A DNA stretch of 64,000 nucleotides, taken from contig JABEUN010000004.1 of NCBI GenBank assembly GCA_013044385.1, positions 1 to 64,000 of the forward strand, written 5' to 3'. The notes beneath the pieces were generated by a model that worked only from the letters and a program-made list of their open reading frames with translations, was not told the DNA's origin and did no database searches. This document shows, piece by piece, positions 1-64,000 of this stretch (position 1 is its first letter; every line of letters begins with the position of its first letter). The stretch comes from Acidimicrobiaceae bacterium. GTDB lineage: Bacteria > Actinomycetota > Acidimicrobiia > Acidimicrobiales > Acidimicrobiaceae. Made by a program: the position numbers and the translations under genes.

Positions 1-1
1 A

Positions 2-67
2 AAGATCGGGAACATCTCCCCAATCGAATACGAGTTATCATCGTCAATGACCGCTCAGGCGGCATAA
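2..67 (+). pseudogene. C-terminal end of an IS3-family transposase (left-truncated by the window)
   Basis: Reading frame 2 from the window edge gives about 21 codons ending in TAA at 65-67, with the IS3 OrfB-like tail SPIEYE...TAQAA. The body lies left of the window, so I cannot tell whether the element is intact. The stop is followed at once by a GTGTCTAC-type sequence (about 69-97) that resembles an IS3-family right inverted repeat. Family assignment rests on a short tail only. Confidence 0.5.
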
Positions 68-68
68 G

Positions 69-98
69 TAGTGTGTCTACTTTTTCTGGGTCGCCTCA
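69..98 (+). repeat. Probable right terminal inverted repeat of the IS3-family element
   Basis: The sequence after the transposase stop begins gtgtgtctactttttctggg, which resembles the terminal repeats of IS3-family elements. A second, different transposase reading frame starts right after it (about 99), so this is where one element ends inside another. The exact boundary cannot be fixed without the left end. Confidence 0.4.
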
Positions 99-400
99 AC
101 CCTCAAGTACCGACCCGGCTTCCCAGCCAACTTCTCCGACTTGTTTGAGGCCAGGAGCTACTTCTCAGATCTGTTGTCTTGGTATAACCACGAACACCGA
201 CACTCCGCCATTGCCCTTATGGCCCCGGCCGATGTTCACTACGGATATTCGGAAGAGATCATCCAACGCCGCAAGATGGTCTTAGATATTGCCTACATAT
301 CTCACCCGGAACGCTTCGCCACAAGGCACCGACACCACCGGTCCTTCCCGAGGTGGTCTGGATCAACCAACCCGCAGAGGAGCTAACGCCGATACAGTAA
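99..400 (+). pseudogene. IS3-family transposase C-terminus, interrupted and frameshifted
   Basis: Frame 3 from about 99 reads as the last part of an IS3-type integrase core: TLKYRPGFP, then WYNHEHRHSAI and ADVHYG, the usual motif around the last catalytic Glu of this family, then HPERF. Near 310-318 the reading shifts to frame 2, which continues with PPVLPEVVWINQPAEE and stops at 398-400. A single frameshift therefore separates the two halves of one former C-terminus. Its 5' part is missing because another IS3-family end abuts it at about 98. It is a dead remnant. Confidence 0.7.
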
Positions 401-473
401 TTTCCTTCAAAAGATGTCTACAGAAGGTTGACAGGTTCCGCTTTTGCGTATTCCGAGGGTTTCCGTACACCCG

Positions 474-555
474 AGAGCCTGCCCTTGGGGGATGCCAGCT
501 CGTCGTCGAGCCGAAGAGCCTGCCCTTGGGGGATGCCAGCTCGTCGTCGAGCCGC
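474..555 (+). repeat. Two tandem copies of a 41-bp unit
   Basis: A 41-bp unit starting agagcctgcccttggggg begins at 474 and again at 515; the copies differ only at the last base. Each contains GCTCG-TCGT-CGAGC, able to form a short hairpin. It lies between the transposase remnant and the toxin gene. I see no credible protein here. It could be part of a mobile-element end or a small REP-like repeat. Confidence 0.8.
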
Positions 556-636
556 AGATTCGTCCCCTTGAGCACCGTGCGGGCCAGGTCGACCTTTTCC
601 GCTGGAACGACCGCCAAACAGAGCCAACCGGCACAT

Positions 637-948
637 TCAACAGGCCATAACGGCGGCCATGGCTGAGCAGAACTCCCCCCATCTCAACGGACTAACACGA
701 CCAGCCTCACTCAACAGAGTGGTGACCGGAACAAGCTGGAGATTGTCCAAATTGGCTACCGAACCTGCCTGTACTCCTTCACTGACCCCAAGAGGGATCT
801 CGGTTGAGATCCCTCTGACCGTCGAAGTAACAGGTGCAACCAAAACTCGATGAAGATGAGGCGCTATGCGTGCCCGGGTGAGAATAACGACAGGACGGAT
901 CTTGTCGAGATCTGCCCACCACACCTGACCGTGTCCCAGTCCGTTCAT
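637..948 (-). CDS. MazF/PemK-family toxin (endoribonuclease)
   Basis: The 103-residue protein has the PemK/MazF fold signatures: GQVWWADLD at the N-terminus, RPVVILTR, then VAPVTSTVRGISTEIPL and ANLDNLQLVP. The family cleaves mRNA or other RNAs and is held inactive by a partner antitoxin. The start codon overlaps the stop of the upstream antitoxin gene (945..1226) in an ATGA arrangement, so the two are translationally coupled. It sits in a decayed mobile island, a common home for such modules. Reading frame and motifs look intact. Cleavage specificity cannot be read from the sequence. Confidence 0.8.
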   Translation of the reverse strand: MNGLGHGQVWWADLDKIRPVVILTRARIAPHLHRVLVAPVTSTVRGISTEIPLGVSEGVQAGSVANLDNLQLVPVTTLLSEAGRVSPLRWGEFCSAMAAVMAC

Positions 949-1226
949 GACTCACCTCGACGGCGGCTTTCGGCTAGTCGTCGCACGTCCTCAGGAACTT
1001 CGCCATCGTAGAGGAGACCCGGGCCGACCGAAACGTCCCAGGCCAGGTCGGTATCCTCGTGATACGGCATAGCACGTAGTGCCTCTTGTTCGTGAATCTC
1101 CTCAAGCCGGTCTAGCAAGAGAGCGAGAGCCTTGTCCAGGATTCTGCTATCACTTATACCCAGCGCGTTGCGACACGCCGTGAGCCGCTCGCCATCAACT
1201 GTCGTAGAGATTCGCACACGACTCAT
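945..1226 (-). CDS. Antitoxin of the MazF-type module (probable ribbon-helix-helix)
   Basis: The 93-residue protein begins MSRVRISTTVDGERL, like the DNA-binding strand of ribbon-helix-helix antitoxins, followed by a helical, acidic C-terminal half that would wrap the toxin. I chose ATG 1226 over the upstream in-frame ATG at 1271 because a TAGAGT hexamer lies exactly 7 bases before it (leaderless layout). The gene overlaps the toxin start by 4 bases. A palindrome at 1251-1261 just upstream is a plausible autoregulatory site. The function is inferred from size, position and coupling rather than from a strong family match. Confidence 0.7.
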   Translation of the reverse strand: MSRVRISTTVDGERLTACRNALGISDSRILDKALALLLDRLEEIHEQEALRAMPYHEDTDLAWDVSVGPGLLYDGEVPEDVRRLAESRRRGES

Positions 1227-1233
1227 GTTCCAT

Positions 1234-1239
1234 ACTCTA
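1234..1239 (-). promoter_or_regulatory. -10 hexamer of leaderless antitoxin-toxin transcript
   Basis: On the minus strand TAGAGT is followed by 7 bases and then ATG 1226, so transcription should begin at or next to the start codon. No Shine-Dalgarno sequence is present. Confidence 0.5.
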
Positions 1240-1250
1240 CCACTCTTTGT

Positions 1251-1261
1251 CGTATCATACG
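1251..1261. promoter_or_regulatory. Palindrome CGTATCATACG, candidate antitoxin operator
   Basis: CGTAT-C-ATACG is a perfect 11-bp inverted repeat lying 11-28 bases upstream of the proposed -10 element, near the -35 position. Antitoxins of this type usually repress their own promoter, so binding here is likely but unproven. Confidence 0.4.
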
Positions 1262-1639
1262 TGCCATGCACCTGGCCCCAACTCGAACCTCCCCACGGAA
1301 CGTACCTTCACCTCGCTATCGCGAACCACATACGGGTTGCTTTCTCTAGGGCTTCGTGAGAATTGCCAACTAGATACCAATCAAAAACGAAGGACGGGGT
1401 CATTCAATACAATGAGCATTACGGTCTCTCCGGGGCTCCGACGAGGTCACCACCTAGTCATTTTCCGATCTTGGCAGCATCTGATTCAGAACCTTTTCGG
1501 CTGCTCGTCTGCTGCCGTGGAAGACCTTGGAGCGGTACCGCTCCTTGGCTATGGCTGGATCGCTCCCTAGATATGACGAGGATCTCGGAAACTCCCCAGG
1601 TTCGATCACCGAAACTCCTCAGTTGATCACTAGAGCGGG

Positions 1640-2129
1640 CTGCTGTTGAGATTACCGTATCTGAGGCGTAGTCGCAGTACGCACGTTCTCCAGGTGGATG
1701 ATCAAGCACCATTGAGAGCTGCGACTGTTGCATATAGGAGCGAAGGTGCTCACAAAATCGTGAGTAGGAGTATGTTCCTTCGGGGTTGTTGTCGCAGTAC
1801 TCGTGCCACAGCAGCTGGCGGGTCACGCCCTTACGTTGCAGTTCTCCGCTCAAGTACTCAAGATCGAGACGCACCCGTGTTGGCTCATCTTTCGGACCGG
1901 GGGGTTTGGGATACACCACGGAGCGAAGCTCTGTGTCGCTCATCTGCGCTAACACCTCTGGAGCAACCCCCGAACTCTCTAGTCGGGCGATGATACTCGT
2001 GATGGTTGAGAAGCTCTTCTTCAGTGCGAGCGCTATCTGATTGCGATTGAATGTCTCTACGTAGTAGAGACGGATGATCTCTCTGATTTCAAACACGTCG
2101 ATACTCCATACCTTGGTGGTCTTCGTCAT
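1640..2129 (-). pseudogene. Truncated IS21-family transposase (istA N-terminus)
   Basis: From ATG 2129 the minus strand encodes about 163 residues like IstA: an N-terminal helix-turn-helix (EIREIIRLYY...RNQIALALKKSFSTITSII), a linker, then GERAYCDYASDTV, matching the start of the DDE catalytic core with its first Asp. Beyond about 1640 the frame stays open to 1458 but no longer resembles IstA, and the rest of the core and istB are missing. The element is therefore dead. It lies where the catalytic half of the neighbouring integrase should be, so it probably inserted there. Confidence 0.7.
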
Positions 2130-2183
2130 GGCCGCTACCTTTCCTCTTCCCATGAAAAAGAAGGACATTGCCATCACGAACTG

Positions 2184-2269
2184 CTTCGCGAAAGACTCAG
2201 GAACCAGTCGCGCAAGATTCCGTTAGGAGTAGTCGCGAAAGACTCCGTTGTCAGTCGCGGTAGATAACG
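2184..2269. repeat. Four phased repeats at an IS21-family end
   Basis: Four copies of a degenerate AGTCGCGAAAGACTCCG-like unit begin at about 2184, 2206, 2231 and 2253, i.e. 22 to 25 bases apart. They lie upstream of the istA remnant, ending in gtcagtcgcggtagataac. IS21-family elements carry multiple short transposase-binding repeats at their ends, so this is read as the istA-side terminus. Confidence 0.55.
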
Positions 2270-2279
2270 TAGAACTCAA

Positions 2280-2820
2280 CTTACGGGAGTACGGGCTTGG
2301 ATCGACCAAGCGGGTAGCTTTGAGTCCGCAATAGGGTTCGGAAGTACACCGCCGCTTCACTTCCGAGCCAACCTGCACGCTCGACCGAGTACGGATCTGA
2401 CCTAGCGGACGGTTGCCTCTGCGAGTCCATCGTCTTTGAGAGAGCGGAGGTACTTCTCTACGTCATAGGAGGAGAGTGACGAAATACGCCTACGACCGAT
2501 TGAGTCTCTGATCTGCACACTCCAGATACTTTCATACCGCCTCACTGTCGATGGGGCAGGTCCTGCCAACCGTTGTTTCGCCAGGCCGCAATCGCATCGT
2601 TGACGGTAGTCGTTGAGTTCCAACGGAGTCTGGACTCGACGATGGGAGCGGGCTTTGCCTCCCGCTCACTGACGAGTCGAGCCAACTCACGTTCGGCTCG
2701 GCGCTTGGTTCCATGGAAGCGGACGTAGCGGTGCTTGACCTTGCCGAAGGTGTCTCGTCCGACGAAGACACGGAGCTCCCAGGTGTCCGGTTGAGCCACC
2801 AACCGCATGCTTCCGGCCAT
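2280..2820 (-). pseudogene. Decayed tyrosine integrase next to tRNA-Lys
   Basis: ATG 2820 is preceded by GGAGGGA. The frame reads MAGSMRLVAQ...WELRVFVGRD...VRFHGTKRRAERELARLV, the N-terminal arm-binding domain common in actinobacterial tyrosine recombinases. After about residue 88 the homology continues in another frame (STVRRYESIW...DVEKYLRSL, the SAM-like core-binding domain), so there is a frameshift near 2560. A TAG at about 2402 and a TGA about 48 bases further interrupt the continuation VRSVLGRACRLARK and SGGVLPNPIADSKLPAW. Homology stops near 2280, where the IS21 end begins, and the catalytic domain with the Tyr is missing. It cannot be active. Confidence 0.8.
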
Positions 2821-2900
2821 CGCTCCCTCCAGCTTCAAACCCACTGTTGGGTTTTCTGTTGGGTTTAGCCTTGCCGGGGAACGGCATATATCCTCTGAAC

Positions 2901-2935
2901 TGGTGGGCCGCCGGGGTCTCGATCCCCGCACCTTG
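2901..2935. other. Probable attachment site: 3' half of tRNA-Lys
   Basis: Tyrosine integrases often recombine into tRNA 3' ends and leave the gene whole. The adjacent integrase remnant makes this tRNA's T arm and acceptor the likely core site. I see no second copy in the window, so the other attachment site would lie left of position 1. Confidence 0.4.
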
Positions 2936-2976
2936 GGATTAAAAGTCCCCTGCTCTTCCCGATGAGCTAGCGGCCC
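2901..2976 (-). tRNA. tRNA-Lys (anticodon TTT)
   Basis: A full cloverleaf can be drawn on the minus strand: acceptor GGGCCGC/GCGGCCC, D arm GCTC...GAGC, anticodon loop CTTTTAA, T arm CGGGG-ATCGAGA-CCCCG, discriminator A and encoded CCA. The integrase remnant starts about 80 bases beyond its 3' end in the same orientation, the standard arrangement for an element inserted at a tRNA 3' end. A TACTAT -10-like hexamer lies at 3000-3005 (minus strand). Confidence 0.93.
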
Positions 2977-3120
2977 CCGACGCACTTGTGCGCCTTTAGA
3001 TAGTAGTGTCTGGGTTTGCCCGGACGTTGCATTCGATCAGATGTATGGGTGACAAACTGGCTGATCTCATCGAGACGTGCTGGACACTTTTAGGGAACAC
3101 AGACTTTGTTTGGAGAGGTC

Positions 3121-3267
3121 TTGGATCATTCGGAAATGTCTCAAGTGGAGAGCGATGAGCAGGGAGAGACACAGTCCCCTGCCTCCATGAACCTTGTCGA
3201 GGAACTCAATCAGGTGAATGATCAGATATTAGAGATCGACTTGATGATCCAGTCGGTGGAGGAGTGA
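3121..3267 (+). CDS. Small acidic protein of unknown function (48 residues)
   Basis: A TTG at 3121 is preceded by GGAG at 3112-3115 with 5 bases of spacing; an in-frame ATG at 3136 would give 43 residues. The product is strongly acidic, with a Ser/Gln/Glu-rich start and a helical C-terminal half (NLVEELNQVNDQILEIDLMI) with coiled-coil spacing. It ends 40 bases before the MoaD/ThiS-like gene and could be co-transcribed with it. I do not recognise the family. Expression is supported only by the ribosome site, so it may be spurious. Confidence 0.45.
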   Translation: MDHSEMSQVESDEQGETQSPASMNLVEELNQVNDQILEIDLMIQSVEE

Positions 3268-3306
3268 CGGTGGATCTGCAATCATCCCATTGGTTGAAGT
3301 GGCTGG

Positions 3307-3558
3307 ATGCTCGAGGTGCCTAGGCTTTTATTCTTCGCCGCCGCCAGAGAAGCTGCGGGACTCGGCGCTATGGACGTGACGGCCACCACGGTTTCAGAGG
3401 CGATCGGTGAGGCAGTCGCTCGTCTACCAGATTCTTTCGGGATGGTCCTACCTTCCTGTCGTGTCTGGCTGAACGGTGAGCCAACAGACGGCCACGAGCG
3501 ATGCGGGGAAGCGGACGAGATAGCCTTTATTCCTCCTGTGTCAGGTGGATCGCTCTGA
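3307..3558 (+). CDS. MoaD/ThiS-family sulfur-carrier protein
   Basis: The 83-residue protein has the ubiquitin-like pattern of MoaD and ThiS: RLLFFAAAREAAGL at the N-terminus, VWLNGEP in the middle and the ending DEIAFIPPVSGG. The family is activated on its C-terminal Gly-Gly and, as a thiocarboxylate, donates sulfur for molybdopterin or thiamin synthesis. Here two residues (SL) follow the Gly-Gly and would have to be removed first. MoaD is favoured over ThiS by the PPVSGG ending. No moaE or adenylating enzyme is nearby. No clear ribosome-binding site precedes ATG 3307, and a stop at 3295-3297 excludes a much longer N-terminus. Confidence 0.75.
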   Translation: MLEVPRLLFFAAAREAAGLGAMDVTATTVSEAIGEAVARLPDSFGMVLPSCRVWLNGEPTDGHERCGEADEIAFIPPVSGGSL

Positions 3559-3649
3559 AGTTGGGGCTATTTTCAGTCCTCACTCATGTCGAACTGCTTA
3601 CCTGTAATACCGAAGGCCCCAAGTAATCGAGAAATACAGATAGGTTGCA

Positions 3650-4354
3650 TTGACTCATAGAACGAACCAGTCGGGCTTGACACAGCGATTTTTCGAGGAG
3701 GTGCTGACCCCCGACCTGGAAAGTGACAAGCAGGGGTCTTCGGCACGCGTCAAGTGGGTTGCTCGGCTTACATCGATTACCGGCGTGACTATCTTCGTGC
3801 TGCTTGCAATTGAGGGTCTATCCGTTCCTGCGATTTCGCAGCTGTTCACTCTCCACGTGGTAGTGGGGATGATCTTGCTCCCGGTGATGGCTCTCAAGAT
3901 TGCCGTTACATCATATAGATTCCTGCTTTACTACCTCGGACGGAGCGATTTTGTTCAGGCCGGGCCGCCTTGGATGCCACTCAGACTCATAGCCCCCCTG
4001 ATTATCTTGTCGACGGTGGTTCTCATGCTGAGCGGTGTGGAACTCATGCTCGTTGGTCCGCATGGTGCGAGCTTTACACTCTGGAAGCCGCTCCACCAAG
4101 TCGCCTTCGTAGTCTGGTTTATCCTCATGGTGCCACATGTACTTGCGTACCTGATGCGTGCAGTGAGGACCAGTTTCGGTGACTTAGGTAGGCTCCAGTC
4201 CCGCAGTTATAAGACTTCCACGTCGTCTTGGACGAGGACGACTCTGCTCTGGGTCGCACTCGGTGTTGGTGTCGGTCTAGGACTCAGGATCACGGCTTAC
4301 GAGCCGGCTTGGTTGAACGCCTTCCACTCTGCGTTTCACGGACACATACACTGA
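3650..4354 (+). CDS. Cytochrome b561-like integral membrane protein
   Basis: The 234-residue protein has about five hydrophobic segments (near residues 40-60, 65-85, 110-132, 145-167 and 198-215). His residues lie in helices two and four (TLHVVVGM; LHQVAFVVWFILMVPHVLAYL) in positions that could ligate heme, as in small cytochrome b561/ferric-reductase-like proteins. The C-terminus is His-rich (HSAFHGHIH). It probably transfers electrons in the cytoplasmic membrane, but partner and substrate are unknown. The TTG start at 3650 is uncertain: it has only a weak AGG upstream, and an in-frame GTG lies at 3701. Confidence 0.55.
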   Translation: MTHRTNQSGLTQRFFEEVLTPDLESDKQGSSARVKWVARLTSITGVTIFVLLAIEGLSVPAISQLFTLHVVVGMILLPVMALKIAVTSYRFLLYYLGRSDFVQAGPPWMPLRLIAPLIILSTVVLMLSGVELMLVGPHGASFTLWKPLHQVAFVVWFILMVPHVLAYLMRAVRTSFGDLGRLQSRSYKTSTSSWTRTTLLWVALGVGVGLGLRITAYEPAWLNAFHSAFHGHIH

Positions 4355-4537
4355 TACGGAGAATAGATACTGACGCCAAACAGGAGGCCGGTCTAGGCTC
4401 TGGATCCCGAGAAGTCCCGCAGTGACGCTGTGAGTCTTGGTGAAGGACCGGTGTCGCGATTTGGCCAGAGCCGCTGGCTTGGTTTGGAGTCGGTGAGAAT
4501 TCCGACCCGCATCACTCCCGGAGCTTTGGCGTGGTGG

Positions 4538-4543
4538 TAGGTT
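4538..4543 (+). promoter_or_regulatory. -10 hexamer of leaderless DUF1707 gene
   Basis: TAGGTT is followed by exactly 6 bases and GTG 4550, placing the transcript start at the start codon. Confidence 0.45.
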
Positions 4544-4549
4544 CGAGGT

Positions 4550-5053
4550 GTGGACGCTAACCCTGTCGGAAATTCGGACGAAACTGGAAATCCAGAAAAT
4601 CCCGGGGTGCCTGAGACGACCATTTTCGGACAGCGGCCAGAGACAAGGGCAGCTGACAGTGACAGAGAAGGTGTCGCCGAGATTCTAAAGAGAGCCCACG
4701 GCGAGGGCAGGATATCACCCGAGGAGCTTTCGGATCGACTGGTCGATACCTACAGGGCACTGACTTTCGGCGATCTTGCCATCGTGGTCGCAGACCTCCC
4801 GTTGAAGAATCTTGCCTCAGTTGGACCGGCCTCCAGCGTCTCCGATCTGGAACTTGTTGGTCCTAAGCCAAGTGGACGTTCACTCTACGTCCATCACAGG
4901 GTCCGAGTGGTTTTGATAGCCAATCTCGCCAGCGTTGGTATCTGGCTTTTGACAAGTGCCCACACGCATGGAAGCTTCTGGCCAGGTTGGGTCATGCTCG
5001 CTTCAGGGCTCAGTCTCACTGGCGGCATTCGGAAGATACGGCGAAACAGCTGA
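4550..5053 (+). CDS. DUF1707 (SHOCT-like) membrane protein
   Basis: Residues about 37-85 match the actinobacterial DUF1707 pattern: RAADSDREGVAEILKRAHGE, then GRISPEELSDRL and ALTFGDLAIVVADLP. Two hydrophobic segments follow (about 120-135 and 140-158), ending in a basic tail. In this family the domain is usually a short cytoplasmic module tethered to membrane segments; its biochemical role is unknown. The first 35 residues are Asn/Pro/Glu-rich and probably disordered. GTG 4550 is chosen because of the leaderless -10 element 6 bases upstream. Confidence 0.75.
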   Translation: MDANPVGNSDETGNPENPGVPETTIFGQRPETRAADSDREGVAEILKRAHGEGRISPEELSDRLVDTYRALTFGDLAIVVADLPLKNLASVGPASSVSDLELVGPKPSGRSLYVHHRVRVVLIANLASVGIWLLTSAHTHGSFWPGWVMLASGLSLTGGIRKIRRNS

Positions 5054-5090
5054 GTAAGTTCTCAGTTGGCCCACTTCGGACTGCGAAAAA

Positions 5091-5123
5091 ACTCCCTCGG
5101 CATCGGTATGCCGAGGGAGTTTT
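5091..5123. terminator. Bidirectional rho-independent terminator
   Basis: A perfect 13-bp stem (ACTCCCTCGGCAT / ATGCCGAGGGAGT) with a 4-base loop is flanked by five As on the left and Ts on the right. It can stop transcription both from the DUF1707 gene and from convergent sodN. Confidence 0.9.
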
Positions 5124-5151
5124 GAGACTTACCTATCCGGAGTAGTGCTTG

Positions 5152-5568
5152 CTACTTCTTTGTCTCCCAGAAGATCGTGTCGATCTCCCCGATCTGGCTG
5201 ATTAGCTTGTCGGCGACGGCGGTGTCGGTCGTCTTCTTGGACTCACCCGCAGTCTTGGTTGCCGACCAGAAGAGATCGTGAAGCTGCGGATGCGCCTCAA
5301 GATGGGCGGGCTTGAAGTAATCAGTCCAAAGAACCCAGAGGTGGTGCTTGACCAATTCAGCGCGCTCCTCCTTAATCGATATGGCGCGCTCCTTGAATAC
5401 GGGATCGTCGGATGCATTGAACTTTTCCATGCAGGCTTTGACCGAATCAGCCTCGATCTTCGCCTGTGCGGGATCGTAAACTCCACACGGCAGGTCGCAG
5501 TGGGCACTGACCGTATTCGGCTTGGAGAAATGGTCCATGGCCATCAGGATCTTCGGAATTATCTTCAA
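5152..5568 (-). CDS. sodN: Nickel superoxide dismutase
   Basis: The protein dismutates superoxide with a single Ni ion held by the N-terminal nickel hook. Residues 23-32 of the precursor read HCDLPCGVYD, the exact hook with His1, Cys2 and Cys6 of the mature enzyme. The 22 residues before it form the propeptide removed during maturation. I chose TTG 5568 over the longer TTG at 5589 because a perfect AAGGAG (5574-5579) lies 5 bases upstream. Total length is 138 residues, with four-helix-bundle character, as expected. The likely maturation peptidase is encoded divergently at 5697. A terminator follows at 5091-5123. Confidence 0.95.
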   Translation of the reverse strand: MKIIPKILMAMDHFSKPNTVSAHCDLPCGVYDPAQAKIEADSVKACMEKFNASDDPVFKERAISIKEERAELVKHHLWVLWTDYFKPAHLEAHPQLHDLFWSATKTAGESKKTTDTAVADKLISQIGEIDTIFWETKK

Positions 5569-5696
5569 GTGTGCTCCTTTGTCCTTCAACAGACTTTCAA
5601 CTCCAACAATAGCTCAATTCACAACTGTCTTCCCGTGCCGGTATCCAAGCAAGTCAGACGGGTGGAAGCTATTGTGATGAATTGAGGAGGCGACTG

Positions 5697-6101
5697 TTGA
5701 ATTCACTGAAAAACTCGGCTCTAGAGCTACTTGCTAAGGCGGGAACGCTCCTTTTACTAGGGAGTTCTGCCGCGGCCATTGTCAAGCTAGCCAAGCGCTA
5801 CCAGCGCTTTGAGGTAGTTGGAGATTCGATGGAGCCTACGTTGTCGGCTGGCGATCGACTTCTAATACGTCGGGGTGCGGTGCCAGCCGAGGGCTCGTTG
5901 ATTGTCTTTCCTGATCCAAGGGACCAGGATCATCTGCTGATAAAGCGCGCTCAAAGGGTTTCCGCTGGAGAAGTAGTGGCCGTTGGTGACAACCCGATTG
6001 CATCGACGGACTCAAGGCACTTTGGGCTGGTGGCGGTGTCGGACTTGATAGGAGTTGCGCTACTCAAGTATTCCCCAAGCGCCTCGGTCAGGCGGCTCTA
6101 G
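5697..6101 (+). CDS. sodX: Nickel-SOD maturation protease (S26 signal-peptidase family)
   Basis: A 134-residue S26-type peptidase: one N-terminal hydrophobic segment (about residues 10-30), then the nucleophile motif VVGDSMEPTL and the general-base Lys in LLIKRAQRV, followed by GDNPIASTDSRHFG. The small size and divergent position next to sodN identify it as the peptidase that trims the sodN propeptide to expose the Ni-binding His1. TTG 5697 is preferred over in-frame TTG 5682 because GAGGAGG (5684-5690) sits 6 bases before it. About 130 bases separate the two divergent starts. Confidence 0.88.
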   Translation: MNSLKNSALELLAKAGTLLLLGSSAAAIVKLAKRYQRFEVVGDSMEPTLSAGDRLLIRRGAVPAEGSLIVFPDPRDQDHLLIKRAQRVSAGEVVAVGDNPIASTDSRHFGLVAVSDLIGVALLKYSPSASVRRL

Positions 6102-6138
6102 CCAGATATGATCAACTGCGGATCTAAGGTAGTAACTT

Positions 6139-6639
6139 ATGCAGCCCCTAAATGAGACGATCAAGAGCCTCATCGAACCTTCGTTTGTAGCGGACTTGGA
6201 TTCGATTTCTACCGACGAGCTTCGCAAGCGGCGCGAGCTTGCCTCCACTACCGAACAGATAATTTCATATGCTCGTCGCTTGGTTCAGGCGAAGATAGAT
6301 ATAGAAGTGGCAGCTGAAGGGTCAGCAAGCTCCAGCGAGCTGATAAGCCACATGACGTCGATTCTTTCCGGCTCAGCGCTGCACTCCTCGACAGGCAGAC
6401 TAGTGGATGTGGATATCTCCGAAGAGCAGGCCAAGGTGGCTGATGAGTACATGAACGAGATTCTGGCCGAGCAACCCGACTCGATCCTCGAAGCCCTTAG
6501 GCACGCCGAAAATGTCATGTCGGCGATAAGGCATGACCTTCATCTCGTTATCGATAGCTTGGGGACCGAGCTAGTCGACAGGTATAGGACCGGCAAGGCG
6601 ACGGTCGACGTTCTGCTAGACGAGGTTACGAATCACTGA
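6139..6639 (+). CDS. RsiG-like c-di-GMP-responsive anti-sigma factor
   Basis: The 166-residue protein contains the signature E-x3-S-x2-R-x3-Q-x3-D known from RsiG, the anti-sigma factor of WhiG in Streptomyces, at residues E39, S43, R46, Q50 and D54. A second copy is at E124, S128, R131, H135 and D139, with His in place of Gln. In Streptomyces RsiG each helix of an antiparallel coiled coil carries one copy and together they bind a c-di-GMP dimer. The regions around both copies here are helical and charged with no membrane segment. No cognate sigma factor is visible nearby. The match is by motif only. A TAAGGT hexamer 8 bases before ATG suggests a nearly leaderless transcript. Confidence 0.72.
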   Translation: MQPLNETIKSLIEPSFVADLDSISTDELRKRRELASTTEQIISYARRLVQAKIDIEVAAEGSASSSELISHMTSILSGSALHSSTGRLVDVDISEEQAKVADEYMNEILAEQPDSILEALRHAENVMSAIRHDLHLVIDSLGTELVDRYRTGKATVDVLLDEVTNH

Positions 6640-6762
6640 GAAAAAGAGCAGTGGATGACCTACAAGCAGGAATCTCTTCGGGAGTGCTCGGGTTGAACAC
6701 TCGGGTGGAGTGTGAGTTGCAGATCTGACTCCATCGGATCACAAGCGCGGAGGACTTTATAG

Positions 6763-8001
6763 ATGCGGATAGCGGTCATCTCCTATCACACGTCTCCTCT
6801 CGCCCAGCCGGGCGTTGGAGATGGTGGCGGCATGAACGTATACGTCAAGAGCCTCTCGTCCGCATTGGCTAGGTCGGGCATGGATGTCGACGTCTATACG
6901 AGAGCCATAAGTGAGTCCCAAAAGCCGGTGGAGCAGGTGGAGCCGGGATTCTGGGTGCATAATATCGCCGCTGGCCCAATGGATCATCTGGACAAAGAGA
7001 AACTTTTTGACCATCTCGACGAGTTCAGGCAGGCCATCCTGCTGAGAATGTCGCTAAATAAGGAGCTGGTTCCGGATCTGATCCATGCGAACTACTGGCT
7101 TTCGGGGATCGTCGGGCACGCTCTCAAGCATGAACTCGAACTCCCATTGATCACCACGTTCCACACGCTTGAGATGGTCAAGTCAAACGGTCGGAGTGCG
7201 CCCGATGACGGCTTCGACTCGGACCTTCGGATTGGGTTTGAACGGGCGATCATGGGCTGTTCGGACACAATCCTGGTCTCCTGTGATGCCGAATTTGACC
7301 AGCTCTCCGAACTATATGGAGTGCAGCCGACACAGTTGGAGGTCGTCACACCCGGAGTGGAGAAGGCCTTTTTTGCCCCCGGAAACAAGTCGATGGCCAG
7401 AAGGGCACTCGGTCTTCCGGAGGGAAAGAAGCTGATCGTTTCTGTCGGCAGGATCCAGCCGCTCAAGGGGACGGCCTTGGCGGTCGAGGCCGCCACGCAG
7501 ATTGCCGACAGCTTTGACTTGGAGGTGGTTGTAGTAGGTGGCCCGTCAGGTGTGGATGGGGCGGCGGAATTCGATCGGATGAAGTTGATTGCGGCCGATG
7601 CCGGTTTCTCAGACCGGTTGCGAATAGTCCCCCCGCAACCCCATGAAACACTCTCCAGCTTTTACAGGGCGGCTGATCTGTGTCTGATCAGTTCGAGGAC
7701 CGAATCGTTCGGTCTCGTGGCACTCGAGGCGGCGGCATGTGGAATTCCGATCATCGCCTCGAAAGTGGGAGGCCTGACCACGCTGATCGATCACGGCAGA
7801 ACCGGTCTTCTTGTCGAAGAGCGTACCGCACAGGGCTTCGCAGCAGGTGCGCACGAACTCCTTTCGAATCCGATGCGGATGGGGGCTATGGCAAACGCAG
7901 CGGTTCATCGTTCTGCCCGATACACGTGGTCGAAGGCGGCCAGGGACTTTGCACTTGTGGCACGGCGCCTCTTCGAGCGTGAACTTCTCAGTTGCGGGTA
8001 G
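6763..8001 (+). CDS. mshA: MshA-like glycosyltransferase (mycothiol synthesis)
   Basis: A GT4-family retaining glycosyltransferase of 412 residues. The N-terminal half has the donor/acceptor motif GVGDGGGMNVYV and HANYWLSG; the C-terminal half has GRIQPLKG and SRTESFGLVALEAAACGIP, the E-x7-E motif. MshA joins N-acetylglucosamine to inositol phosphate, the first step of mycothiol, the main thiol of actinobacteria. The following YbjN gene and nearby proC reproduce the arrangement seen around actinobacterial mshA, supporting this over another GT4. GCGGAGGAC precedes ATG 6763. Other mycothiol genes are not in the window. Confidence 0.85.
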   Translation: MRIAVISYHTSPLAQPGVGDGGGMNVYVKSLSSALARSGMDVDVYTRAISESQKPVEQVEPGFWVHNIAAGPMDHLDKEKLFDHLDEFRQAILLRMSLNKELVPDLIHANYWLSGIVGHALKHELELPLITTFHTLEMVKSNGRSAPDDGFDSDLRIGFERAIMGCSDTILVSCDAEFDQLSELYGVQPTQLEVVTPGVEKAFFAPGNKSMARRALGLPEGKKLIVSVGRIQPLKGTALAVEAATQIADSFDLEVVVVGGPSGVDGAAEFDRMKLIAADAGFSDRLRIVPPQPHETLSSFYRAADLCLISSRTESFGLVALEAAACGIPIIASKVGGLTTLIDHGRTGLLVEERTAQGFAAGAHELLSNPMRMGAMANAAVHRSARYTWSKAARDFALVARRLFERELLSCG

Positions 8002-8008
8002 GGCCGAA

Positions 8009-8467
8009 TTGAGTGGTTCGGACCACACGACTGTTGTATACGGCTTCATTCGGAGTTGGTCAGATCGTCAGCTCGCACTCGACGGCGACCTGATCGCAGT
8101 CGACTCTGATCCAGAGCTGAAGCGACACTATCTGCGTTTTCGGGGCCGTGAAAAGGAGATTGTCACCGTCTGGGTGACCGTTCAGAAAAGGACGGTCACG
8201 TTCGAAACCTACTTGCTTCCCGCACCCGAGGAGAACGTCAAAGAGTGCCTCGACTACCTCATGAAGCGCAACTATCGTCTCCATCCCTTACATCTCGGAA
8301 TCGGTCCCGAGGAGGCTGTTTACCTAGTGGGAAGGATCCCGTTGGTCGATTGTGATGGACTCCGTTTTGACGAGATGATCGGTTCAATGATTGCCTATAC
8401 CGACGAAATCTTCCCAACGGCGATGTCTATAGGCTTTCAGAGCAGATATCGACGACGTATCACCTAG
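8009..8467 (+). CDS. YbjN-domain protein
   Basis: The 152-residue protein matches the YbjN/secretion-chaperone-like fold found beside mshA in actinobacteria: alternating strands (FRGREKEIVTVWVTV, VTFETYLLPAPEENVKECLDYLMKRNYRLHPLHLGIG, VYLVGRIPL) and a C-terminal amphipathic helix. Its function is unknown. The start is uncertain. TTG 8009, 7 bases after the mshA stop, is preferred; in-frame GTG 7979 would overlap mshA by 23 bases and has no ribosome site. Transcription with mshA is likely. Confidence 0.7.
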   Translation: MSGSDHTTVVYGFIRSWSDRQLALDGDLIAVDSDPELKRHYLRFRGREKEIVTVWVTVQKRTVTFETYLLPAPEENVKECLDYLMKRNYRLHPLHLGIGPEEAVYLVGRIPLVDCDGLRFDEMIGSMIAYTDEIFPTAMSIGFQSRYRRRIT

Positions 8468-8492
8468 CGACCTACCGCCGACTACCGCTATC

Positions 8493-8498
8493 TAGGCT
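8493..8498 (+). promoter_or_regulatory. -10 hexamer of leaderless proC
   Basis: TAGGCT is followed by 6 bases and ATG 8505; no Shine-Dalgarno sequence lies between. Confidence 0.5.
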
Positions 8499-8504
8499 GA
8501 GCCC

Positions 8505-9323
8505 ATGTTCGAAATCTGCTTTCTCGGTGGCGGGAAGATGGCATCTGCAATACTCGACGGGGCTCACTCGGCTGGAGTAGTGGAATTAGACGCGGTACAT
8601 GTAGTAGAGAGGCTCGAAGAGAGCCGCATTTCGTTGAGTACCCGCTTTACCGGAGTATCGGTGAGCGAGGACCTGGAACCCGCGAAGCTCTACGTTTTGG
8701 CAACCAAGCCCCAGGACGTGTCCAACATCGCCAAGAGTGCCCGCGCTCTAGTAGATGGAGATTCGGTGTCTTGGAATGAACCGCCAATCCTTGTCTCAAT
8801 TGCCGCCGGCATCACCCGAGTTCGACTCGAATCGCTCTTCGGAGATGGGTTCCGGATCGTCAGGACAATGCCGAATACTGCTGTTGCCGTCAAGTCTGGC
8901 GTGGTTGCCATCTGTGACGATCCTGACGTGGACAGACCGGCTCTCGATCGGGTCGAGGAGCTATTTTCCGGAGTGGCGCACATCGTTAGAGTGCCGGAGG
9001 CGAAGGTGGACGCTGTGACTGCGATCTCCGGGTCCGGGCCGGCTTACTTCATGTACCTAGTTGAAGCCATGGAGGAGGCCGGCGTGACCATCGGCTTAAC
9101 GGCCGACATGGCGCGAGAACTTGCGATCTGCACCATGGCGGGTAGCGCCAAGCTCGCCGCTACCTCTTCCTCCACTCCGCGACAGCTCCGTTTGGACGTG
9201 ACATCACCGGGTGGTACGACGGCGCAGGCCATCAGAGTGTTCGATAGGGGGGGGCTTAGGTCGACGATCATGGAGGCCGTGATCGCCTGCTACGAAAGAG
9301 CGAAGGAGCTCGATTCCAAGTAG
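8505..9323 (+). CDS. proC: Pyrroline-5-carboxylate reductase
   Basis: Catalyses the last step of proline synthesis, NAD(P)H-dependent reduction of pyrroline-5-carboxylate. The N-terminal Rossmann motif is FLGGGKMASAIL (about residues 5-16); ATKPQDV and VRTMPNTAVAV are conserved; the C-terminal helical domain has the family signature SGSGPAYFMYLVEAMEEAGV and DVTSPGGTTAQAI. Length (272) is normal. ATG 8505 follows a leaderless -10 element. Its place after mshA and YbjN matches actinobacterial gene order. Confidence 0.95.
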   Translation: MFEICFLGGGKMASAILDGAHSAGVVELDAVHVVERLEESRISLSTRFTGVSVSEDLEPAKLYVLATKPQDVSNIAKSARALVDGDSVSWNEPPILVSIAAGITRVRLESLFGDGFRIVRTMPNTAVAVKSGVVAICDDPDVDRPALDRVEELFSGVAHIVRVPEAKVDAVTAISGSGPAYFMYLVEAMEEAGVTIGLTADMARELAICTMAGSAKLAATSSSTPRQLRLDVTSPGGTTAQAIRVFDRGGLRSTIMEAVIACYERAKELDSK

Positions 9324-9419
9324 CGCTGATTGCATCACTCAGGCGGCCCGTATTGAGATGACCAGCGGGGACATCTGTTGTACGGGCCAGAGGAGCTCAT
9401 TTTGGGGCTAGCCGTGTTT

Positions 9420-9436
9420 CAGACGAGCTGCGTCTG
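9420..9436. other. Inverted repeat upstream of arsR
   Basis: CAGACG-AGCTG-CGTCTG is a perfect 6-bp inverted repeat with a 5-base loop, between proC and arsR. Few Ts follow, so it is not a convincing terminator; it could be a weak one for proC or a protein-binding site. Confidence 0.35.
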
Positions 9437-9464
9437 TTCAGGCTGCTTAACCTGTCTGGCCACG

Positions 9465-9470
9465 TAGTAT
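9465..9470 (+). promoter_or_regulatory. -10 hexamer of leaderless arsR-ACR3 transcript
   Basis: TAGTAT is followed by 6 bases and ATG 9477. The bases between (aaatct) hold no ribosome-binding site. Confidence 0.55.
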
Positions 9471-9476
9471 AAATCT

Positions 9477-9785
9477 ATGTTGATATCAACCGTGGTCGAT
9501 GTATCTGGGATTCTTGCGGATCCGCTCCGCTTTAGAATCGTCGATCTGCTCGCAAATGAGGAGTTGTGCACCTGTCACCTCGTAGAGCTGACGGGAGCGA
9601 AGCAGCCGACCATCTCACACCACCTCAAGGTGTTGCGGGATGCCGGAATAGTGAGTTCCGAGCCAGTCGGACGAAACACCTACTACAGGCTGAGAGCGGA
9701 GGCACTCCAGAGTTACGCACTTATGGTGAGCGAGATAGCCGACAGAGCCGCAGGTGCCACGAGGGATCGACTTCCGTGTCTTTAG
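9477..9785 (+). CDS. arsR: ArsR-family arsenic-responsive repressor
   Basis: A 102-residue winged-helix protein. The ELCTCHLVEL segment (about residues 29-38) carries the Cys-x-Cys metalloid-binding motif of ArsR at the start of the DNA-binding region, followed by recognition helix KQPTISHHLKVLRDAGIV and wing GRNTYYRL. Binding of As(III) or Sb(III) to the Cys residues should release DNA. A further Cys is at the C-terminus (RLPCL). The gene overlaps the downstream ACR3 pump gene, so it most likely represses both. A perfect palindrome overlaps its first codons (9479-9490). Confidence 0.88.
   Translation: MLISTVVDVSGILADPLRFRIVDLLANEELCTCHLVELTGAKQPTISHHLKVLRDAGIVSSEPVGRNTYYRLRAEALQSYALMVSEIADRAAGATRDRLPCL
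9479..9490. promoter_or_regulatory. Palindrome GTTGATATCAAC, candidate ArsR operator
   Basis: A perfect 12-bp palindrome begins at the third base of arsR. If the transcript is leaderless it covers +3 to +14, where a bound repressor would block RNA polymerase. TTGATATCAA-type sites resemble those of ArsR/SmtB proteins, but binding is inferred. Confidence 0.45.
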
Positions 9786-10870
9786 GCCAAGACAGAGTCC
9801 TAGCACCGGTTAAAGAGCCCAGGCTTTCGAACGTAGACCGCTTTCTGCCGTTGTGGATTATCGCAGCGATGGTTTTCGGTACTTTGTTGGGCAAGTACTT
9901 ACCATCTCTGCCAGGAGATCTGAGTTCGGTCCAGGTCCAGGGCACATCGGTCCCAATCGCAATCGGACTTCTTGTGATGATGTACCCCGTCCTTGCAAAG
10001 GTTCGCTACGACAGGATCGGCGAAACTCTCTCGGATAGACGACTCCTGTTCTCTTCTCTGCTGCTGAACTGGGTGGTAGGACCAGCCGTAATGTTCGGAC
10101 TCGCATGGCTCTTGCTCCCAAATCTCCCTCAGTACAGAACGGGACTAATACTTGTGGGACTTGCAAGGTGCATAGCTATGGTGCTCATTTGGAACGATCT
10201 TGCCTGTGGAAACAGGGAGGGTGCGGCCGTTCTGGTCGCGCTTAACTCGCTGTTCCAGATATTTGCTTACGCCGTTCTCGGGTGGTTCTACCTCGTCTGG
10301 TTCCCTCGGTTCCTTGGACTGCCGACGGCTACGGTTCACTTTTCAGTCGCCTCGACCGCCATCTCGGTTTTGATCTTCCTTGGTATTCCGCTCGTGGCTG
10401 GCTACCTATCGAGAAAATTTGGCGAACTAACCAAGGGTCGTGGGTGGTACGAGACGCGGTTCATCCCGTTTGTATCACCGTTCGCCCTGTATGGACTCCT
10501 GTTCACGATCATCCTCCTATTTGCTCTTCAGGGGGAGAGGATAAGTGCCCGTCCACTTGACGTGGCTCGGATAGCACTCCCGCTTCTCGTCTACTTTGCA
10601 ATTATGTGGGGTGTCGGCGCTATCACCGGACTCCTACTTTCGATCGGGTATGAAAAGACCGTCACGCTAGCCTTTACCGCCGCAGGCAACAACTTCGAGT
10701 TGGCGATTGCCGTTGCTATCGCGACTTTCGGTGCTACGAGTGGGCAGGCGCTGGCCGGGGTGGTTGGCCCTCTTATCGAGGTGCCGGTACTTATCGCACT
10801 TGTCTATTTAGCCAGAGCGGTGCGGCCCAGGTGGCCCGACCAGACAGCCATGAGACGATCGCCGGACTAA
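9776..10870 (+). CDS. ACR3-family arsenite efflux transporter
   Basis: A 364-residue membrane protein with about ten hydrophobic segments, starting at GTG 9776, which overlaps arsR by 10 bases. The ACR3 hallmark GLARCIAMVLIWNDLA contains the essential Cys of transmembrane helix 4, and AAGNNFELAIAVAIATFGA has the conserved Asn and Glu of a late helix. It expels arsenite (and perhaps antimonite) using the proton gradient. It is ACR3 rather than ArsB because of these motifs. No arsenate reductase is adjacent. The arsR-ACR3 pair sits between proC and hemA, genes that otherwise follow a conserved actinobacterial neighbourhood, so it may be an insertion. Confidence 0.92.
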   Translation: MSLGQDRVLAPVKEPRLSNVDRFLPLWIIAAMVFGTLLGKYLPSLPGDLSSVQVQGTSVPIAIGLLVMMYPVLAKVRYDRIGETLSDRRLLFSSLLLNWVVGPAVMFGLAWLLLPNLPQYRTGLILVGLARCIAMVLIWNDLACGNREGAAVLVALNSLFQIFAYAVLGWFYLVWFPRFLGLPTATVHFSVASTAISVLIFLGIPLVAGYLSRKFGELTKGRGWYETRFIPFVSPFALYGLLFTIILLFALQGERISARPLDVARIALPLLVYFAIMWGVGAITGLLLSIGYEKTVTLAFTAAGNNFELAIAVAIATFGATSGQALAGVVGPLIEVPVLIALVYLARAVRPRWPDQTAMRRSPD

Positions 10871-11163
10871 AGTGTCGAGACCTGCTGGGGCGAGGTACCG
10901 GTGGGTTCGCCGGTGTTGATGGCGTGAGCGGCAGAACTTAAGATGCCCGAGTTGTGACGGAGTCCTTAGAGCTCAAGCTGTGGGTCTTGCTGAGATCACG
11001 CGGGCGGAGGCGCTGAGCCAGAACTGCCAGAGAGGAATCTATTTAAGAGTCACACAGCCTTTCGGGGTCTGCTGGTGTCTTTTCAGATAAGAGTTTCATA
11101 CTTGGACGGACTTCGGCTTGGGTGGGAAAGTCCTCTAAGGTGGTAGAAGGCAATTTCTAATCT
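10871..11163. other. Intergenic region upstream of hemA
   Basis: About 290 bases without a credible gene. A weak inverted repeat (ACCGG/CCGGT, near 10899-10916) follows the ACR3 stop without a T-run. The hemA promoter must lie here but no clear -35/-10 pair stands out. AGAAGG about 14 bases before GTG 11164 is the only purine-rich stretch near the start. Confidence 0.4.
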
Positions 11164-12447
11164 GTGAGTGGAGTCCCCCCTGTGCCATTGGCGTCTGTGA
11201 GCATCTGCGAGAGTGACCTGGCTGGTGGTGATTTTGATCGGTTCGCGCTCGGTGCCGATTCGACTAGGACGCTCTATAGGTTACTGACCGAGGAACCCCT
11301 AGTTTCTGAGGCTGCGCTCATATCAACCTGCTTCCGGACCGAACTCTACGCCGAGGTGGCGGAGTTCCATCTCGGGATCGAGAAGTTGGTCGACATCTTG
11401 GCAGAAGTCGTTCAAGCCGGACGGGCAGAGGTCTCGTCCATGGGACGAGTCTTCTATGGGCGGGGTGTAGCCGAGCATATCTACCGGGTGGCATCTGGGA
11501 TTGAGTCCAGGATTCTGGGTGAGACTGAGATACTCGGACAGGTAAAAAGCGCTATGGAGTCGGCCCGTGCGCAGAACATCTCGGGTAAAACAATCAATCG
11601 CCTATTCCAGAACGCGATCGAGGTCGGTAAGGCGGCCCGGTCCGAGACGAATATCTCGGTCGGAGCGACTTCCCTTCCTTCTGCGGCAATCCGACTTCTC
11701 GAGTCCCACCTCCCGATGCAGCCGGAGACTCAGAGTTTGATCCTCGTTGGAGTGGGCCAGATAGGTAGTGGCATTGCCGACCTCGCGGTATCTCGCTTCA
11801 AGTCCGTAACACTCGTCTCAAGGTCCGAAGTATCCGCACAGGCGCTGGCCGCGAGGCTCAATCCGGCCGTTGCGGTCGGAGGAAATTCTGAATTGATGGA
11901 CCTACTGCGTAGTGCTGATGCAGCAATCTTTGCAACCGCCTCTGATACCGAGGTACTGGACAGTGCGTCGGTCCTTGCTCTGTCTGAGTTCCGCAGCCAG
12001 TCACCGATCGTAGTGCTCGACTTGGGAGTCCCCCGAAATGTGAACGCGGTCGCGCAGTCGGCCGAGGGCATCTCTCTAATTCAACTCGAATCCGTCAACC
12101 GCTTTTTGGCGGAGGAGTCCTCGGTGCGCTTCGGCGCAGTGGCAGAAGTCGAGAAGTTGATCGAGGCACGCCTCGAGGAGTTTGCCCTTATCGGTGCCTC
12201 TCGTGAGATCGGCCCCGTTCTCGAGGCGCTCTACAAGTCCGCAGAGAACGTGAGACTGGAGGAACTGGCCAAGTTTGGCCCTAAATTGGCCGGGCTGGAG
12301 GATCGACAGAAGGCTGCTGTCGAGGCCCTGACCCACCAGATTATTGCCAGACTCCTTCACGAGCCGGCGGTGCAGATCAGGCGCCAGGCCGCCTCTGGCA
12401 ATCTTCCTCGTCTGCTCGAGGACGTGAAGCTGATTTTCGACCTGTGA
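11164..12447 (+). CDS. hemA: Glutamyl-tRNA reductase
   Basis: Reduces glutamyl-tRNA to glutamate-1-semialdehyde, the first committed step of heme synthesis by the C5 route. The catalytic Cys is at about residue 56 in STCFRTELY (usually TCNRTE; Asn is Phe here). Motifs YRVASGIESRILGETEILGQVK and VGQIGSGIADLAV (NADPH domain) follow, and the C-terminal dimerisation helix reads LTHQIIARLLHEP. Length (427) is typical. GTG 11164 has only a poorly spaced ribosome site. The end overlaps hemC by 1-4 bases, so the two are coupled. Confidence 0.95.
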   Translation: MSGVPPVPLASVSICESDLAGGDFDRFALGADSTRTLYRLLTEEPLVSEAALISTCFRTELYAEVAEFHLGIEKLVDILAEVVQAGRAEVSSMGRVFYGRGVAEHIYRVASGIESRILGETEILGQVKSAMESARAQNISGKTINRLFQNAIEVGKAARSETNISVGATSLPSAAIRLLESHLPMQPETQSLILVGVGQIGSGIADLAVSRFKSVTLVSRSEVSAQALAARLNPAVAVGGNSELMDLLRSADAAIFATASDTEVLDSASVLALSEFRSQSPIVVLDLGVPRNVNAVAQSAEGISLIQLESVNRFLAEESSVRFGAVAEVEKLIEARLEEFALIGASREIGPVLEALYKSAENVRLEELAKFGPKLAGLEDRQKAAVEALTHQIIARLLHEPAVQIRRQAASGNLPRLLEDVKLIFDL

Positions 12448-13319
12448 TGGCTGGCCCGTTACGAATCGCTACCCGGTCATCTGAGCTCGCAAGGTTCCAG
12501 GCAACCTTCGTTGGCGAGCAGTTGGGTGTGCCGTTCGTTCTCGTCGAGGTGAGTACTTCAGGAGATATGGACGTGGCAAAATCTTTGCGTGAGATAGCCG
12601 GACAGGGCGTCTTTGTCAAAGAGGTCCAGCAGGCGGTCCTCACTTGCCACGCCGATATTGCGGTCCACTCGGCGAAGGATATGCCTACTGCGTCAGTTGA
12701 TGGACTCCATATTTCAGCGGTGCTAAGACGGGCAGACCCAAGAGACGCCATTGTCGGGGTCCCCTTCGACCGCCTGGAGGAGGGAGCCAAGATCGGGACA
12801 TCATCAGCCAGGAGGATGGCGATGCTTAGAAGGATCCGTCCAGACCTGAAGTTCATTGAAATACGGGGCAACATCGCGACGAGAATTGCAAAGTCGGATG
12901 AGCTCGATGCGGTGGTGGTAGCTAAGGCTGCTCTGGACCGACTCGGCCTGTCCGAAAAGATCAGCTATGTTTTCGAGCCCGACGAACTCTGTCCCCAGAT
13001 CGGCCAGGGTACTCTGGCGGTCGAATCCCGGCTCGACCGAAATGATCTTGCTAGCGTCCTAGGGCAGATAGACGACCTCGAGGCCAACCGGACACTTACG
13101 GCCGAGCGCGCGCTGCTAGCCCAGCTGGGTAGCGGCTGCTCCCTTCCTGTCGGAGCTTTCGGTGTTGCAGTCGAAGACTTGGTCGATCTGTATGCCATCG
13201 TGGCCTCTTTGGACGGCTCCAAGGCTCTCGAGGTGGCCGGTACGGGGGGCGATCCTGAGGCCATTGGTATGGAGTTGGGTAGAAGGCTGATCGACATGGG
13301 GGCAATGGAACTGCTCTGA
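12444..13319 (+). CDS. hemC: Porphobilinogen deaminase (hydroxymethylbilane synthase)
   Basis: Polymerises four porphobilinogens into hydroxymethylbilane. It begins LRIATRSSELARFQA and contains VHSAKDMPT, IGTSSARRMAMLRRIRPDL, IRGNIATRI and LGSGCSLPVGAFG, whose Cys anchors the dipyrromethane cofactor. Length (about 291) is normal. GTG 12444 and ATG 12447 are both possible starts; either overlaps the hemA stop. Confidence 0.95.
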   Translation: MMAGPLRIATRSSELARFQATFVGEQLGVPFVLVEVSTSGDMDVAKSLREIAGQGVFVKEVQQAVLTCHADIAVHSAKDMPTASVDGLHISAVLRRADPRDAIVGVPFDRLEEGAKIGTSSARRMAMLRRIRPDLKFIEIRGNIATRIAKSDELDAVVVAKAALDRLGLSEKISYVFEPDELCPQIGQGTLAVESRLDRNDLASVLGQIDDLEANRTLTAERALLAQLGSGCSLPVGAFGVAVEDLVDLYAIVASLDGSKALEVAGTGGDPEAIGMELGRRLIDMGAMELL

Positions 13320-13347
13320 TTCGAGTAGTTTCCAATCTGTCTTCGCT

Positions 13348-13353
13348 TAGCCT
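13348..13353 (+). promoter_or_regulatory. -10 hexamer of internal leaderless promoter for cobA/hemD
   Basis: TAGCCT is followed by 7 bases and GTG 13361 in the 41-base gap after hemC, suggesting a promoter inside the heme cluster. Confidence 0.45.
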
Positions 13354-13360
13354 GACCGAA

Positions 13361-14869
<1,509 letters not shown>

Positions 14870-14923
14870 CTCCTGCCTTCGGCTAGTGGTACGCAGGCGC
14901 AAAGTCTGACTGTTGGTTTTGTC

Positions 14924-14929
14924 TAGTCT
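14924..14929 (+). promoter_or_regulatory. -10 hexamer of leaderless hemB
   Basis: TAGTCT is followed by exactly 6 bases and ATG 14936, with no Shine-Dalgarno sequence. Confidence 0.55.
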
Positions 14930-14935
14930 GTACAT

Positions 14936-15913
14936 ATGAGCTTTCCCACCCAGAGGCCCCGAAGGCTTCGCTCCACACCCGCAATCAGGGATCTGTTTTC
15001 CGAGGTGGACCTCAGCCCGCGTGACTTCATCGCCCCAATGTTCGTCAGGGAGGCGCTGTCAGATCGTCGAGAGATCTCAACTCTTCCGGGAGTGTTTCAG
15101 CACAGTATTGACTCGCTGAAAAAGGAGATTGAGGAGCACCTACAGTCGGATGTGAGAGCGGTGATGCTCTTTGGGATTCCTGAGATAAAAGATGCTAACG
15201 GATCTGCCGCATGGTCAGAAGATGGCATTGCCCAGCTCGCGATCCGAGAGGTAAAGGCCACATTCGGTTCGGATTTAGTTCTCTTTGCTGACCTTTGCCT
15301 AGATGAGTACACCTCTCATGGCCACTGCGGAGTTGTCGAGCGGGGATCGGTAGACAACGACAAGACCATCGAACTCTATGGGAAGATAGCTGTTGCCCAA
15401 GCCGACGCAGGTGTTGACTTCGTGGCACCATCTGGGATGATGGACGGCCAGGTCGCCAGAATTAGGAATGCTCTAGACTCGGCTAACCATAGTGGTGTCG
15501 GGGTTCTTGCTTACTCAGTCAAGTTCGCATCCTCCTTATACGGCCCATTCAGAGGCGCCGTGGAGGTGGAAATAGCAGACGGCGGAGACCGTAAAGGCTA
15601 TCAGCAGGACTTTCGCAGATCAACGGAAGCACTTTTCGAAGCTATGCTCGACGAGTCCGAGGGGGCCGACATCCTGATGGTGAAGCCCGCCCTGACCTAC
15701 CTGGACATTCTGGCAAAAGTTAAGGCGATGACGAATCTCCCAGTAGCTGCTTACCAAGTTTCTGGCGAGTACGCGATGATCAGGGCGGCGGAGGCGGCCG
15801 GATACATCGATGGACCAGCGGTCGCCATTGAACAGTTGACCGCCATCAAGAGAGCGGGAGCGGATCTGATCCTTACCTACTTCGCAAAGCAGGTGGCGGG
15901 GCAGATCAGATGA
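14936..15913 (+). CDS. hemB: Delta-aminolevulinic acid dehydratase (porphobilinogen synthase)
   Basis: Condenses two aminolevulinates into porphobilinogen. It starts RPRRLRSTPAIRDL and has the Schiff-base lysines in SVKFASSLYGPFR and ILMVKPALTYLDIL. The metal region is LFADLCLDEYTSHGHCGV, with a reduced Cys content suggesting Mg-type rather than fully Zn-type; I infer this from the motif only. Length (325) is standard. The ATG has a leaderless-type promoter of its own even though it follows cobA/hemD by only 66 bases. Confidence 0.95.
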   Translation: MSFPTQRPRRLRSTPAIRDLFSEVDLSPRDFIAPMFVREALSDRREISTLPGVFQHSIDSLKKEIEEHLQSDVRAVMLFGIPEIKDANGSAAWSEDGIAQLAIREVKATFGSDLVLFADLCLDEYTSHGHCGVVERGSVDNDKTIELYGKIAVAQADAGVDFVAPSGMMDGQVARIRNALDSANHSGVGVLAYSVKFASSLYGPFRGAVEVEIADGGDRKGYQQDFRRSTEALFEAMLDESEGADILMVKPALTYLDILAKVKAMTNLPVAAYQVSGEYAMIRAAEAAGYIDGPAVAIEQLTAIKRAGADLILTYFAKQVAGQIR

Positions 15914-16007
15914 CCAGATGCTGACCAGTCACTATGGACATGCGGGGAATCTGGGTCGCACGGGGCCTAGACAAAGGAATTTACTGCCAACAATGAAATG
16001 GAATTAA

Positions 16008-17288
16008 ATGGCGACCAACCTAGAGATATTCGAAGCCTCGAAGAAGCTGATTCCTGGTGGAGTGAACTCACCTGTGAGATCGTTCCGTTCGGTTGGCGGA
16101 ACTCCGTACATCGTCGAGCGGGGGAAGGGAAGCTACGTCTACGACGTAGAGGGTAAGCGGTATATCGACTACGTTCAGTCCTACGGAGCGGTGATCCTCG
16201 GTCACGCCGACAGCCGAGTGACAAGAGCCATATGCGAAGCGGCGGAGAATGGCACCACGTATGGCGCCCCGACAGAGGGAGAACTTCGACTCGCAGAAAT
16301 CATCACCGATCGGGTCCAAGGAGCCGAGATGGTGCGACTGACATCCTCGGGTACCGAGGCGACCATGACCGCGCTCAGAATAGCCAGAGGTTTCACCGGA
16401 CGCGACAAGGTCGTAAAGTTCGATGGATGTTATCATGGACATTCAGACTCATTGCTGGCAGCGGCTGGTTCTGGCGTAGCGAACCTTGGACTAGCTGACT
16501 CAGTTGGTGTCCCGGCATCGGCGGTTCAGTCGACACTCGTGCTTCCTTACAACGTGGTTCCCGAGCTAGATGAGACCGTAGCGGCCGTGTTCGTGGAGCC
16601 TGTGGCCGCGAACATGGGTTTGGTGCCACCGGTAGAGGGGTTTCTTGAGGGACTCAGGGTGGAGTGCGACAGGGTTGGAGCGATCCTGATCTTTGACGAA
16701 GTGATCACCGGATTTCGCATCGGATTCTCGGGTGCAGACGGAGTATTCGGGGTAAGGGCGGATCTCTACACCTACGGAAAGGTCATCGGCGGTGGCCTGC
16801 CAATCGGAGCTGTCGCTGGTCGAACTGATGTGATGTCAGTTCTCGCCCCTGTCGGACCGGTTTACCAGGCCGGCACACTTTCGGGTAACCCGATTGCTAC
16901 CGCCGCCGGCACCACTGTCCTTTCGCTCTTGGATGAGGCGAGCTACATGATGCTCGAAGGCAGGGCAAAGTATTTAACTGATGGACTTTACAAGGTGATT
17001 TCAGAGGCCGACCTTCCGGTCCAGGTTCAACGCTTTGGGCCACTGTTGAGCGTCTTTTTCTCGGATGAACCCGTGGTCGACCACGTAAGCGCACGCAAAT
17101 CGGTCGCCAACGGGATCTTCCGCCACTTTTTCCATGCGATGCTGGCCCGGGGAGTGGCGCTGCCACCAGGACCTTACGAAGCATACTTTCCCGGACTAGC
17201 ACATAGCTGGGACGATATCGACCGAACGATAGACATCGCTTCCGCCGCAGCCAAGGAAGCCTCAGAGCGCCACGCAGGCAGTTTGTAG
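16008..17288 (+). CDS. hemL: Glutamate-1-semialdehyde 2,1-aminomutase
   Basis: PLP enzyme that converts the HemA product to aminolevulinate. It begins FEASKKLIPGGVNSPVRSF and contains RLTSSGTEATMTALRIARG, KFDGCYHGHSD, LIFDEVITGFRIG and the PLP-binding Lys in YTYGKVIGGGLPIGA. Length (426) is normal. It lies 94 bases after hemB in the same direction, completing the set of enzymes from glutamyl-tRNA to uroporphyrinogen III in one cluster. Its stop is 1 base from the stop of the convergent reductase gene. Confidence 0.95.
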   Translation: MATNLEIFEASKKLIPGGVNSPVRSFRSVGGTPYIVERGKGSYVYDVEGKRYIDYVQSYGAVILGHADSRVTRAICEAAENGTTYGAPTEGELRLAEIITDRVQGAEMVRLTSSGTEATMTALRIARGFTGRDKVVKFDGCYHGHSDSLLAAAGSGVANLGLADSVGVPASAVQSTLVLPYNVVPELDETVAAVFVEPVAANMGLVPPVEGFLEGLRVECDRVGAILIFDEVITGFRIGFSGADGVFGVRADLYTYGKVIGGGLPIGAVAGRTDVMSVLAPVGPVYQAGTLSGNPIATAAGTTVLSLLDEASYMMLEGRAKYLTDGLYKVISEADLPVQVQRFGPLLSVFFSDEPVVDHVSARKSVANGIFRHFFHAMLARGVALPPGPYEAYFPGLAHSWDDIDRTIDIASAAAKEASERHAGSL

Positions 17289-17289
17289 A

Positions 17290-18546
17290 TCAGGCTCTGG
17301 CCAGGTCTACTAACCTGATCGCCTGATCGATGGCTCGCTCGGCGACGCCTTTCTTCTCAGTCGGCATGAGGTTGGCCATGATCTTGACGACCTCTTTCAT
17401 TAGAGGTTCAGAGTGCATGCCTGCCCAGACCGACAGAGAGAGTATTCGGGGGTCGGCTATGAGCTTGACGAACCTTCTGCCCAGCCTGTAATAGTTGGCA
17501 TACCGTTTGTCTAAGACGCTCACGTAAAGGCCAAGCTTTGCCCGATCATCGGCATCTATCGCATCGCTGATCAGGTCGGCAGCGATCCTTCCTGTCTCAT
17601 AACCGTAGGATATTCCTTCGCCATTAAACGGATTGATTGATGCCGCTGAGTCTCCAATTAGAACAAAGTTGGGTCCTGATTTCGGGTCAATGCTGAAGCC
17701 CATCGGTAGTTTTCCGCCGGTGGGAGTGGTTAATTCCGTCTTTTCGGAGAGACCCCAGTAAGACGGAGCCTGCTCGATGTACCTCTCAAGAGCATGCGTA
17801 GTGTTGAAGTTTTTCCAGCGATCTTGATTGGTGAGCATCCCAATTCCGACATTCACCCGCCCGTCGCCCAGCGGAAAGATCCATCCGTATCCCGGGACAA
17901 CGGAGTTCTTCTCGTCACGTAGGTCCAATTTCGACTCGATGTACTGATCGTCATGTCTCGGACTCGAGTGGTATCCACGAATTGCGAGTCCGATAGGTTC
18001 ATCCCTATTTCGTGCAGCTCCTAAAGCCCGACCGATTCTTGAATTTGCTCCGTCCGCCACGACGTAGTAGTCAGCGGAAAAAAGCATTCGATCTCCGGAT
18101 GAATTCTCTTTGACTTCAAGGTGTTCGATGGAGCTGTCGCTGTTTAGGGACACTCCTGTTACCTCATGTCCGAAGAGGTAGTTCGCCCCCTTATCGGCTG
18201 AATTTTCTGCGACTGCTTCATCGAGGTCGTGGCGAGTAACAACGAACCCATAATTCGGGAAGTCATGATGCCTTGGCCAAGCGAGTTCCATTGTCCTGCC
18301 GAAGGCGACAGATCTCAGGCCGATGTACCTGTGCTTGGTAGCAAGGAAGTCGGAAAGCCCCATGGCTTCGAGCTGTGCTACTGACCGTGGCGTCAGACCA
18401 TCTCCGCAGGTCTTGTCCCTGGGGAAGGTCTTCTTTTCTAGGACAGTGACATCTACACCCCTCATTGCTAGCCAGTAGGCGGAAGCTGAACCCGCCGGGC
18501 CGCCACCGATTATCAATACCTTGCTGTGAATCTTCGCTGTTCCCAC
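17290..18546 (-). CDS. Geranylgeranyl-reductase-family FAD oxidoreductase (possible menaquinone reductase)
   Basis: About 418 residues with N-terminal FAD motif KVLIIGGGPAGSASAYWLA, the family box FPRDKTCGDGLTPRSV, and C-terminal FVLIGDSAASINPFNGEGISYGYETGRIAADLI. The family saturates isoprenoid chains of archaeal lipids, chlorophyll or, as MenJ, menaquinone. It lies divergently beside the complex I operon, which reduces menaquinone in actinobacteria, so quinone side-chain reduction is the best guess. GTG 18546 is chosen because TAGCCT lies 7 bases upstream; an in-frame TTG at 18582 is the longer alternative. Confidence 0.75.
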   Translation of the reverse strand: MGTAKIHSKVLIIGGGPAGSASAYWLAMRGVDVTVLEKKTFPRDKTCGDGLTPRSVAQLEAMGLSDFLATKHRYIGLRSVAFGRTMELAWPRHHDFPNYGFVVTRHDLDEAVAENSADKGANYLFGHEVTGVSLNSDSSIEHLEVKENSSGDRMLFSADYYVVADGANSRIGRALGAARNRDEPIGLAIRGYHSSPRHDDQYIESKLDLRDEKNSVVPGYGWIFPLGDGRVNVGIGMLTNQDRWKNFNTTHALERYIEQAPSYWGLSEKTELTTPTGGKLPMGFSIDPKSGPNFVLIGDSAASINPFNGEGISYGYETGRIAADLISDAIDADDRAKLGLYVSVLDKRYANYYRLGRRFVKLIADPRILSLSVWAGMHSEPLMKEVVKIMANLMPTEKKGVAERAIDQAIRLVDLARA

Positions 18547-18553
18547 GACTATC

Positions 18554-18559
18554 AGGCTA
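18554..18559 (-). promoter_or_regulatory. -10 hexamer of leaderless reductase gene
   Basis: On the minus strand TAGCCT is followed by 7 bases and GTG 18546. Confidence 0.45.
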
Positions 18560-18658
18560 GGTGAGAATGCACAGTGAGCCAACTCGTTATAGACCGACGC
18601 GGCGATTTGGAAAGATGGATGAGTGTGGGTAATGATTTACCGGGCAAGATTTGCCGTG

Positions 18659-18687
18659 TTCAGCAATGACATGGCTTTAGCTAGGGT
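18659..18687 (+). promoter_or_regulatory. Possible nuo operon promoter
   Basis: TTCAGC (18659-18664) and TAGGGT (18682-18687) are 17 bases apart in the region between the divergent reductase and nuoA. The -35 match is weak. Confidence 0.3.
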
Positions 18688-18738
18688 AGTGAGTGAAGTG
18701 TTTCGAGCTCTTCCGAAGTTTGAACGAAGCGAGGTTTA

Positions 18739-19164
18739 GTGGCTCAGTATCTGCCGATTCTGGTAATGACGGTGCTTGCGGTGCTCTTTGCAGCGGGTTC
18801 CTTCATAGCATCAGGAATCCTTGCACCGAAGAGGTCCACCGCAGCCAAGAGGTCGCCGTATGAGTGCGGAATCGTCCCCTCGTCCGAACCGGTCGAGCGC
18901 TTTCCGATCCGTTTCTATCTGGTGGCGATGATCTTCATCATCTTTGACATTGAGGTCATTTTCCTCTATCCATGGGCTGTGATCTTTCGCCAACTATCGA
19001 ACTTCGGGCTGGTCGAGATGGTCATATTTGCAGCCACAGTATTCGTCTCGTTCCTTTACCTGGTGTCGAATGGTGCGCTGACTTGGGGGCCGAAGCGCAA
19101 GGCCCTTCCCATCCAAGATGACGTTGAGCCAGAGTTGCTACAGACGACGACACCGGCTGCATAG
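18739..19164 (+). CDS. nuoA: NADH-quinone oxidoreductase subunit A
   Basis: First gene of the complex I operon. The 141-residue membrane protein has three hydrophobic segments and the NuoA signature [24 protein letters not shown]...[12 protein letters not shown], the loop at the quinone-channel junction. GTG 18739 is preceded by GCGAGG. It is followed 8 bases later by nuoB. Confidence 0.95.
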
Positions 19165-19172
19165 GGAGAGAG

Positions 19173-19781
19173 ATGGGACTTGAAGATCTAAATCACAACT
19201 TCCTGACCGGTTCGGTTGAGAATCTGGTCAAGTGGGCTCGCCGGAATTCGGTCTGGCCCGCCACTTTCGGACTGGCGTGCTGTGCAATCGAGATGATGTC
19301 AGCCGGCGCTGCTGATTTTGACCTCGCGCGGTTCGGCATGGAGGTCTTCAGGGCTTCGCCCCGACAGGCAGACCTCATGATCGTTGCAGGTCGCGTTTCC
19401 CAGAAGATGGCACCGGTTCTCAGACAGGTTTATGACCAGATGATGGAACCCAAGTGGGTCATCTCTATGGGCGTGTGCGCTTCAACTGGTGGAATGTTCA
19501 ACAACTACGCGATCGTTCAGGGTGTCGACCAGATAGTTCCGGTTGATGTGTACGCGCCGGGTTGCCCCCCGGGACCAGAAACCCTCATGCATGCGATCCT
19601 CACATTGCATGAGATGATCAGGACGGGCGACATAACAAAGCGCAGAGAGATTTCAGGGCGTGGAGCCGAGGTGCAGTTGACGGTTGGATCTCCAAAGCAG
19701 ATCCAACCGGCGAGCCACTCAGGAATTGCTTCGATCAGGCCCGTAGTCTCGAGCCTCTCAGAAGGTGGCGATCGGGCTTGA
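19173..19781 (+). CDS. nuoB: NADH-quinone oxidoreductase subunit B
   Basis: Carries the terminal 4Fe-4S cluster N2 that passes electrons to quinone. The ligands are visible in [11 protein letters not shown] (adjacent Cys pair), MGVCASTGG and [11 protein letters not shown]. Length is 202 residues; the last 40 or so form a variable tail. GGGAGAG precedes ATG 19173. The stop overlaps the TTG start of nuoC. Confidence 0.96.
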
Positions 19782-20227
19782 CCGGTAGTACGAATGATGT
19801 GATCTCAGTAGACAGATCCAGCTATCTTCAGGTCGTCTCTGACCTTAAGGATGCTGGTTACAACATGTGTAGCGATCTGTGCGGTGTTGACTACCTTGAG
19901 CACATGGGTAGACCCCTGCCGGAGGGAGTCGCTCCGGAGCGGTTCGAAATTGTGGTGAACTTGACCTCTACTATCAACAGGATCTGGTTGAGGATCCGTG
20001 TCCAGATACCCGAGTCTGATCCCGAACTGGATTCCCTCTTCAATCTCTACCCAGGGAGCGAGGCGATGGAGCGAGAGGTGTACGACCTCATCGGAATCCG
20101 TTTCGTTGGACATCCGGATATGACGAGAATTCTTCTTCCCCAAGATTGGGAGGGGCATCCTCTCCGGAAGGACTATTCGATCGGTCGTATTCCCGTTCAA
20201 TTCAAAGAGGTGCGGCGGACAAGATGA
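19778..20227 (+). CDS. nuoC: NADH-quinone oxidoreductase subunit C
   Basis: The 149-residue protein matches the 30-kDa subunit of the peripheral arm: [54 protein letters not shown]. It has no cofactor and scaffolds NuoB and NuoD. TTG 19778 overlaps the nuoB stop; the end overlaps nuoD by ATGA. It is shorter than many homologues because the region before the core is brief. Confidence 0.95.
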
Positions 20228-21609
20228 CCGATACCACGGATTCCGGAAGTCACAACCGGTTCGAAGATGAACTGTATGAGGAGATGGAGCCGACTCTCAT
20301 AGCTGAGACCTCCGAAGGTGCTCAGGAGATGTTGGCCCGTGAGGATACTCGCCCAGCCGAACTCGCCAAGGAGTACGGTTCGACGCTCAGGCTGCCCGAG
20401 GGGATAGAACTAGACCCTAGCGATGTCAACATCGAAACCGCTGAAGATCAGACGATGATCATCAATATGGGTCCCCAACACCCCTCTACCCATGGTGTTC
20501 TTAGAATAATGATGGAACTAGAAGGAGAGACAGTACTCAGGACCAAGCCGGTTGTCGGGTATCTCCACACCGGCATGGAGAAGACGGCGGAGGGTCTTAC
20601 ATTCCTACAGGGCCCGACCAATGTGACCCGTATGGACTACTTGGCTCCACTTCATAATGAACTCGTATTCTCGCTAGCTACCGAGGCACTGCTCGGACTC
20701 GAGATCCCGGAGAGAGCCACCTGGATCCGCATGTTGATGGTCGAACTGAACCGGATGTCGTCCCATATTATGTGGATGGCCACAAACGGAATGGACCTCG
20801 GTTCTACCTCGATGATGATCTACGGCTTCAGGGAGAGGGAGTTGATCCTCTCTTTCTTCGAGAAGGTAACTGGCCTCAGGATGAACCACAACTACATCCG
20901 CCCAGGCGGCGTAGCTGCTGACTTGCCGGATGGGTGGGAGGACGACATCTCGGTCATCTGCGATACGATTCCGCCGAGATTGGCTGAATACAATCAACTG
21001 CTCACTGGTCAGCCGATCTTCCGCCGTCGGGTGGATGGCGTTGGTGTGATGACGACCGATCAGGCATTGGCCCTGTCAGCGACAGGACCGATTCTGAGAG
21101 CCACTGGCCTTCCGTGGGATCTAAGGAAGGACAAGCCATACCTCTACTACGATCAGGTCGAGTTCGACGTTGTAGTGGGAAGTGTCGGCGATACATTCGA
21201 CAGGTACGCGGTGAGGTTGAACGAGATATTTGAGTCCACTCGTATCGTTGGACAGATTCTCGAGAAGATGCCGAAGGGTGATTACAAAGTCCAGTCAAGA
21301 AAGGTCACCCCGCCTCCAAGGAAGCGGATAGACGAATCGATGGAGGCTTTGATCCACCACTTCAAGATCTATACAGAGGGCTACAAGGTGCCAGAGGGCG
21401 AGGTCTACGTTTCAGTGGAATCCCCGCGAGGAGAACTCGGCTGCTACATGGTCTCAGATGGTTCGGCGAGGCCGTATCGCATGCACATTCGCGGACCGTC
21501 CTTTGTTAATCTGCAGAGCCTTCCGCCGCTTTTGCATGGAGGCTTCATCGCAGACGCAATAGCGATCATCTCTTCGGTAGATCCGGTTATGGGTGAGGTT
21601 GATAGATAG
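20224..21609 (+). CDS. nuoD: NADH-quinone oxidoreductase subunit D
   Basis: The 49-kDa subunit forms the quinone site with NuoB. The core starts at about residue 75 with MIINMGPQHPSTHGVLR and contains VGYLHTGMEKTAE, NRMSSHIMWMATNGMDLG, RPGGVAADLPDGW and the C-terminal ending ISSVDPVMGEVDR. About 75 acidic residues precede the core. The true start is ATG 20224 (ATGA overlap with nuoC); the frame is open further upstream. Confidence 0.96.
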   Translation: MTDTTDSGSHNRFEDELYEEMEPTLIAETSEGAQEMLAREDTRPAELAKEYGSTLRLPEGIELDPSDVNIETAEDQTMIINMGPQHPSTHGVLRIMMELEGETVLRTKPVVGYLHTGMEKTAEGLTFLQGPTNVTRMDYLAPLHNELVFSLATEALLGLEIPERATWIRMLMVELNRMSSHIMWMATNGMDLGSTSMMIYGFRERELILSFFEKVTGLRMNHNYIRPGGVAADLPDGWEDDISVICDTIPPRLAEYNQLLTGQPIFRRRVDGVGVMTTDQALALSATGPILRATGLPWDLRKDKPYLYYDQVEFDVVVGSVGDTFDRYAVRLNEIFESTRIVGQILEKMPKGDYKVQSRKVTPPPRKRIDESMEALIHHFKIYTEGYKVPEGEVYVSVESPRGELGCYMVSDGSARPYRMHIRGPSFVNLQSLPPLLHGGFIADAIAIISSVDPVMGEVDR

Positions 21610-22257
21610 ATGGCAAGGTTCACACCTGATATGGAGACACGCGCACTCGCGGTCATCGAGCTTTACCCTGAAAGGCGGTCTGCCACCATACCGCTGTGCC
21701 ATCTGGCACAGGAGCAGGATGGATACCTGACCAGGGAAGCGATGGAACAGATCTCTGAATTGGTTGGCATAACGCCGGCCGAGGTGCTTGGCACAGCGAG
21801 CTTCTACGACATGTTGCATACCGAACCGGTAGGGAAGTATTTAGTCGGAGTTTGCACGAATATTGCATGCCTGCTCAAAGGTGGAGAAGAGCTGTTGGAA
21901 CACGCTGAACAAGCACTTGGGGTAGCGCCGGGTGGAACCACTGACGATGGGATGTTCACCCTCGAGGAGATGGAGTGCATAGCCCACTGCGACAAAGCAC
22001 CGGCGGTACAGGTCAATTACCGGTTCTTCGGCCCCCTTGGGGATGAGAGCTTCGACAGCCTTGTTGAGGAGTTGCGAGGTGGAGCGCTCGATGCCGTCGT
22101 GCCTCCCCATGGGACTTTGAGCCGCGTACATAGAACGAGCGGAATAGCTGTGCCGCTTGCGGAGATCATCGAGGCCAGACGATCGGGAGATCTTCTGGAG
22201 GCCGAGCGCGCAAGGGCCAAGGCCGAAGCAGAGGGTGCTGGAGGAAACCAGTTATGA
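21610..22257 (+). CDS. nuoE: NADH-quinone oxidoreductase subunit E
   Basis: The 24-kDa subunit carries a 2Fe-2S cluster (N1a), with ligands in VCTNIACLLKG and ECIAHCDKAPAVQV. The N-terminal helical part PDMETRALAVIELYPERRSA...LVGITPAEVLGTASFY is typical. An Ala/Glu-rich tail follows the cluster domain. It starts directly after the nuoD stop and overlaps nuoF by 4 bases. Confidence 0.95.
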   Translation: MARFTPDMETRALAVIELYPERRSATIPLCHLAQEQDGYLTREAMEQISELVGITPAEVLGTASFYDMLHTEPVGKYLVGVCTNIACLLKGGEELLEHAEQALGVAPGGTTDDGMFTLEEMECIAHCDKAPAVQVNYRFFGPLGDESFDSLVEELRGGALDAVVPPHGTLSRVHRTSGIAVPLAEIIEARRSGDLLEAERARAKAEAEGAGGNQL

Positions 22258-23558
22258 CATTGGCACCTTTCAAGATCGTTTCCAAGAGGGTCGACGATCC
22301 AGAAGCGGTAGGCCTCCAGGGTTATCTTGCAACCGGTGGATATCAGGCACTCAAGCGTGCCGTCTTGGACCTCACTCCCGAAGCGATCCGTGATCAGGTT
22401 ATGCAGGCGAGCCTTTTAGGCCGTGGCGGAGCCGGATTCGAGGCGGGCCGTAAGTGGTCGATGCTCAAAAAGAGTGACGTACGGTACCTCGTGATCAACG
22501 GTGACGAGTCGGAGCCGGCGACGTTCAAGGACCACATGCTCGTAGAGCGGGATCCGCACCAACTTGTTGAAGGTGCTCTGATCGCTGGCTATGCAATCGG
22601 AGCAGCTCGGATATTCATATTTCTCCGTGGTGAGTTTGCACTCGGTCTGGAGAGGGTTCAGGCCGCGATCAATGAGGCATATGAATATGGTGCAATCGGA
22701 CGAAATATATTCGGTTCTGATTTCTCCATTGATCTGGTACTTCACCCTGGGGCCGGAGCGTATATCTGCGGTGAAGAGACGGCCCTGCTCGAGAGTCTTG
22801 AGGGGAAACGGGGATTTCCGAGGATCAAGCCTCCGTACTTCCCGGCCGTAATTGGTCTGTACGGCCAGCCAACCATTGTGAACAACGTCGAGACGGTGTC
22901 GAATCTCCCTTGGATCGTTATGAATGGTGGTGGAGAATTCTCCGAACTCGGGGTGGGTCGTTCTAGGGGAACTCGACTATTCGCCCTGTCAGGAGATGTC
23001 ATTCGCCCCGGGAACTACGAACTCGAGATGGTCAAAAATACCTTCAGGGACTTGATATTCGATCCGGAGATGGGCGGAGGACTAGCCCCTGGTCGACAGG
23101 TCAAAGCTGTGATTCCAGGCGGTGTCTCTGCGCCTTGGCTCGGTCCAGATCAATTGGACGTCCTTCTCGGCCAAGATGAAGTAGCAGCGGTGGGGTCGAT
23201 GCTCGGTTCTGGATCGATCATCGTGATGGACGATAGTACCTGCATGGTCAGGGCCGCTTGGAGAATAGCCAAGTTCTTTGCGCGGGAGTCGTGCGGACAG
23301 TGCACTCCATGTAGAGAAGGTGGAAGCTGGATCGAGAAGGTTATGCGCAGGATCGAGACGGGGTCCGGACGAGAGGAGGACCTAGACCTCCTGATGGACC
23401 TCTGTGACAACATAGTTCCAGGAGTCTCCTGGCCCCCGCAACAGACGACGATCTGTGTGCTTGGACCTTCGATTCCTTCGAGTGTCGCAACGGCGATAAG
23501 GATGTTCCGCGACGAATTCCTTCTCCATATCAAAGAGGGTGGATGCCCGTATGAATGA
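22254..23558 (+). CDS. nuoF: NADH-quinone oxidoreductase subunit F
   Basis: The 51-kDa NADH-oxidising subunit. The NADH/FMN site is LLGRGGAGFEAGRKW and NGDESEPATFKDHMLVERDPHQ; GAGAYICGEETALLESLEGKRG follows; the N3 4Fe-4S cluster ligands are in ESCGQCTPCREGG with a further Cys downstream. Length is 434. It overlaps the probable nuoG start. Confidence 0.97.
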   Translation: MTLAPFKIVSKRVDDPEAVGLQGYLATGGYQALKRAVLDLTPEAIRDQVMQASLLGRGGAGFEAGRKWSMLKKSDVRYLVINGDESEPATFKDHMLVERDPHQLVEGALIAGYAIGAARIFIFLRGEFALGLERVQAAINEAYEYGAIGRNIFGSDFSIDLVLHPGAGAYICGEETALLESLEGKRGFPRIKPPYFPAVIGLYGQPTIVNNVETVSNLPWIVMNGGGEFSELGVGRSRGTRLFALSGDVIRPGNYELEMVKNTFRDLIFDPEMGGGLAPGRQVKAVIPGGVSAPWLGPDQLDVLLGQDEVAAVGSMLGSGSIIVMDDSTCMVRAAWRIAKFFARESCGQCTPCREGGSWIEKVMRRIETGSGREEDLDLLMDLCDNIVPGVSWPPQQTTICVLGPSIPSSVATAIRMFRDEFLLHIKEGGCPYE

Positions 23559-26199
23559 CTCCGACGCAACAGTCAAGCTGGTCGTCGATGGCCATGAGAT
23601 TCAGGCTAAGCCTGGAGAGATGATCATTGCTGCCGCCGAGAAGGCGGGAGTTTTGATTCCACGTTTTTGCTACCACCCACGGCTTGAGCCGGTTGGGGTC
23701 TGCAGGATGTGTCTAGTAGAGGTGAAGGGCCCGCGGGGTTTTTCTCTGCAGCCGGCCTGTTACCTCCCCGTCGCCGAGGGCATGGAGGTCGTTACCAATT
23801 CGGACAAAGCTAAAAAGGCGCAAGACGGTGTACTCGAGTACCTGTTGGCCAACCATCCGTTGGACTGTCCGGTTTGCGACAAAGGCGGAGAATGCCCGCT
23901 GCAGGATCAGACCTTTGTCTACGGTCCGGGTGAGAGCCGGTTCGTGGAGGAGAAGCGCCACTATCCGAAGCCGATTCCGATTTCGAAGCTTGTTTACCTC
24001 GATCGCGAGCGTTGCATCCAATGTGACAGATGCACCCGTTTCGCTGACGATGTCGCAGGCGAAGCGCTGATCAACTTCATCGGTCGCGGTGGCTCCATTC
24101 AAGTTAACACCTTCCCCGACAAGCCGTTCTCCTCGTATTTCTCGGGGAATACTGTTCAGATCTGCCCAGTAGGCGCTCTGACTGCCACTCCGTATCGATT
24201 CAAGGCGAGACCATGGGATCTGGAGCAGGTAGAAAGTACGTGTGTTGGCTGTTCGGTCGGTTGTCAGATCGTCGTCCAGAGTTCAGAGAACGAGCTGGTT
24301 CGGTACCTTGGCCTCGATTCGGAGGCGGTGAACCACTCCTGGCTCTGTGATAAGGGACGTTTCGGATTCGAATCTGTCAACTCCTCGGATCGATTGGGTA
24401 CGCCAACGATACGTAACGGTACAGCCGCGAAAGAGGCGAGTTGGACCGAGGCGATGGCCAAGCTTGCCGAACCACTCAATAGGGCGCGCAAGAGGCCGGA
24501 ATCGATAGCCATAATCGGAGGTGCGCACCTCGCAAATGAAGACCTATACGTCTGGTCCAAGCTTGCGAAGTCGATTTTCGGGACTGACTCTGTAGATGCC
24601 CAGTTGGGAGATGGTCTTGATCCACGACTGCTTACTCGCACAAATCGGGCGACCATTGCAGACGCCGTCGGCGCCGAGGTTCTCGTTCTGTTGTCGGGAG
24701 ATATCAGGGAAGAACTCCCCGTACTCTTCCTGCGCCTGCGTGAGGCGGCTATCTCAAGCGGACTGAAGATTGTGGAACTAACCCACGCTGCCACTTCGCT
24801 TACTCCGAACGCTGCCGCTTCTATTGTGGTCTCTCCTGGCCAGGTTGAAGCGACAGTTCGCTCCCTAGTTGAACAGTCAGGACAGGAGCCCTCCGATCCG
24901 TCAATCGCTGTGGCGAAGGCGATTATCGCTGGCGCAGATCCGAACCGTATTGTCGTCCTGGCCGGTCGAATGAACCAAGCTGGTTCGTCGCTGGACCAGG
25001 AGAGGGCGATAGCCACGCTGATAGATGCGAAGCCCGGTTCGAAGCTGCTCTCGGGTCTCCGTAGGGCGAACGTCAACGGTGCGATAGATATGGGGTTCGT
25101 ACCTGGCCACCTACCGGGACGTTGTGCACTGACAGAAGGTTCCAAGGAGCTGATTGATGCTTGGAAGCAGGTACCTACCCAAATCGGGCGTTCAACACCT
25201 GAGATACTTGCAGCGGCTGCCAACGGTGAGATTGACGTTCTCTTCCTAATTGGAGCCGACCCAATATCGGATGCACCGGATCCAGAACTCTCCGAGCGTG
25301 CATTGGCGAAGGTTGGCACTGTAGTTTCGGTGGAGACCCTTCCCAATGCCTCCACCCGATTCGCGAGTATCATCCTTCCTGCCGCTGCCTTCACCGAGAG
25401 GATGGGCTCCACCACCAATGTCGAGTCGCGGATCTCCTTGCTCGGGCAGAAGTTGGTGAGTTTTGGACTTTCTCGGCCAGAGTGGATGATCGCTGTCGAG
25501 ATCGCTGCAGCAATTGGTGAAGATCTTGGATTCGAGTCGATGCACGACGTATGGCGTGAACTGAGCGTGGTGTCTCCGTTGCACCGTGGCCTTAGCCTGC
25601 AGGCACTTGGCTCTCCGGGGACCCGTGAGGGCGTTTTGGTCCCGGTGAGGCGTTCAAGGGTTTCCATAGCGTCCAACAGATCGCTTGATCCCGTAGCTAC
25701 GCCAGGGATCATCTCCGTGGAGCATTCTGGTCCTCCTTCGTCATCGGGTACTGGTCGAGGTTCGGACGCCTATCCGGGTATCGAGGCGAACGCATCTGCA
25801 GTTGAGTCGGTTGACAGCAGGATAAGTGGTGACCTGCTGGACCTTTTGGCGACACCTAACGAAGTAGCCCCCATTGGATCTGGCGATCTAGTGCCTGTGC
25901 TGCGCCGAAGACTTTTCGACGGTGGAACGATGCTTGTTCGATCCAAGAATTTGACTGAACTGGCGCCTGCTCCTAGGGTGACCGTTGGTGGGTCGACCGC
26001 TGCGTCTATGGGCTTTGCCGCAGGTTCCAAGGTGACACTGTCAAATGGTACTTCTGAACTGCCCGATCTGGAGTTGGTCGTGGATCGAGGGGTTGCTGAC
26101 GGCGTAGTGGTAGTTGATCTAGACGGCGAGTCGGGGTTGACGAGAAGAGTGATTCAAGGTGAGAACCTTAGGTTGACGATCAAGCTGGAGAGTGTGTAA
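23551..26199 (+). CDS. nuoG: NADH-quinone oxidoreductase subunit G
   Basis: The large iron-sulfur subunit of the electron-input module, about 882 residues. In order: a 2Fe-2S ferredoxin domain (FCYHPRLEPVGVCRMC), a His/Cys cluster region (PLDCPVCDKGGECPLQDQ), CIQCDRCTRFADD and QICPVGALT, then a molybdopterin-oxidoreductase-like domain whose cluster motif CVGCSVGCQIVV is present. ATG 23551 fits the GAGGG stretch better than in-frame GTG 23539. The antisense strand has a long open frame (24264-25712) that is only a shadow. Confidence 0.95.
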   Translation: MNDSDATVKLVVDGHEIQAKPGEMIIAAAEKAGVLIPRFCYHPRLEPVGVCRMCLVEVKGPRGFSLQPACYLPVAEGMEVVTNSDKAKKAQDGVLEYLLANHPLDCPVCDKGGECPLQDQTFVYGPGESRFVEEKRHYPKPIPISKLVYLDRERCIQCDRCTRFADDVAGEALINFIGRGGSIQVNTFPDKPFSSYFSGNTVQICPVGALTATPYRFKARPWDLEQVESTCVGCSVGCQIVVQSSENELVRYLGLDSEAVNHSWLCDKGRFGFESVNSSDRLGTPTIRNGTAAKEASWTEAMAKLAEPLNRARKRPESIAIIGGAHLANEDLYVWSKLAKSIFGTDSVDAQLGDGLDPRLLTRTNRATIADAVGAEVLVLLSGDIREELPVLFLRLREAAISSGLKIVELTHAATSLTPNAAASIVVSPGQVEATVRSLVEQSGQEPSDPSIAVAKAIIAGADPNRIVVLAGRMNQAGSSLDQERAIATLIDAKPGSKLLSGLRRANVNGAIDMGFVPGHLPGRCALTEGSKELIDAWKQVPTQIGRSTPEILAAAANGEIDVLFLIGADPISDAPDPELSERALAKVGTVVSVETLPNASTRFASIILPAAAFTERMGSTTNVESRISLLGQKLVSFGLSRPEWMIAVEIAAAIGEDLGFESMHDVWRELSVVSPLHRGLSLQALGSPGTREGVLVPVRRSRVSIASNRSLDPVATPGIISVEHSGPPSSSGTGRGSDAYPGIEANASAVESVDSRISGDLLDLLATPNEVAPIGSGDLVPVLRRRLFDGGTMLVRSKNLTELAPAPRVTVGGSTAASMGFAAGSKVTLSNGTSELPDLELVVDRGVADGVVVVDLDGESGLTRRVIQGENLRLTIKLESV

Positions 26200-27470
26200 T
26201 GGGCTCGGACCCGCTTCTGTCGCACGGCATCAGCCTTGCGGTCGTACTTATCATCGTACTGAAGGTGCTGGTCGCCTTCGTGGTTCTTATGGTATCGGTC
26301 CTTTTGATGATCTGGTTTGAACGAAAGGTCATTTCCGATATGCAGAATCGGATCGGGCCTAATCGGGCCGGACCTTGGGGCATACTGCAGACACTCGCTG
26401 ACGGGATCAAACTCTTCTTCAAGGAGGACCTGATCCCCGAGCGTTCGGATCGGTTCGTATTCAAACTTGCTCCGTACCTTTCGACCATTCCGGCATTCCT
26501 GACGTTCACCCTCGTCCCGCTCGGGGGAGTGGTGAAGATCTTCGGGCACACAACTGAACTCCAGGTGGTCGATCCGCCGATAGGGATACTCTTTCTCTTG
26601 GCGATGTCCACCATCTCGGTTTACGGGGTTATGCTCGCTGGCTGGTCTTCGGGGTCCAAATACCCGCTAATCGGATCGGTTAGGGCCTCAGCCCAGATGA
26701 TCTCTTACGAGGCGGCGATGGGACTCTCGATTGCGTCGGTCGTATTGGTGACGGGATCGCTTTCTACACGGGACATGGTCAATGCGCAGGCCGGCTACTT
26801 CTTCCACATCTTCCCGAAATGGAACCTCGTCCAGCTGGGCCTAGTGCCGTTCCTGGTATTTGTAATAGCGATCACTGCGGAGTTGAACAGACCGCCGTTC
26901 GATCTGGTGGAGGCGGAACAGGAGCTAGTCGGTGGTTTCCACACCGAGTACTCCTCGATCCGGTTTGCCCTTTTCTTCCTGGCCGAGTTCATGAATACCA
27001 TTACGATGTCTGCCATCATCGTTACCCTCTTCCTCGGAGGTCCATCAGGGCCGGACCCCAGGTTCCTACATTGGCTTTGGCCCGTCCTCTGGTTCGTTGT
27101 CAAGACGATAGCGTTTCTCTTCTTCTATGTCTGGCTCAGGGCCGCTCTTCCACGTCTCCGATACGACCAACTCATGGACCTCGGTTGGAAGGTGCTGATA
27201 CCAATATCGCTGGCTTGGATTCTGGTTGTCGCTGGAATGCAGATCAACAGGTTGCTGGGATTTGGCATCTTGGTGCTCTCGCTAGCATCGGCGGTGCTTC
27301 TTTATAGGGCAATGGATGTTGGTGATGCACTGAATGACGCCTCCGATGTCGGACTTGCTCCAACAGCCACTTCCGGTTTCCCATCGGCGATCGCCATACC
27401 TGCCGCGCCTGGACTGAAAATTGTGACACGGCCACCAGTTGGCGAATCATCCACGAGTGGAGGTAACTGA
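26199..27470 (+). CDS. nuoH: NADH-quinone oxidoreductase subunit H
   Basis: Membrane subunit at the quinone-channel entrance, with about eight hydrophobic segments. Signatures are IWFERKVISDMQNRIGPNRAGPWGILQTLADGIKLF (residues about 43-78) and AELNRPPFDLVEAEQELVGGFHTEYSS. The C-terminal 50 residues form a variable cytoplasmic tail. ATG shares one base with the nuoG stop. Confidence 0.96.
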   Translation: MGSDPLLSHGISLAVVLIIVLKVLVAFVVLMVSVLLMIWFERKVISDMQNRIGPNRAGPWGILQTLADGIKLFFKEDLIPERSDRFVFKLAPYLSTIPAFLTFTLVPLGGVVKIFGHTTELQVVDPPIGILFLLAMSTISVYGVMLAGWSSGSKYPLIGSVRASAQMISYEAAMGLSIASVVLVTGSLSTRDMVNAQAGYFFHIFPKWNLVQLGLVPFLVFVIAITAELNRPPFDLVEAEQELVGGFHTEYSSIRFALFFLAEFMNTITMSAIIVTLFLGGPSGPDPRFLHWLWPVLWFVVKTIAFLFFYVWLRAALPRLRYDQLMDLGWKVLIPISLAWILVVAGMQINRLLGFGILVLSLASAVLLYRAMDVGDALNDASDVGLAPTATSGFPSAIAIPAAPGLKIVTRPPVGESSTSGGN

Positions 27471-27472
27471 CG

Positions 27473-28156
27473 GTGGGAATGTTTGATTCACTCGGTGGAT
27501 TTAGGTTGACCCTTAAACAGATGAGGGAGCCGCGAATAACCAAGCAGTATCCAGAGGAGAAGAGGCCTAAGCCACCTCGGTTCCACGGACGACACGTTCT
27601 GAACCGTTATGAGGATGGAATGGAGAAGTGCATCGGGTGCGAACTGTGTGCGGGCGTCTGTCCCGCGAGATGCATCCACGTCAGGGGCCGGGACAACGAT
27701 CCAGACTCGCCGACGTCACCTGGAGAGCGCTTCGGATTCGTCTATGAGATCAATTTTCTCCGCTGCATTCACTGCGACCTCTGTGTTGAGGCATGTCCTA
27801 CTGAGGCGATAACGGAATCGAAATTGTTCGAATTCTCCTTCCGATCTCGTGAGGACGCCATCTATACCAAGAGTGAACTTCTGGTTGACGAGGACGGTAC
27901 GCCGAAGATGCTTCCGTGGGAAGACTGGAAAGCCGGAGATGAGCTCCTCACATCGGGTTGGATGAGGGCAACTGCGCCTAACGGTGAAGCGGCCTTCGAG
28001 GGAGTCGTTCAATGGTCAGCAGAGGCGGGGTACGGTGAACGTGCTCCAGAGACTGGCCAGAGTGATCTCCCAGAGGAAGAAGCCAGTCCGCTTTTCAGGA
28101 TTCGTCAGGACAAGGCGGATCGAATCGCCAAAGAGTTCGGCGGGAGGGTGAAATAG
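27473..28156 (+). CDS. nuoI: NADH-quinone oxidoreductase subunit I
   Basis: Carries two 4Fe-4S clusters (N6a, N6b): CIGCELCAGVCPARCI and CIHCDLCVEACPTEAI. It links NuoG to NuoB in the electron chain. The 227 residues include a long C-terminal extension after the second cluster. The start is GTG 27473 or ATG 27479; AGGTAACTGAC lies before. The stop overlaps the nuoJ start by 1 base. Confidence 0.96.
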   Translation: MGMFDSLGGFRLTLKQMREPRITKQYPEEKRPKPPRFHGRHVLNRYEDGMEKCIGCELCAGVCPARCIHVRGRDNDPDSPTSPGERFGFVYEINFLRCIHCDLCVEACPTEAITESKLFEFSFRSREDAIYTKSELLVDEDGTPKMLPWEDWKAGDELLTSGWMRATAPNGEAAFEGVVQWSAEAGYGERAPETGQSDLPEEEASPLFRIRQDKADRIAKEFGGRVK

Positions 28157-28779
28157 TGTTGATTGCCACGGTCCCGATAGCCCTACCTGACCTGATCACA
28201 TTCCTATTCGCCGCCGTTGCAGCGCTAGTGGGTGCTGGCGGGGTAATTCTCCTGAAGAATCCGGTTCATTCGGCTCTGATGTTGGTGATGACCCTGTTTT
28301 CTGTCGCAATTCTCTTTATTGAGGAGCAGGCGCAGTTCCTAGCAGCAGTCCAGATCATCGTCTACGCCGGGGCAATTGTGGTCCTTTTCCTATTCGTGAT
28401 CATGCTCTTGGGTGTTGATCGCAAAGAGGTCATACAGAAGGAGACGTTGAAAGCGCAAAGGCCGCTCGCCGTGGTTGCAGCGGTACTGGCTCTACTTGAG
28501 ATCAGTCTGCTAGCCCGAACGAACTGGGCAACGGGTGCCAAAGGCGTAACCAGTTCCACAAATAACTCTGCCAGCAACATTGTTCAACTTGGCAGGGCCG
28601 TCTTCACCACCTACCTCCTCCCATTCGAGGCAACCTCTGCCCTTTTGGTGATTGCCGTGATCGGTGCAGTGGTTCTCGCTCGAAGGAGCAGTGGTCCACA
28701 GCAGGTAGTAGTTGATCCTGAGGTAGCCGAAGACGCCGCAGAAGCCAATGAGCAGACCGAGCAGGGGAGTTTGTCATGA
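28156..28779 (+). CDS. nuoJ: NADH-quinone oxidoreductase subunit J
   Basis: Membrane subunit of 207 residues with about five hydrophobic helices. The conserved stretch [21 protein letters not shown] and [22 protein letters not shown] includes the pi-bulge helix region. A polar acidic tail ends the protein. GTG 28156 overlaps the nuoI stop; the end overlaps nuoK by ATGA. Confidence 0.94.
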
Positions 28780-29081
28780 CGGTACCTGGAAGTTGGTTCC
28801 TGACCTTGGCCGCGGTCATCTTTTCGATGGGTGCCCTCGGTCTGCTGATCCGCCGCAATGTCTTGATCATGTTCATGTGTATCGAGTTGATGCTGAACGC
28901 CGTGAACCTTACTCTTGTCACATTCTCGAGGATGCTCGGCGACATTGGCGGACAGGTGCTGGTCTTCTTCGTTCTTGTCGTGGCTGCGGCGGAAGTCGTG
29001 GTTGGACTCGGAATCATCGTCTCGATATTTCGGCGGAAGGCCAATGCAACTGCCGACGACCTACACCTTCTGAAGGGCTGA
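28776..29081 (+). CDS. nuoK: NADH-quinone oxidoreductase subunit K
   Basis: The 101-residue, three-helix membrane subunit (MrpC homologue) with the buried Glu residues expected in proton transfer: [21 protein letters not shown] and [20 protein letters not shown]. It overlaps nuoJ by 4 bases and precedes nuoL by 4. Confidence 0.95.
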
Positions 29082-29085
29082 TTCG

Positions 29086-31005
29086 ATGGTCTCTTACGTA
29101 ACGCTGATTCCTGCGCTTCCGCTTCTCGGCTTCGTCCTCCTGCTGTTATTCGGCAAGAGGCTTGGATATCCAAGAGCAGGCTGGTTGGGGACAATTGCGG
29201 TGTTTCTCGCATTTATAGCGACCCTTATTACTTGGGCCGGACTGAGGTCGATGCCAGGCACCTCAAGGGTCCACGTCCAGCACCTCTTCAGCTGGATCTC
29301 CGTCGGTGGACTCCATCTGGGCATGGACCTCTACTTGGACCCACTTTCGATCACCATGGCGCTGTTCGTCACCGGTGTAGCGACTTTGATCCATGGATAT
29401 TCGATCGGCTACATGAAGGGCGATCCGCGCTTTCACCAGTTCTTCGTCTATCTGAACCTCTTCGTCTTCTCGATGCTCATGCTTGTCTTGGCTGGCAACC
29501 TTCCACTCGCATTTCTCGGCTGGGAGGGAGTCGGTGCCTGTAGCTACTGGCTGATATCTTTCTGGTTCGAGCGTCCCAGTGCAGCCACAGCCGGCAAGAA
29601 GGCTTTCGTGGTGAACAGGATCGGTGACTTCGGATTCCTGCTCGGAATGTTCCTTATTTTCAAGTGGGTTGGCACTCTCAACTACATCGATCTATTTGGC
29701 CATTCGCTTACGTTCTCGAAGGGGACTGCGACGGCAATCATGCTGCTCTTCTTTCTTGCGGCTGCAGGAAAGTCTGCCCAGCTACCGCTGTTTACGTGGT
29801 TAGTCGACGCGATGGAAGGTCCTACACCGGTCTCTGCTTTGATACACGCTGCAACCATGGTGACTGCAGGTGTGTATCTGATGGCGCGACTATCTCCGAT
29901 ACTCCATCTCGCCCCGACTGCAGGAACGGTGATCTCCGTTGTAGGAGTTGCAACTGCGTTCGTTGCCGCAGCGGCAGCGACATCTCAGGATGACATTAAA
30001 AAGGTGCTGGCGTACTCCACGGTTTCTCAGCTTGGGTATATGATGCTCGGCATCGGAACGGGTGCTTACGTTGCCGCGATCTTTCTGATGATCACCCACG
30101 CGTTCTACAAGGCGCTTCTCTTCCTCGGTGCCGGCTCGGTAATACACTCCATGCACGACGAGCAGAACATAAAGAGGATGGGGCAACTGCGACGACTAAT
30201 GCCGATCACCTCTGCGACCTTTATCATTGGATGGCTCTCAATTGCCGGATTCCCCCCCTTCTCGGGATTCTGGTCAAAAGGAGACGTGCTTACAGCTGCG
30301 TATCAGAAGAGTCCATATCTCTGGTTCGTCGGGGCTGTGACGGCAGTACTAACCGCCTATTACATGGGCAGAGAGGTCCTGCTCGTCTTCTACGGCAAGC
30401 CGAGGTGGACTGCCACAATGAAGTCAGAACTCCACGGCGAAACCAAGGGGGATACACACCTCGAAACTCCGCACGAGTCGCCAAAGATCATGACATGGCC
30501 GCTTGTGATTCTTGCTGCGGCAGCCGTAGTAGGTGGCGTGCTCAATCTGCCTTTCTCCAATTCGACCAGGGTGTTGGAGAACTGGCTTTCTCCGGTGTTC
30601 GGTTCGGCGCTTGCGCCCAACACGCTCTCCGGAACGGCCCAAGTGATTCTTGGCGGATTGGACGCGGTATTCGCAGTCATCGGAATCTCCATCGCAGTAT
30701 CTCTGTGGAGGACGAAGTGGGATCAGCCATCGCTTGAGCCGGCACTTCTGAAGAGGGCGTGGGGAATAGATGCTGCATACGATGCCCTGTTTGCCAAGCC
30801 CTCTACTGCTCTTGCCCTAACGATGGACGAAGTTGTGGACAAACGGCTGATCGATGGAATAGTGATGTCGCTTGCGAGTCTCATCGCTCTTACGTCGAGA
30901 GCTCTAAAGCGAGTTCAGACCGGGTACGTAAGGACATACGCGCTGGGTATAGCCCTTGGAGCAGTGGTACTGCTCGGCTATGCGGTGGCAAGGGCGGGAT
31001 CGTGA
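29086..31005 (+). CDS. nuoL: NADH-quinone oxidoreductase subunit L
   Basis: The distal antiporter-like proton pump, 639 residues with about 16 hydrophobic segments. The core contains FLGWEGVGACSYWLISFWFERP, the pumping-helix segment AGKSAQLPLFTWLVDAMEGPTPVSALIHAATMVTAGVYL, and SQDDIKKVLAYSTVSQLGYM. A long lateral helix and final anchor occupy the C-terminal third. A 59-base gap separates it from nuoM. Confidence 0.96.
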   Translation: MVSYVTLIPALPLLGFVLLLLFGKRLGYPRAGWLGTIAVFLAFIATLITWAGLRSMPGTSRVHVQHLFSWISVGGLHLGMDLYLDPLSITMALFVTGVATLIHGYSIGYMKGDPRFHQFFVYLNLFVFSMLMLVLAGNLPLAFLGWEGVGACSYWLISFWFERPSAATAGKKAFVVNRIGDFGFLLGMFLIFKWVGTLNYIDLFGHSLTFSKGTATAIMLLFFLAAAGKSAQLPLFTWLVDAMEGPTPVSALIHAATMVTAGVYLMARLSPILHLAPTAGTVISVVGVATAFVAAAAATSQDDIKKVLAYSTVSQLGYMMLGIGTGAYVAAIFLMITHAFYKALLFLGAGSVIHSMHDEQNIKRMGQLRRLMPITSATFIIGWLSIAGFPPFSGFWSKGDVLTAAYQKSPYLWFVGAVTAVLTAYYMGREVLLVFYGKPRWTATMKSELHGETKGDTHLETPHESPKIMTWPLVILAAAAVVGGVLNLPFSNSTRVLENWLSPVFGSALAPNTLSGTAQVILGGLDAVFAVIGISIAVSLWRTKWDQPSLEPALLKRAWGIDAAYDALFAKPSTALALTMDEVVDKRLIDGIVMSLASLIALTSRALKRVQTGYVRTYALGIALGAVVLLGYAVARAGS

Positions 31006-31064
31006 TGCGAACTTATCTTTGTCCGGCGACCACGAAGCAGTGCGCAACTAAGGAGAATCTCTAG

Positions 31065-32588
31065 GTGTTTCCCTATCTGAACACACTCATTTTTGTGCCA
31101 GTCGTGGCCGCAGCGGTCATCGCCTTATATCCTTCGGATGCCTCCAAGCGACTTGTGCGTGGCAGTGGCAGGTTGGTATCGGTGGCACTGCTAATCATCT
31201 CCATTGTCATGGCTACCCGCTTCAAAAGTGGAGTAGGTGGATTCCAGATGGTCTCTACCCACAGCTGGATTCCAACCTTTGGGATCTCTTGGTCACTTGG
31301 TATCGATGGGATCTCGCTCGTACTCATACTTCTGACGACATTCCTGTTCGTCATTGCGATGTTTGGCGCGACGGAGAAGCGGGATGAGAAGTCGTATGTG
31401 GCTTGGATGATCCTTCTCGAAGCAGCTTGCATTGGTAGCTTTTTGGCGATTGATCTCTTTGGCTTTTTCGTCCTTTTCGAGCTCACCCTTATACCGACCT
31501 ACTTTCTGATTGGTGGCTGGGGCTACAAGGACAGAGGTAAGGCGGCGATCAAGTTCTTCGTCTACACCTTCTTGGGGTCGGCCTTCCTGCTCATTGGAAT
31601 CTTGGCCCTCGTTTTCATCCATCAGGCTCAGACTGGAGTGCTCACCTTTGAGCTCCCCAAGCTCGTCGCTACCGCGATGTCTTCGGCGACGGCGAAATGG
31701 CTGTTCCTGGCATTCACCGCTGCCTTCGCCGTAAAGGCACCGATCTTTCCTTTCCATACCTGGTCACCTGACGCGTATGGCGAGTCTCCTACCGGGACCG
31801 TGATGATTCTGTCCGGAGTGATGGCAAAGCTAGGTACCTACGGCATAATCAGATTCGACTTCCAACTATTTCCACAAGCAGCGAAGGCACTTTCGCCACT
31901 CCTCCTAACCCTCGCGGTGATTGGCATTGTCTATGGTGCCATCGTCGCTGCGGGAGAGAAGGACCTGAAGCGACTGGTGGCGTACTCCTCGCTGTCGCAC
32001 ATGGGTTTCATAGTGCTGGGGCTTTTTGCACTCAGTACAGAGGGTATCTCTGGAGCCGTCCTCCAGATGGTGAACCACGGACTGTATACCGCAGCCATGT
32101 TCCTGTTGGTTGGTCTTGTCTATGAACGCCGAAACACGACCTCCACGTTGGAACTGTCGGGGATACAGGCAAAAGCTCCGATCTTCGCGGGCGTGTTTAC
32201 CGTCGTCGTCATGGCATCGATAGGACTTCCAGGCCTCAATGGGTTTGTCGGGGAGTTTCTCATCCTCCTAGGGACCTTCGCCACCCACAGGTGGTGGGCC
32301 GTGGTTGCAACCACGGGTGTGATCTTGTCGGCCATCTATTTTCTCTGGGCCTATCAGAAGGTGTTCCACAGGAAAGATGAGAGCGATACTCCATTCCTTG
32401 ACCTGCGGCGAAAGGAGCTTGCGGTCATGGCGCCGGTGCTCTTGTTGATCGTATTCATTGGCATCTATCCGAAGCCCTTCCTCGATCGAATCAATCCGAC
32501 GGTGTACTCGCTTATGAATCAGATGTCACATACTCCCAGCCAGACTGTGGTAGTTGGTTCCTCGGCACCAGCGGCGGTGACAAAGTGA
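31065..32588 (+). CDS. nuoM: NADH-quinone oxidoreductase subunit M
   Basis: Antiporter-like proton pump, 507 residues, 14 or so helices. Signatures are the Glu helix DLFGFFVLFELTLIPTYFLIGGWG, AVKAPIFPFHTWSPDAYGESPT, EKDLKRLVAYSSLSHMGF and GLPGLNGFVGEFLIL. Its stop overlaps the start of nuoN in ATGA fashion. The GTG start follows ggagaatctctag. Confidence 0.96.
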   Translation: MFPYLNTLIFVPVVAAAVIALYPSDASKRLVRGSGRLVSVALLIISIVMATRFKSGVGGFQMVSTHSWIPTFGISWSLGIDGISLVLILLTTFLFVIAMFGATEKRDEKSYVAWMILLEAACIGSFLAIDLFGFFVLFELTLIPTYFLIGGWGYKDRGKAAIKFFVYTFLGSAFLLIGILALVFIHQAQTGVLTFELPKLVATAMSSATAKWLFLAFTAAFAVKAPIFPFHTWSPDAYGESPTGTVMILSGVMAKLGTYGIIRFDFQLFPQAAKALSPLLLTLAVIGIVYGAIVAAGEKDLKRLVAYSSLSHMGFIVLGLFALSTEGISGAVLQMVNHGLYTAAMFLLVGLVYERRNTTSTLELSGIQAKAPIFAGVFTVVVMASIGLPGLNGFVGEFLILLGTFATHRWWAVVATTGVILSAIYFLWAYQKVFHRKDESDTPFLDLRRKELAVMAPVLLLIVFIGIYPKPFLDRINPTVYSLMNQMSHTPSQTVVVGSSAPAAVTK

Positions 32589-34207
32589 TGCACGTGATCA
32601 TGTTGACTGTGGCTTCAACGCTAAAGATTCAGTTGCCATACATCGACTACTCCTCGATCGCCCCTGAACTCATACTTTCAGGTGCTGCATTGGTAAGCCT
32701 GGTGGGGTCTTCGCTCACGCACAAGCGTGAGTTGACCTGGCCATATACTGCGGTAGGTGTAGTTGCCTCAGCCGTTGCAGGCTTTTGGAGTTATCACCTC
32801 TTCGACGAAGTCAGAAGCCATGGTGCTACTGCCCAGGTGGCAGGCGCGATAGCACAGGATGGTTTCTCCACCTTCCTGATGGTGCTGATCTCGGTGAGTC
32901 TGCTGCTCAGCCTTCTTGTTGCCCAAGGAGTCTTCTATCGAGCGGGAACACGGGGACCAGAGTTCTCGAGCCTTTTGCTGCTGTCTTCGACTGGTGCAAT
33001 GTTCATGGCCTCTGCCAACGACCTGATAGTCGTTTTCCTGGGTCTTGAGATTTTGTCGATCGCCCTTTATGTGCTTGTCGGTTTCGAGCGATCTAAGGCC
33101 CCCTCGCAGGAGGGAGCCATGAAGTACTTCATACTTGGGAGCTTCTCCTCGGCGATCTTCCTCTATGGGATCGCCCTGGTGTACGGGGCAACCGGCTCTA
33201 CGAACCTGGCGGAGATCTCGTCGTTCCTCGCCCGCAATACCCTCACCTCCAATGGGGTACTGCTGGCTGGCATGACGCTGATTCTCGTTGGACTCGGCTT
33301 CAAGGTCGCTGCTGTTCCTTTCCACTTCTGGACTCCAGACGTGTATCAGGGCGCTGCGACGTCTGTGACTGGATTCATGGCTGGTGTCGCAAAGGCCGCC
33401 GGTTTCGCTGCACTGCTTCGCATCTTCTATGTGCCATTCTCCACCCTTAGCCTGGACTGGAGACCCGAGGTAATGGCCCTCTCTGTTGCGTCCATGGTCA
33501 TAGGCGCAGTTTTGGCGGTCACCCAGAGAGACGTCAAGCGGATGCTTGCTTATTCATCCATCAACCATGCTGGGTTCATTCTCATCGGTTTAAGCTCGGT
33601 CTCTGCACAGGGAATCTCGGATTCGCTGTACTACCTTTTTGCCTACTCAGTGATGATTATCGGTACGTTCGGTGTCGTTTCGCTGGTCTCGGCTTCCCAA
33701 GGAAATTTCGAGGGTACCCTTCCTGTCTCAGGACTGCGCGGCCTTTCGAGACGAAGCCCCGTCTTGGCACTTACACTGGCGGTCTTCCTAGTGGCCCAGG
33801 CCGGAGCACCTTTCACGACGGGCTTCTTGGCGAAGTTCTCCGTTATATCGGCGGCGGTGCAGAATAGGGATTACTGGTTAGCAGTGGTTGCGATGATGAC
33901 TGCAGTGGTGGCGGTCTTCTTCTACTTGCGAATGGCATTTGCCATCTACGCGGATCGAGGAGAACTGGCTACTGCCAGTTCCGGATCGGCAATGGACGTG
34001 TCGGCCATTGAGGGGGCCACTTCAGACGGAGACGAACAGGGTCAGCTAGGCGATCTCATGGTTGCGGAAGAGTCGGTTGTAGACACCTACCGACCGCCAG
34101 TTGCAACGCTGGTGGGGATCGGTATCGCAATGGCCTTCACCATATTCTTCGGTGTATTCTCTTCTCCGTTGGTGAGCTTTGCGCATCAGGCGACGCTTCT
34201 GCACTGA
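32585..34207 (+). CDS. nuoN: NADH-quinone oxidoreductase subunit N
   Basis: Last gene of the operon: antiporter-like pump of 540 residues. It contains FLGLEILSIALYVLVGFERS, KVAAVPFHFWTPDVYQGAATSVTGFMAG, QRDVKRMLAYSSINHAGFILIG and GAPFTTGFLAKF. A hydrophilic loop of about 50 residues (roughly 455-510) precedes the last helix, longer than in many homologues. ATG 32585 overlaps nuoM. Confidence 0.96.
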   Translation: MMHVIMLTVASTLKIQLPYIDYSSIAPELILSGAALVSLVGSSLTHKRELTWPYTAVGVVASAVAGFWSYHLFDEVRSHGATAQVAGAIAQDGFSTFLMVLISVSLLLSLLVAQGVFYRAGTRGPEFSSLLLLSSTGAMFMASANDLIVVFLGLEILSIALYVLVGFERSKAPSQEGAMKYFILGSFSSAIFLYGIALVYGATGSTNLAEISSFLARNTLTSNGVLLAGMTLILVGLGFKVAAVPFHFWTPDVYQGAATSVTGFMAGVAKAAGFAALLRIFYVPFSTLSLDWRPEVMALSVASMVIGAVLAVTQRDVKRMLAYSSINHAGFILIGLSSVSAQGISDSLYYLFAYSVMIIGTFGVVSLVSASQGNFEGTLPVSGLRGLSRRSPVLALTLAVFLVAQAGAPFTTGFLAKFSVISAAVQNRDYWLAVVAMMTAVVAVFFYLRMAFAIYADRGELATASSGSAMDVSAIEGATSDGDEQGQLGDLMVAEESVVDTYRPPVATLVGIGIAMAFTIFFGVFSSPLVSFAHQATLLH

Positions 34208-34428
34208 CAGAAGTTCAGCGCTGAAGAGTATTGCTTTTGACGGATCATCTTTGTGCTGTTCCCCGACCCGGACAAAAGATAAAGCCGGCCAACAGTTGCC
34301 TCCCCAATCCGAGGCTTTAACCTAGACGCACTCTTTGGACCTGAGGGCGTTTAGTTGGAAGGCTGGGTGGAATGATACAGGGCGAGTAGAAAGTCGGCGG
34401 TGTGCTGCCTATTTCGGTTCTTGCACTG
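34208..34428. other. Gap between convergent nuoN and the MprF-like gene
   Basis: About 220 bases without a credible ORF. A perfect 12-bp palindrome (TTCAGCGCTGAA, 34214-34225) followed by ttgctttt lies just after the nuoN stop and could be a weak terminator; the stem has little room for a loop. Confidence 0.35.
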
Positions 34429-37400
34429 TCACGCCTCAACGGACTCGTCGCTGCTGCTTTTTCGTTGCGTCGATCCATCGGAATTGAGAAAGCGACCAAG
34501 GACCGGCAGTTCCCAGAATGACTCCGCCTTGCCGACCGCCATGAGCACCGAGGGCAGGTCCTCCAACTTGTCGTATACGAGGTATCTAGGAGCCCAGCGA
34601 GGGTCAAATTTGGCGTTGAATCTCCAGAGTGATTCGATCTGCATAGAATCGCTCAAACGCTTTAGTACCATACGTTCCAGCTTTTGGCTCACTCCGTCAC
34701 CTCGCTCGCCCGCAAGTACTCCCCGCATAGTGGCAAAGTTCAAGCTGAGGGCGCTTTTACCAGACTGTTTCATATATTCGATGGTTTCAACAATCATGAA
34801 ATCGATCAGACCGTTGGGATGCTCTCCAGTGTCACGCCTCATCAGATCGAGTGAATACCCGTCAATTCCTGGTGCAGGTACCCACTGGCAGAATCCGACG
34901 ACCTTCCCCTCTGGACTGAGGCAGATGGTCTCGAGCAGGTCGTGATCCTGACTCTGCATGACCCGACCCAGTGTCATGGAGAAGCCCCTTTCGACATCTC
35001 CCCGACGAGACCTAGTCATCACCTCTATGACCTGCTCTTTCAGCTCGTCTGTTACGGTGGAAGGTGAGTGAAATTCAACGGTGTATCCGTACTTTCGAAC
35101 CCTGTTGACCGCCTGGCGTAGACCCTTGTGTTTCTTGCCTTCAAGCGACAGCCCATTGACGTCTACTATCGCTTCATCACCTATGTAGTAAGCGTGCAGT
35201 CCGATGCTCCTGTAAGTCGGCAACCATCGCTCGTCTGCTCCTAGCACAGCGAGGGACTTTCCTTCGGATCGAAGCGTGCGGACCAGTTCCAAAAGCGCTT
35301 CTCTTGATCCTGTATCGGGACCGATGGGGTCAGGGGAGATTAGGCAGGTCTGACCGTAGTTTGCATAAGCGATAAGGCTGTTGTGGGCTATGTAGTGGTC
35401 CTTGTCGTCTCGCAGAGCGAAGTAGTCGAGTGTCCCCCTGGAGTAGAGCTCGACGATCTCCTCCTTTGTGCTTTCGGTCTTGGTGTCCCGTCTGAGCACC
35501 CCTCCAGATATCTCTGAGACGTAGGGCAGGAATAGGCCAGCGACCAAGTAGACACCGATGGCGATAGTCGCCGTGAACAGGCCCGGCGATATGAATTGGT
35601 TGAGTAGGTTGGGGAGAGTGACCGACGGCGCACCGACCATTCTTGATTCGCTGGCTAAAAGGGCACCAGAGACACTGATTGAGCGGAGCCCGTGACCGAT
35701 TGCGTCGTAGATGAGAATCGAGGTTGCGCCGATCGCAAAGGTCAAACCTAGGAGGAGGACCGTTCGCAACGCCCGCATCGGGATGCGTTGGTAGTTGCCT
35801 TTCTGGGCAAAGGAGTCCCGGTGCATGAGGAGGTAAAGAAGCAAGAGGGCGAGTCCGATAGACTCCTCGAAATCCCCACCTTTGGCTATGTTGGAGATTA
35901 CTCCCACGGAGATCGCTGCGGTTACCACGATCCACGCACGACGCTGTCCTTTCGATATTCCGTAGGAGAGGCCGAGTAGTACCACCCCTATCAGCGCCGT
36001 TATTGCGTCGGCGAAAGTGGTTACGGTCGACGGCAGGAACTCCAATACGGTGCGGAGCCTGCTCCTCAACGGGGGAGTCAGAGCCGAGACAAGGTCTATC
36101 AGACCAAGGCCCAAGGTCGCAACGTGTGCAATCCGCCTCGGCCTGATGAGTCTGATTAGCTCCTTCTGGTCGATGTCGGGGTAGTCCGCCCCGTTTGGGA
36201 AGCTTCCGAGCGTGGTGGCATCTCGTGGAAGGCTTGGAATTGAGATCGGAAAGATCCGATCTGAAGGTGGCCGGCGTATCTCGGGACTGAATCCGACGAG
36301 CCTGGCGTGGATTGTGGGGCCCGCGTCAACTTCCAACCACGTCACCTTTGCAACCTGACAGAAGTAGTCCGGGAGACCAAGCCGAGCCTTGGTCCGTCCG
36401 AGACTTGTGAGAACTGCTCCGGTATTTGCGTAGAAACCATCACCAACGGCGGTGATTTCGGGTTGGAGACTATGTCCGCATACGAAGCCAATGTAGCCGA
36501 CGGTACCCAGCCTCTCTGTTTCGAGTCGGGCCTTGAGATTTTTATCTCGCCCCTGTGTCGGGGCTAAATCGCTTTGTGCAAGTGAGGAGTAGACGCGTCT
36601 GGTTACGAACAATACAACCGCCAGAAGGATGAATATATCGATCAGGGTTGTAGCGCCGATCAGTTCAAATTTGATCTGACCCAGTATCCGGAGGTGCCTC
36701 AGGCGCGACACGCCAGGGAGGCTGAGAGCGAGCGGTATTCGAAGTAGCAGTGCTGCTGCGAGCGGGATTAGTCCGAATGATCCGTATCGGATGACCTTCT
36801 TGAATACGATCTGTGAGGCCGCTAGCTTCGACAACTCCTCCGGATCTTCCAAACGGCTCATGCCCCAAAGCGTTGAGCTTGGTTTGGGACTCAACCTGGG
36901 AACGAGCTCTTGAAGCTGGTGGGCGAGCCACGGGGTATCGCCTAGCGAGTATGGGTCTTTTGGACGGGAACGATCATCGAACTCTCTGCCGGACCTTATG
37001 AGGACCCTTTCCATGCCGGACGCAGTTGATATGGCGGCCTCGACTTCTAAGGCGAAGCTGCAGCCCGTTATCTCGTGTAGCTCCTTGGCGAGTGTCGCGT
37101 CCCAGGCGATTCTGGAGTCCCGAGCTCCTGGAATGACCACGATCTCGCCAGCATGGATCTCCTTAAATCCCTTCAAGAGATCAGCTACTTCGACATTTGA
37201 AGAAAGGATTTGAGCGACAGTCGGTTCGAAGTCTCCGTCGGGAGAATCCGGATTCAAATCGCGCCCCGCAGTTAGGTCGAAGAGGTTTCCGGCAATCACG
37301 AGGTGGCCGTCACCCTGCCAGTCCGACAGTGCCAATGCGATGTGCCTGCCCAACGATTCAAATGGCTGGACTGGCGTGCCATCTCGACATTCGGTTAGGT

Positions 37401-37518
37401 AGAGGTCGGATAACACTACTAGGCGCTGTCTCGGATTGATCACCAGCTCCAGCTTCGGGGGACACCAAGGCGTCGGCTGAAGCTGGCCCGGAGAACTACT
37501 GAAGTTCAAGCCGCACAC
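34429..37518 (-). CDS. MprF-like lipid-modifying membrane protein with degenerate metallophosphoesterase domain
   Basis: A 1029-residue fusion. Residues about 30-370 follow the UDP-diacylglucosamine-hydrolase type of metallophosphoesterase, interrupted by two or three membrane helices (about 245-310). Most metal ligands are altered: SDLY for D-x-H, AGNLFD for GD, PGARD for GNHD, SGRE for the His motif, CGHSL for GHTH, followed by NTG. Residues about 440-690 hold roughly seven membrane helices, and about 700-1010 match the DUF2156/MprF catalytic domain (SPDPIGPD, GFCQWVPAPGIDGYSLDLMRR, ALSLNFATMRG). MprF-type enzymes transfer amino acids from tRNA to phosphatidylglycerol and flip the product. 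GTG 37518 follows AAAGG. Confidence 0.7.
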   Translation of the reverse strand: MCGLNFSSSPGQLQPTPWCPPKLELVINPRQRLVVLSDLYLTECRDGTPVQPFESLGRHIALALSDWQGDGHLVIAGNLFDLTAGRDLNPDSPDGDFEPTVAQILSSNVEVADLLKGFKEIHAGEIVVIPGARDSRIAWDATLAKELHEITGCSFALEVEAAISTASGMERVLIRSGREFDDRSRPKDPYSLGDTPWLAHQLQELVPRLSPKPSSTLWGMSRLEDPEELSKLAASQIVFKKVIRYGSFGLIPLAAALLLRIPLALSLPGVSRLRHLRILGQIKFELIGATTLIDIFILLAVVLFVTRRVYSSLAQSDLAPTQGRDKNLKARLETERLGTVGYIGFVCGHSLQPEITAVGDGFYANTGAVLTSLGRTKARLGLPDYFCQVAKVTWLEVDAGPTIHARLVGFSPEIRRPPSDRIFPISIPSLPRDATTLGSFPNGADYPDIDQKELIRLIRPRRIAHVATLGLGLIDLVSALTPPLRSRLRTVLEFLPSTVTTFADAITALIGVVLLGLSYGISKGQRRAWIVVTAAISVGVISNIAKGGDFEESIGLALLLLYLLMHRDSFAQKGNYQRIPMRALRTVLLLGLTFAIGATSILIYDAIGHGLRSISVSGALLASESRMVGAPSVTLPNLLNQFISPGLFTATIAIGVYLVAGLFLPYVSEISGGVLRRDTKTESTKEEIVELYSRGTLDYFALRDDKDHYIAHNSLIAYANYGQTCLISPDPIGPDTGSREALLELVRTLRSEGKSLAVLGADERWLPTYRSIGLHAYYIGDEAIVDVNGLSLEGKKHKGLRQAVNRVRKYGYTVEFHSPSTVTDELKEQVIEVMTRSRRGDVERGFSMTLGRVMQSQDHDLLETICLSPEGKVVGFCQWVPAPGIDGYSLDLMRRDTGEHPNGLIDFMIVETIEYMKQSGKSALSLNFATMRGVLAGERGDGVSQKLERMVLKRLSDSMQIESLWRFNAKFDPRWAPRYLVYDKLEDLPSVLMAVGKAESFWELPVLGRFLNSDGSTQRKSSSDESVEA

Positions 37519-37729
37519 CTACCTTTTTCATACAGGCTATCCAGCTGTGACGCAGCTGAGCGACGGTGACCGGATCAACAGCGCGCGAAGTCCGTTGTGT
37601 AATGGCTGCTCCCAAGGAGTGCCGCCCCTAGTTTCAGTTGGATATCGGTCATGGAACACAGAGGGCGTAGACGCGACATCTGATTTTGTTTGTTTGGGCC
37701 GTCGAAGTTGTAACGGATTTGAGGAGTGG

Positions 37730-38257
37730 ATGTCGAGTGCGCAGATGCTTGGGATAGACAACCTAATAGTCGGTCCGAGTGGCCGTGGTCTTTCGATGAT
37801 CGGGGCGGGGTCAGAGGTCGTGCTCTGCGACATCGATGGTGTTCTTGCGGACGCGACCTGGAGGGAACACCTCGTGAACGGGAGTACGAAGCAGTGGGAG
37901 GAGTTCTTCCGGCTGGCGGCCGAGGACCCCCCACTAGCAGGTGGCATTGAATTGGCGAGAGCGTTGCAGCGGGACTTTCATCTTGTTTTCCTTACTGGAA
38001 GGCCAATGAGGATTGCAGACGAAACCTCGAATTGGTTGGTCAAATACTTCGATATCTGGGCCGCCCTAATCATGCGAGAGGATTCAGATAGGCGTCCGGC
38101 TGAGATGTTCAAGTCCGACATGGCGACAAGACTGATCAACGAAGGGGTTGTCATCAGATTGGTGTTGGACGATGACCCGAAAGTTATTACCGAAATGAGT
38201 TGTATCGGACTAGCTACCTTGGCGTGGCCAGTCCCGCCGACAGAACCTAATCTCTGA
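37730..38257 (+). CDS. HAD-superfamily phosphatase, polynucleotide-kinase 3'-phosphatase-like
   Basis: About 175 residues. The HAD catalytic motif is VVLCDIDGVLAD (Asp-x-Asp), motif II is FLTGRP, and the acidic motif is LVLDDDPKVI. WREHLVNGSTKQWEEFFRLAAEDPPLAGGIELARAL resembles the phosphatase domain of phage polynucleotide kinase. Substrate unknown; a nucleotide or nucleic-acid end is possible. The start is uncertain: ATG 37730 has GAGGAG just upstream (spacing short), ATG 37745 is an alternative, and the frame is open back to GTG 37547. Its last 11 bases overlap yajQ tail-to-tail. Confidence 0.65.
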   Translation: MSSAQMLGIDNLIVGPSGRGLSMIGAGSEVVLCDIDGVLADATWREHLVNGSTKQWEEFFRLAAEDPPLAGGIELARALQRDFHLVFLTGRPMRIADETSNWLVKYFDIWAALIMREDSDRRPAEMFKSDMATRLINEGVVIRLVLDDDPKVITEMSCIGLATLAWPVPPTEPNL

Positions 38258-38735
38258 AGTTGACGAATTGTAAAGGTATATCGAACTCGTGCTCCTTGAG
38301 AAGCTGAATAATTTCTTGGAGATCATCCCTCTTCTTTGACTGGACTCTGAGTTGGTCGCCTTGGATGGATGGAACAGCGCCTTTGATTCCCGATTCTCTG
38401 ATGAATTTCGAGATCTCTTTGGCTTTGTCGGATGAGATACCAGCGACGACCTTGATAGTCTGCCGCACAGCGCCACGGCTACCTTCGATGACCGGGCCGC
38501 GATCGAGCGATTTTAGCGACACCTGCCTCTTTACGAGCTTCTCCTCGAGCACGATCACCAAGGCCTTGAGCCTGTCCTCGGTCGAGGAGGCGAGCTTCAG
38601 CTCGCTGGCAGAAATCTCGATGGTCGAATCGGTGTCCTTGAAATCGAAACGGTTGGCGACCTCTCGGCTAGCTTGATCGACAGCGTTTTTCACTTCTTGC
38701 ATATCTACTTCAGAGACAACATCGAATGTAGGCAT
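38247..38735 (-). CDS. yajQ: YajQ-family nucleotide-binding protein (UPF0234)
   Basis: The 162-residue protein matches the YajQ family throughout: MPTFDVVSEVDMQEVKNAVD, EVANRFDFKDTD, GAVRQTIKVVAGISSDKAKEI and the end DIPLQFVNFRD. Family members bind nucleotides, and in Xanthomonas a member binds c-di-GMP and acts with a transcription factor; whether this one does is unknown. A minus-strand TATCCT lies 8 bases before the ATG, giving a very short leader. Confidence 0.92.
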   Translation of the reverse strand: MPTFDVVSEVDMQEVKNAVDQASREVANRFDFKDTDSTIEISASELKLASSTEDRLKALVIVLEEKLVKRQVSLKSLDRGPVIEGSRGAVRQTIKVVAGISSDKAKEISKFIRESGIKGAVPSIQGDQLRVQSKKRDDLQEIIQLLKEHEFDIPLQFVNFRD

Positions 38736-38742
38736 AACACGT

Positions 38743-38753
38743 TAGGATATCCT
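38743..38753. promoter_or_regulatory. Symmetric bidirectional promoter for yajQ and tRNA-Tyr
   Basis: The palindrome AGGATATCCT (38744-38753) gives a plus-strand -10 TAGGAT (38743-38748), about 15 bases before tRNA-Tyr, and a minus-strand -10 TATCCT (38749-38744), 8 bases before yajQ. The two hexamers overlap by 5 bp. Confidence 0.5.
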
Positions 38754-38763
38754 GATTATTCAG

Positions 38764-38848
<85 letters not shown>

Positions 38849-38965
38849 GTGTTATCATGAGAGATGTCTGGGTCCACGGTGGACACATTCAAGGGGCCAC
38901 ATGTAGTCTCACTATTCGGATTAGTTTGAGTTCGTTCCGCTGGGAATTGGGGGCATGAGGGGCCG

Positions 38966-40534
38966 ATGCGGTTGATGGGCTTGAGCCCTGTAACTTGGCG
39001 TGTTGAGCGTACGGGGGACGGGGAGACCGTTACCACTGGCAAGTTCATCGAACCAATTGTTATCGGCTCGTTCGGTTCGGTCCTAGTACTTGTCGGTTCG
39101 CTACAGCACAACTCCCCATTCACCTCAAAGATCCCCGGGTCATGGTATTTGGGAGTCCCTTCCACTCCGCTTCCGGGCAACTCCCTGGTCGAGTTCCTCT
39201 CAAGATGGCTCGTATATGTTGGCGTGGCGCTGATCTGCTATGTGTGGGTCAAGGTGATACGGCTGATCCGGCAGGGACGTGCGATATCTCCAAGGGCACT
39301 CTGGGTAGCGTTTTGGGCGTGGGTCATACCGTTGATGATCGCCGGCCCGCTGTTCTCCAGGGACGTCTACTCCTATGCGGCGCAGGGCGAGATGGTGGCG
39401 ACCGGGATCGATCCCTACTCCTACGGACCGATCGCCCTAGGAAAAGATCCTTTCCTGGCGACCGTTGATCCCTTTTGGGGCAGAGCCAAGGCACCTTACG
39501 GCCCCTTTTTCCTATGGATAGACGGACTGATAGTCAAGGTGGTTGGTCATAATCCCCTCACGACCGTCCTCGGGCTCAGGATCCTTGCACTCGCCGGAGC
39601 GGTGTTGGCGGCCAAATTCGCGCCCCGCATCGCTGCATCTCTCGGAAAGAGTCCAAACCTAGCGTTCGTCTTGGTGGCGCTGAATCCACTGGTACTTTTC
39701 CATCTGATCTCGTCGGGACACAATGACTCGATCATGATTGGCCTGATGATCGCTGCGATTGCGTACTACCTTGAGGGTAAGCCGATACTTGCAATCATTC
39801 TTGCCGCACTCGGCGCAGCCGTGAAGGCTCCGGCGATCGTAGCGATCGGATTCATCGGCTACAACTGGACGGGCGCGACGAGATTCAGCAAAAGGGTGAG
39901 AGGCGCCGTGATAGCCATCGTGATCACGGCTGCGGTCTTTGTTGCACTTAAGTACATCTCGGGACTCGGCTGGGGCTGGTTGTTGGCGTTGTCGACCCCG
40001 GGAGCCGTCGTGAATTCGGTTGCACCTACTGCGGCGCTCGCAGAGATTGCCGATGCAATCTCAGGTCTACTTGGACTGGGTATTCACTTCTCCACCTGGG
40101 TTGCTGTGTTCCGTCTCGTCGGCTTGCTTGCCGCGGGTCTGATCGGGGCCGGCCTGTTGCTGACGTCGGAACGCAGGAACATAGTTCGATTTATTGGTAT
40201 AACGCTGGTGGCCGTGGTGGTACTCGGGCCGGTAATACAGCCATGGTACTTGGCTTGGGGCTTGGTCGTTCTGGCCTGTGCGCCTGGCAAGCTCACCACT
40301 TGGGGCACAGTGGTAATCTCCATTGGTGCGATAGTTCTTGGAATTCCCGGCGGTCCCTCGATCGTCTCGTGGATCCTCTACTTCACCTTGGCGCTAGTGG
40401 TCCTGCTGATCGTGGCCACCAAAGTTCCAAAGATCCCCCCATCCATCCGTCAAGTCGGAAATAGGATCATCGACGATGCGGTCTACAGAGTCGTGCATGC
40501 GGTCGGCCTCTACCGGGATGCGGATTCTAATTGA
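38966..40534 (+). CDS. MptB-like polyprenol-phosphate-mannose-dependent mannosyltransferase
   Basis: The 522-residue membrane protein has about 12 hydrophobic segments. The motif GPLFSRDVYSYAAQGEMVATGIDPYSYGP carries the catalytic Asp of GT-C enzymes, and LNPLVLFHLISSGHNDSIMIGLMI and ILAALGAAVKAPAI are typical of MptB (alpha-1,6-mannosyltransferase of actinobacterial lipoglycan synthesis). It would use lipid-linked mannose on the outer membrane face. Other GT-C transferases share these motifs. The start is unsure: ATG 38966 follows GAGG, and the first 30 residues are polar. Confidence 0.65.
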   Translation: MRLMGLSPVTWRVERTGDGETVTTGKFIEPIVIGSFGSVLVLVGSLQHNSPFTSKIPGSWYLGVPSTPLPGNSLVEFLSRWLVYVGVALICYVWVKVIRLIRQGRAISPRALWVAFWAWVIPLMIAGPLFSRDVYSYAAQGEMVATGIDPYSYGPIALGKDPFLATVDPFWGRAKAPYGPFFLWIDGLIVKVVGHNPLTTVLGLRILALAGAVLAAKFAPRIAASLGKSPNLAFVLVALNPLVLFHLISSGHNDSIMIGLMIAAIAYYLEGKPILAIILAALGAAVKAPAIVAIGFIGYNWTGATRFSKRVRGAVIAIVITAAVFVALKYISGLGWGWLLALSTPGAVVNSVAPTAALAEIADAISGLLGLGIHFSTWVAVFRLVGLLAAGLIGAGLLLTSERRNIVRFIGITLVAVVVLGPVIQPWYLAWGLVVLACAPGKLTTWGTVVISIGAIVLGIPGGPSIVSWILYFTLALVVLLIVATKVPKIPPSIRQVGNRIIDDAVYRVVHAVGLYRDADSN

Positions 40535-40564
40535 GTTCGCCTTTGCCGTGGATGTGGGGTCAAT

Positions 40565-41218
40565 GTGGGTGAGCATTCGGAGGAGATGAAGCTTGCGGCG
40601 GACCGGTTTTTCGAGCTGGTACCGACGTTAAGTGGAATGCTGGATATACATGGCTACCCTACCTTCAGTAGATATGATGACCCAGTGCGCTTGGCGGACG
40701 ACGCAGCGAATCCAGAAGGTAGCGACCCCTTCTACGTATTGGTGAACGCCATAGCAAATCAGCAGCTCTCATCGAAGGCAGCCAACACGATCCTAGGACG
40801 GCTCCGCTCGGCTTGCGGGGGAGTGGTGAGCAGAGATCGGATCATCGCCCTCGGATTCGATGGGATCAGGCCCATGGGTTTTTCGGGTCAGAAAACCCTC
40901 GCACTTGTCTCGCTGGCGAACTCAGCCAAGAATGGCGACCTGAAGCTGGACGACCTTGACCATATGGCAGACGACGAGATCATAGATATGATCTCGTCAC
41001 AGAGGGGTCTCGGCCGCTGGAGTGCGGAGATGTTCCTGATGTTCCATCTTGGCCGGATGGATGTTTGGCCCGTGGACGATCTCGGCGTCCGGAAAGGACA
41101 CGCCAAGCTGATGGGGCTTGAGGAGCCGTTGAAGCCAAAGCAGCTAATGGTCGAGGGAGAGCGATTCAGGCCCTACAGGTCGATCGCTGCGTGGTACTGC
41201 TGGGCGGCAATCGACTGA
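40565..41218 (+). CDS. DNA-3-methyladenine glycosylase (AlkA/HhH-GPD family)
   Basis: The 217-residue protein removes alkylated bases. It contains NAIANQQLSSKAANTILGRL, the helix-hairpin-helix SSQRGLGRWSAEMFLMFHLGRMDVWPVDDLG, where the Gly-rich hairpin is followed by the catalytic Asp, and YRSIAAWYCWAA at the end. It lacks the FeS Cys cluster of Nth/MutY and matches AlkA-type enzymes. GTG 40565 is the likely start. It ends 6 bases from the stop of the convergent acetyltransferase. Confidence 0.88.
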   Translation: MGEHSEEMKLAADRFFELVPTLSGMLDIHGYPTFSRYDDPVRLADDAANPEGSDPFYVLVNAIANQQLSSKAANTILGRLRSACGGVVSRDRIIALGFDGIRPMGFSGQKTLALVSLANSAKNGDLKLDDLDHMADDEIIDMISSQRGLGRWSAEMFLMFHLGRMDVWPVDDLGVRKGHAKLMGLEEPLKPKQLMVEGERFRPYRSIAAWYCWAAID

Positions 41219-41224
41219 GTAGTC

Positions 41225-41713
41225 CTAGCGGAGCATTCGCTGCATAAGGGTCACGTCGAGCCACCTTCCGAACTTCCTGCCAACCTCCCGCTCGATTCCG
41301 ACCAGCTCGAAGTTGCAGCTCCGATGGAGCTCGAATGATGCCCTGTTCGAGGCTACGATCCTTGCCATGCAGGTATGGAAACCGCTCTTTTGTGCCGTCT
41401 CCATGAGAGCGGTGAGTAGCAGCTTGCCAACTCCGCGGCCGCGATAGTTGCTGTGGAGATAGATGGAATCTTCGACCGTGCCTGAGTAACCCGCCTTCAT
41501 CCTGTATGGCGACAGAGATGCATAACCAAGAACGCGGTCGCCTTCGACTGCCACAAGTGCTTGATGGATACCCACATGATGACCTATCCAGACCAGTTGT
41601 TGCTCCTGTGTACGTGGACGGATGTCGAGTGTGACAGTCGAGTTGAGAACTTCACTGTTGTAAATGTCGACGATCTGTTTCGCATCGCCATCCTCAACGG
41701 TCCTAATCTCCAT
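41225..41713 (-). CDS. GNAT-family N-acetyltransferase (phosphinothricin-acetyltransferase-like)
   Basis: The 162-residue protein has an acetyl-CoA-binding motif YRGRGVGKLLLTALMETAQ and the layout of the PAT subgroup: IRTVEDGDAKQIVDIYNSEV, YASLSPYRMKAGYSGTVEDSIYLHSNYRGRG, ARIVASNRASFELHRSCNFELVG. It acetylates an amino group of an amino acid or a toxic analogue; the natural substrate is not deducible. A leaderless promoter (TACTCT, 6 bases, ATG 41713) fixes the start. Confidence 0.85.
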   Translation of the reverse strand: MEIRTVEDGDAKQIVDIYNSEVLNSTVTLDIRPRTQEQQLVWIGHHVGIHQALVAVEGDRVLGYASLSPYRMKAGYSGTVEDSIYLHSNYRGRGVGKLLLTALMETAQKSGFHTCMARIVASNRASFELHRSCNFELVGIEREVGRKFGRWLDVTLMQRMLR

Positions 41714-41719
41714 CTGTTT

Positions 41720-41725
41720 AGAGTA
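41720..41725 (-). promoter_or_regulatory. -10 hexamer of leaderless acetyltransferase gene
   Basis: On the minus strand TACTCT is followed by exactly 6 bases and ATG 41713. Confidence 0.5.
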
Positions 41726-41802
41726 CCGGATCGCAGTACCACTCCATTGGCCCGCGGAGTTCGGTTCGACTCGATGAATTCTGTGGGGATTTGTCCACTA
41801 CC

Positions 41803-41854
41803 CAAGGTTCGGATATACGATCGTTTTGGGTAGAGCCGGTGTCCAAGGTTCGGC
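41803..41854 (+). repeat. 11-bp direct repeat CCAAGGTTCGG
   Basis: Perfect copies at 41803-41813 and 41844-41854, 41 bases apart, in the region before the tRNA-Thr/tRNA-Met pair. Its role is unknown. A TAGTAT at 41906-41911 could be the tRNA -10. Confidence 0.6.
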
Positions 41855-41921
41855 TGGCCACTTATATCGGTGCGGAGATATGGAGTGACCGGGGGGCGGG
41901 GACGGTAGTATTTATCGAGCC

Positions 41922-41994
41922 GCCCCCTTAGCTCAGTCGGCAGAGCACAGCCATGGTAAGGCTGGTGTCGTCGGTTCGATTCCGACAGGGGGCT
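41922..41994 (+). tRNA. tRNA-Thr (anticodon GGT)
   Basis: Acceptor GCCCCCT/AGGGGGC, anticodon stem-loop CAGCC-ATGGTAA-GGCTG, T loop TTCGATT, discriminator T. CCA is not encoded. It precedes tRNA-Met by 5 bases. Confidence 0.95.
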
Positions 41995-41999
41995 CTGAT

Positions 42000-42076
42000 G
42001 GCGGCGTAGCTCAGTTGGTGAGAGCGCACGGCTCATAATCGTGAGGTCGTCGGTTCGAGCCCGACCGCCGCTACCA
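42000..42076 (+). tRNA. tRNA-Met (anticodon CAT), probably elongator
   Basis: Acceptor GGCGGCG/CGCCGCT, anticodon stem-loop CACGG-CTCATAA-TCGTG, T loop TTCGAGC, discriminator A and encoded CCA. The paired first base and lack of the three G-C pairs in the anticodon stem argue against an initiator. A lysidine-type tRNA-Ile with CAT cannot be fully excluded. Confidence 0.9.
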
Positions 42077-42382
42077 TCTCTTCCGGAAGGTGCCGACCCT
42101 GGTCTTAGTACTATTTCGGCTTTTCCGGGACACTTGATGCCGGACTCCTACTTTGGAGTAGGCCCTTAGACCATGTTTACTCGGCTTTGCCAACGCAGAA
42201 TATCGCTGCTCCTCGACAGCTTAGGTCCGATGAGTACTTTGTGTACTTTGGCTCAGACTGGTGACTTCTGATCTATGGGATGGCGCGCCTCGACTTGATC
42301 GGCCTACCTCCGTGGCTGAACGGACCCGAGTTCCCTTGGCCGACCTACTTCCCCACCGAATCAGTTTCGATAGGATCGACTC
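42077..42382. other. Intergenic region between tRNA-Met and dinB
   Basis: About 306 bases with no credible gene. A short hairpin CCTACT-TTGG-AGTAGG (near 42148-42163) without a T-run may help end the tRNA transcript. The only promoter signal seen is the dinB -10 at its right end. Confidence 0.4.
42371..42376 (+). promoter_or_regulatory. -10 hexamer of leaderless dinB
   Basis: TAGGAT is followed by exactly 6 bases and ATG 42383. Confidence 0.5.
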
Positions 42383-43639
42383 ATGGAGCGGCCTTGGGAT
42401 AGCAGGAGGGCGATTCTTCACGCCGACCTCGACTGCTTTTTTGCTGCCGTCGAGATTCTCGATGATCCGTCTCTTGCTGGAAAGCCCGTGATTGTTGGCG
42501 GTACTGGTGGAAGGGGGGTTGTGGCCGCCGCAAGTTACGAGGCGAGGGTCTGGGGCGTTCGCTCAGCGATGCCAATGGCCACTGCGAGGAGAGCCTGCCC
42601 CAAAGGTATCTTCCTTAGCGGTAGGTATAGCCGATATGCAGCCATTTCCCAACGTTTCCACATAGTGCTGAGTTCGATCACCGATGAGTTCGAACCGATA
42701 GGGTTAGACGAGGCATTCCTCGACGTTGGTGGCGCTCGACGACTATTCGGCTCTCCGCCAACGATTGCCTCCGAGATTAGGCGACGAGTCAAAGCAGAGC
42801 TGGACCTCTCTGTCTGCGTTGGCGTCGGTACAACCAAGCAGATAGCAAAGCTTGCGTCCCGTCGAGCAAAACCGTCGGTGTCGGGTCGCGTAGTGCGTCC
42901 CGGCAAGGGTATCGAGGTCGTCTGGCCCGGACAGGAGGTGGTGTTTCTCACACCACTTTCGGTTGGCGAGCTTTGGGGAGTGGGTCCAAAGAGTCTCGAG
43001 CTGCTCAGAAAGATGGGGGTCGCGACCATCGGAGACTTGAGGCGTGCGTCGGACTCAAGACTTAGAGCTGCCTTTGGTACGCGGGCTGCAAAGCTTAAAG
43101 AACTTGCCGAAGGTATAGATACTGACCCGGTTATCGCTCACGCATCAGCCAAGTCAATTAGCCATGAAGAGACTTACGCATCTGACCTATATGGTCTATC
43201 TCAGATCACGCACGAAGTATCCCTTCTAGCGGACTCACTGGCCTCTCGGGCCGAGGCGAAAGGGTTGATCGGAAGAACCATCACTCTCAAGATCCGATTT
43301 TCCGACTTCCGAACTGTGACCCGCTCAGTGACATTGGATGTTCCGACCAGGTCCAGGAAGGTTCTCCTTGATCGCCTACGTGCTCTGATCCCGCCCCTTT
43401 CAGCCGTCGATGGGGTACGACTTCTTGGTGCATCGCTTTCCCAGTTGAGCGACAACCGATCTGTGCAGTTGTCGCTACTGGATTACTGGTTCGACGAACG
43501 GAGCGAGGCGCTCGAAAAGACTGTCAATGACATAAAGCGTCGCTTTGGAGAAGGATCGATATTGCCTGCATCCCTGCTCGAGGGGCGTCACCGCCCCGGG
43601 GATAGCTCAGATCCTCCGATGTGGGGCCCATCGGAATAA
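42383..43639 (+). CDS. dinB: DNA polymerase IV (Y-family)
   Basis: Translesion polymerase of 418 residues. Palm residues are visible in ILHADLDCFFAAVEILDDPSLAGKPVIVGG, ASYEARVWGVRSAMPM and IGLDEAFLDVGG (the catalytic Asp-Glu pair). GVGTTKQIAKLASRRAKP, a helix-hairpin-helix (LWGVGPKSLELLRKMGVATIGDL) and a little-finger domain follow. The C-terminal tail is not a clear beta-clamp motif, though VQLSLLDYW at about 375 could serve. It sits alone between tRNA genes and rpmG, an unusual place for it. No actinobacterial SOS box with correct spacing is seen. Confidence 0.94.
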   Translation: MERPWDSRRAILHADLDCFFAAVEILDDPSLAGKPVIVGGTGGRGVVAAASYEARVWGVRSAMPMATARRACPKGIFLSGRYSRYAAISQRFHIVLSSITDEFEPIGLDEAFLDVGGARRLFGSPPTIASEIRRRVKAELDLSVCVGVGTTKQIAKLASRRAKPSVSGRVVRPGKGIEVVWPGQEVVFLTPLSVGELWGVGPKSLELLRKMGVATIGDLRRASDSRLRAAFGTRAAKLKELAEGIDTDPVIAHASAKSISHEETYASDLYGLSQITHEVSLLADSLASRAEAKGLIGRTITLKIRFSDFRTVTRSVTLDVPTRSRKVLLDRLRALIPPLSAVDGVRLLGASLSQLSDNRSVQLSLLDYWFDERSEALEKTVNDIKRRFGEGSILPASLLEGRHRPGDSSDPPMWGPSE

Positions 43640-44003
43640 TTGGGTTGGGGCCTATGGCGTTACGGGTGCATTGGCGGATCGAGAACTCTGATCTACCTGT
43701 GTCACTTCTTCCACTCCAATTCCATTAGAGCGGGATGAGTCATCGGCAGGTAGGCCGAATTAGACCCGGTCCAAGCGCCATGAACTTTGAAAGCCCCTTT
43801 TTGCTGCCCTCGTAGGCGAGATCCCTCGGTGGGTATGAAAGCAGTTGGACCTATGGGCAGCAGTAGTCTGGGTTGGTCGGGGTGAGTATCGACTTGAATG
43901 TTTGGTCCGATTGCTTCGGTCTGTGCATATTCGTAGCGAGGTGGCCAAATTCGGGGCTATGCTCAAGAGGTCAGATTTTTAGCCCGAGTGGGGTTTGGTT
44001 TTA
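43640..44003. other. Intergenic region upstream of rpmG
   Basis: About 364 bases with no convincing gene in any frame. CTATGCT near 43955-43961 could be the rpmG -10 with a leader of about 40 bases; no good -35 is seen. The rest holds no recognisable repeat or RNA structure. Confidence 0.4.
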
Positions 44004-44168
44004 ATGGCAAAGAACGAAAAGCGTATCAAAGTCACGCTCGCTTGCGAAGTGTGCAAGCGTCGTAACTACATCACGACGAAGAACAAGCAGAACGATCGTG
44101 AGCGTATTGAGATGAAGAAGTATTGCAGCTGGGAGCGCCAGCACACGTTGCACAAAGAGACTCGATAG
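44004..44168 (+). CDS. rpmG: 50S ribosomal protein L33
   Basis: The 54-residue protein begins [22 protein letters not shown] and ends [16 protein letters not shown]. It has the first Cys-x2-Cys zinc half-site, but in the second half-site only one Cys remains (CSWE instead of C-x2-C). Zinc might be held by three Cys and a nearby His, or not at all. Its position after tRNA-Thr/tRNA-Met and before secE/nusG is typical of actinobacteria, apart from the dinB and sigma-factor genes. Confidence 0.95.
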
Positions 44169-44181
44169 GTCTGAGCTGCTC

Positions 44182-44868
44182 GTGACGGATCGCAGCGAAG
44201 CACTCGACAGCTATCTCGAACTCGCTCAACAGGGCGACAATGAGTGCTTCGGCGAACTCGTCAAGATGACATATAAGGAGAATCTGTCGCTGGCGCTGAA
44301 GCTGGTCGGCAATTTGGAGGATGCTTCAGACGTTCTGCAGGAGGCCTACCTCCGTGCCTTCAGATCGCTGAGACGTTTCCGAGGCGAGGCTTCATTCCAG
44401 ACATGGATGTACAGGATCGTCTCCAACTGTGCCTCGACCCACCTAGCCGATCTTCGCAAGAAGTTGCGAGAGAGACCACTGAGTGAGACCTCCGACATCG
44501 ACCGAAGTGACGTTGAGGAGAAGGACTCCCTGATGCACTGGGTGGCAGTTCGATTTGATATCGAGGCCGAGTTGAAGCGGCTCCCCTCCAAGCTTCGCAG
44601 TGTGGTCGTGCTGAGAGATGTCTACGGTTTTGCCCACCAAGAGATCGCCGAGAAGCTCGGCATCTCGGAGGCGACTGCGAAGGTTCGACTTCATAGAGCG
44701 AGAAAAAGACTCGCCCAAGCTCTCAGTTGGCTTGGTTCAGATGAGTCGGGGGAAGCCGATTCGACAATCGACCTTCCGCTTGAGGCTTTTGAGTGGACTC
44801 AGACGGTAGATATGCAAAAGGATCAGGACTCCGGTGAGGATACCGAGGGATTTGCCTGTGCGGTGTAG
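44182..44868 (+). CDS. ECF-type RNA polymerase sigma factor
   Basis: The 228-residue protein has sigma region 2 (ALKLVGNLEDASDVLQEAYLRAFRSLRRFRGEASFQTWMYRIVSN) and region 4 (LPSKLRSVVVLRDVYGFAHQEIAEKLGISEATAKVRLHRARKRL) with a short linker, and an acidic C-terminal tail of about 40 residues. It starts 13 bases after rpmG (GTG 44182). A gene for a zinc-binding membrane anti-sigma factor overlaps its end, so activity is probably controlled by a stress signal through that partner. Target promoters are unknown; resemblance to the SigE/SigH-like groups is general only. Confidence 0.9.
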   Translation: MTDRSEALDSYLELAQQGDNECFGELVKMTYKENLSLALKLVGNLEDASDVLQEAYLRAFRSLRRFRGEASFQTWMYRIVSNCASTHLADLRKKLRERPLSETSDIDRSDVEEKDSLMHWVAVRFDIEAELKRLPSKLRSVVVLRDVYGFAHQEIAEKLGISEATAKVRLHRARKRLAQALSWLGSDESGEADSTIDLPLEAFEWTQTVDMQKDQDSGEDTEGFACAV

Positions 44869-45196
44869 GGAGTTTGAGACCCTAATGCCAACACTCATCG
44901 AACCCATGGGAGTGGTTCGGCTTGATGTAGCAGACCATCTAAGGAGCTGCGCAAGTTGCTTCAAGTTCTACTGCTGTTACAAAATGGTGATAGAGCGCTT
45001 GGGTCGTGCCTCGGGAAGCAACTCCATCGAGTCCCTCGTCAGTGGTGACATCGCCAAATTCGGGGCTCTGAGGACGGTCCGGATGGGTAATCCGGTACTG
45101 TTGGCGTTCATCATCATCCTGCTGCTCGCCGGTTCCGGCAGCATGGCGGCAATACTTCATCCAACCGTGCTCAAGCAGATCGGTAGGTCGAGCTAG
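44858..45196 (+). CDS. Zinc-binding anti-sigma factor (ZAS type), membrane-anchored
   Basis: The 112-residue protein starts at GTG 44858 (GAGGGA 7 bases upstream), overlapping the sigma gene by 11 bases. The N-terminal part, RCREFETLMPTL...VADHLRSCASCFKFY, has the H-x3-C-x2-C zinc motif of ZAS anti-sigma factors. One hydrophobic helix (LLAFIIILLLAGSGSMAAIL, about residues 82-101) anchors it with only a few residues outside. Overlap and motif together make it the regulator of the preceding ECF sigma factor. The very short outer part suggests sensing in the cytoplasm or membrane. Confidence 0.82.
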   Translation: MRCREFETLMPTLIEPMGVVRLDVADHLRSCASCFKFYCCYKMVIERLGRASGSNSIESLVSGDIAKFGALRTVRMGNPVLLAFIIILLLAGSGSMAAILHPTVLKQIGRSS

Positions 45197-45246
45197 CACT
45201 GCTAGACTTAGTGAGTCCCGAGCGCTGCTATTGTGGTGGGCGCTAT

Positions 45247-45319
45247 AGGGTAGTAGCTCAATTGGTAGAGCACCGGTCTCCAAAACCGGGGGTTGGGGGT
45301 TCGAGTCCCTCCTGCCCTG
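45247..45319 (+). tRNA. tRNA-Trp (anticodon CCA)
   Basis: Acceptor AGGGTAG/CTGCCCT, D arm GCTC...GAGC, anticodon stem-loop CCGGT-CTCCAAA-ACCGG, T arm GGGGG-TTCGAGT-CCCTC, discriminator G. CCA is not encoded. It lies directly before secE, as in many actinobacteria. Confidence 0.95.
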
Positions 45320-45349
45320 CTCGTCGAGTAATAAACATTGGTGATCGCC

Positions 45350-45649
45350 ATGAATCGAGAAACTAAGAGATTGTTGCAGCGTCAGGGTCAGATTGACCGT
45401 GACGGTCAGCCAGTCGCGCAGAAGGCGACGACTCAAACGTCGCGTGCGGGACGTCCGGAGTCGCAGAGGACGACCATCAAGCAGTTCTTCTCTGAGGTCC
45501 GTACGGAATTGAAGCGGGTTGACTGGGCCTCCAGGAAAGAGGTCAGGAACTACGCCACAGTGGTCCTGCTGACGCTTACATTTCTAATCTCGCTCATCTT
45601 CGGACTGAACGTCGTATTCTCCCGACTCGTCATCTTCCTCTTCAAGTAG
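45350..45649 (+). CDS. secE: Preprotein translocase subunit SecE
   Basis: The 99-residue protein has a polar N-terminal part, then the conserved [28 protein letters not shown] and a single membrane helix ending in [10 protein letters not shown]. It clamps SecY in the translocon. ATG 45350 is preferred over TTG 45338. nusG follows after 14 bases. Confidence 0.94.
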
Positions 45650-45663
45650 CCGCGGGAGCCAAA

Positions 45664-46362
45664 TTGTCTGATGATAGCTATAGTTACGACTCCCATGATT
45701 CCGATGGAGAGTCCACCACCATCTACGAGGTGGTTGATGAGACGACTCTTCTGGTAGGGGACGACGTCCTTGAGGAAGAGGCGGAGGGTTCGGACTTCGA
45801 GCTGCTCGAGTCTCCGTATGATCGTCCGGGCGACTGGTTCGTCATCCACTCCTACGCGGGCTATGAGAACAAGGTGAAGAGCAACCTCATGGCAAGGATT
45901 GCGTCCATGGGAATGGAAGAGCGGATCTTCGAAGTCGGAATTCCGGTCGAGGATGTCACCGAATTCAAGGGTGGCAAGAAGGTGACCAGCTCAAAAAAGG
46001 TTTTCCCAGGCTATATCATGGTCCGCTGCTATATGGATGATGACGTGTGGCAGGTCATCAGAAACACCCCTGGGGTGACAAGTTTTGTTGGCCTCGCTTC
46101 GAAGCCGACCCCCCTGAGTCGCAAAGAGGTGGAGTCCATGCTCCAGTTCCAGACCGTCGCTCAGGCGGCCCAAAAGAGGATCAAGCCGAAGCTCGAGTTC
46201 GAAATAGGCGAGACGGTTCGGGTCAAAGAGGGTCCGTTGGCCGACTTCTCGGGTGAGATCTCCGAGATCAACGAGGATCAGCTGAAGCTGAAGGTGCTCT
46301 TCAACATCTTCGGTCGAGAGACGCCGGTCGAACTTGAGTTCGCCCAGGTTTCGAAGCTCTAG
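45664..46362 (+). CDS. nusG: Transcription termination/antitermination protein NusG
   Basis: The 232-residue protein carries an acidic N-terminal extension of about 55 residues, then the NGN domain ([23 protein letters not shown]...[31 protein letters not shown]) and a KOW domain ([21 protein letters not shown]). The extension is common in actinobacterial NusG. TTG 45664 is preceded by GGGAG. It binds RNA polymerase and couples transcription to translation or Rho. Confidence 0.95.
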
Positions 46363-46404
46363 CGATAGTTCAAACAAGGTTCAAGGCACTAAGGAAGTCA
46401 GAAA

Positions 46405-46833
46405 ATGGCAAAGCGCACGGTTACGGCCGTAGTCAAGATCAATCTCCCGGCGGGTTCGGCCACGCCGGCGCCACCAGTCGGTACGGCGTTGGGACCGCAC
46501 GGAATCCAGACCATGGAGTTCGTCAAGCAGTACAACGCTGCGACAGAGAACCAACGCGGGCAGATAATACCTGTAGAGGTGACTATATTCAATGACCGTT
46601 CCTTCAGCTTTGTGCTGAAGACCCCACCGACCCCCGTGCTTGTCAGGCAGGCAGCGGGCGTCGATAAGGGATCGGCGACCAACGCGAAGGTTCAGGTGGG
46701 TACGGTAACGCGTGCCCAGGTTGAGGAGATCGCAAAGACCAAGATGCCGGATCTGAATGCATACGATCTTGAAGCCGCAATCAAGCAGGTTGAGGGCACG
46801 GCAAGATCTATGGGTATCAGTGTGGCGGACTAA
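46405..46833 (+). CDS. rplK: 50S ribosomal protein L11
   Basis: The 142-residue protein reads [25 protein letters not shown] (rRNA/factor-binding N-domain with Pro-rich turn), TVFNDRSF-like strand, and C-terminal [26 protein letters not shown], the rRNA-binding domain. It forms the GTPase-associated centre with L10/L12. AAGGAAG precedes the ATG. Confidence 0.97.
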
Positions 46834-46878
46834 GGGCCGTTTGGGGCCCGTGGCAGATCCGATTAGGAGTTAAAAGTT

Positions 46879-47607
46879 ATGGCAACGCAGACCAAGAGGC
46901 AGAAGGTTATTACCAAGGCCTTCGATAGGACCCGGCTTCACACCCCAGTAGAGGCGATCTCACTGGTGAAGCAGGTTGCGAGCGCAAAGTTTGACGAGAC
47001 GGTGGAACTCGCTGTGAGGCTTGGAGTGGATCCTCGCAAGGCGGACCAGATCGTTAGAGGTACCGTCTCACTACCCGCCGGTACTGGCAGGAACGTCAGG
47101 ATTGCCGTATTCGCCGCAGGCGAAGAGGCAGCTGCAGCCAAGGAAGCAGGTGCCGATGTTGTCGGTGCAGACGATCTGGTTGCTCGGGTTTCAGAGGGCT
47201 TTTTGGAGTTCGACGTGGCAATCGCTACCCCGGACTTGATGGGCCAGGTCGGGAAGCTGGGACGTGTTCTTGGACCAAGAGGACTTATGCCGAACCCCAA
47301 GACCGGTACAGTGACGACCGACGTCGCTAGGGCGGTAACAGAGTTCAAGGCGGGACGAGTCGAATACAGAACCGACAAAGTGGGAATCATTCATCTCCCG
47401 ATCGGCAAGGTCTCTTTTGGAGCTGACAAGCTCGCAGACAACTTTCGAGCGGCCCTTGAAGAGCTTCAGAGGGCAAAGCCGGCCGCTGCTAAGGGGCGTT
47501 ATTTGAGGACCATATCGGTCTCTTCTACCCAAGGTCCGTCGGTCAAGGTCGATACCAACAAGGTTCGTATTACTGATGAGGAGATCGCGGAGGCCGCGGC
47601 TTCCTAG
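46879..47607 (+). CDS. rplA: 50S ribosomal protein L1
   Basis: The 242-residue protein forms the L1 stalk. Recognisable parts are [62 protein letters not shown] and [20 protein letters not shown]. It follows rplK by 45 bases; GGAG lies before ATG 46879. Confidence 0.97.
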
Positions 47608-47775
47608 CAGGTTGCCGTCGGCAGCCACGCTATATTCGTTTCTGGTAGCTGAGCAATAGTCGATTCGCTCAAGAGGTCCGGCGCCGTAAGGCTTAATGGT
47701 CGAAAGGCCACCTGATGAAGCGGTCTCAACGGGTCGAGCACTAAATCCAGCACCACTGTGCACCCGAGGAGAGAA
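47608..47775 (+). promoter_or_regulatory. Probable L10 leader (autoregulatory region before rplJ)
   Basis: The 168-base gap between rplA and rplJ can form several stems, including a GGTC...GGCC-type hairpin near 47680-47712. In many bacteria the L10-L12 complex binds a structured leader here to control its own synthesis. I infer the element from position and length; I did not match its consensus base by base. Confidence 0.35.
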
Positions 47776-48312
47776 ATGGACAATCCACGGCCGGAGAAGG
47801 TCGCGCTAGTCAGTGAGCTGCGCACCCGATTGACAGAGTCTGACGCCGTTCTAGTTACGGAGTATCGCGGACTCAAGGTCACTGACCTTGAGGGCTTGCG
47901 CCGTCAACTGCGCGGTGCGGGCGGTGAGTACAAGATCTTCAAGAACACCTTGGTGCGCATTGCCGCCAGCGAGGTTGGACTTGAGGACTTCGAGACTCTT
48001 TTGGTGGGTCCGACAGGGCTCACATTTGTCAAAGGTGACGTCGCTGAAGTGGCGAAGATACTTCGTGACGCGGCGAAGGCCAATCCAGTCTTGGTTATCA
48101 AGGGTGGAATTCTCTCTGGAAAGACACTCGGAGCAAGCGCAGCGCTCGCTTTGGCAGATCTTCCGTCGAGAGAGGCACTTCTCTCCCAGATCGCCGGCGT
48201 CATGGCTGCGCCGATGCGGGACTTCGCGGGCCTCCTCAAGGCGCTTCCGCAGAATTTCGCCTATGCGCTTTCGGCATTGGTGGAGCAGAAGTCGAAGGAT
48301 GAAGCGGCTTAA
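47776..48312 (+). CDS. rplJ: 50S ribosomal protein L10
   Basis: The 178-residue protein reads NPRPEKVALVSELRTRLTESDAVLVTEYRGLKVTDLEGLRRQLR, then KNTLVRIAA and the C-terminal helix that holds L12 dimers (MRDFAGLLKALPQNFAYALSALVEQK). ATG 47776 follows GAGGAGA; the frame continues upstream to 47758 but that start is poorer. Confidence 0.96.
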   Translation: MDNPRPEKVALVSELRTRLTESDAVLVTEYRGLKVTDLEGLRRQLRGAGGEYKIFKNTLVRIAASEVGLEDFETLLVGPTGLTFVKGDVAEVAKILRDAAKANPVLVIKGGILSGKTLGASAALALADLPSREALLSQIAGVMAAPMRDFAGLLKALPQNFAYALSALVEQKSKDEAA

Positions 48313-48402
48313 GGCCGTTGAGTGCGCCCTCTCTTGGGCGAAGGTGTATTTGTATGTGTTCGTTCGCCGAGGTGGCGTACGAGGTTTGGATAAGGAGACC
48401 CG

Positions 48403-48789
48403 ATGGCAACAAAAGCTGAAATTTTGGACGCAATAGCAGGAATGACTGTTCTGGAACTGAGCGAGTTGCTCAAAGAGTTCGAGGAGAAGTTCGGCGTAAC
48501 TGCGGCGGCACCTGTAGCGGTTGCTGCAGCGCCTAGTGCTGGCGGCGGTGCCGGAGATGCTGCGGCCGTCGAGGAGCAGGACGAGTTTGACGTCATCCTC
48601 AAGGACGCTGGAGAGAAGAAGATTCAGGTCATCAAGGAAGTCAGAACTCTAACGAGTCTTGGACTGAAAGAGGCTAAGGACCTCGTCGATGGCGCTCCAA
48701 AGGCTGTTTTGGAGAAGGTATCCAAGGAGGATGCCGAGAAGGCCAAGGGCCTTCTCGAGGCTGCAGGCGCAACCGTCGAACTCAAGTAG
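48403..48789 (+). CDS. rplL: 50S ribosomal protein L7/L12
   Basis: The 128-residue protein has the N-terminal dimerisation helices ([26 protein letters not shown]), an Ala-rich hinge and the C-terminal factor-binding domain ([48 protein letters not shown]). It recruits translation GTPases. AAGGAG precedes the ATG. Confidence 0.97.
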
Positions 48790-48800
48790 TCGATTTGAAC

Positions 48801-48838
48801 CTCTGGGCTCGGCCGCATTGGTTTGGCCGGGCCCAGAG
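48801..48838 (+). terminator. Hairpin after rplL, terminator or attenuator
   Basis: A 14-bp stem (CTCTGGGCTCGGCC / GGCCGGGCCCAGAG, one G-T pair) with a 10-base loop lies 12 bases after rplL. Only tgttta follows, so termination is probably partial, lowering rpoBC expression relative to rplJL. Confidence 0.6.
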
Positions 48839-48866
48839 TGTTTATGCCCAGCTTGTAAAGTTTTCC

Positions 48867-48894
48867 CGAGGCGCACAGTTATCTTTGCGCCTCG
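48867..48894 (+). other. Second hairpin in the rplL-rpoB gap
   Basis: A perfect 9-bp stem CGAGGCGCA / TGCGCCTCG with a 10-base loop lies just before the proposed rpoB promoter. It may be an RNA-processing site or another attenuator. Confidence 0.45.
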
Positions 48895-48899
48895 AGCGG

Positions 48900-48927
48900 T
48901 TGTCCTTTTGGAACTTTGGTGTATAGT
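48900..48927 (+). promoter_or_regulatory. Probable rpoBC promoter
   Basis: TTGTCC (48900-48905) and TATAGT (48922-48927) are 16 bases apart, giving a leader of about 115 bases before rpoB. This fits a separate promoter for rpoBC behind the rplL hairpin. Confidence 0.5.
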
Positions 48928-49048
48928 GTTAAGAGTCGTGCGCGGTGTCCCCTTTTTTAGACTGCTTTTGTCTGCTCGCCGCGCCTTCGTCCAGGTCCTC
49001 GAACCGCAACCTTCGTTGAATTGTTATTAGCGCGCCCTTTTTTAGGAG

Positions 49049-52000
49049 ATGTCCGTGAGCTCTCGTCCTCAGTCACCCGAGAGGTTTACCTTTGCGAACC
49101 TGTCAGAGGTTCTTCCTTTGCCGGATCTTATATCGATCCAGAGGGAGTCGTTCGACTGGTTCCTTGAGTATGGGTTATCCGAGACCTTCAGGGATATATC
49201 CCCGATCGAGGACTTCTCGGGTCAGCTTGTTCTTCAGTTGGATTTCGACCCTAACGATCAGGATCTGAAACCGCTTCCAAAGTACACCGAAGAGGAGTGC
49301 AGGGAGAAGGACCTTACCTACTCCATCCCGATTTTCGTAAAGGCGACCTTCATCAACAAGGCGACCTTCGAGATCAAGGAGCAGACGGTCTTCATGGGAG
49401 ACTTCCCGATGATGACCGAGAAGGGCACCTTCATCATCAATGGCACCGAGCGTGTGGTCGTATCACAGCTCGTCAGGTCTCCTGGTGTGCTATTCCAAGC
49501 GGGTCGTGACGGCAAGACACTACTGACCGGAACGGTGCATCCGTACAGAGGCGAGTGGATCGAGTTCGACGTCGAGAGGCGCCCAGGTCGAGATATAAAC
49601 GTCGGAGCAAGAGTGGCCCGCAAGCGCCGGCTCAGCCTGTTCACCATCATCAGGGCCCTAGGTTTTGATCAGCCCGAGGTGATAGATCGTCTGGTAAGGC
49701 ATTTCGACTTCCTCACTGCTCAGTGGGATAAAGAGCGCACCGAGGGTGTCACACGAGACGATGCCTTAGTGGAGATCTTCAAGAAGGCGAGGCCGGGTGA
49801 GCCGCCTTCGCTTGAGGCTGCGCGCACATACTTCGAGTCCGCATTCTTCTCCTCCAAGCGGTACGACTTGACAAAGGTCGGCCGTTACAAGTTGGACAGG
49901 AAACTCGGACCTGAGATCGAGAAGATGTCCGAGATTCTCGGCATCGATCTGGGCATGCCTGAGCCGGGAAGTACGGTTCTTGCTCCGAGCGAGATCTTGG
50001 CAACCGCTACATATATGTTGCATCTTGCGAACAACACGCCCGGTTACAGAATGGACGACCAGGACCACTTCGCAAACAGGAGGGTTCGGAGCGTTGGTGA
50101 GCTGATCCAGAACCAACTGAGGCTCGGTCTTTCAAGGCTCGAGCGCTTGGTGCGTGAGAGGATGACCACCCAGGACGTTGAGGCGATTACGCCGCAGACA
50201 CTTATCAACATTCGCCCCGTTGTGGCAGCGATAAGGGAGTTCTTCGGAACGTCCCAGCTGAGTCAGTTCATGGATCAGAATAACCCGCTCTCGGGTCTGG
50301 CCCACAAGCGGAGACTATCGGCGCTTGGACCGGGCGGTCTGTCAAGAGACCGTGCGGGATTCGAAGTGCGAGACGTTCACACCTCGCACTACGGCAGGAT
50401 GTGTCCGATTGAAACACCTGAGGGTCCGAACATCGGTCTGATCGGAGCGTTGGCGTCATACGCCAAGGTAAACCAGTTTGGTTTCATTGAGACCCCTTAT
50501 CGCAAGGTCGTCGAGGGTGTGGTGACGGATGAGATCGTCTACCTCGCTGCAGACGAAGAAGAAGAGTACGTCATTGCCCAGGCCAACGCGAAGTTGGACC
50601 CGGCCGGGCGGCTTATGGAGGATCGAGTACTTGTCCGCCGGAGTCCGCGTGGCGCTGGGGTAAGGATCGAAGGCAACACGACGACCTACGGGACGACTTC
50701 GGAAGTCGATTTCGTGCCACCTTCTGAGGTGGACATGATGGACGTTTCGCCAAAACAGATCGTCTCAGTTTCGACCAGCCTTATCCCCTTCGTCGAGCAT
50801 GACGACGCCAACCGTGCCCTCATGGGTGCCAACATGCAGAAGCAGGCGGTACCGCTCGTGGTCCCCGAGGCTCCTTACATCGGTACCGGTGTAGAGGCAA
50901 GGGCCGCGCGTGATGCCGGTGACGTTCTTCTCGCAGAGGGAAACGGTACCGTGGTGGATCTGAGCGGTGAGACCGTTACGGTCGAATACGAGCCGGGACA
51001 GGTCACCCGCTACGGCGTGCCTCTGGGGCGCAAGGTCTACAAGATCCTCAAGTTCCGTAGATCCAACCAGAACACCTGCTTGAACCAGAAGGTGCTTGTG
51101 AATGTGGGCGATCAGGTCTCCAACGGAGACGTTCTCGCCGATGGACCCGCAACACACAATGGTGAACTTGCACTGGGCAAGAACCTTCTCGTCGCATTCA
51201 TGCCGTGGGAAGGTTACAACTACGAGGATGCAATCATCCTTTCTGAGCGCCTAGTGAAGGACGACGTCCTTACGTCGATCCATATCGAAGAGTACGAGAT
51301 CGATGCTCGGGACACGAAGTTAGGTGCAGAGGAGATCACCAGGGACATCCCGAACCTATCCGACGAGGTGATTGCCGATCTTGATGAGCGGGGAATTATC
51401 CGAATCGGAGCCGAGGTTGGGCCTGGCGACATTCTGGTCGGAAAAGTCACGCCAAAGGGTGAGACCGAACTGACCCCAGAAGAGCGACTTCTAAGGGCAA
51501 TCTTTGGCGAGAAGTCACGAGAGGTTAGGGACACCTCCCTCAAGGTTCCACATGGTGAGTCTGGAAAGGTCATAGACGTGAGGGTCTTCTCAAGAGAGGA
51601 CTCCGCTGAACTGGCTCCAGGCGTAAACCAGCTCGTAAGGGTGTACGTGGCGCAGCGACGTAAGATCACCGAGGGCGACAAGCTCGCAGGTCGTCACGGT
51701 AACAAGGGCGTCATCTCCAAGATCCTGCCGATCGAAGACATGCCTTATTTTGCCGATGGCACCTCGGTCGACATCATCCTGTCACCTCTTGGTGTCCCCA
51801 GCCGAATGAACGTAGGCCAGGTTCTCGAGTCCCATCTCGGCTATGCAGCAAGGTGGGGCTGGACCAGCAACGAGCTGGCGAAGGAGCCGATTAGGGGAAC
51901 CGAAACCAAGACCAGACCCCGTACCGAGCCGTCGACCTGGATCGCCACACCCGTCTTCGACGGTGCGCACTGGGACGAGGAGGACAAGGCTGGCAGCAAG

Positions 52001-52615
52001 CCAACGATTCAGAAGATCTTCAGCGAACTGAACGCAGAATCAGTTGACGGCACCAAGCTGCTGGGTCTCGATGGCAAGGCGACGCTTTACAATGGTAGAA
52101 CTGGCGATGCATACGACAACCAGATCTCTGTGGGGTACGTCTACATCCTGAAACTGGCCCACTTGGTCGATGACAAGATCCACGCCCGTTCGACCGGACC
52201 ATACTCGATGATCACCCAGCAGCCGCTCGGTGGTAAAGCGCAGTTCGGTGGACAGCGATTTGGAGAGATGGAGGTTTGGGCGCTCGAGGCTTACGGTGCC
52301 GCCTACGCACTTCAGGAGCTTTTGACGATCAAGTCCGACGACGTGCTCGGAAGAGTGAAGGTCTACGAATCTATCGTCAAGGGTGAGAACATTCCGGAGC
52401 CGGGTATACCCGAAAGCTTCAAGGTGCTGATCAAGGAGATGCAGTCGCTTTGCCTCAATGTCGAGGTGATCTCCAAGACCGGTGAAGAGATTCAGATGAG
52501 GGAGTTGGACGAGTCAGCCTATCGCGCTGCGGAGGAGTTGGGTATCGACCTCTCCCGCCCCGAGCGTGGTTCGGACTTCGAGGATCAGCTTCGCATGAAC
52601 GAGAGGGGTCTGTAG
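49049..52615 (+). CDS. rpoB: DNA-directed RNA polymerase beta subunit
   Basis: The 1188-residue protein begins with [29 protein letters not shown]. The rifampicin region reads [20 protein letters not shown] then [16 protein letters not shown], with the residues equivalent to Asp516, His526 and Ser531 of E. coli unchanged, so no resistance mutation is seen. [15 protein letters not shown] and the C-terminal [18 protein letters not shown] are present. It stops directly before rpoC. GGAG precedes ATG 49049. Confidence 0.98.
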
Positions 52616-55600
52616 ATGTTGGACGTAAATAACTTCGACCAGCTGCGTATTGGCCTTGCTACCACCGATGACATTCGGGGTTGGTCGCACGGTGAGGTCA
52701 AAAAGCCTGAGACAATCAACTACAGAACGCTCCGCCCGGAGAAGGAGGGGCTGTTCTGTGAGAAGATTTTTGGTCCCACCCGTGACTGGGAGTGCTACTG
52801 CGGTAAGTACAAGAGGATTCGCTTCAAAGGTATCATCTGCGAGCGATGTGGCGTAGAGGTCACTCGGTCCAAAGTGCGCAGGGAGCGGATGGGCCATATC
52901 GAGCTCGCTGCCCCAGTGGTCCACATCTGGTACCTGAGGGGTACTCGAAGCTGGCTCGCATACCTCCTCATGGGGACGACGGCGAAAGAGGAGCTTAAGG
53001 CCAAGCAGCTCGAGAAGGTCATATATTTCGCAGCGAACCTCGTGACATGGGTGGACGATGAGCGTCGTCATCTAGAGATCCCGAACTTCGAAGCGGAACT
53101 GCTCGAAGAGCTGAAAGAGACGGAGGATGCGCGTGCAGTGGACGTCGAAAGACGGCTGCAGGCACTCGAGGCGGAGATTGCAGAGCTCGAGGCGCAGGGC
53201 GCCAAGGAGTCTGAGATCAGGGCGAAGCAACGTGTTGGCGAGAAGGAGATTTCCATCGTCCGTGAGCGCTTCGACCACGAGATTTCATTAGCTCGTAGAG
53301 CGTTCGAGGAGTTTAGAGATCTACACGCCCGTCAGATCATCGAGGATGAGATTCTCTGGCGCGAACTGGTGGAGCGCTATGGCGAATTTTTCGAAGGTGG
53401 TATGGGTGCCGAGGCCATCGGCAAACTCATAGGTCGGCTCGATCTTGACGAGGAGGAGCGAAAGCTCCGCGAGATGATAGAGCCTGTAGACACCACAAAG
53501 AGACCGCTGTCCACACAGCGCCGCCAGAAGGCGATCAAGAGGCTGCGGATCGTCACTGCTTTCAATCAGCGTGATGAGGCCGGCAGGAGGGTCAACGATC
53601 CGAAGGCCATGATCCTCGAACTTATCCCGGTCATTCCACCTGACCTTAGGCCGATGGTGCAGCTTGATGGTGGCCGATTTGCCACCTCGGACCTAAACGA
53701 TCTCTATCGCAGGGTCATCAATCGAAACAACCGACTGAAGCGGCTTCTTGACCTTGGAGCTCCCGAGATCATCGTTAACAACGAGAAGAGGATGCTCCAA
53801 GAGGCTGTAGATGCACTGTTCGACAACGGAAGACGTGGAAGGCCCGTTACGGGACCGGGCAATAGACCGCTAAAGAGTCTTTCCGACATGCTCAAGGGCA
53901 AGCAGGGGCGTTTCAGGCAGAACCTACTCGGCAAGCGAGTTGACTACTCCGGTCGTTCGGTCATTGTGGTCGGACCGAACCTCAAACTGCATCAGTGTGG
54001 TCTTCCAAAGCAGATGGCCCTCGAGCTCTTCAAGCCTTTTGTCATGAAGCGGCTAGTTGATCTGGAGTTCGCACAGAACATCAAGAGCGCAAAGAGGATG
54101 GTCGAGCGTCGACGCCCGCAGGTCTGGGAGGTTCTCGACAACGTAATTAAAGAGCATCCTGTCATGCTGAACCGTGCGCCTACGCTGCACAGGCTCGGAA
54201 TACAGGCTTTTGAGCCGATCTTGGTCGAAGGCAAGGCTATCCAGATTCACCCACTCGTCTGTGCCGCATTCAACGCAGACTTTGACGGTGATCAGATGGC
54301 GGTCCACCTACCGCTGTCGGCTGAGGCCCAGGCCGAAGCCCGGGTGCTCATGCTCTCGGCTAACAACATTCTTTCACCTGCGACCGGGCGTCCGATAACC
54401 GTTCCAACTATGGATATGGTTTTCGGTTGCTATTACCTCACAATGGAGGTAGATGGCGAGGAAGGCGAGGGGAGATCTTTCCGACAGATCCACGAAGTCG
54501 AGATGGCCTATGAGGAGGGCACCTTAGGGTTGCACGCCAAGGTCAACTACCGACGCCAGATCGGCGTAGGAGATGACGGAGAGCCACTGTTCGACGAGAT
54601 AGAGACGACGGCCGGGCGTATCATCTTCAACACTGCGCTTCCAGAGGACTTCAGGTTTATCAACGTTCTCGTTGGGAAGAAGTCTCTGCCCATCGGAACG
54701 ATTGTCGAAGAGATAACTGCAAAGTATTCCAGGGCCGTGGTCCAGGAGAGCCTTGACAAGATCAAGGCACTCGGCTTCCGCTACGCGTCGCAGTCTGGTC
54801 TTACCATCTCGATCGACGACGTAAAGACTCCTCCAGAGAAGGCGGAGATCCTCGATCGCTACGAGAAGGAAGCAGAGAAGGCTGAGGCTCAATTCAAGCG
54901 AGGGATCATCACTGACGATGAGCGCCGCCAGAAGGAGATTGAGATCTGGACTTCGGCGAACTCCGACGTCGGACGTGCGATGGAGAGTAACTTATCGAAC
55001 ATCGGATTCAATCCACTCGACATGATGGTGAACTCCGGAGCTAGAGGTAACAGTCAGCAGATCAGACAGATCTCGGGTATGAAGGGACTCGTTTCCAATC
55101 CACGTGGTGAGATGATCCCGAGGCCGATCAAGAGTTCCTTCCGTGAGGGACTGTCGGTTCTTGAGTACTTCATCTCGACCCACGGTGCCCGTAAGGGACT
55201 GGCTGACACGGCCCTGCGGACCGCTGACTCTGGTTATCTCACGAGACGTCTGGTAGACGTTGCCCAGGAGCTGATTGTAAGGGTCGATGATTGCGGTTCT
55301 ACCAGAGGTATCTGGCTCGAAGACATCAAGGCTGACGAGCCTGGGAAGAGGTACTACCTCGAAACCAGGGCGTACGGCAGGGTTCTCGTGGAGTCGGTGA
55401 AGCTCTCAGACGGAACTCTTTTCGAGGCCGGCACGATGCTTACTGACAAATTCGTTGCCGCGCTGAGAGATGATCCATCTGTCGATCGGATCAGGGTACG
55501 TTCGGTTCTCACCTGCGAGACGTCACACGGTATCTGTGCGGTGTGCTACGGACAGTCACTCTCGGGTACTGCGATCATCGAACTCGGTGAGGCAGTCGGT

Positions 55601-56569
55601 GTGATCGCAGCTCAGTCGATCGGCGAACCTGGTACCCAGTTGACCATGCGTACCTTCCACCAGGGCGGTATTGCAGGCCAGGATATCACCCATGGACTTC
55701 CGAGAGTCGTTGAGCTCTTCGAGGCTCGCACGCCAAAGGGTGCGGCCCGTCTGGCCAGATTCTCTGGCGTGGTGCGAGTCGAGGAGGAGGAGAACAGCCG
55801 AAGGGTCACCGTCATCGCTGATGATGGCCAGGAAGACGCCCACCTCCTCTCGATCAAGCAGCATTTAGAGATAAGGGACGGACAAGAGGTCGAAGCCGGT
55901 CAGGCGTTAGTCGAAGGGCCGAAAGATCCCAAGGAGCTGTTGGAGATTCGTGGACTGCGCGAGACTCAGCAGTATCTGGTCGAGGAGGTTCAGAAGGTCT
56001 ATCGCGATCAGGGCGTGTCGATTCACGACAAACACATAGAACTGATCGTTCGTCAGATGCTGAGGAGGGTCCTCGTCGCAGAGCCGGGAGACTCCACCTT
56101 CCTCCCCGGCGAGCGCGTTGACGCTCGGATCTTCGCAGAGGTGAATGGCGCACTCGTCGGAGATGGCGAGCGTCCAGCCGAGGGTAGACCAGAGTTGATG
56201 GGAATTACCAAGGCATCTCTAGCTACAGATTCTTGGCTGTCTGCCGCATCGTTCCAAGAGACAACCAGAGTGCTAACTGAGGCTGCAATCGAAGGCAAGT
56301 CGGACTCGCTACTCGGCCTTAAGGAGAACATTATCATCGGGAAGTTGATCCCCGCCGGAACCGGGATGCCCGAGTACCGCCGGATGGTCCCCTTTGCCCC
56401 CGATGCAAAACCGCTTTCGTTCTGGTCGAGTCGTGACTTCGATGACTTTGACCAGTATGGTTCGGATGATGAGGCCTATACGTCGGGCTTTGAGGAGCCA
56501 GGTGAAATCCTCGAGGAGCTTGCGTTGGAGGACTCACCAGATAGCGGGCTGGCATCTGAGGGATGGTAG
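52616..56569 (+). CDS. rpoC: DNA-directed RNA polymerase beta' subunit
   Basis: The 1317-residue protein begins [20 protein letters not shown] and has the zinc ribbon [20 protein letters not shown], the active site [14 protein letters not shown] with the Mg-binding aspartates, the bridge-helix region and the second zinc motif [16 protein letters not shown]. An actinobacterial insert of coiled-coil character follows the ribbon (about residues 140-250). The ATG follows the rpoB stop with no gap. Confidence 0.98.
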
Positions 56570-56736
56570 TAGGCGCTGCTCAGCGCTCCACTGCTGCTTT
56601 AGCAAATTACAAGGCTGCAGGAGTGGGGTGCGGGGCGGCGTATCATGTTAGGTCGGGTCAAGGAGGCATTGTCGCCTCGGCCAAAGTTCCAAGTTCGGAA
56701 GTTCGAACGGTTTCACATTCGATGGAGAGGTAATTC
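56570..56736. other. Gap between rpoC and rpsL
   Basis: The 167 bases hold an inverted repeat GCGCTG-CT-CAGCGC near 56577-56590 and GAGGC...GCCTC near 56662-56678. Neither has a T-run. GGAGAGG (56724-56730) is the rpsL ribosome site. A promoter for the str operon is expected here but not clear. Confidence 0.4.
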
Positions 56737-57108
56737 GTGCCTACTATTGCCCAGCTTGTGCGTAAAGGGCGGGAGAGCAATCGGTCCAAGACCAAGACTC
56801 CTGCGCTGAAGGGATCACCCCAGAGAAGGGGTGTGTGCACCCGCGTCTATACGACTACGCCGAAGAAGCCTAACTCGGCGCTTCGGAAGGTGGCTCGCGT
56901 GCGTCTCACCAGCGGAGTCGAAGTGACCGCCTATATCCCCGGAGTGGGCCACAACCTTCAGGAGCACTCGATCGTGCTTGTGAGGGGTGGTAGGGTCAAG
57001 GACCTCCCGGGCGTTAGGTACAAGATAATCCGCGGCACTCTAGACACCGCAGGTGTCAAGAACCGCAAGCAGGCAAGAAGCCGCTATGGCGCCAAGAAGG
57101 AGAAGTAG
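56737..57108 (+). CDS. rpsL: 30S ribosomal protein S12
   Basis: The 123-residue protein starts at GTG with GGAGAGG 6 bases upstream. [18 protein letters not shown] and [19 protein letters not shown] carry lysines at the positions linked to streptomycin sensitivity, so no resistance change is seen. First gene of the str operon. Confidence 0.98.
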
Positions 57109-57113
57109 GCTAG

Positions 57114-57584
57114 ATGCCTCGAAAAGGACCAGCACAACGGAGAGAACTGACTCCCGATCCGATCTACAAGTCGGTTCTCGTGACTCAGTTGGTCAACAAG
57201 ATTCTCTCTAGAGGTAAGAAGACGCTCGCGGAGACCATCGTTTACGGTGCACTTGAGCAGGTCAAGGAAAAAACTGGCGGAGATCCGCTGGCTATCCTCA
57301 AGCGTGCAATCGAGAACACCCGCCCCGAGCTGGAAGTTAGGTCGAGGCGAGTCGGCGGAGCTACTTATCAGGTTCCAGTGGAGGTGCGTCCCCGGAGGGC
57401 GACCACACTTTCTATTCGTTGGATTGTCAGCTACTCCAAGGGCCGCCGCGAGAAGACGATGACCCAGAGACTGGCGGCAGAGATACTCGATGCCTCCAAT
57501 GGTCTCGGAGCGGCCGTAAAGAGACGTGAGGACATCCACAAGATGGCCGAATCGAATAAGGCATTTGCCCACTACCGCTGGTAG
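57114..57584 (+). CDS. rpsG: 30S ribosomal protein S7
   Basis: The 156-residue protein reads [25 protein letters not shown]-like start, [26 protein letters not shown] and [20 protein letters not shown]. It starts the head assembly of the small subunit. It lies 5 bases after rpsL. Confidence 0.98.
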
Positions 57585-57804
57585 TCCCTGCTAATCCGAA
57601 CAGGGATCCCCTCGGTTCGAGGCATTATTGGAAGTGTTGACCAAGGACCTGGCTCATTGGGCCAGGGCTTTGGTGTGATTTGACGAAGTAAGTGGTTGCT
57701 CGTGAGCTTCAACCGCTAACTGTTAAGAAGTGCCCCATCGGACCCTCAGTTTTCCGGTGTGGCTTGGCTCCGGTGAAACAATTGGCCGATAGAGGCGGCT
57801 TGAG
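57585..57804. other. Gap between rpsG and fusA with two hairpins
   Basis: The 220 bases contain TCCCTG-N10-CAGGGA (57585-57606) right after rpsG and CCTGGC-N7-GCCAGG (57648-57666). Neither is followed by a strong T-run, so they may be attenuators or processing sites. No credible gene lies here. Confidence 0.45.
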
Positions 57805-59889
57805 ATGGCTACAAAACGTGATTATCCATTGGAGCGCTACCGGAATATCGGAATCATGGCGCACATTGACGCAGGCAAGACGACGACTACAGAGCGGATC
57901 CTCTACTACACCGGCAAGAACTACAAGATCGGTGAAGTCCATGAGGGCGCGGCCACAATGGACTGGATGGTCCAGGAGCAGGAGCGTGGCATAACCATCA
58001 CCTCGGCGGCTACCACGGCATTTTGGAACGATCACAGGATCAACATCATCGATACCCCGGGCCACGTTGACTTCACGGTCGAGGTCGAAAGATCGTTGAG
58101 GGTGCTGGACGGCGCAGTAGCGGTGTTCGACGCTGTTGCTGGAGTAGAGCCACAGACCGAGACCGTTTGGCGTCAGGCAAATAAGTACGACGTTCCCAGG
58201 ATGTGTTTCGTAAACAAGATGGACCGCGTCGGTGCGGACTTCGGCCGCTGCGTGACGATGATCAAGGATCGACTCGACGCCATTCCAGCCGTTATTGAAC
58301 TTCCTATCGGGGCTGAGAGCGAGTTCAAAGGCATCGTGGATCTGGTTGCAATGAAGGGCGTACTCTGGGACGACACGATGGGTGAGTCTTTCGAGGTCGT
58401 TGACATTCCTGCGGATCTTGTTAGCGAGGCAGAGGATGCTCACCAAGAGCTGCTCGATACTTTGTCCAGTTACGACGACGATCTAGCGGAACTGTTTCTG
58501 TCTGACCAAGAGATCACGATCGACTTCCTCAAGTCGGTCATTCGCAGGTTGACCATCGATAATACGATTGTCCCGGTTTTGTGCGGCTCTGCATTCAAGA
58601 ACAAGGGCGTCCAGACGATGCTCGACGCCGTCGTTGACTACCTTCCTTCGCCATTGGACATTAAGCCCACTGAGGGTACGGAACTCTCTGGCGCTCCGAC
58701 GAGTCGGCGTGCAGATGACAAGGAGCCCTTCTCCGCCCTGGCTTTCAAGATTATGACCGACCCATACGTGGGGAAGTTGACATACTTTAGGGTCTACTCC
58801 GGGAGCCTTGAGAAGGGTGCTACCGTTCTCAATTCGACTAAGGATAGGAAGGAGCGGTTAGGCCGCCTTCTTCTCATGCACGCGAATCATCGCGAGGATA
58901 TTGACACGATCTATGCTGGCGACATCGTCGCTGCGGTTGGCTTGAAGAACACAACAACTGGAGACTCTCTCTCCGAAGTTGACCATCCAATAATTCTTGA
59001 GGCTCTTGAGTTTCCAGAGCCGGTCATTCACGTGGCGGTTGAGCCGAAGACTAAGGCAGACCAGGACAAGATGGGTCGAGCGCTGTATGCGCTGTCAGAG
59101 GAGGACCCGACCTTCAGAGTCCGTACCGACGAGGAGACTGGGCAGACCGTTATTTCGGGTATGGGCGAACTGCACCTTGAAGTTCTCGTCGACCGGATGC
59201 TGCGAGAGTTCAAAGTGGATGCTAATGTTGGAAAGCCCCAGGTTGCCTATCGTGAGACGGTACGCAAGAAGGTCGACAAGATTGAAGAGCGTTATATCCG
59301 GCAGTCCGGCGGCCGTGGCCAGTACGGTCACGTCGTTATTAGCCTCGAGCCAACCGGTCCTGGTGGCGGCTACGAATTTGTCGACAAGATCTCTGGGGGT
59401 GTGATTCCAAAGGAGTACATCCCTGCTGTTGACGCTGGTATTCAAGAGGCACTTCAGTCCGGAGTGCTGGCCGGTTACCCGACCGTTGACGTGAGGGTGA
59501 CTCTGACATTTGGTTCGTACCACGATGTCGACTCTTCTGAAATGGCCTTCAAGATTGCAGGGTCAATGGCGGTGAAAAAAGCCGCCAGAGCAGCTTCTCC
59601 CGTGTTGCTAGAGCCGGTGATGGCCGTTGAGGTCGTTACTCCGGAGGAGTACATGGGAGACGTCATAGGTGATCTATCTTCTCGACGAGGCAGGGTCGAG
59701 GGAATGGATCAGAGGGGATCAATGCAGGTGATCCGTGCACAAGTCCCTCTCGCAGAAATGTTCGGGTATGCGACCGACCTTCGGTCACGTACTCAGGGCA
59801 GGGCGACCTACACTATGCAGTTCAGCTCTTACAACGAAACCCCTGAATCTATTGCTTCGGAGATAGTGAAGAGGGTTAGAGGTGAGTAG
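57805..59889 (+). CDS. fusA: Elongation factor G
   Basis: The 694-residue GTPase translocates the ribosome. G motifs are [16 protein letters not shown] (G1), [11 protein letters not shown] (G2), DTPGHVDFT (G3) and [10 protein letters not shown] (G4). The later domains contain [36 protein letters not shown] and [20 protein letters not shown]. Full length and intact. Confidence 0.98.
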
Positions 59890-59965
59890 ACTGCAGAGGT
59901 TCTCGGTTACACCAACATCGGCGCAGGCGCGCATGAATTCTGGATCCACGGAGCAGTAGAAGGAT

Positions 59966-61153
59966 ATGGCCAAGCAAAAGTTCGAAAGATCAAAGCCTCA
60001 CCTCAATGTAGGTACCATGGGGCATATTGACCACGGTAAGACGACTCTTACCGCGGCAATCACTAAGACTCTGGCGTCGAGGAACCCGAACGTTAAGTTC
60101 AGGCCATTCGACCAGATTGACAACGCTCCCGAGGAGCGTGCCAGAGGCATAACAATCTCCATCTCGCACGTCGAGTACGAGACTGACAAGCGTCACTATG
60201 CGCACGTCGACATGCCAGGTCACGCTGACTACATCAAGAACATGATCACCGGCGCCGCTCAGGTTGACGGTGCGATCTTGGTTGTATCGGCCACTGACGG
60301 CCCGATGCCTCAGACTCGGGAACACGTTCTGCTTGCACGTCAGGTTGGAGTTCCTTACATTGTGGTGGCCCTGAATAAGGCTGACATGGTGGACGATGAG
60401 GAGCTCTTGGATCTGGTCGAGCTGGAGGTCCGTGAGCTCCTGAGCGAGTATGACTTCCCGGGCGATGATACTCCTGTTATTCGGGTCTCGGCTCTCAAGG
60501 CGCTCGAGGGTGATGCGGCATGGGAGGAGAAGATCATCGAGCTGATGGCAGCGGTTGATGACTTTATCCCAGAGCCGACTCGCGACGTCGAGAAGCCATT
60601 CTTGATGCCGATCGAGGATGTTTTCACCATTCCTGGTCGAGGCACCGTCGTTACCGGCAAGATCGAGTCCGGAATCCTGAAGATCGGCGACGAGATCGAG
60701 ATTGTCGGACTGCGCACAACGCAGAAGACGATCTGTACCGGTGTCGAGATGTTCAACAAGATCCTCGATGAAGGCCAAGCCGGTGATAACATCGGAGCCC
60801 TTCTAAGGGGTACCAAGAAGACTGATGTCGAGCGTGGTCAGGTTCTCTGCAAGCCAGGATCCATCACACCGCACACGCTCTTCGAGGCGAACGTCTATGT
60901 GCTGTCGAAGGAGGAAGGTGGCCGTCATAAGCCATTCTTCAACAATTACCGTCCTCAGTTCTACTTCCGTACCACCGACGTGACAGGATCGATCACCCTT
61001 CCAGAGGGTACCGAGATTGTCATGCCGGGAGACAACATCACCATCACGGTCGAACTCGGTAAGCCGATCGCCATGGATGAGGGTCTCCGCTTCGCTATAC
61101 GTGAAGGTGGACGTACAGTGGGTGCCGGAAGGGTTACCAAGGTCATTAAGTGA
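59966..61153 (+). CDS. tuf: Elongation factor Tu
   Basis: The 395-residue GTPase delivers aminoacyl-tRNA. G1 is GHIDHGKT (about 19-26), G2 is ARGITIS, G3 is DMPGH (about 82-86, where many homologues have Cys rather than Met), G4 is NKADM. Domains 2 and 3 follow with [12 protein letters not shown] and the tail [15 protein letters not shown] lies before ATG 59966. A strong terminator follows. Confidence 0.97.
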
Positions 61154-61166
61154 CCGTTTAGTTTTG

Positions 61167-61205
61167 GGCCCGGGCTCCGCAAAAGCGGGGTTCGGGCCTT
61201 ATTTT
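61167..61205 (+). terminator. Rho-independent terminator after tuf
   Basis: A 14-bp stem (GGCCCGGGCTCCGC / GCGGGGTTCGGGCC, with three G-T pairs), AAAA loop and a following ttattttc tail. It separates the str operon from the S10 operon. Confidence 0.85.
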
Positions 61206-61227
61206 CGCACAAAGGTGAAGTTTAAAG

Positions 61228-61554
61228 ATGGCTGATACAGGCAAGCAGAGGATCAGGATCAGGCTCAAGGCTTATGATCACGAGATCATCGATTCATCGA
61301 CGCGTAAGATCGTCGAGACTGTGGTGCGTACCCAGGCAAAGGTGATCGGTCCAGTACCTCTTCCGACCGAGAAGCACCGGTACACGGTCATCCGTTCGCC
61401 ACATAAGCACAAGGATTCAAGAGAGCATTTCGAGATGCGCGTGCACAAGAGGCTCTTGGATATAGTTGACCACTCTCCAAAGACGGTCGACTCACTTCAG
61501 CGGTTGGATTTACCGGCTGGCGTAGATATAGAGATTAAGATTCAGAGCATCTAA
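61228..61554 (+). CDS. rpsJ: 30S ribosomal protein S10
   Basis: The 108-residue protein reads [50 protein letters not shown] and [20 protein letters not shown]. First gene of the S10 operon and also the NusE antitermination factor. It starts 23 bases after the tuf terminator. Confidence 0.98.
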
Positions 61555-61733
61555 CGCGGTTGGGCGTGCAGTGTCACGCTCTAGACTGTTTTGAGTTTTC
61601 TTCCTCTAGGTCCGAATGTGCCCGACTATGTCGGGGACCCTTCGGCGAAAAGGTTCGAAGCTCCGTCTGGTTTCCGGGCGGAGCATTCGTGTGTCGCAAA
61701 TTCGGCACACAAGGTAGCAAGGAAGTTTCGAAG

Positions 61734-62375
61734 ATGGCTTCAAAAGCGATCGTAGGCGAAAAGGTCGGTATGACCCAGTTGTGGGACGACCAGAATCGCA
61801 TAGTGGCTGTCACGGTGGTGAAAGTTGCGCCCGTGAGAGTGGTACGTACGAAGACAGGTGATGTCGATGGGTACTCCGCGCTCCAGGTTACGTATGGTTT
61901 CAGACGTAAGTCGACCCTGAATAAGCCGGACCTTGGACAGTATGCCAAGGCCGGTGTAGAACCGGGTCGACAGTTGCTGGAGTTGCGCATCGACAGTGTC
62001 GATGGTTTTACGCCCGGTTCGGAGATCGATGCGGGTTCATTCTTGGTCGGCGACCTTGTGGACGTTACTGCGATTTCCAAAGGTCACGGCTTCTCCGGCG
62101 GAATGAAGCGACACAACTTCAAAGGTCAGGGAGCCTCTCACGGTAACCACAAGCACCACAGGGCGCCCGGCTCAATCGGTGCGTGCGCGACTCCGTCCAG
62201 GGTATTCAAAGGTACAAAGATGGCTGGGCAGTACGGCAACGTGAAGGTGACGACTCAGAATCTTGAGGTTATTCAAGCTGATCCAGAACGCCAGATCGTA
62301 CTTATCAAGGGATCCATTCCGGGCCCGAAGGGCGGAACAGTGGTTATCCGAAACGCATCAAAGGGTGGCTTGTAA
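61734..62375 (+). CDS. rplC: 50S ribosomal protein L3
   Basis: The 213-residue protein starts at ATG 61734, preceded by AAGGAAG; the frame is open upstream to 61560 but that part does not resemble L3. Signatures are GEKVGMTQLWDD, GHGFSGGMKRHNFKGQGASHG and HHRAPGSIGACATPSRVFKG. About 180 bases separate it from rpsJ, which is unusually long within this operon and may hold a leader. Confidence 0.96.
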   Translation: MASKAIVGEKVGMTQLWDDQNRIVAVTVVKVAPVRVVRTKTGDVDGYSALQVTYGFRRKSTLNKPDLGQYAKAGVEPGRQLLELRIDSVDGFTPGSEIDAGSFLVGDLVDVTAISKGHGFSGGMKRHNFKGQGASHGNHKHHRAPGSIGACATPSRVFKGTKMAGQYGNVKVTTQNLEVIQADPERQIVLIKGSIPGPKGGTVVIRNASKGGL

Positions 62376-63098
62376 ATGGCACAGACGACCTTTGCAAAGC
62401 AGGTTGAACTCCAGGCTAGGACCGCTCCAATCAAGAGTGAGGCCGGAGCTGAAATAGGCTCGGTGGATCTAAATCCCGAGATCTACGGACGGCCGCTCAA
62501 CATTCCGTTGATGCATCAGGTCGTGGTGGCACAGCTGGCGGCTGCAAGAGCTGGGACCCAGTCGACCAAGACGAGAGCCGAAGTATCAGGTGGAGGAGCG
62601 AAGCCCTATCGCCAGAAGGGTACTGGAAGGGCGAGGCAGGGTTCGACTCGTGCGCCACATTTTTCTGGTGGTGGTGTTGCACTTGGTCCAAAACCAAGAA
62701 GCTACGCTCAGCACACTCCACGCAAGATGATCCAGCAGGCGTTGCAGTGCGCCCTGTCAGACCGGGCAGGAGCTGGAATGGTTACGGTGCTGGAGGTTCC
62801 GGCATGGGAAAAGCCGTCGACAAAGGCTGCGACTGCGCTTCTTGAGGCGTGTGGTTTTGAGGGTCATGTGTTGCTTGTGTGCGAGCCCGAGGATGAGAAT
62901 GTCATCCTTTCGTTCAGGAATGTACCCGAGGTAGTTATCGCCTTCCCGTGGCATCTGAGTGCTTATACGGTGCTGGTGAACGATCACATAGTCTTCACGC
63001 GAGGAGCTCTGGAGGGCCAGGCCGAGCATCAGAGTACACCGGTTCGTCTTTCAGTGTCCGGCGCCGACGTGGCCGTTGAGGGATCCGAGGAGGCGTGA
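62376..63098 (+). CDS. rplD: 50S ribosomal protein L4
   Basis: The 240-residue protein includes the tunnel-loop region TKTRAEVSGGGAKPYRQKGTGRARQGSTRAPHFSGGGV, which contacts 23S rRNA, and SYAQHTPRKMIQQALQCALSDRA. The C-terminus extends about 20 residues beyond the usual end. It starts directly after the rplC stop and its own stop overlaps rplW. Confidence 0.97.
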   Translation: MAQTTFAKQVELQARTAPIKSEAGAEIGSVDLNPEIYGRPLNIPLMHQVVVAQLAAARAGTQSTKTRAEVSGGGAKPYRQKGTGRARQGSTRAPHFSGGGVALGPKPRSYAQHTPRKMIQQALQCALSDRAGAGMVTVLEVPAWEKPSTKAATALLEACGFEGHVLLVCEPEDENVILSFRNVPEVVIAFPWHLSAYTVLVNDHIVFTRGALEGQAEHQSTPVRLSVSGADVAVEGSEEA

Positions 63099-63394
63099 TG
63101 AGTGGTTTCGATCCTTACTCGATAGTTCGGAAGCCGGTTGTTTCCGAGAAGAGTTACAAGTTGATAGATGAGGGTGTGTACACCTTCGTTGTCGCAGACT
63201 CTGCGACGAAGGTCGACGTGAGGCGTGCAATCGAGTTTCTATTCGATGTGAACGTCACTGATGTGAACACGCTGGTCCGGAAGGGGAAGAAGAAGAGGAA
63301 CCGTAAGAACGGGACCTGGAGCTCATCCTCGGATAAGAAGCATGCAATGGTTCGTCTGGCCTCTGGTCAGAAGATCGATATGTTCGAGAAGTAG
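63098..63394 (+). CDS. rplW: 50S ribosomal protein L23
   Basis: The 98-residue protein reads DPYSIVRKPVVSEKSYKLIDEGVYTFVV, DVRRAIEFLFDVNVTDVNTLVRKGKKKR and the basic tail region. It lies at the tunnel exit and binds trigger factor and SRP. ATG 63098 overlaps the rplD stop by 1 base; GTG 63095 is also possible. Confidence 0.97.
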   Translation: MSGFDPYSIVRKPVVSEKSYKLIDEGVYTFVVADSATKVDVRRAIEFLFDVNVTDVNTLVRKGKKKRNRKNGTWSSSSDKKHAMVRLASGQKIDMFEK

Positions 63395-63406
63395 GGGATA
63401 CTCGCT

Positions 63407-64000
63407 ATGGCAATTAGGAAGAGGAAACCCACCAGCGCGGGCCGTCGTTTCCAGTCGGTCTCGGACTTTTCGGAGATCACGAAGTCGAGGCCTGAGAAGT
63501 CGCTCACCGAGCCACTTAACAGAACTGGTGGGCGTAACTCATATGGACGCAAGACCTCGCGGCACCGTGGCGGTGCGCATAAGCGTCAGTATCGAATAAT
63601 CGATTTCAAGAGGATCAAGGATGCCATTCCGGGATCAGTAGCTGCGATCGAGTACGATCCAAATAGGAATGCAAGGATCGCATTGATCCACTATCTCGAC
63701 GGCGAGAAGGCATACATTCTGGCTCCTGCGAAGCTATCTGTTGGAGATAAGGTCGAGTCAGGACCCAAGGCAGATATCAAGGTCGGAAATGCGCTTCCGA
63801 TCCGCTCGATACCCGTTGGTACCGTAATCCATAATGTGGAGATACGTCCCGGCCAAGGTGGAAAGATCGCAAGATCAGCTGGCATGAGCGTTCAACTCGT
63901 GGCCAAAGAGGGCGAATACGCCACACTTCGACTCCCATCTACAGAGATGCGTAGAGTTCCGATCGATTGCAGGGCTTCCATAGGCGAGGTAGGTAACTCC
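63407..64000 (+). CDS. rplB: 50S ribosomal protein L2 (3' end beyond the window)
   Basis: 198 codons run to the window edge without a stop. The sequence begins [21 protein letters not shown] and contains [56 protein letters not shown] and [24 protein letters not shown]. It is the conserved rRNA-binding part of L2; the C-terminal catalytic-centre loop lies outside. ATG follows the rplW stop by 12 bases. Confidence 0.97.

Follow-up and report, generated by a model that had tools for sequence, protein, structure and literature searches.

A twin-motif RsiG homologue in an Acidimicrobiaceae genome and its probable part in linking c-di-GMP to flagellar transcription

The rsiG gene and its neighbours

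The window, by which we mean the whole 64,000-nucleotide stretch of DNA that was analysed, carries an open reading frame with an ATG start and a product that matches the Pfam RsiG family (PF22802) at 1.6e-15, with 57 bits against a cut-off of 27 bits (Table 1). The match comes in two stretches, the second of which lies over the region of the second c-di-GMP signature and, taken alone in a whole-genome search, falls below the cut-off. Among PDB sequences, the best match is RsiG of Streptomyces venezuelae (6pfj_T), at 5.4e-9 over residues 3-160. The product does not match the FlgM profile (PF04316) as it does that of RsiG, and any likeness to FlgM is one of functional analogy only. Judged by its sequence and its modelled structure, the gene is a true rsiG, a member of a known family. 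RsiG proteins that have taken up c-di-GMP keep the sigma factor WhiG inactive.

Immediately ahead of rsiG, at a distance of 37 bp, lies a gene for a SodX-type maturation protease of nickel superoxide dismutase, and the two are possibly co-transcribed. The gene that follows rsiG resembles mshA, and the original prediction held that this neighbour gives no clue to the controlled genes. That view stands as far as the regulon is concerned, but the pairing of rsiG with mshA is itself conserved: in 30 rsiG loci from the order, a MshA homologue adjoins rsiG in 22, SodX in 9 and SodN in 8. The sodN-sodX-rsiG-mshA neighbourhood (positions 5152-8001 of the window) is thus a conserved one, in which the gene for a c-di-GMP anti-sigma factor keeps company with genes for mycothiol and nickel superoxide dismutase.

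No defensible WhiG-type promoter was found for rsiG itself. Across the window (1-64000) there are six matches to TMAAG-N15-GCCGATAA with at most two mismatches, compared with 1.59 expected (0/100 shuffles); these are weak matches, and the one at 5916-5943 falls within sodX. The start of the contig (141-2985) is occupied by broken transposase- and integrase-like open reading frames, as judged by eye from their translations.

Table 1. Features of the rsiG locus, in positions of the window.
Feature	Position	Strand	Evidence
Nickel superoxide dismutase, sodN	5152..5589	-	TIGR02753, 6.8e-45
Ni-SOD maturation protease, SodX type	5682..6101	+	TIGR02754, 3e-18
rsiG, twin-motif RsiG-family anti-sigma factor (ATG to stop)	6139..6639	+	166 aa, PF22802, 6pfj_T, AlphaFold2, Foldseek
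Predicted long helix, residues 25-60, equivalent of RsiG alpha1	6211..6318	+	DSSP of AlphaFold2 model
c-di-GMP signature 1, E39-S43-R46-Q50-D54	6253..6300	+	Direct reading; 24-sequence conservation
Predicted long helix, residues 116-151, equivalent of RsiG alpha5	6484..6591	+	DSSP of AlphaFold2 model
c-di-GMP signature 2, E124-S128-R131-H135-D139 (His in stacking position)	6508..6555	+	Direct reading; 24-sequence conservation
mshA-like mycothiol glycosyltransferase	6763..8001	+	TIGR03449, 8.7e-117; 390 bits, below the cut-off of 462.5

Two c-di-GMP signatures on a predicted helix pair

The first signature is an exact fit to the pattern E(X)3S(X)2R(X)3Q(X)3D. The second follows this pattern except at residue 135, where Gln is replaced by His. 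When the protein is aligned with 23 relatives, residues E39, S43, R46, R47, E124, S128, R131 and R148 are invariant, and Q50, D54 and D139 are conserved in at least 90% of the 24 sequences. Of 28 relatives from the order whose second motif was matched, 16 have His where the window protein has H135, 12 have Phe and none has Gln, as counted with a regular expression that admitted Q, H or F and would miss other residues. Since His or Phe is usual at this position, H135 is normal for the order, and we dropped the idea that it signals a changed function.

We therefore consider it very improbable that this protein has kept the RsiG fold while losing the ability to bind c-di-GMP, for example owing to H135. 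Although this residue deviates from the strict signature, and binding is predicted from sequence, His or Phe is the rule there within the order and every other motif residue is retained. Moreover, an exchange of Gln for His has been reported in motif 1 of RsiG proteins, and His was judged fit for the same stacking contact, albeit in that other motif (PMC8325347). The window protein is thus predicted to bind c-di-GMP.

An AlphaFold2 model computed from the 24-sequence alignment (pLDDT 88.3, pTM 0.80) contains two long helices, each of which bears one signature, with residues 39-54 in the helix 25-60 and residues 124-139 in the helix 116-151. When the model was compared with the PDB by Foldseek, the top two matches were the S. 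venezuelae RsiG chains 6pfv_T and 6pfj_T, with a probability of 1.00, and the next match had a probability of 0.14. Because the E-values (1.6e-3 and 8.2e-3) and TM-scores (about 0.55) for the RsiG chains are moderate, the fold result backs the RsiG identity without proving it. The moderate TM-score may reflect the fact that the solved RsiG chains are in complex.

The original prediction had described an RsiG-like protein with two copies of the signature at these residues, carried by an antiparallel helix pair, and each part of this description is borne out. The profile search leads to PF22802 and not to an unrelated family, nine of the ten signature residues vary little or not at all across the 24 sequences, and the model has the antiparallel pair, with RsiG chains as its top structural matches.

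By both sequence and fold, the closest known system is RsiG of S. venezuelae (6pfj, 6pfv), a monomeric twin-motif protein that shares with the window protein its length class and the two signatures on antiparallel helices. The two differ in that the window protein has His in motif 2, a change found in motif 1 of other RsiG proteins (PMC8325347). They differ also in setting, the window gene being placed between sodX and mshA in a group that is flagellated and probably non-sporing, and whose cultured member is non-sporulating. The RsiG of Rubrobacter radiotolerans (7lq2-7lq4) carries the same signature, but it has one motif and must dimerise, whereas the window protein holds both motifs in one chain, and the sequence match between the two is weak (E 0.08). 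R. radiotolerans is a unicellular bacterium that does not sporulate, and type IV pili have been proposed as the process under RsiG control there (PMC8325347). According to the same paper, no sigma/anti-sigma complex other than RsiG-WhiG is known to be a target of c-di-GMP, and the outputs of this pair are sporulation and type IV pili.

WhiG in relatives and in this genome

Among 148 genomes of the order (Acidimicrobiales-like), RsiG was found in 96 and WhiG in 87, the latter counted from about 235 bits upwards, and 84 genomes have both (Fisher p=6e-24, kinship ignored). All three family mates (G032, G082 and G117) have both, and in each of them one FliA-type gene passed 1e-36. The product of the G082 gene matches S. 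venezuelae WhiG at 1.3e-88 and FliA at 1.4e-44. Among the named relatives of the WhiG proteins of the family, most belong to metagenome genomes of Acidimicrobiales or Acidimicrobiia. The residues by which WhiG contacts c-di-GMP form a K-x3-G-R motif (PMC8325347), which is retained in G082 and G117 and reads R-x3-S-R in Acidimicrobium ferrooxidans (G032). The RsiG of A. ferrooxidans scores 23.9 bits, the lowest value in the family and below the Pfam cut-off, with both motifs complete. Going by these sequences, co-variation of the pair is possible in this species.

In the genome that contains the window (G000, 95% complete), no FliA or WhiG gene was found, the best match reaching 104.6 bits against a cut-off of 189.6. 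The genome-wide search that the original prediction had called for was thus negative in this genome and positive in all three family mates. The same prediction had raised the prospect of a new controlled sigma factor. We rejected this as the first choice, because relatives pair RsiG with an ordinary WhiG, whose local absence is accounted for by the likely assembly gap at a contig end. In the family mates, whiG lies directly ahead of rpsB-tsf-pyrH-frr, at a distance from rpsB of about 130 to about 890 bp. In this genome, about 590 bp lie between rpsB and the upstream end of its contig (C59), and that interval contains no whiG sequence. Since the contig breaks off where whiG would be expected, a gap in the assembly is likely, and the simplest reading, which we infer from gene order, is that whiG most likely lies in this gap. 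The xerC-like gene linked to whiG was not found elsewhere in this genome. A xerC-like match on contig C4 was set aside as the lost neighbour, since it resembles XerD and has pyrG and a nudix gene next to it, and the further matches, on C57, C12 and C13, represent other recombinases.

It is improbable that whiG has truly been lost from this genome, leaving RsiG as an orphan or as a restraint on another sigma factor. Besides the negative search itself, 12 of the 96 RsiG genomes are without a found WhiG, but this is about the number of misses expected from incomplete assemblies, and here the contig breaks at the expected site with the linked xerC-like gene also missing. As for another sigma factor, the three sigma-70 genes of this genome look primary-type, because they possess region 1.2 and read V-x3-A-K/R where WhiG has K-x3-G-R. 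Furthermore, G000, G043 and G073, in none of which WhiG was found, keep a WhiG-type site upstream of flhA, with 2, 1 and 2 mismatches, respectively.

Flagellar genes as a probable output

FlhA and flagellin are present in all four family genomes, as are many GGDEF genes (18 matches in G000). No FlgM match above the cut-off was found in these four genomes, and three of the control genomes scored above it; the profile could miss an FlgM that has diverged. FlgM is described as lacking in the later flagellated actinobacterial classes, Acidimicrobiia included (PMC10746217), and the published record of A. ferrooxidans describes a motile species that forms no spores (PMC3035218).

WhiG-type sites (TAAA-N14-16-GCCGATAA, with at most two mismatches) occur in 8 of 157 upstream regions at flagellar loci, some of which overlap, as do the controls; the permuted mean is 1.6, and 0 of 120 permutations reach 8. 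The spacing range and the mismatch limit were picked while viewing the four family genomes, and a test restricted to flhA in 31 flagellated members of the order adds 27 fresh genomes. In this test, 16 of the 31 have a WhiG-type site upstream of flhA (permuted mean 0.66, maximum 4, 0 of 200 reaching the observed count), and most of these sites read T[AC]AAG-N15-GCCGATAa. For the three genomes of this test that have neither RsiG nor WhiG (G081, G116 and G147), the flhA site is never better than four mismatches (Mann-Whitney p=0.026), although with only three genomes the loss of the site together with RsiG and WhiG is only suggestive. In each of the four family genomes, flbD-motA is also preceded, at 24-47 bp, by a GTGCCGA core. 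The sites in G000 are imperfect, with four mismatches at flbD, two at flhA, three at cheA and two at flagellin, the last about 215 bp upstream of its gene. Genome-wide scans with the strict form TAAA-N15-GCCGATAA gave no excess in G117 (32 versus 34 in the control) and none in G032; scans limited to N15 were weak and uneven across genomes, and the spacing of 14-16 gave a clearer result.

These promoter data point to flagella, a process unassigned to RsiG in the RsiG papers searched, and so lend support to the earlier suggestion that the controlled process could be new. No flagellar role for RsiG was found in the literature searched, but because most subscription journals and all preprints fell outside that search, this absence is weak evidence of novelty.

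An unlikely alternative is that the RsiG-WhiG pair works as already known and mainly controls type IV pili and the enzymes of c-di-GMP turnover, as in Rubrobacter, with flagellar sites that are minor or otherwise regulated. In its favor, G000 has a PilM-type pilus gene, RsiG is associated more strongly with PilM (p=3.7e-6) than with FlhA (p=4e-3) across the order, a WhiG-type site (TAAGGATGTGGACTGATTGTGCCGATTA; L171:5829, on G000:C5) precedes a GGDEF gene by 112 bp, and R. radiotolerans provides a precedent for pilus output (PMC8325347). However, the type IV pilus clusters, which were scanned without a permutation test, have few or misplaced sites, whereas the flagellar sites are enriched and conserved. 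In addition, A. ferrooxidans has the RsiG-WhiG pair and no PilM match. The site before the GGDEF gene recalls the c-di-GMP feedback predicted in Rubrobacter.

We favor a known kind of switch that probably ties c-di-GMP to flagellar transcription. RsiG would be a single chain whose two long antiparallel helices, with one signature each, clamp a c-di-GMP dimer. Loaded in this way, it would bind to WhiG, which belongs to the flagellar (sigma-28) clade of sigma factors, and keep it silent. In flagellated Acidimicrobiales, WhiG would probably transcribe flhA and flbD-motA, and possibly cheA and flagellin. High c-di-GMP would thereby arm RsiG and turn flagellar genes off, with RsiG standing in for the missing FlgM. 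The family, the motifs, the fold, the co-occurrence, the gene order, the promoter enrichment and the lack of a detected FlgM are the direct evidence on which this proposal draws. From these we infer binding of c-di-GMP and of WhiG by RsiG, the presence of whiG in G000 and a flagellar output, and we give the explanation as a whole, including a whiG hidden by the gap, a probability of roughly two in three. We lean slightly towards the broader claim that in flagellated Acidimicrobiia without FlgM the twin-motif RsiG is the anti-sigma factor of the flagellar regulon, with c-di-GMP directly governing flagellar transcription by way of a sigma/anti-sigma complex.

FlgM, the classical anti-sigma-28 factor, would have in common with RsiG the role of restraining a sigma factor of the flagellar clade. 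Nevertheless, the two sequences are unrelated, and FlgM was not detected in the family to which the window genome belongs. Control of FlgM is exerted by export through the flagellum, whereas that of RsiG is exerted by c-di-GMP. If our proposal is correct, the WhiG-RsiG pair gains, beside sporulation and type IV pili, a role that fits the flagellar ancestry of WhiG, and the restraint of the flagellar sigma factor in flagellated Acidimicrobiia without FlgM is explained. The idea is testable in A. ferrooxidans, a cultured, motile and non-sporing species that carries RsiG and WhiG.

Flagella cannot be the sole or universal target of the pair, because 66 of the 96 RsiG genomes are without FlhA and 37 genomes with both RsiG and WhiG have neither FlhA nor PilM. 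These 37 genomes indicate that RsiG-WhiG must have further targets. Likewise, WhiG may not serve as the flagellar sigma factor in every genome, because in some flagellated members of the order (flhA upstream regions L253, L270, L252 and L268, in G024, G044, G089 and G122, respectively) a further sigma gene of the FliA type, scoring about 170-205 bits, lies no more than a few kb from flhA. In several of these genomes the element before flhA looks different (TCAT-N15-GCCGAT), as if it were read by that second FliA-type sigma factor.
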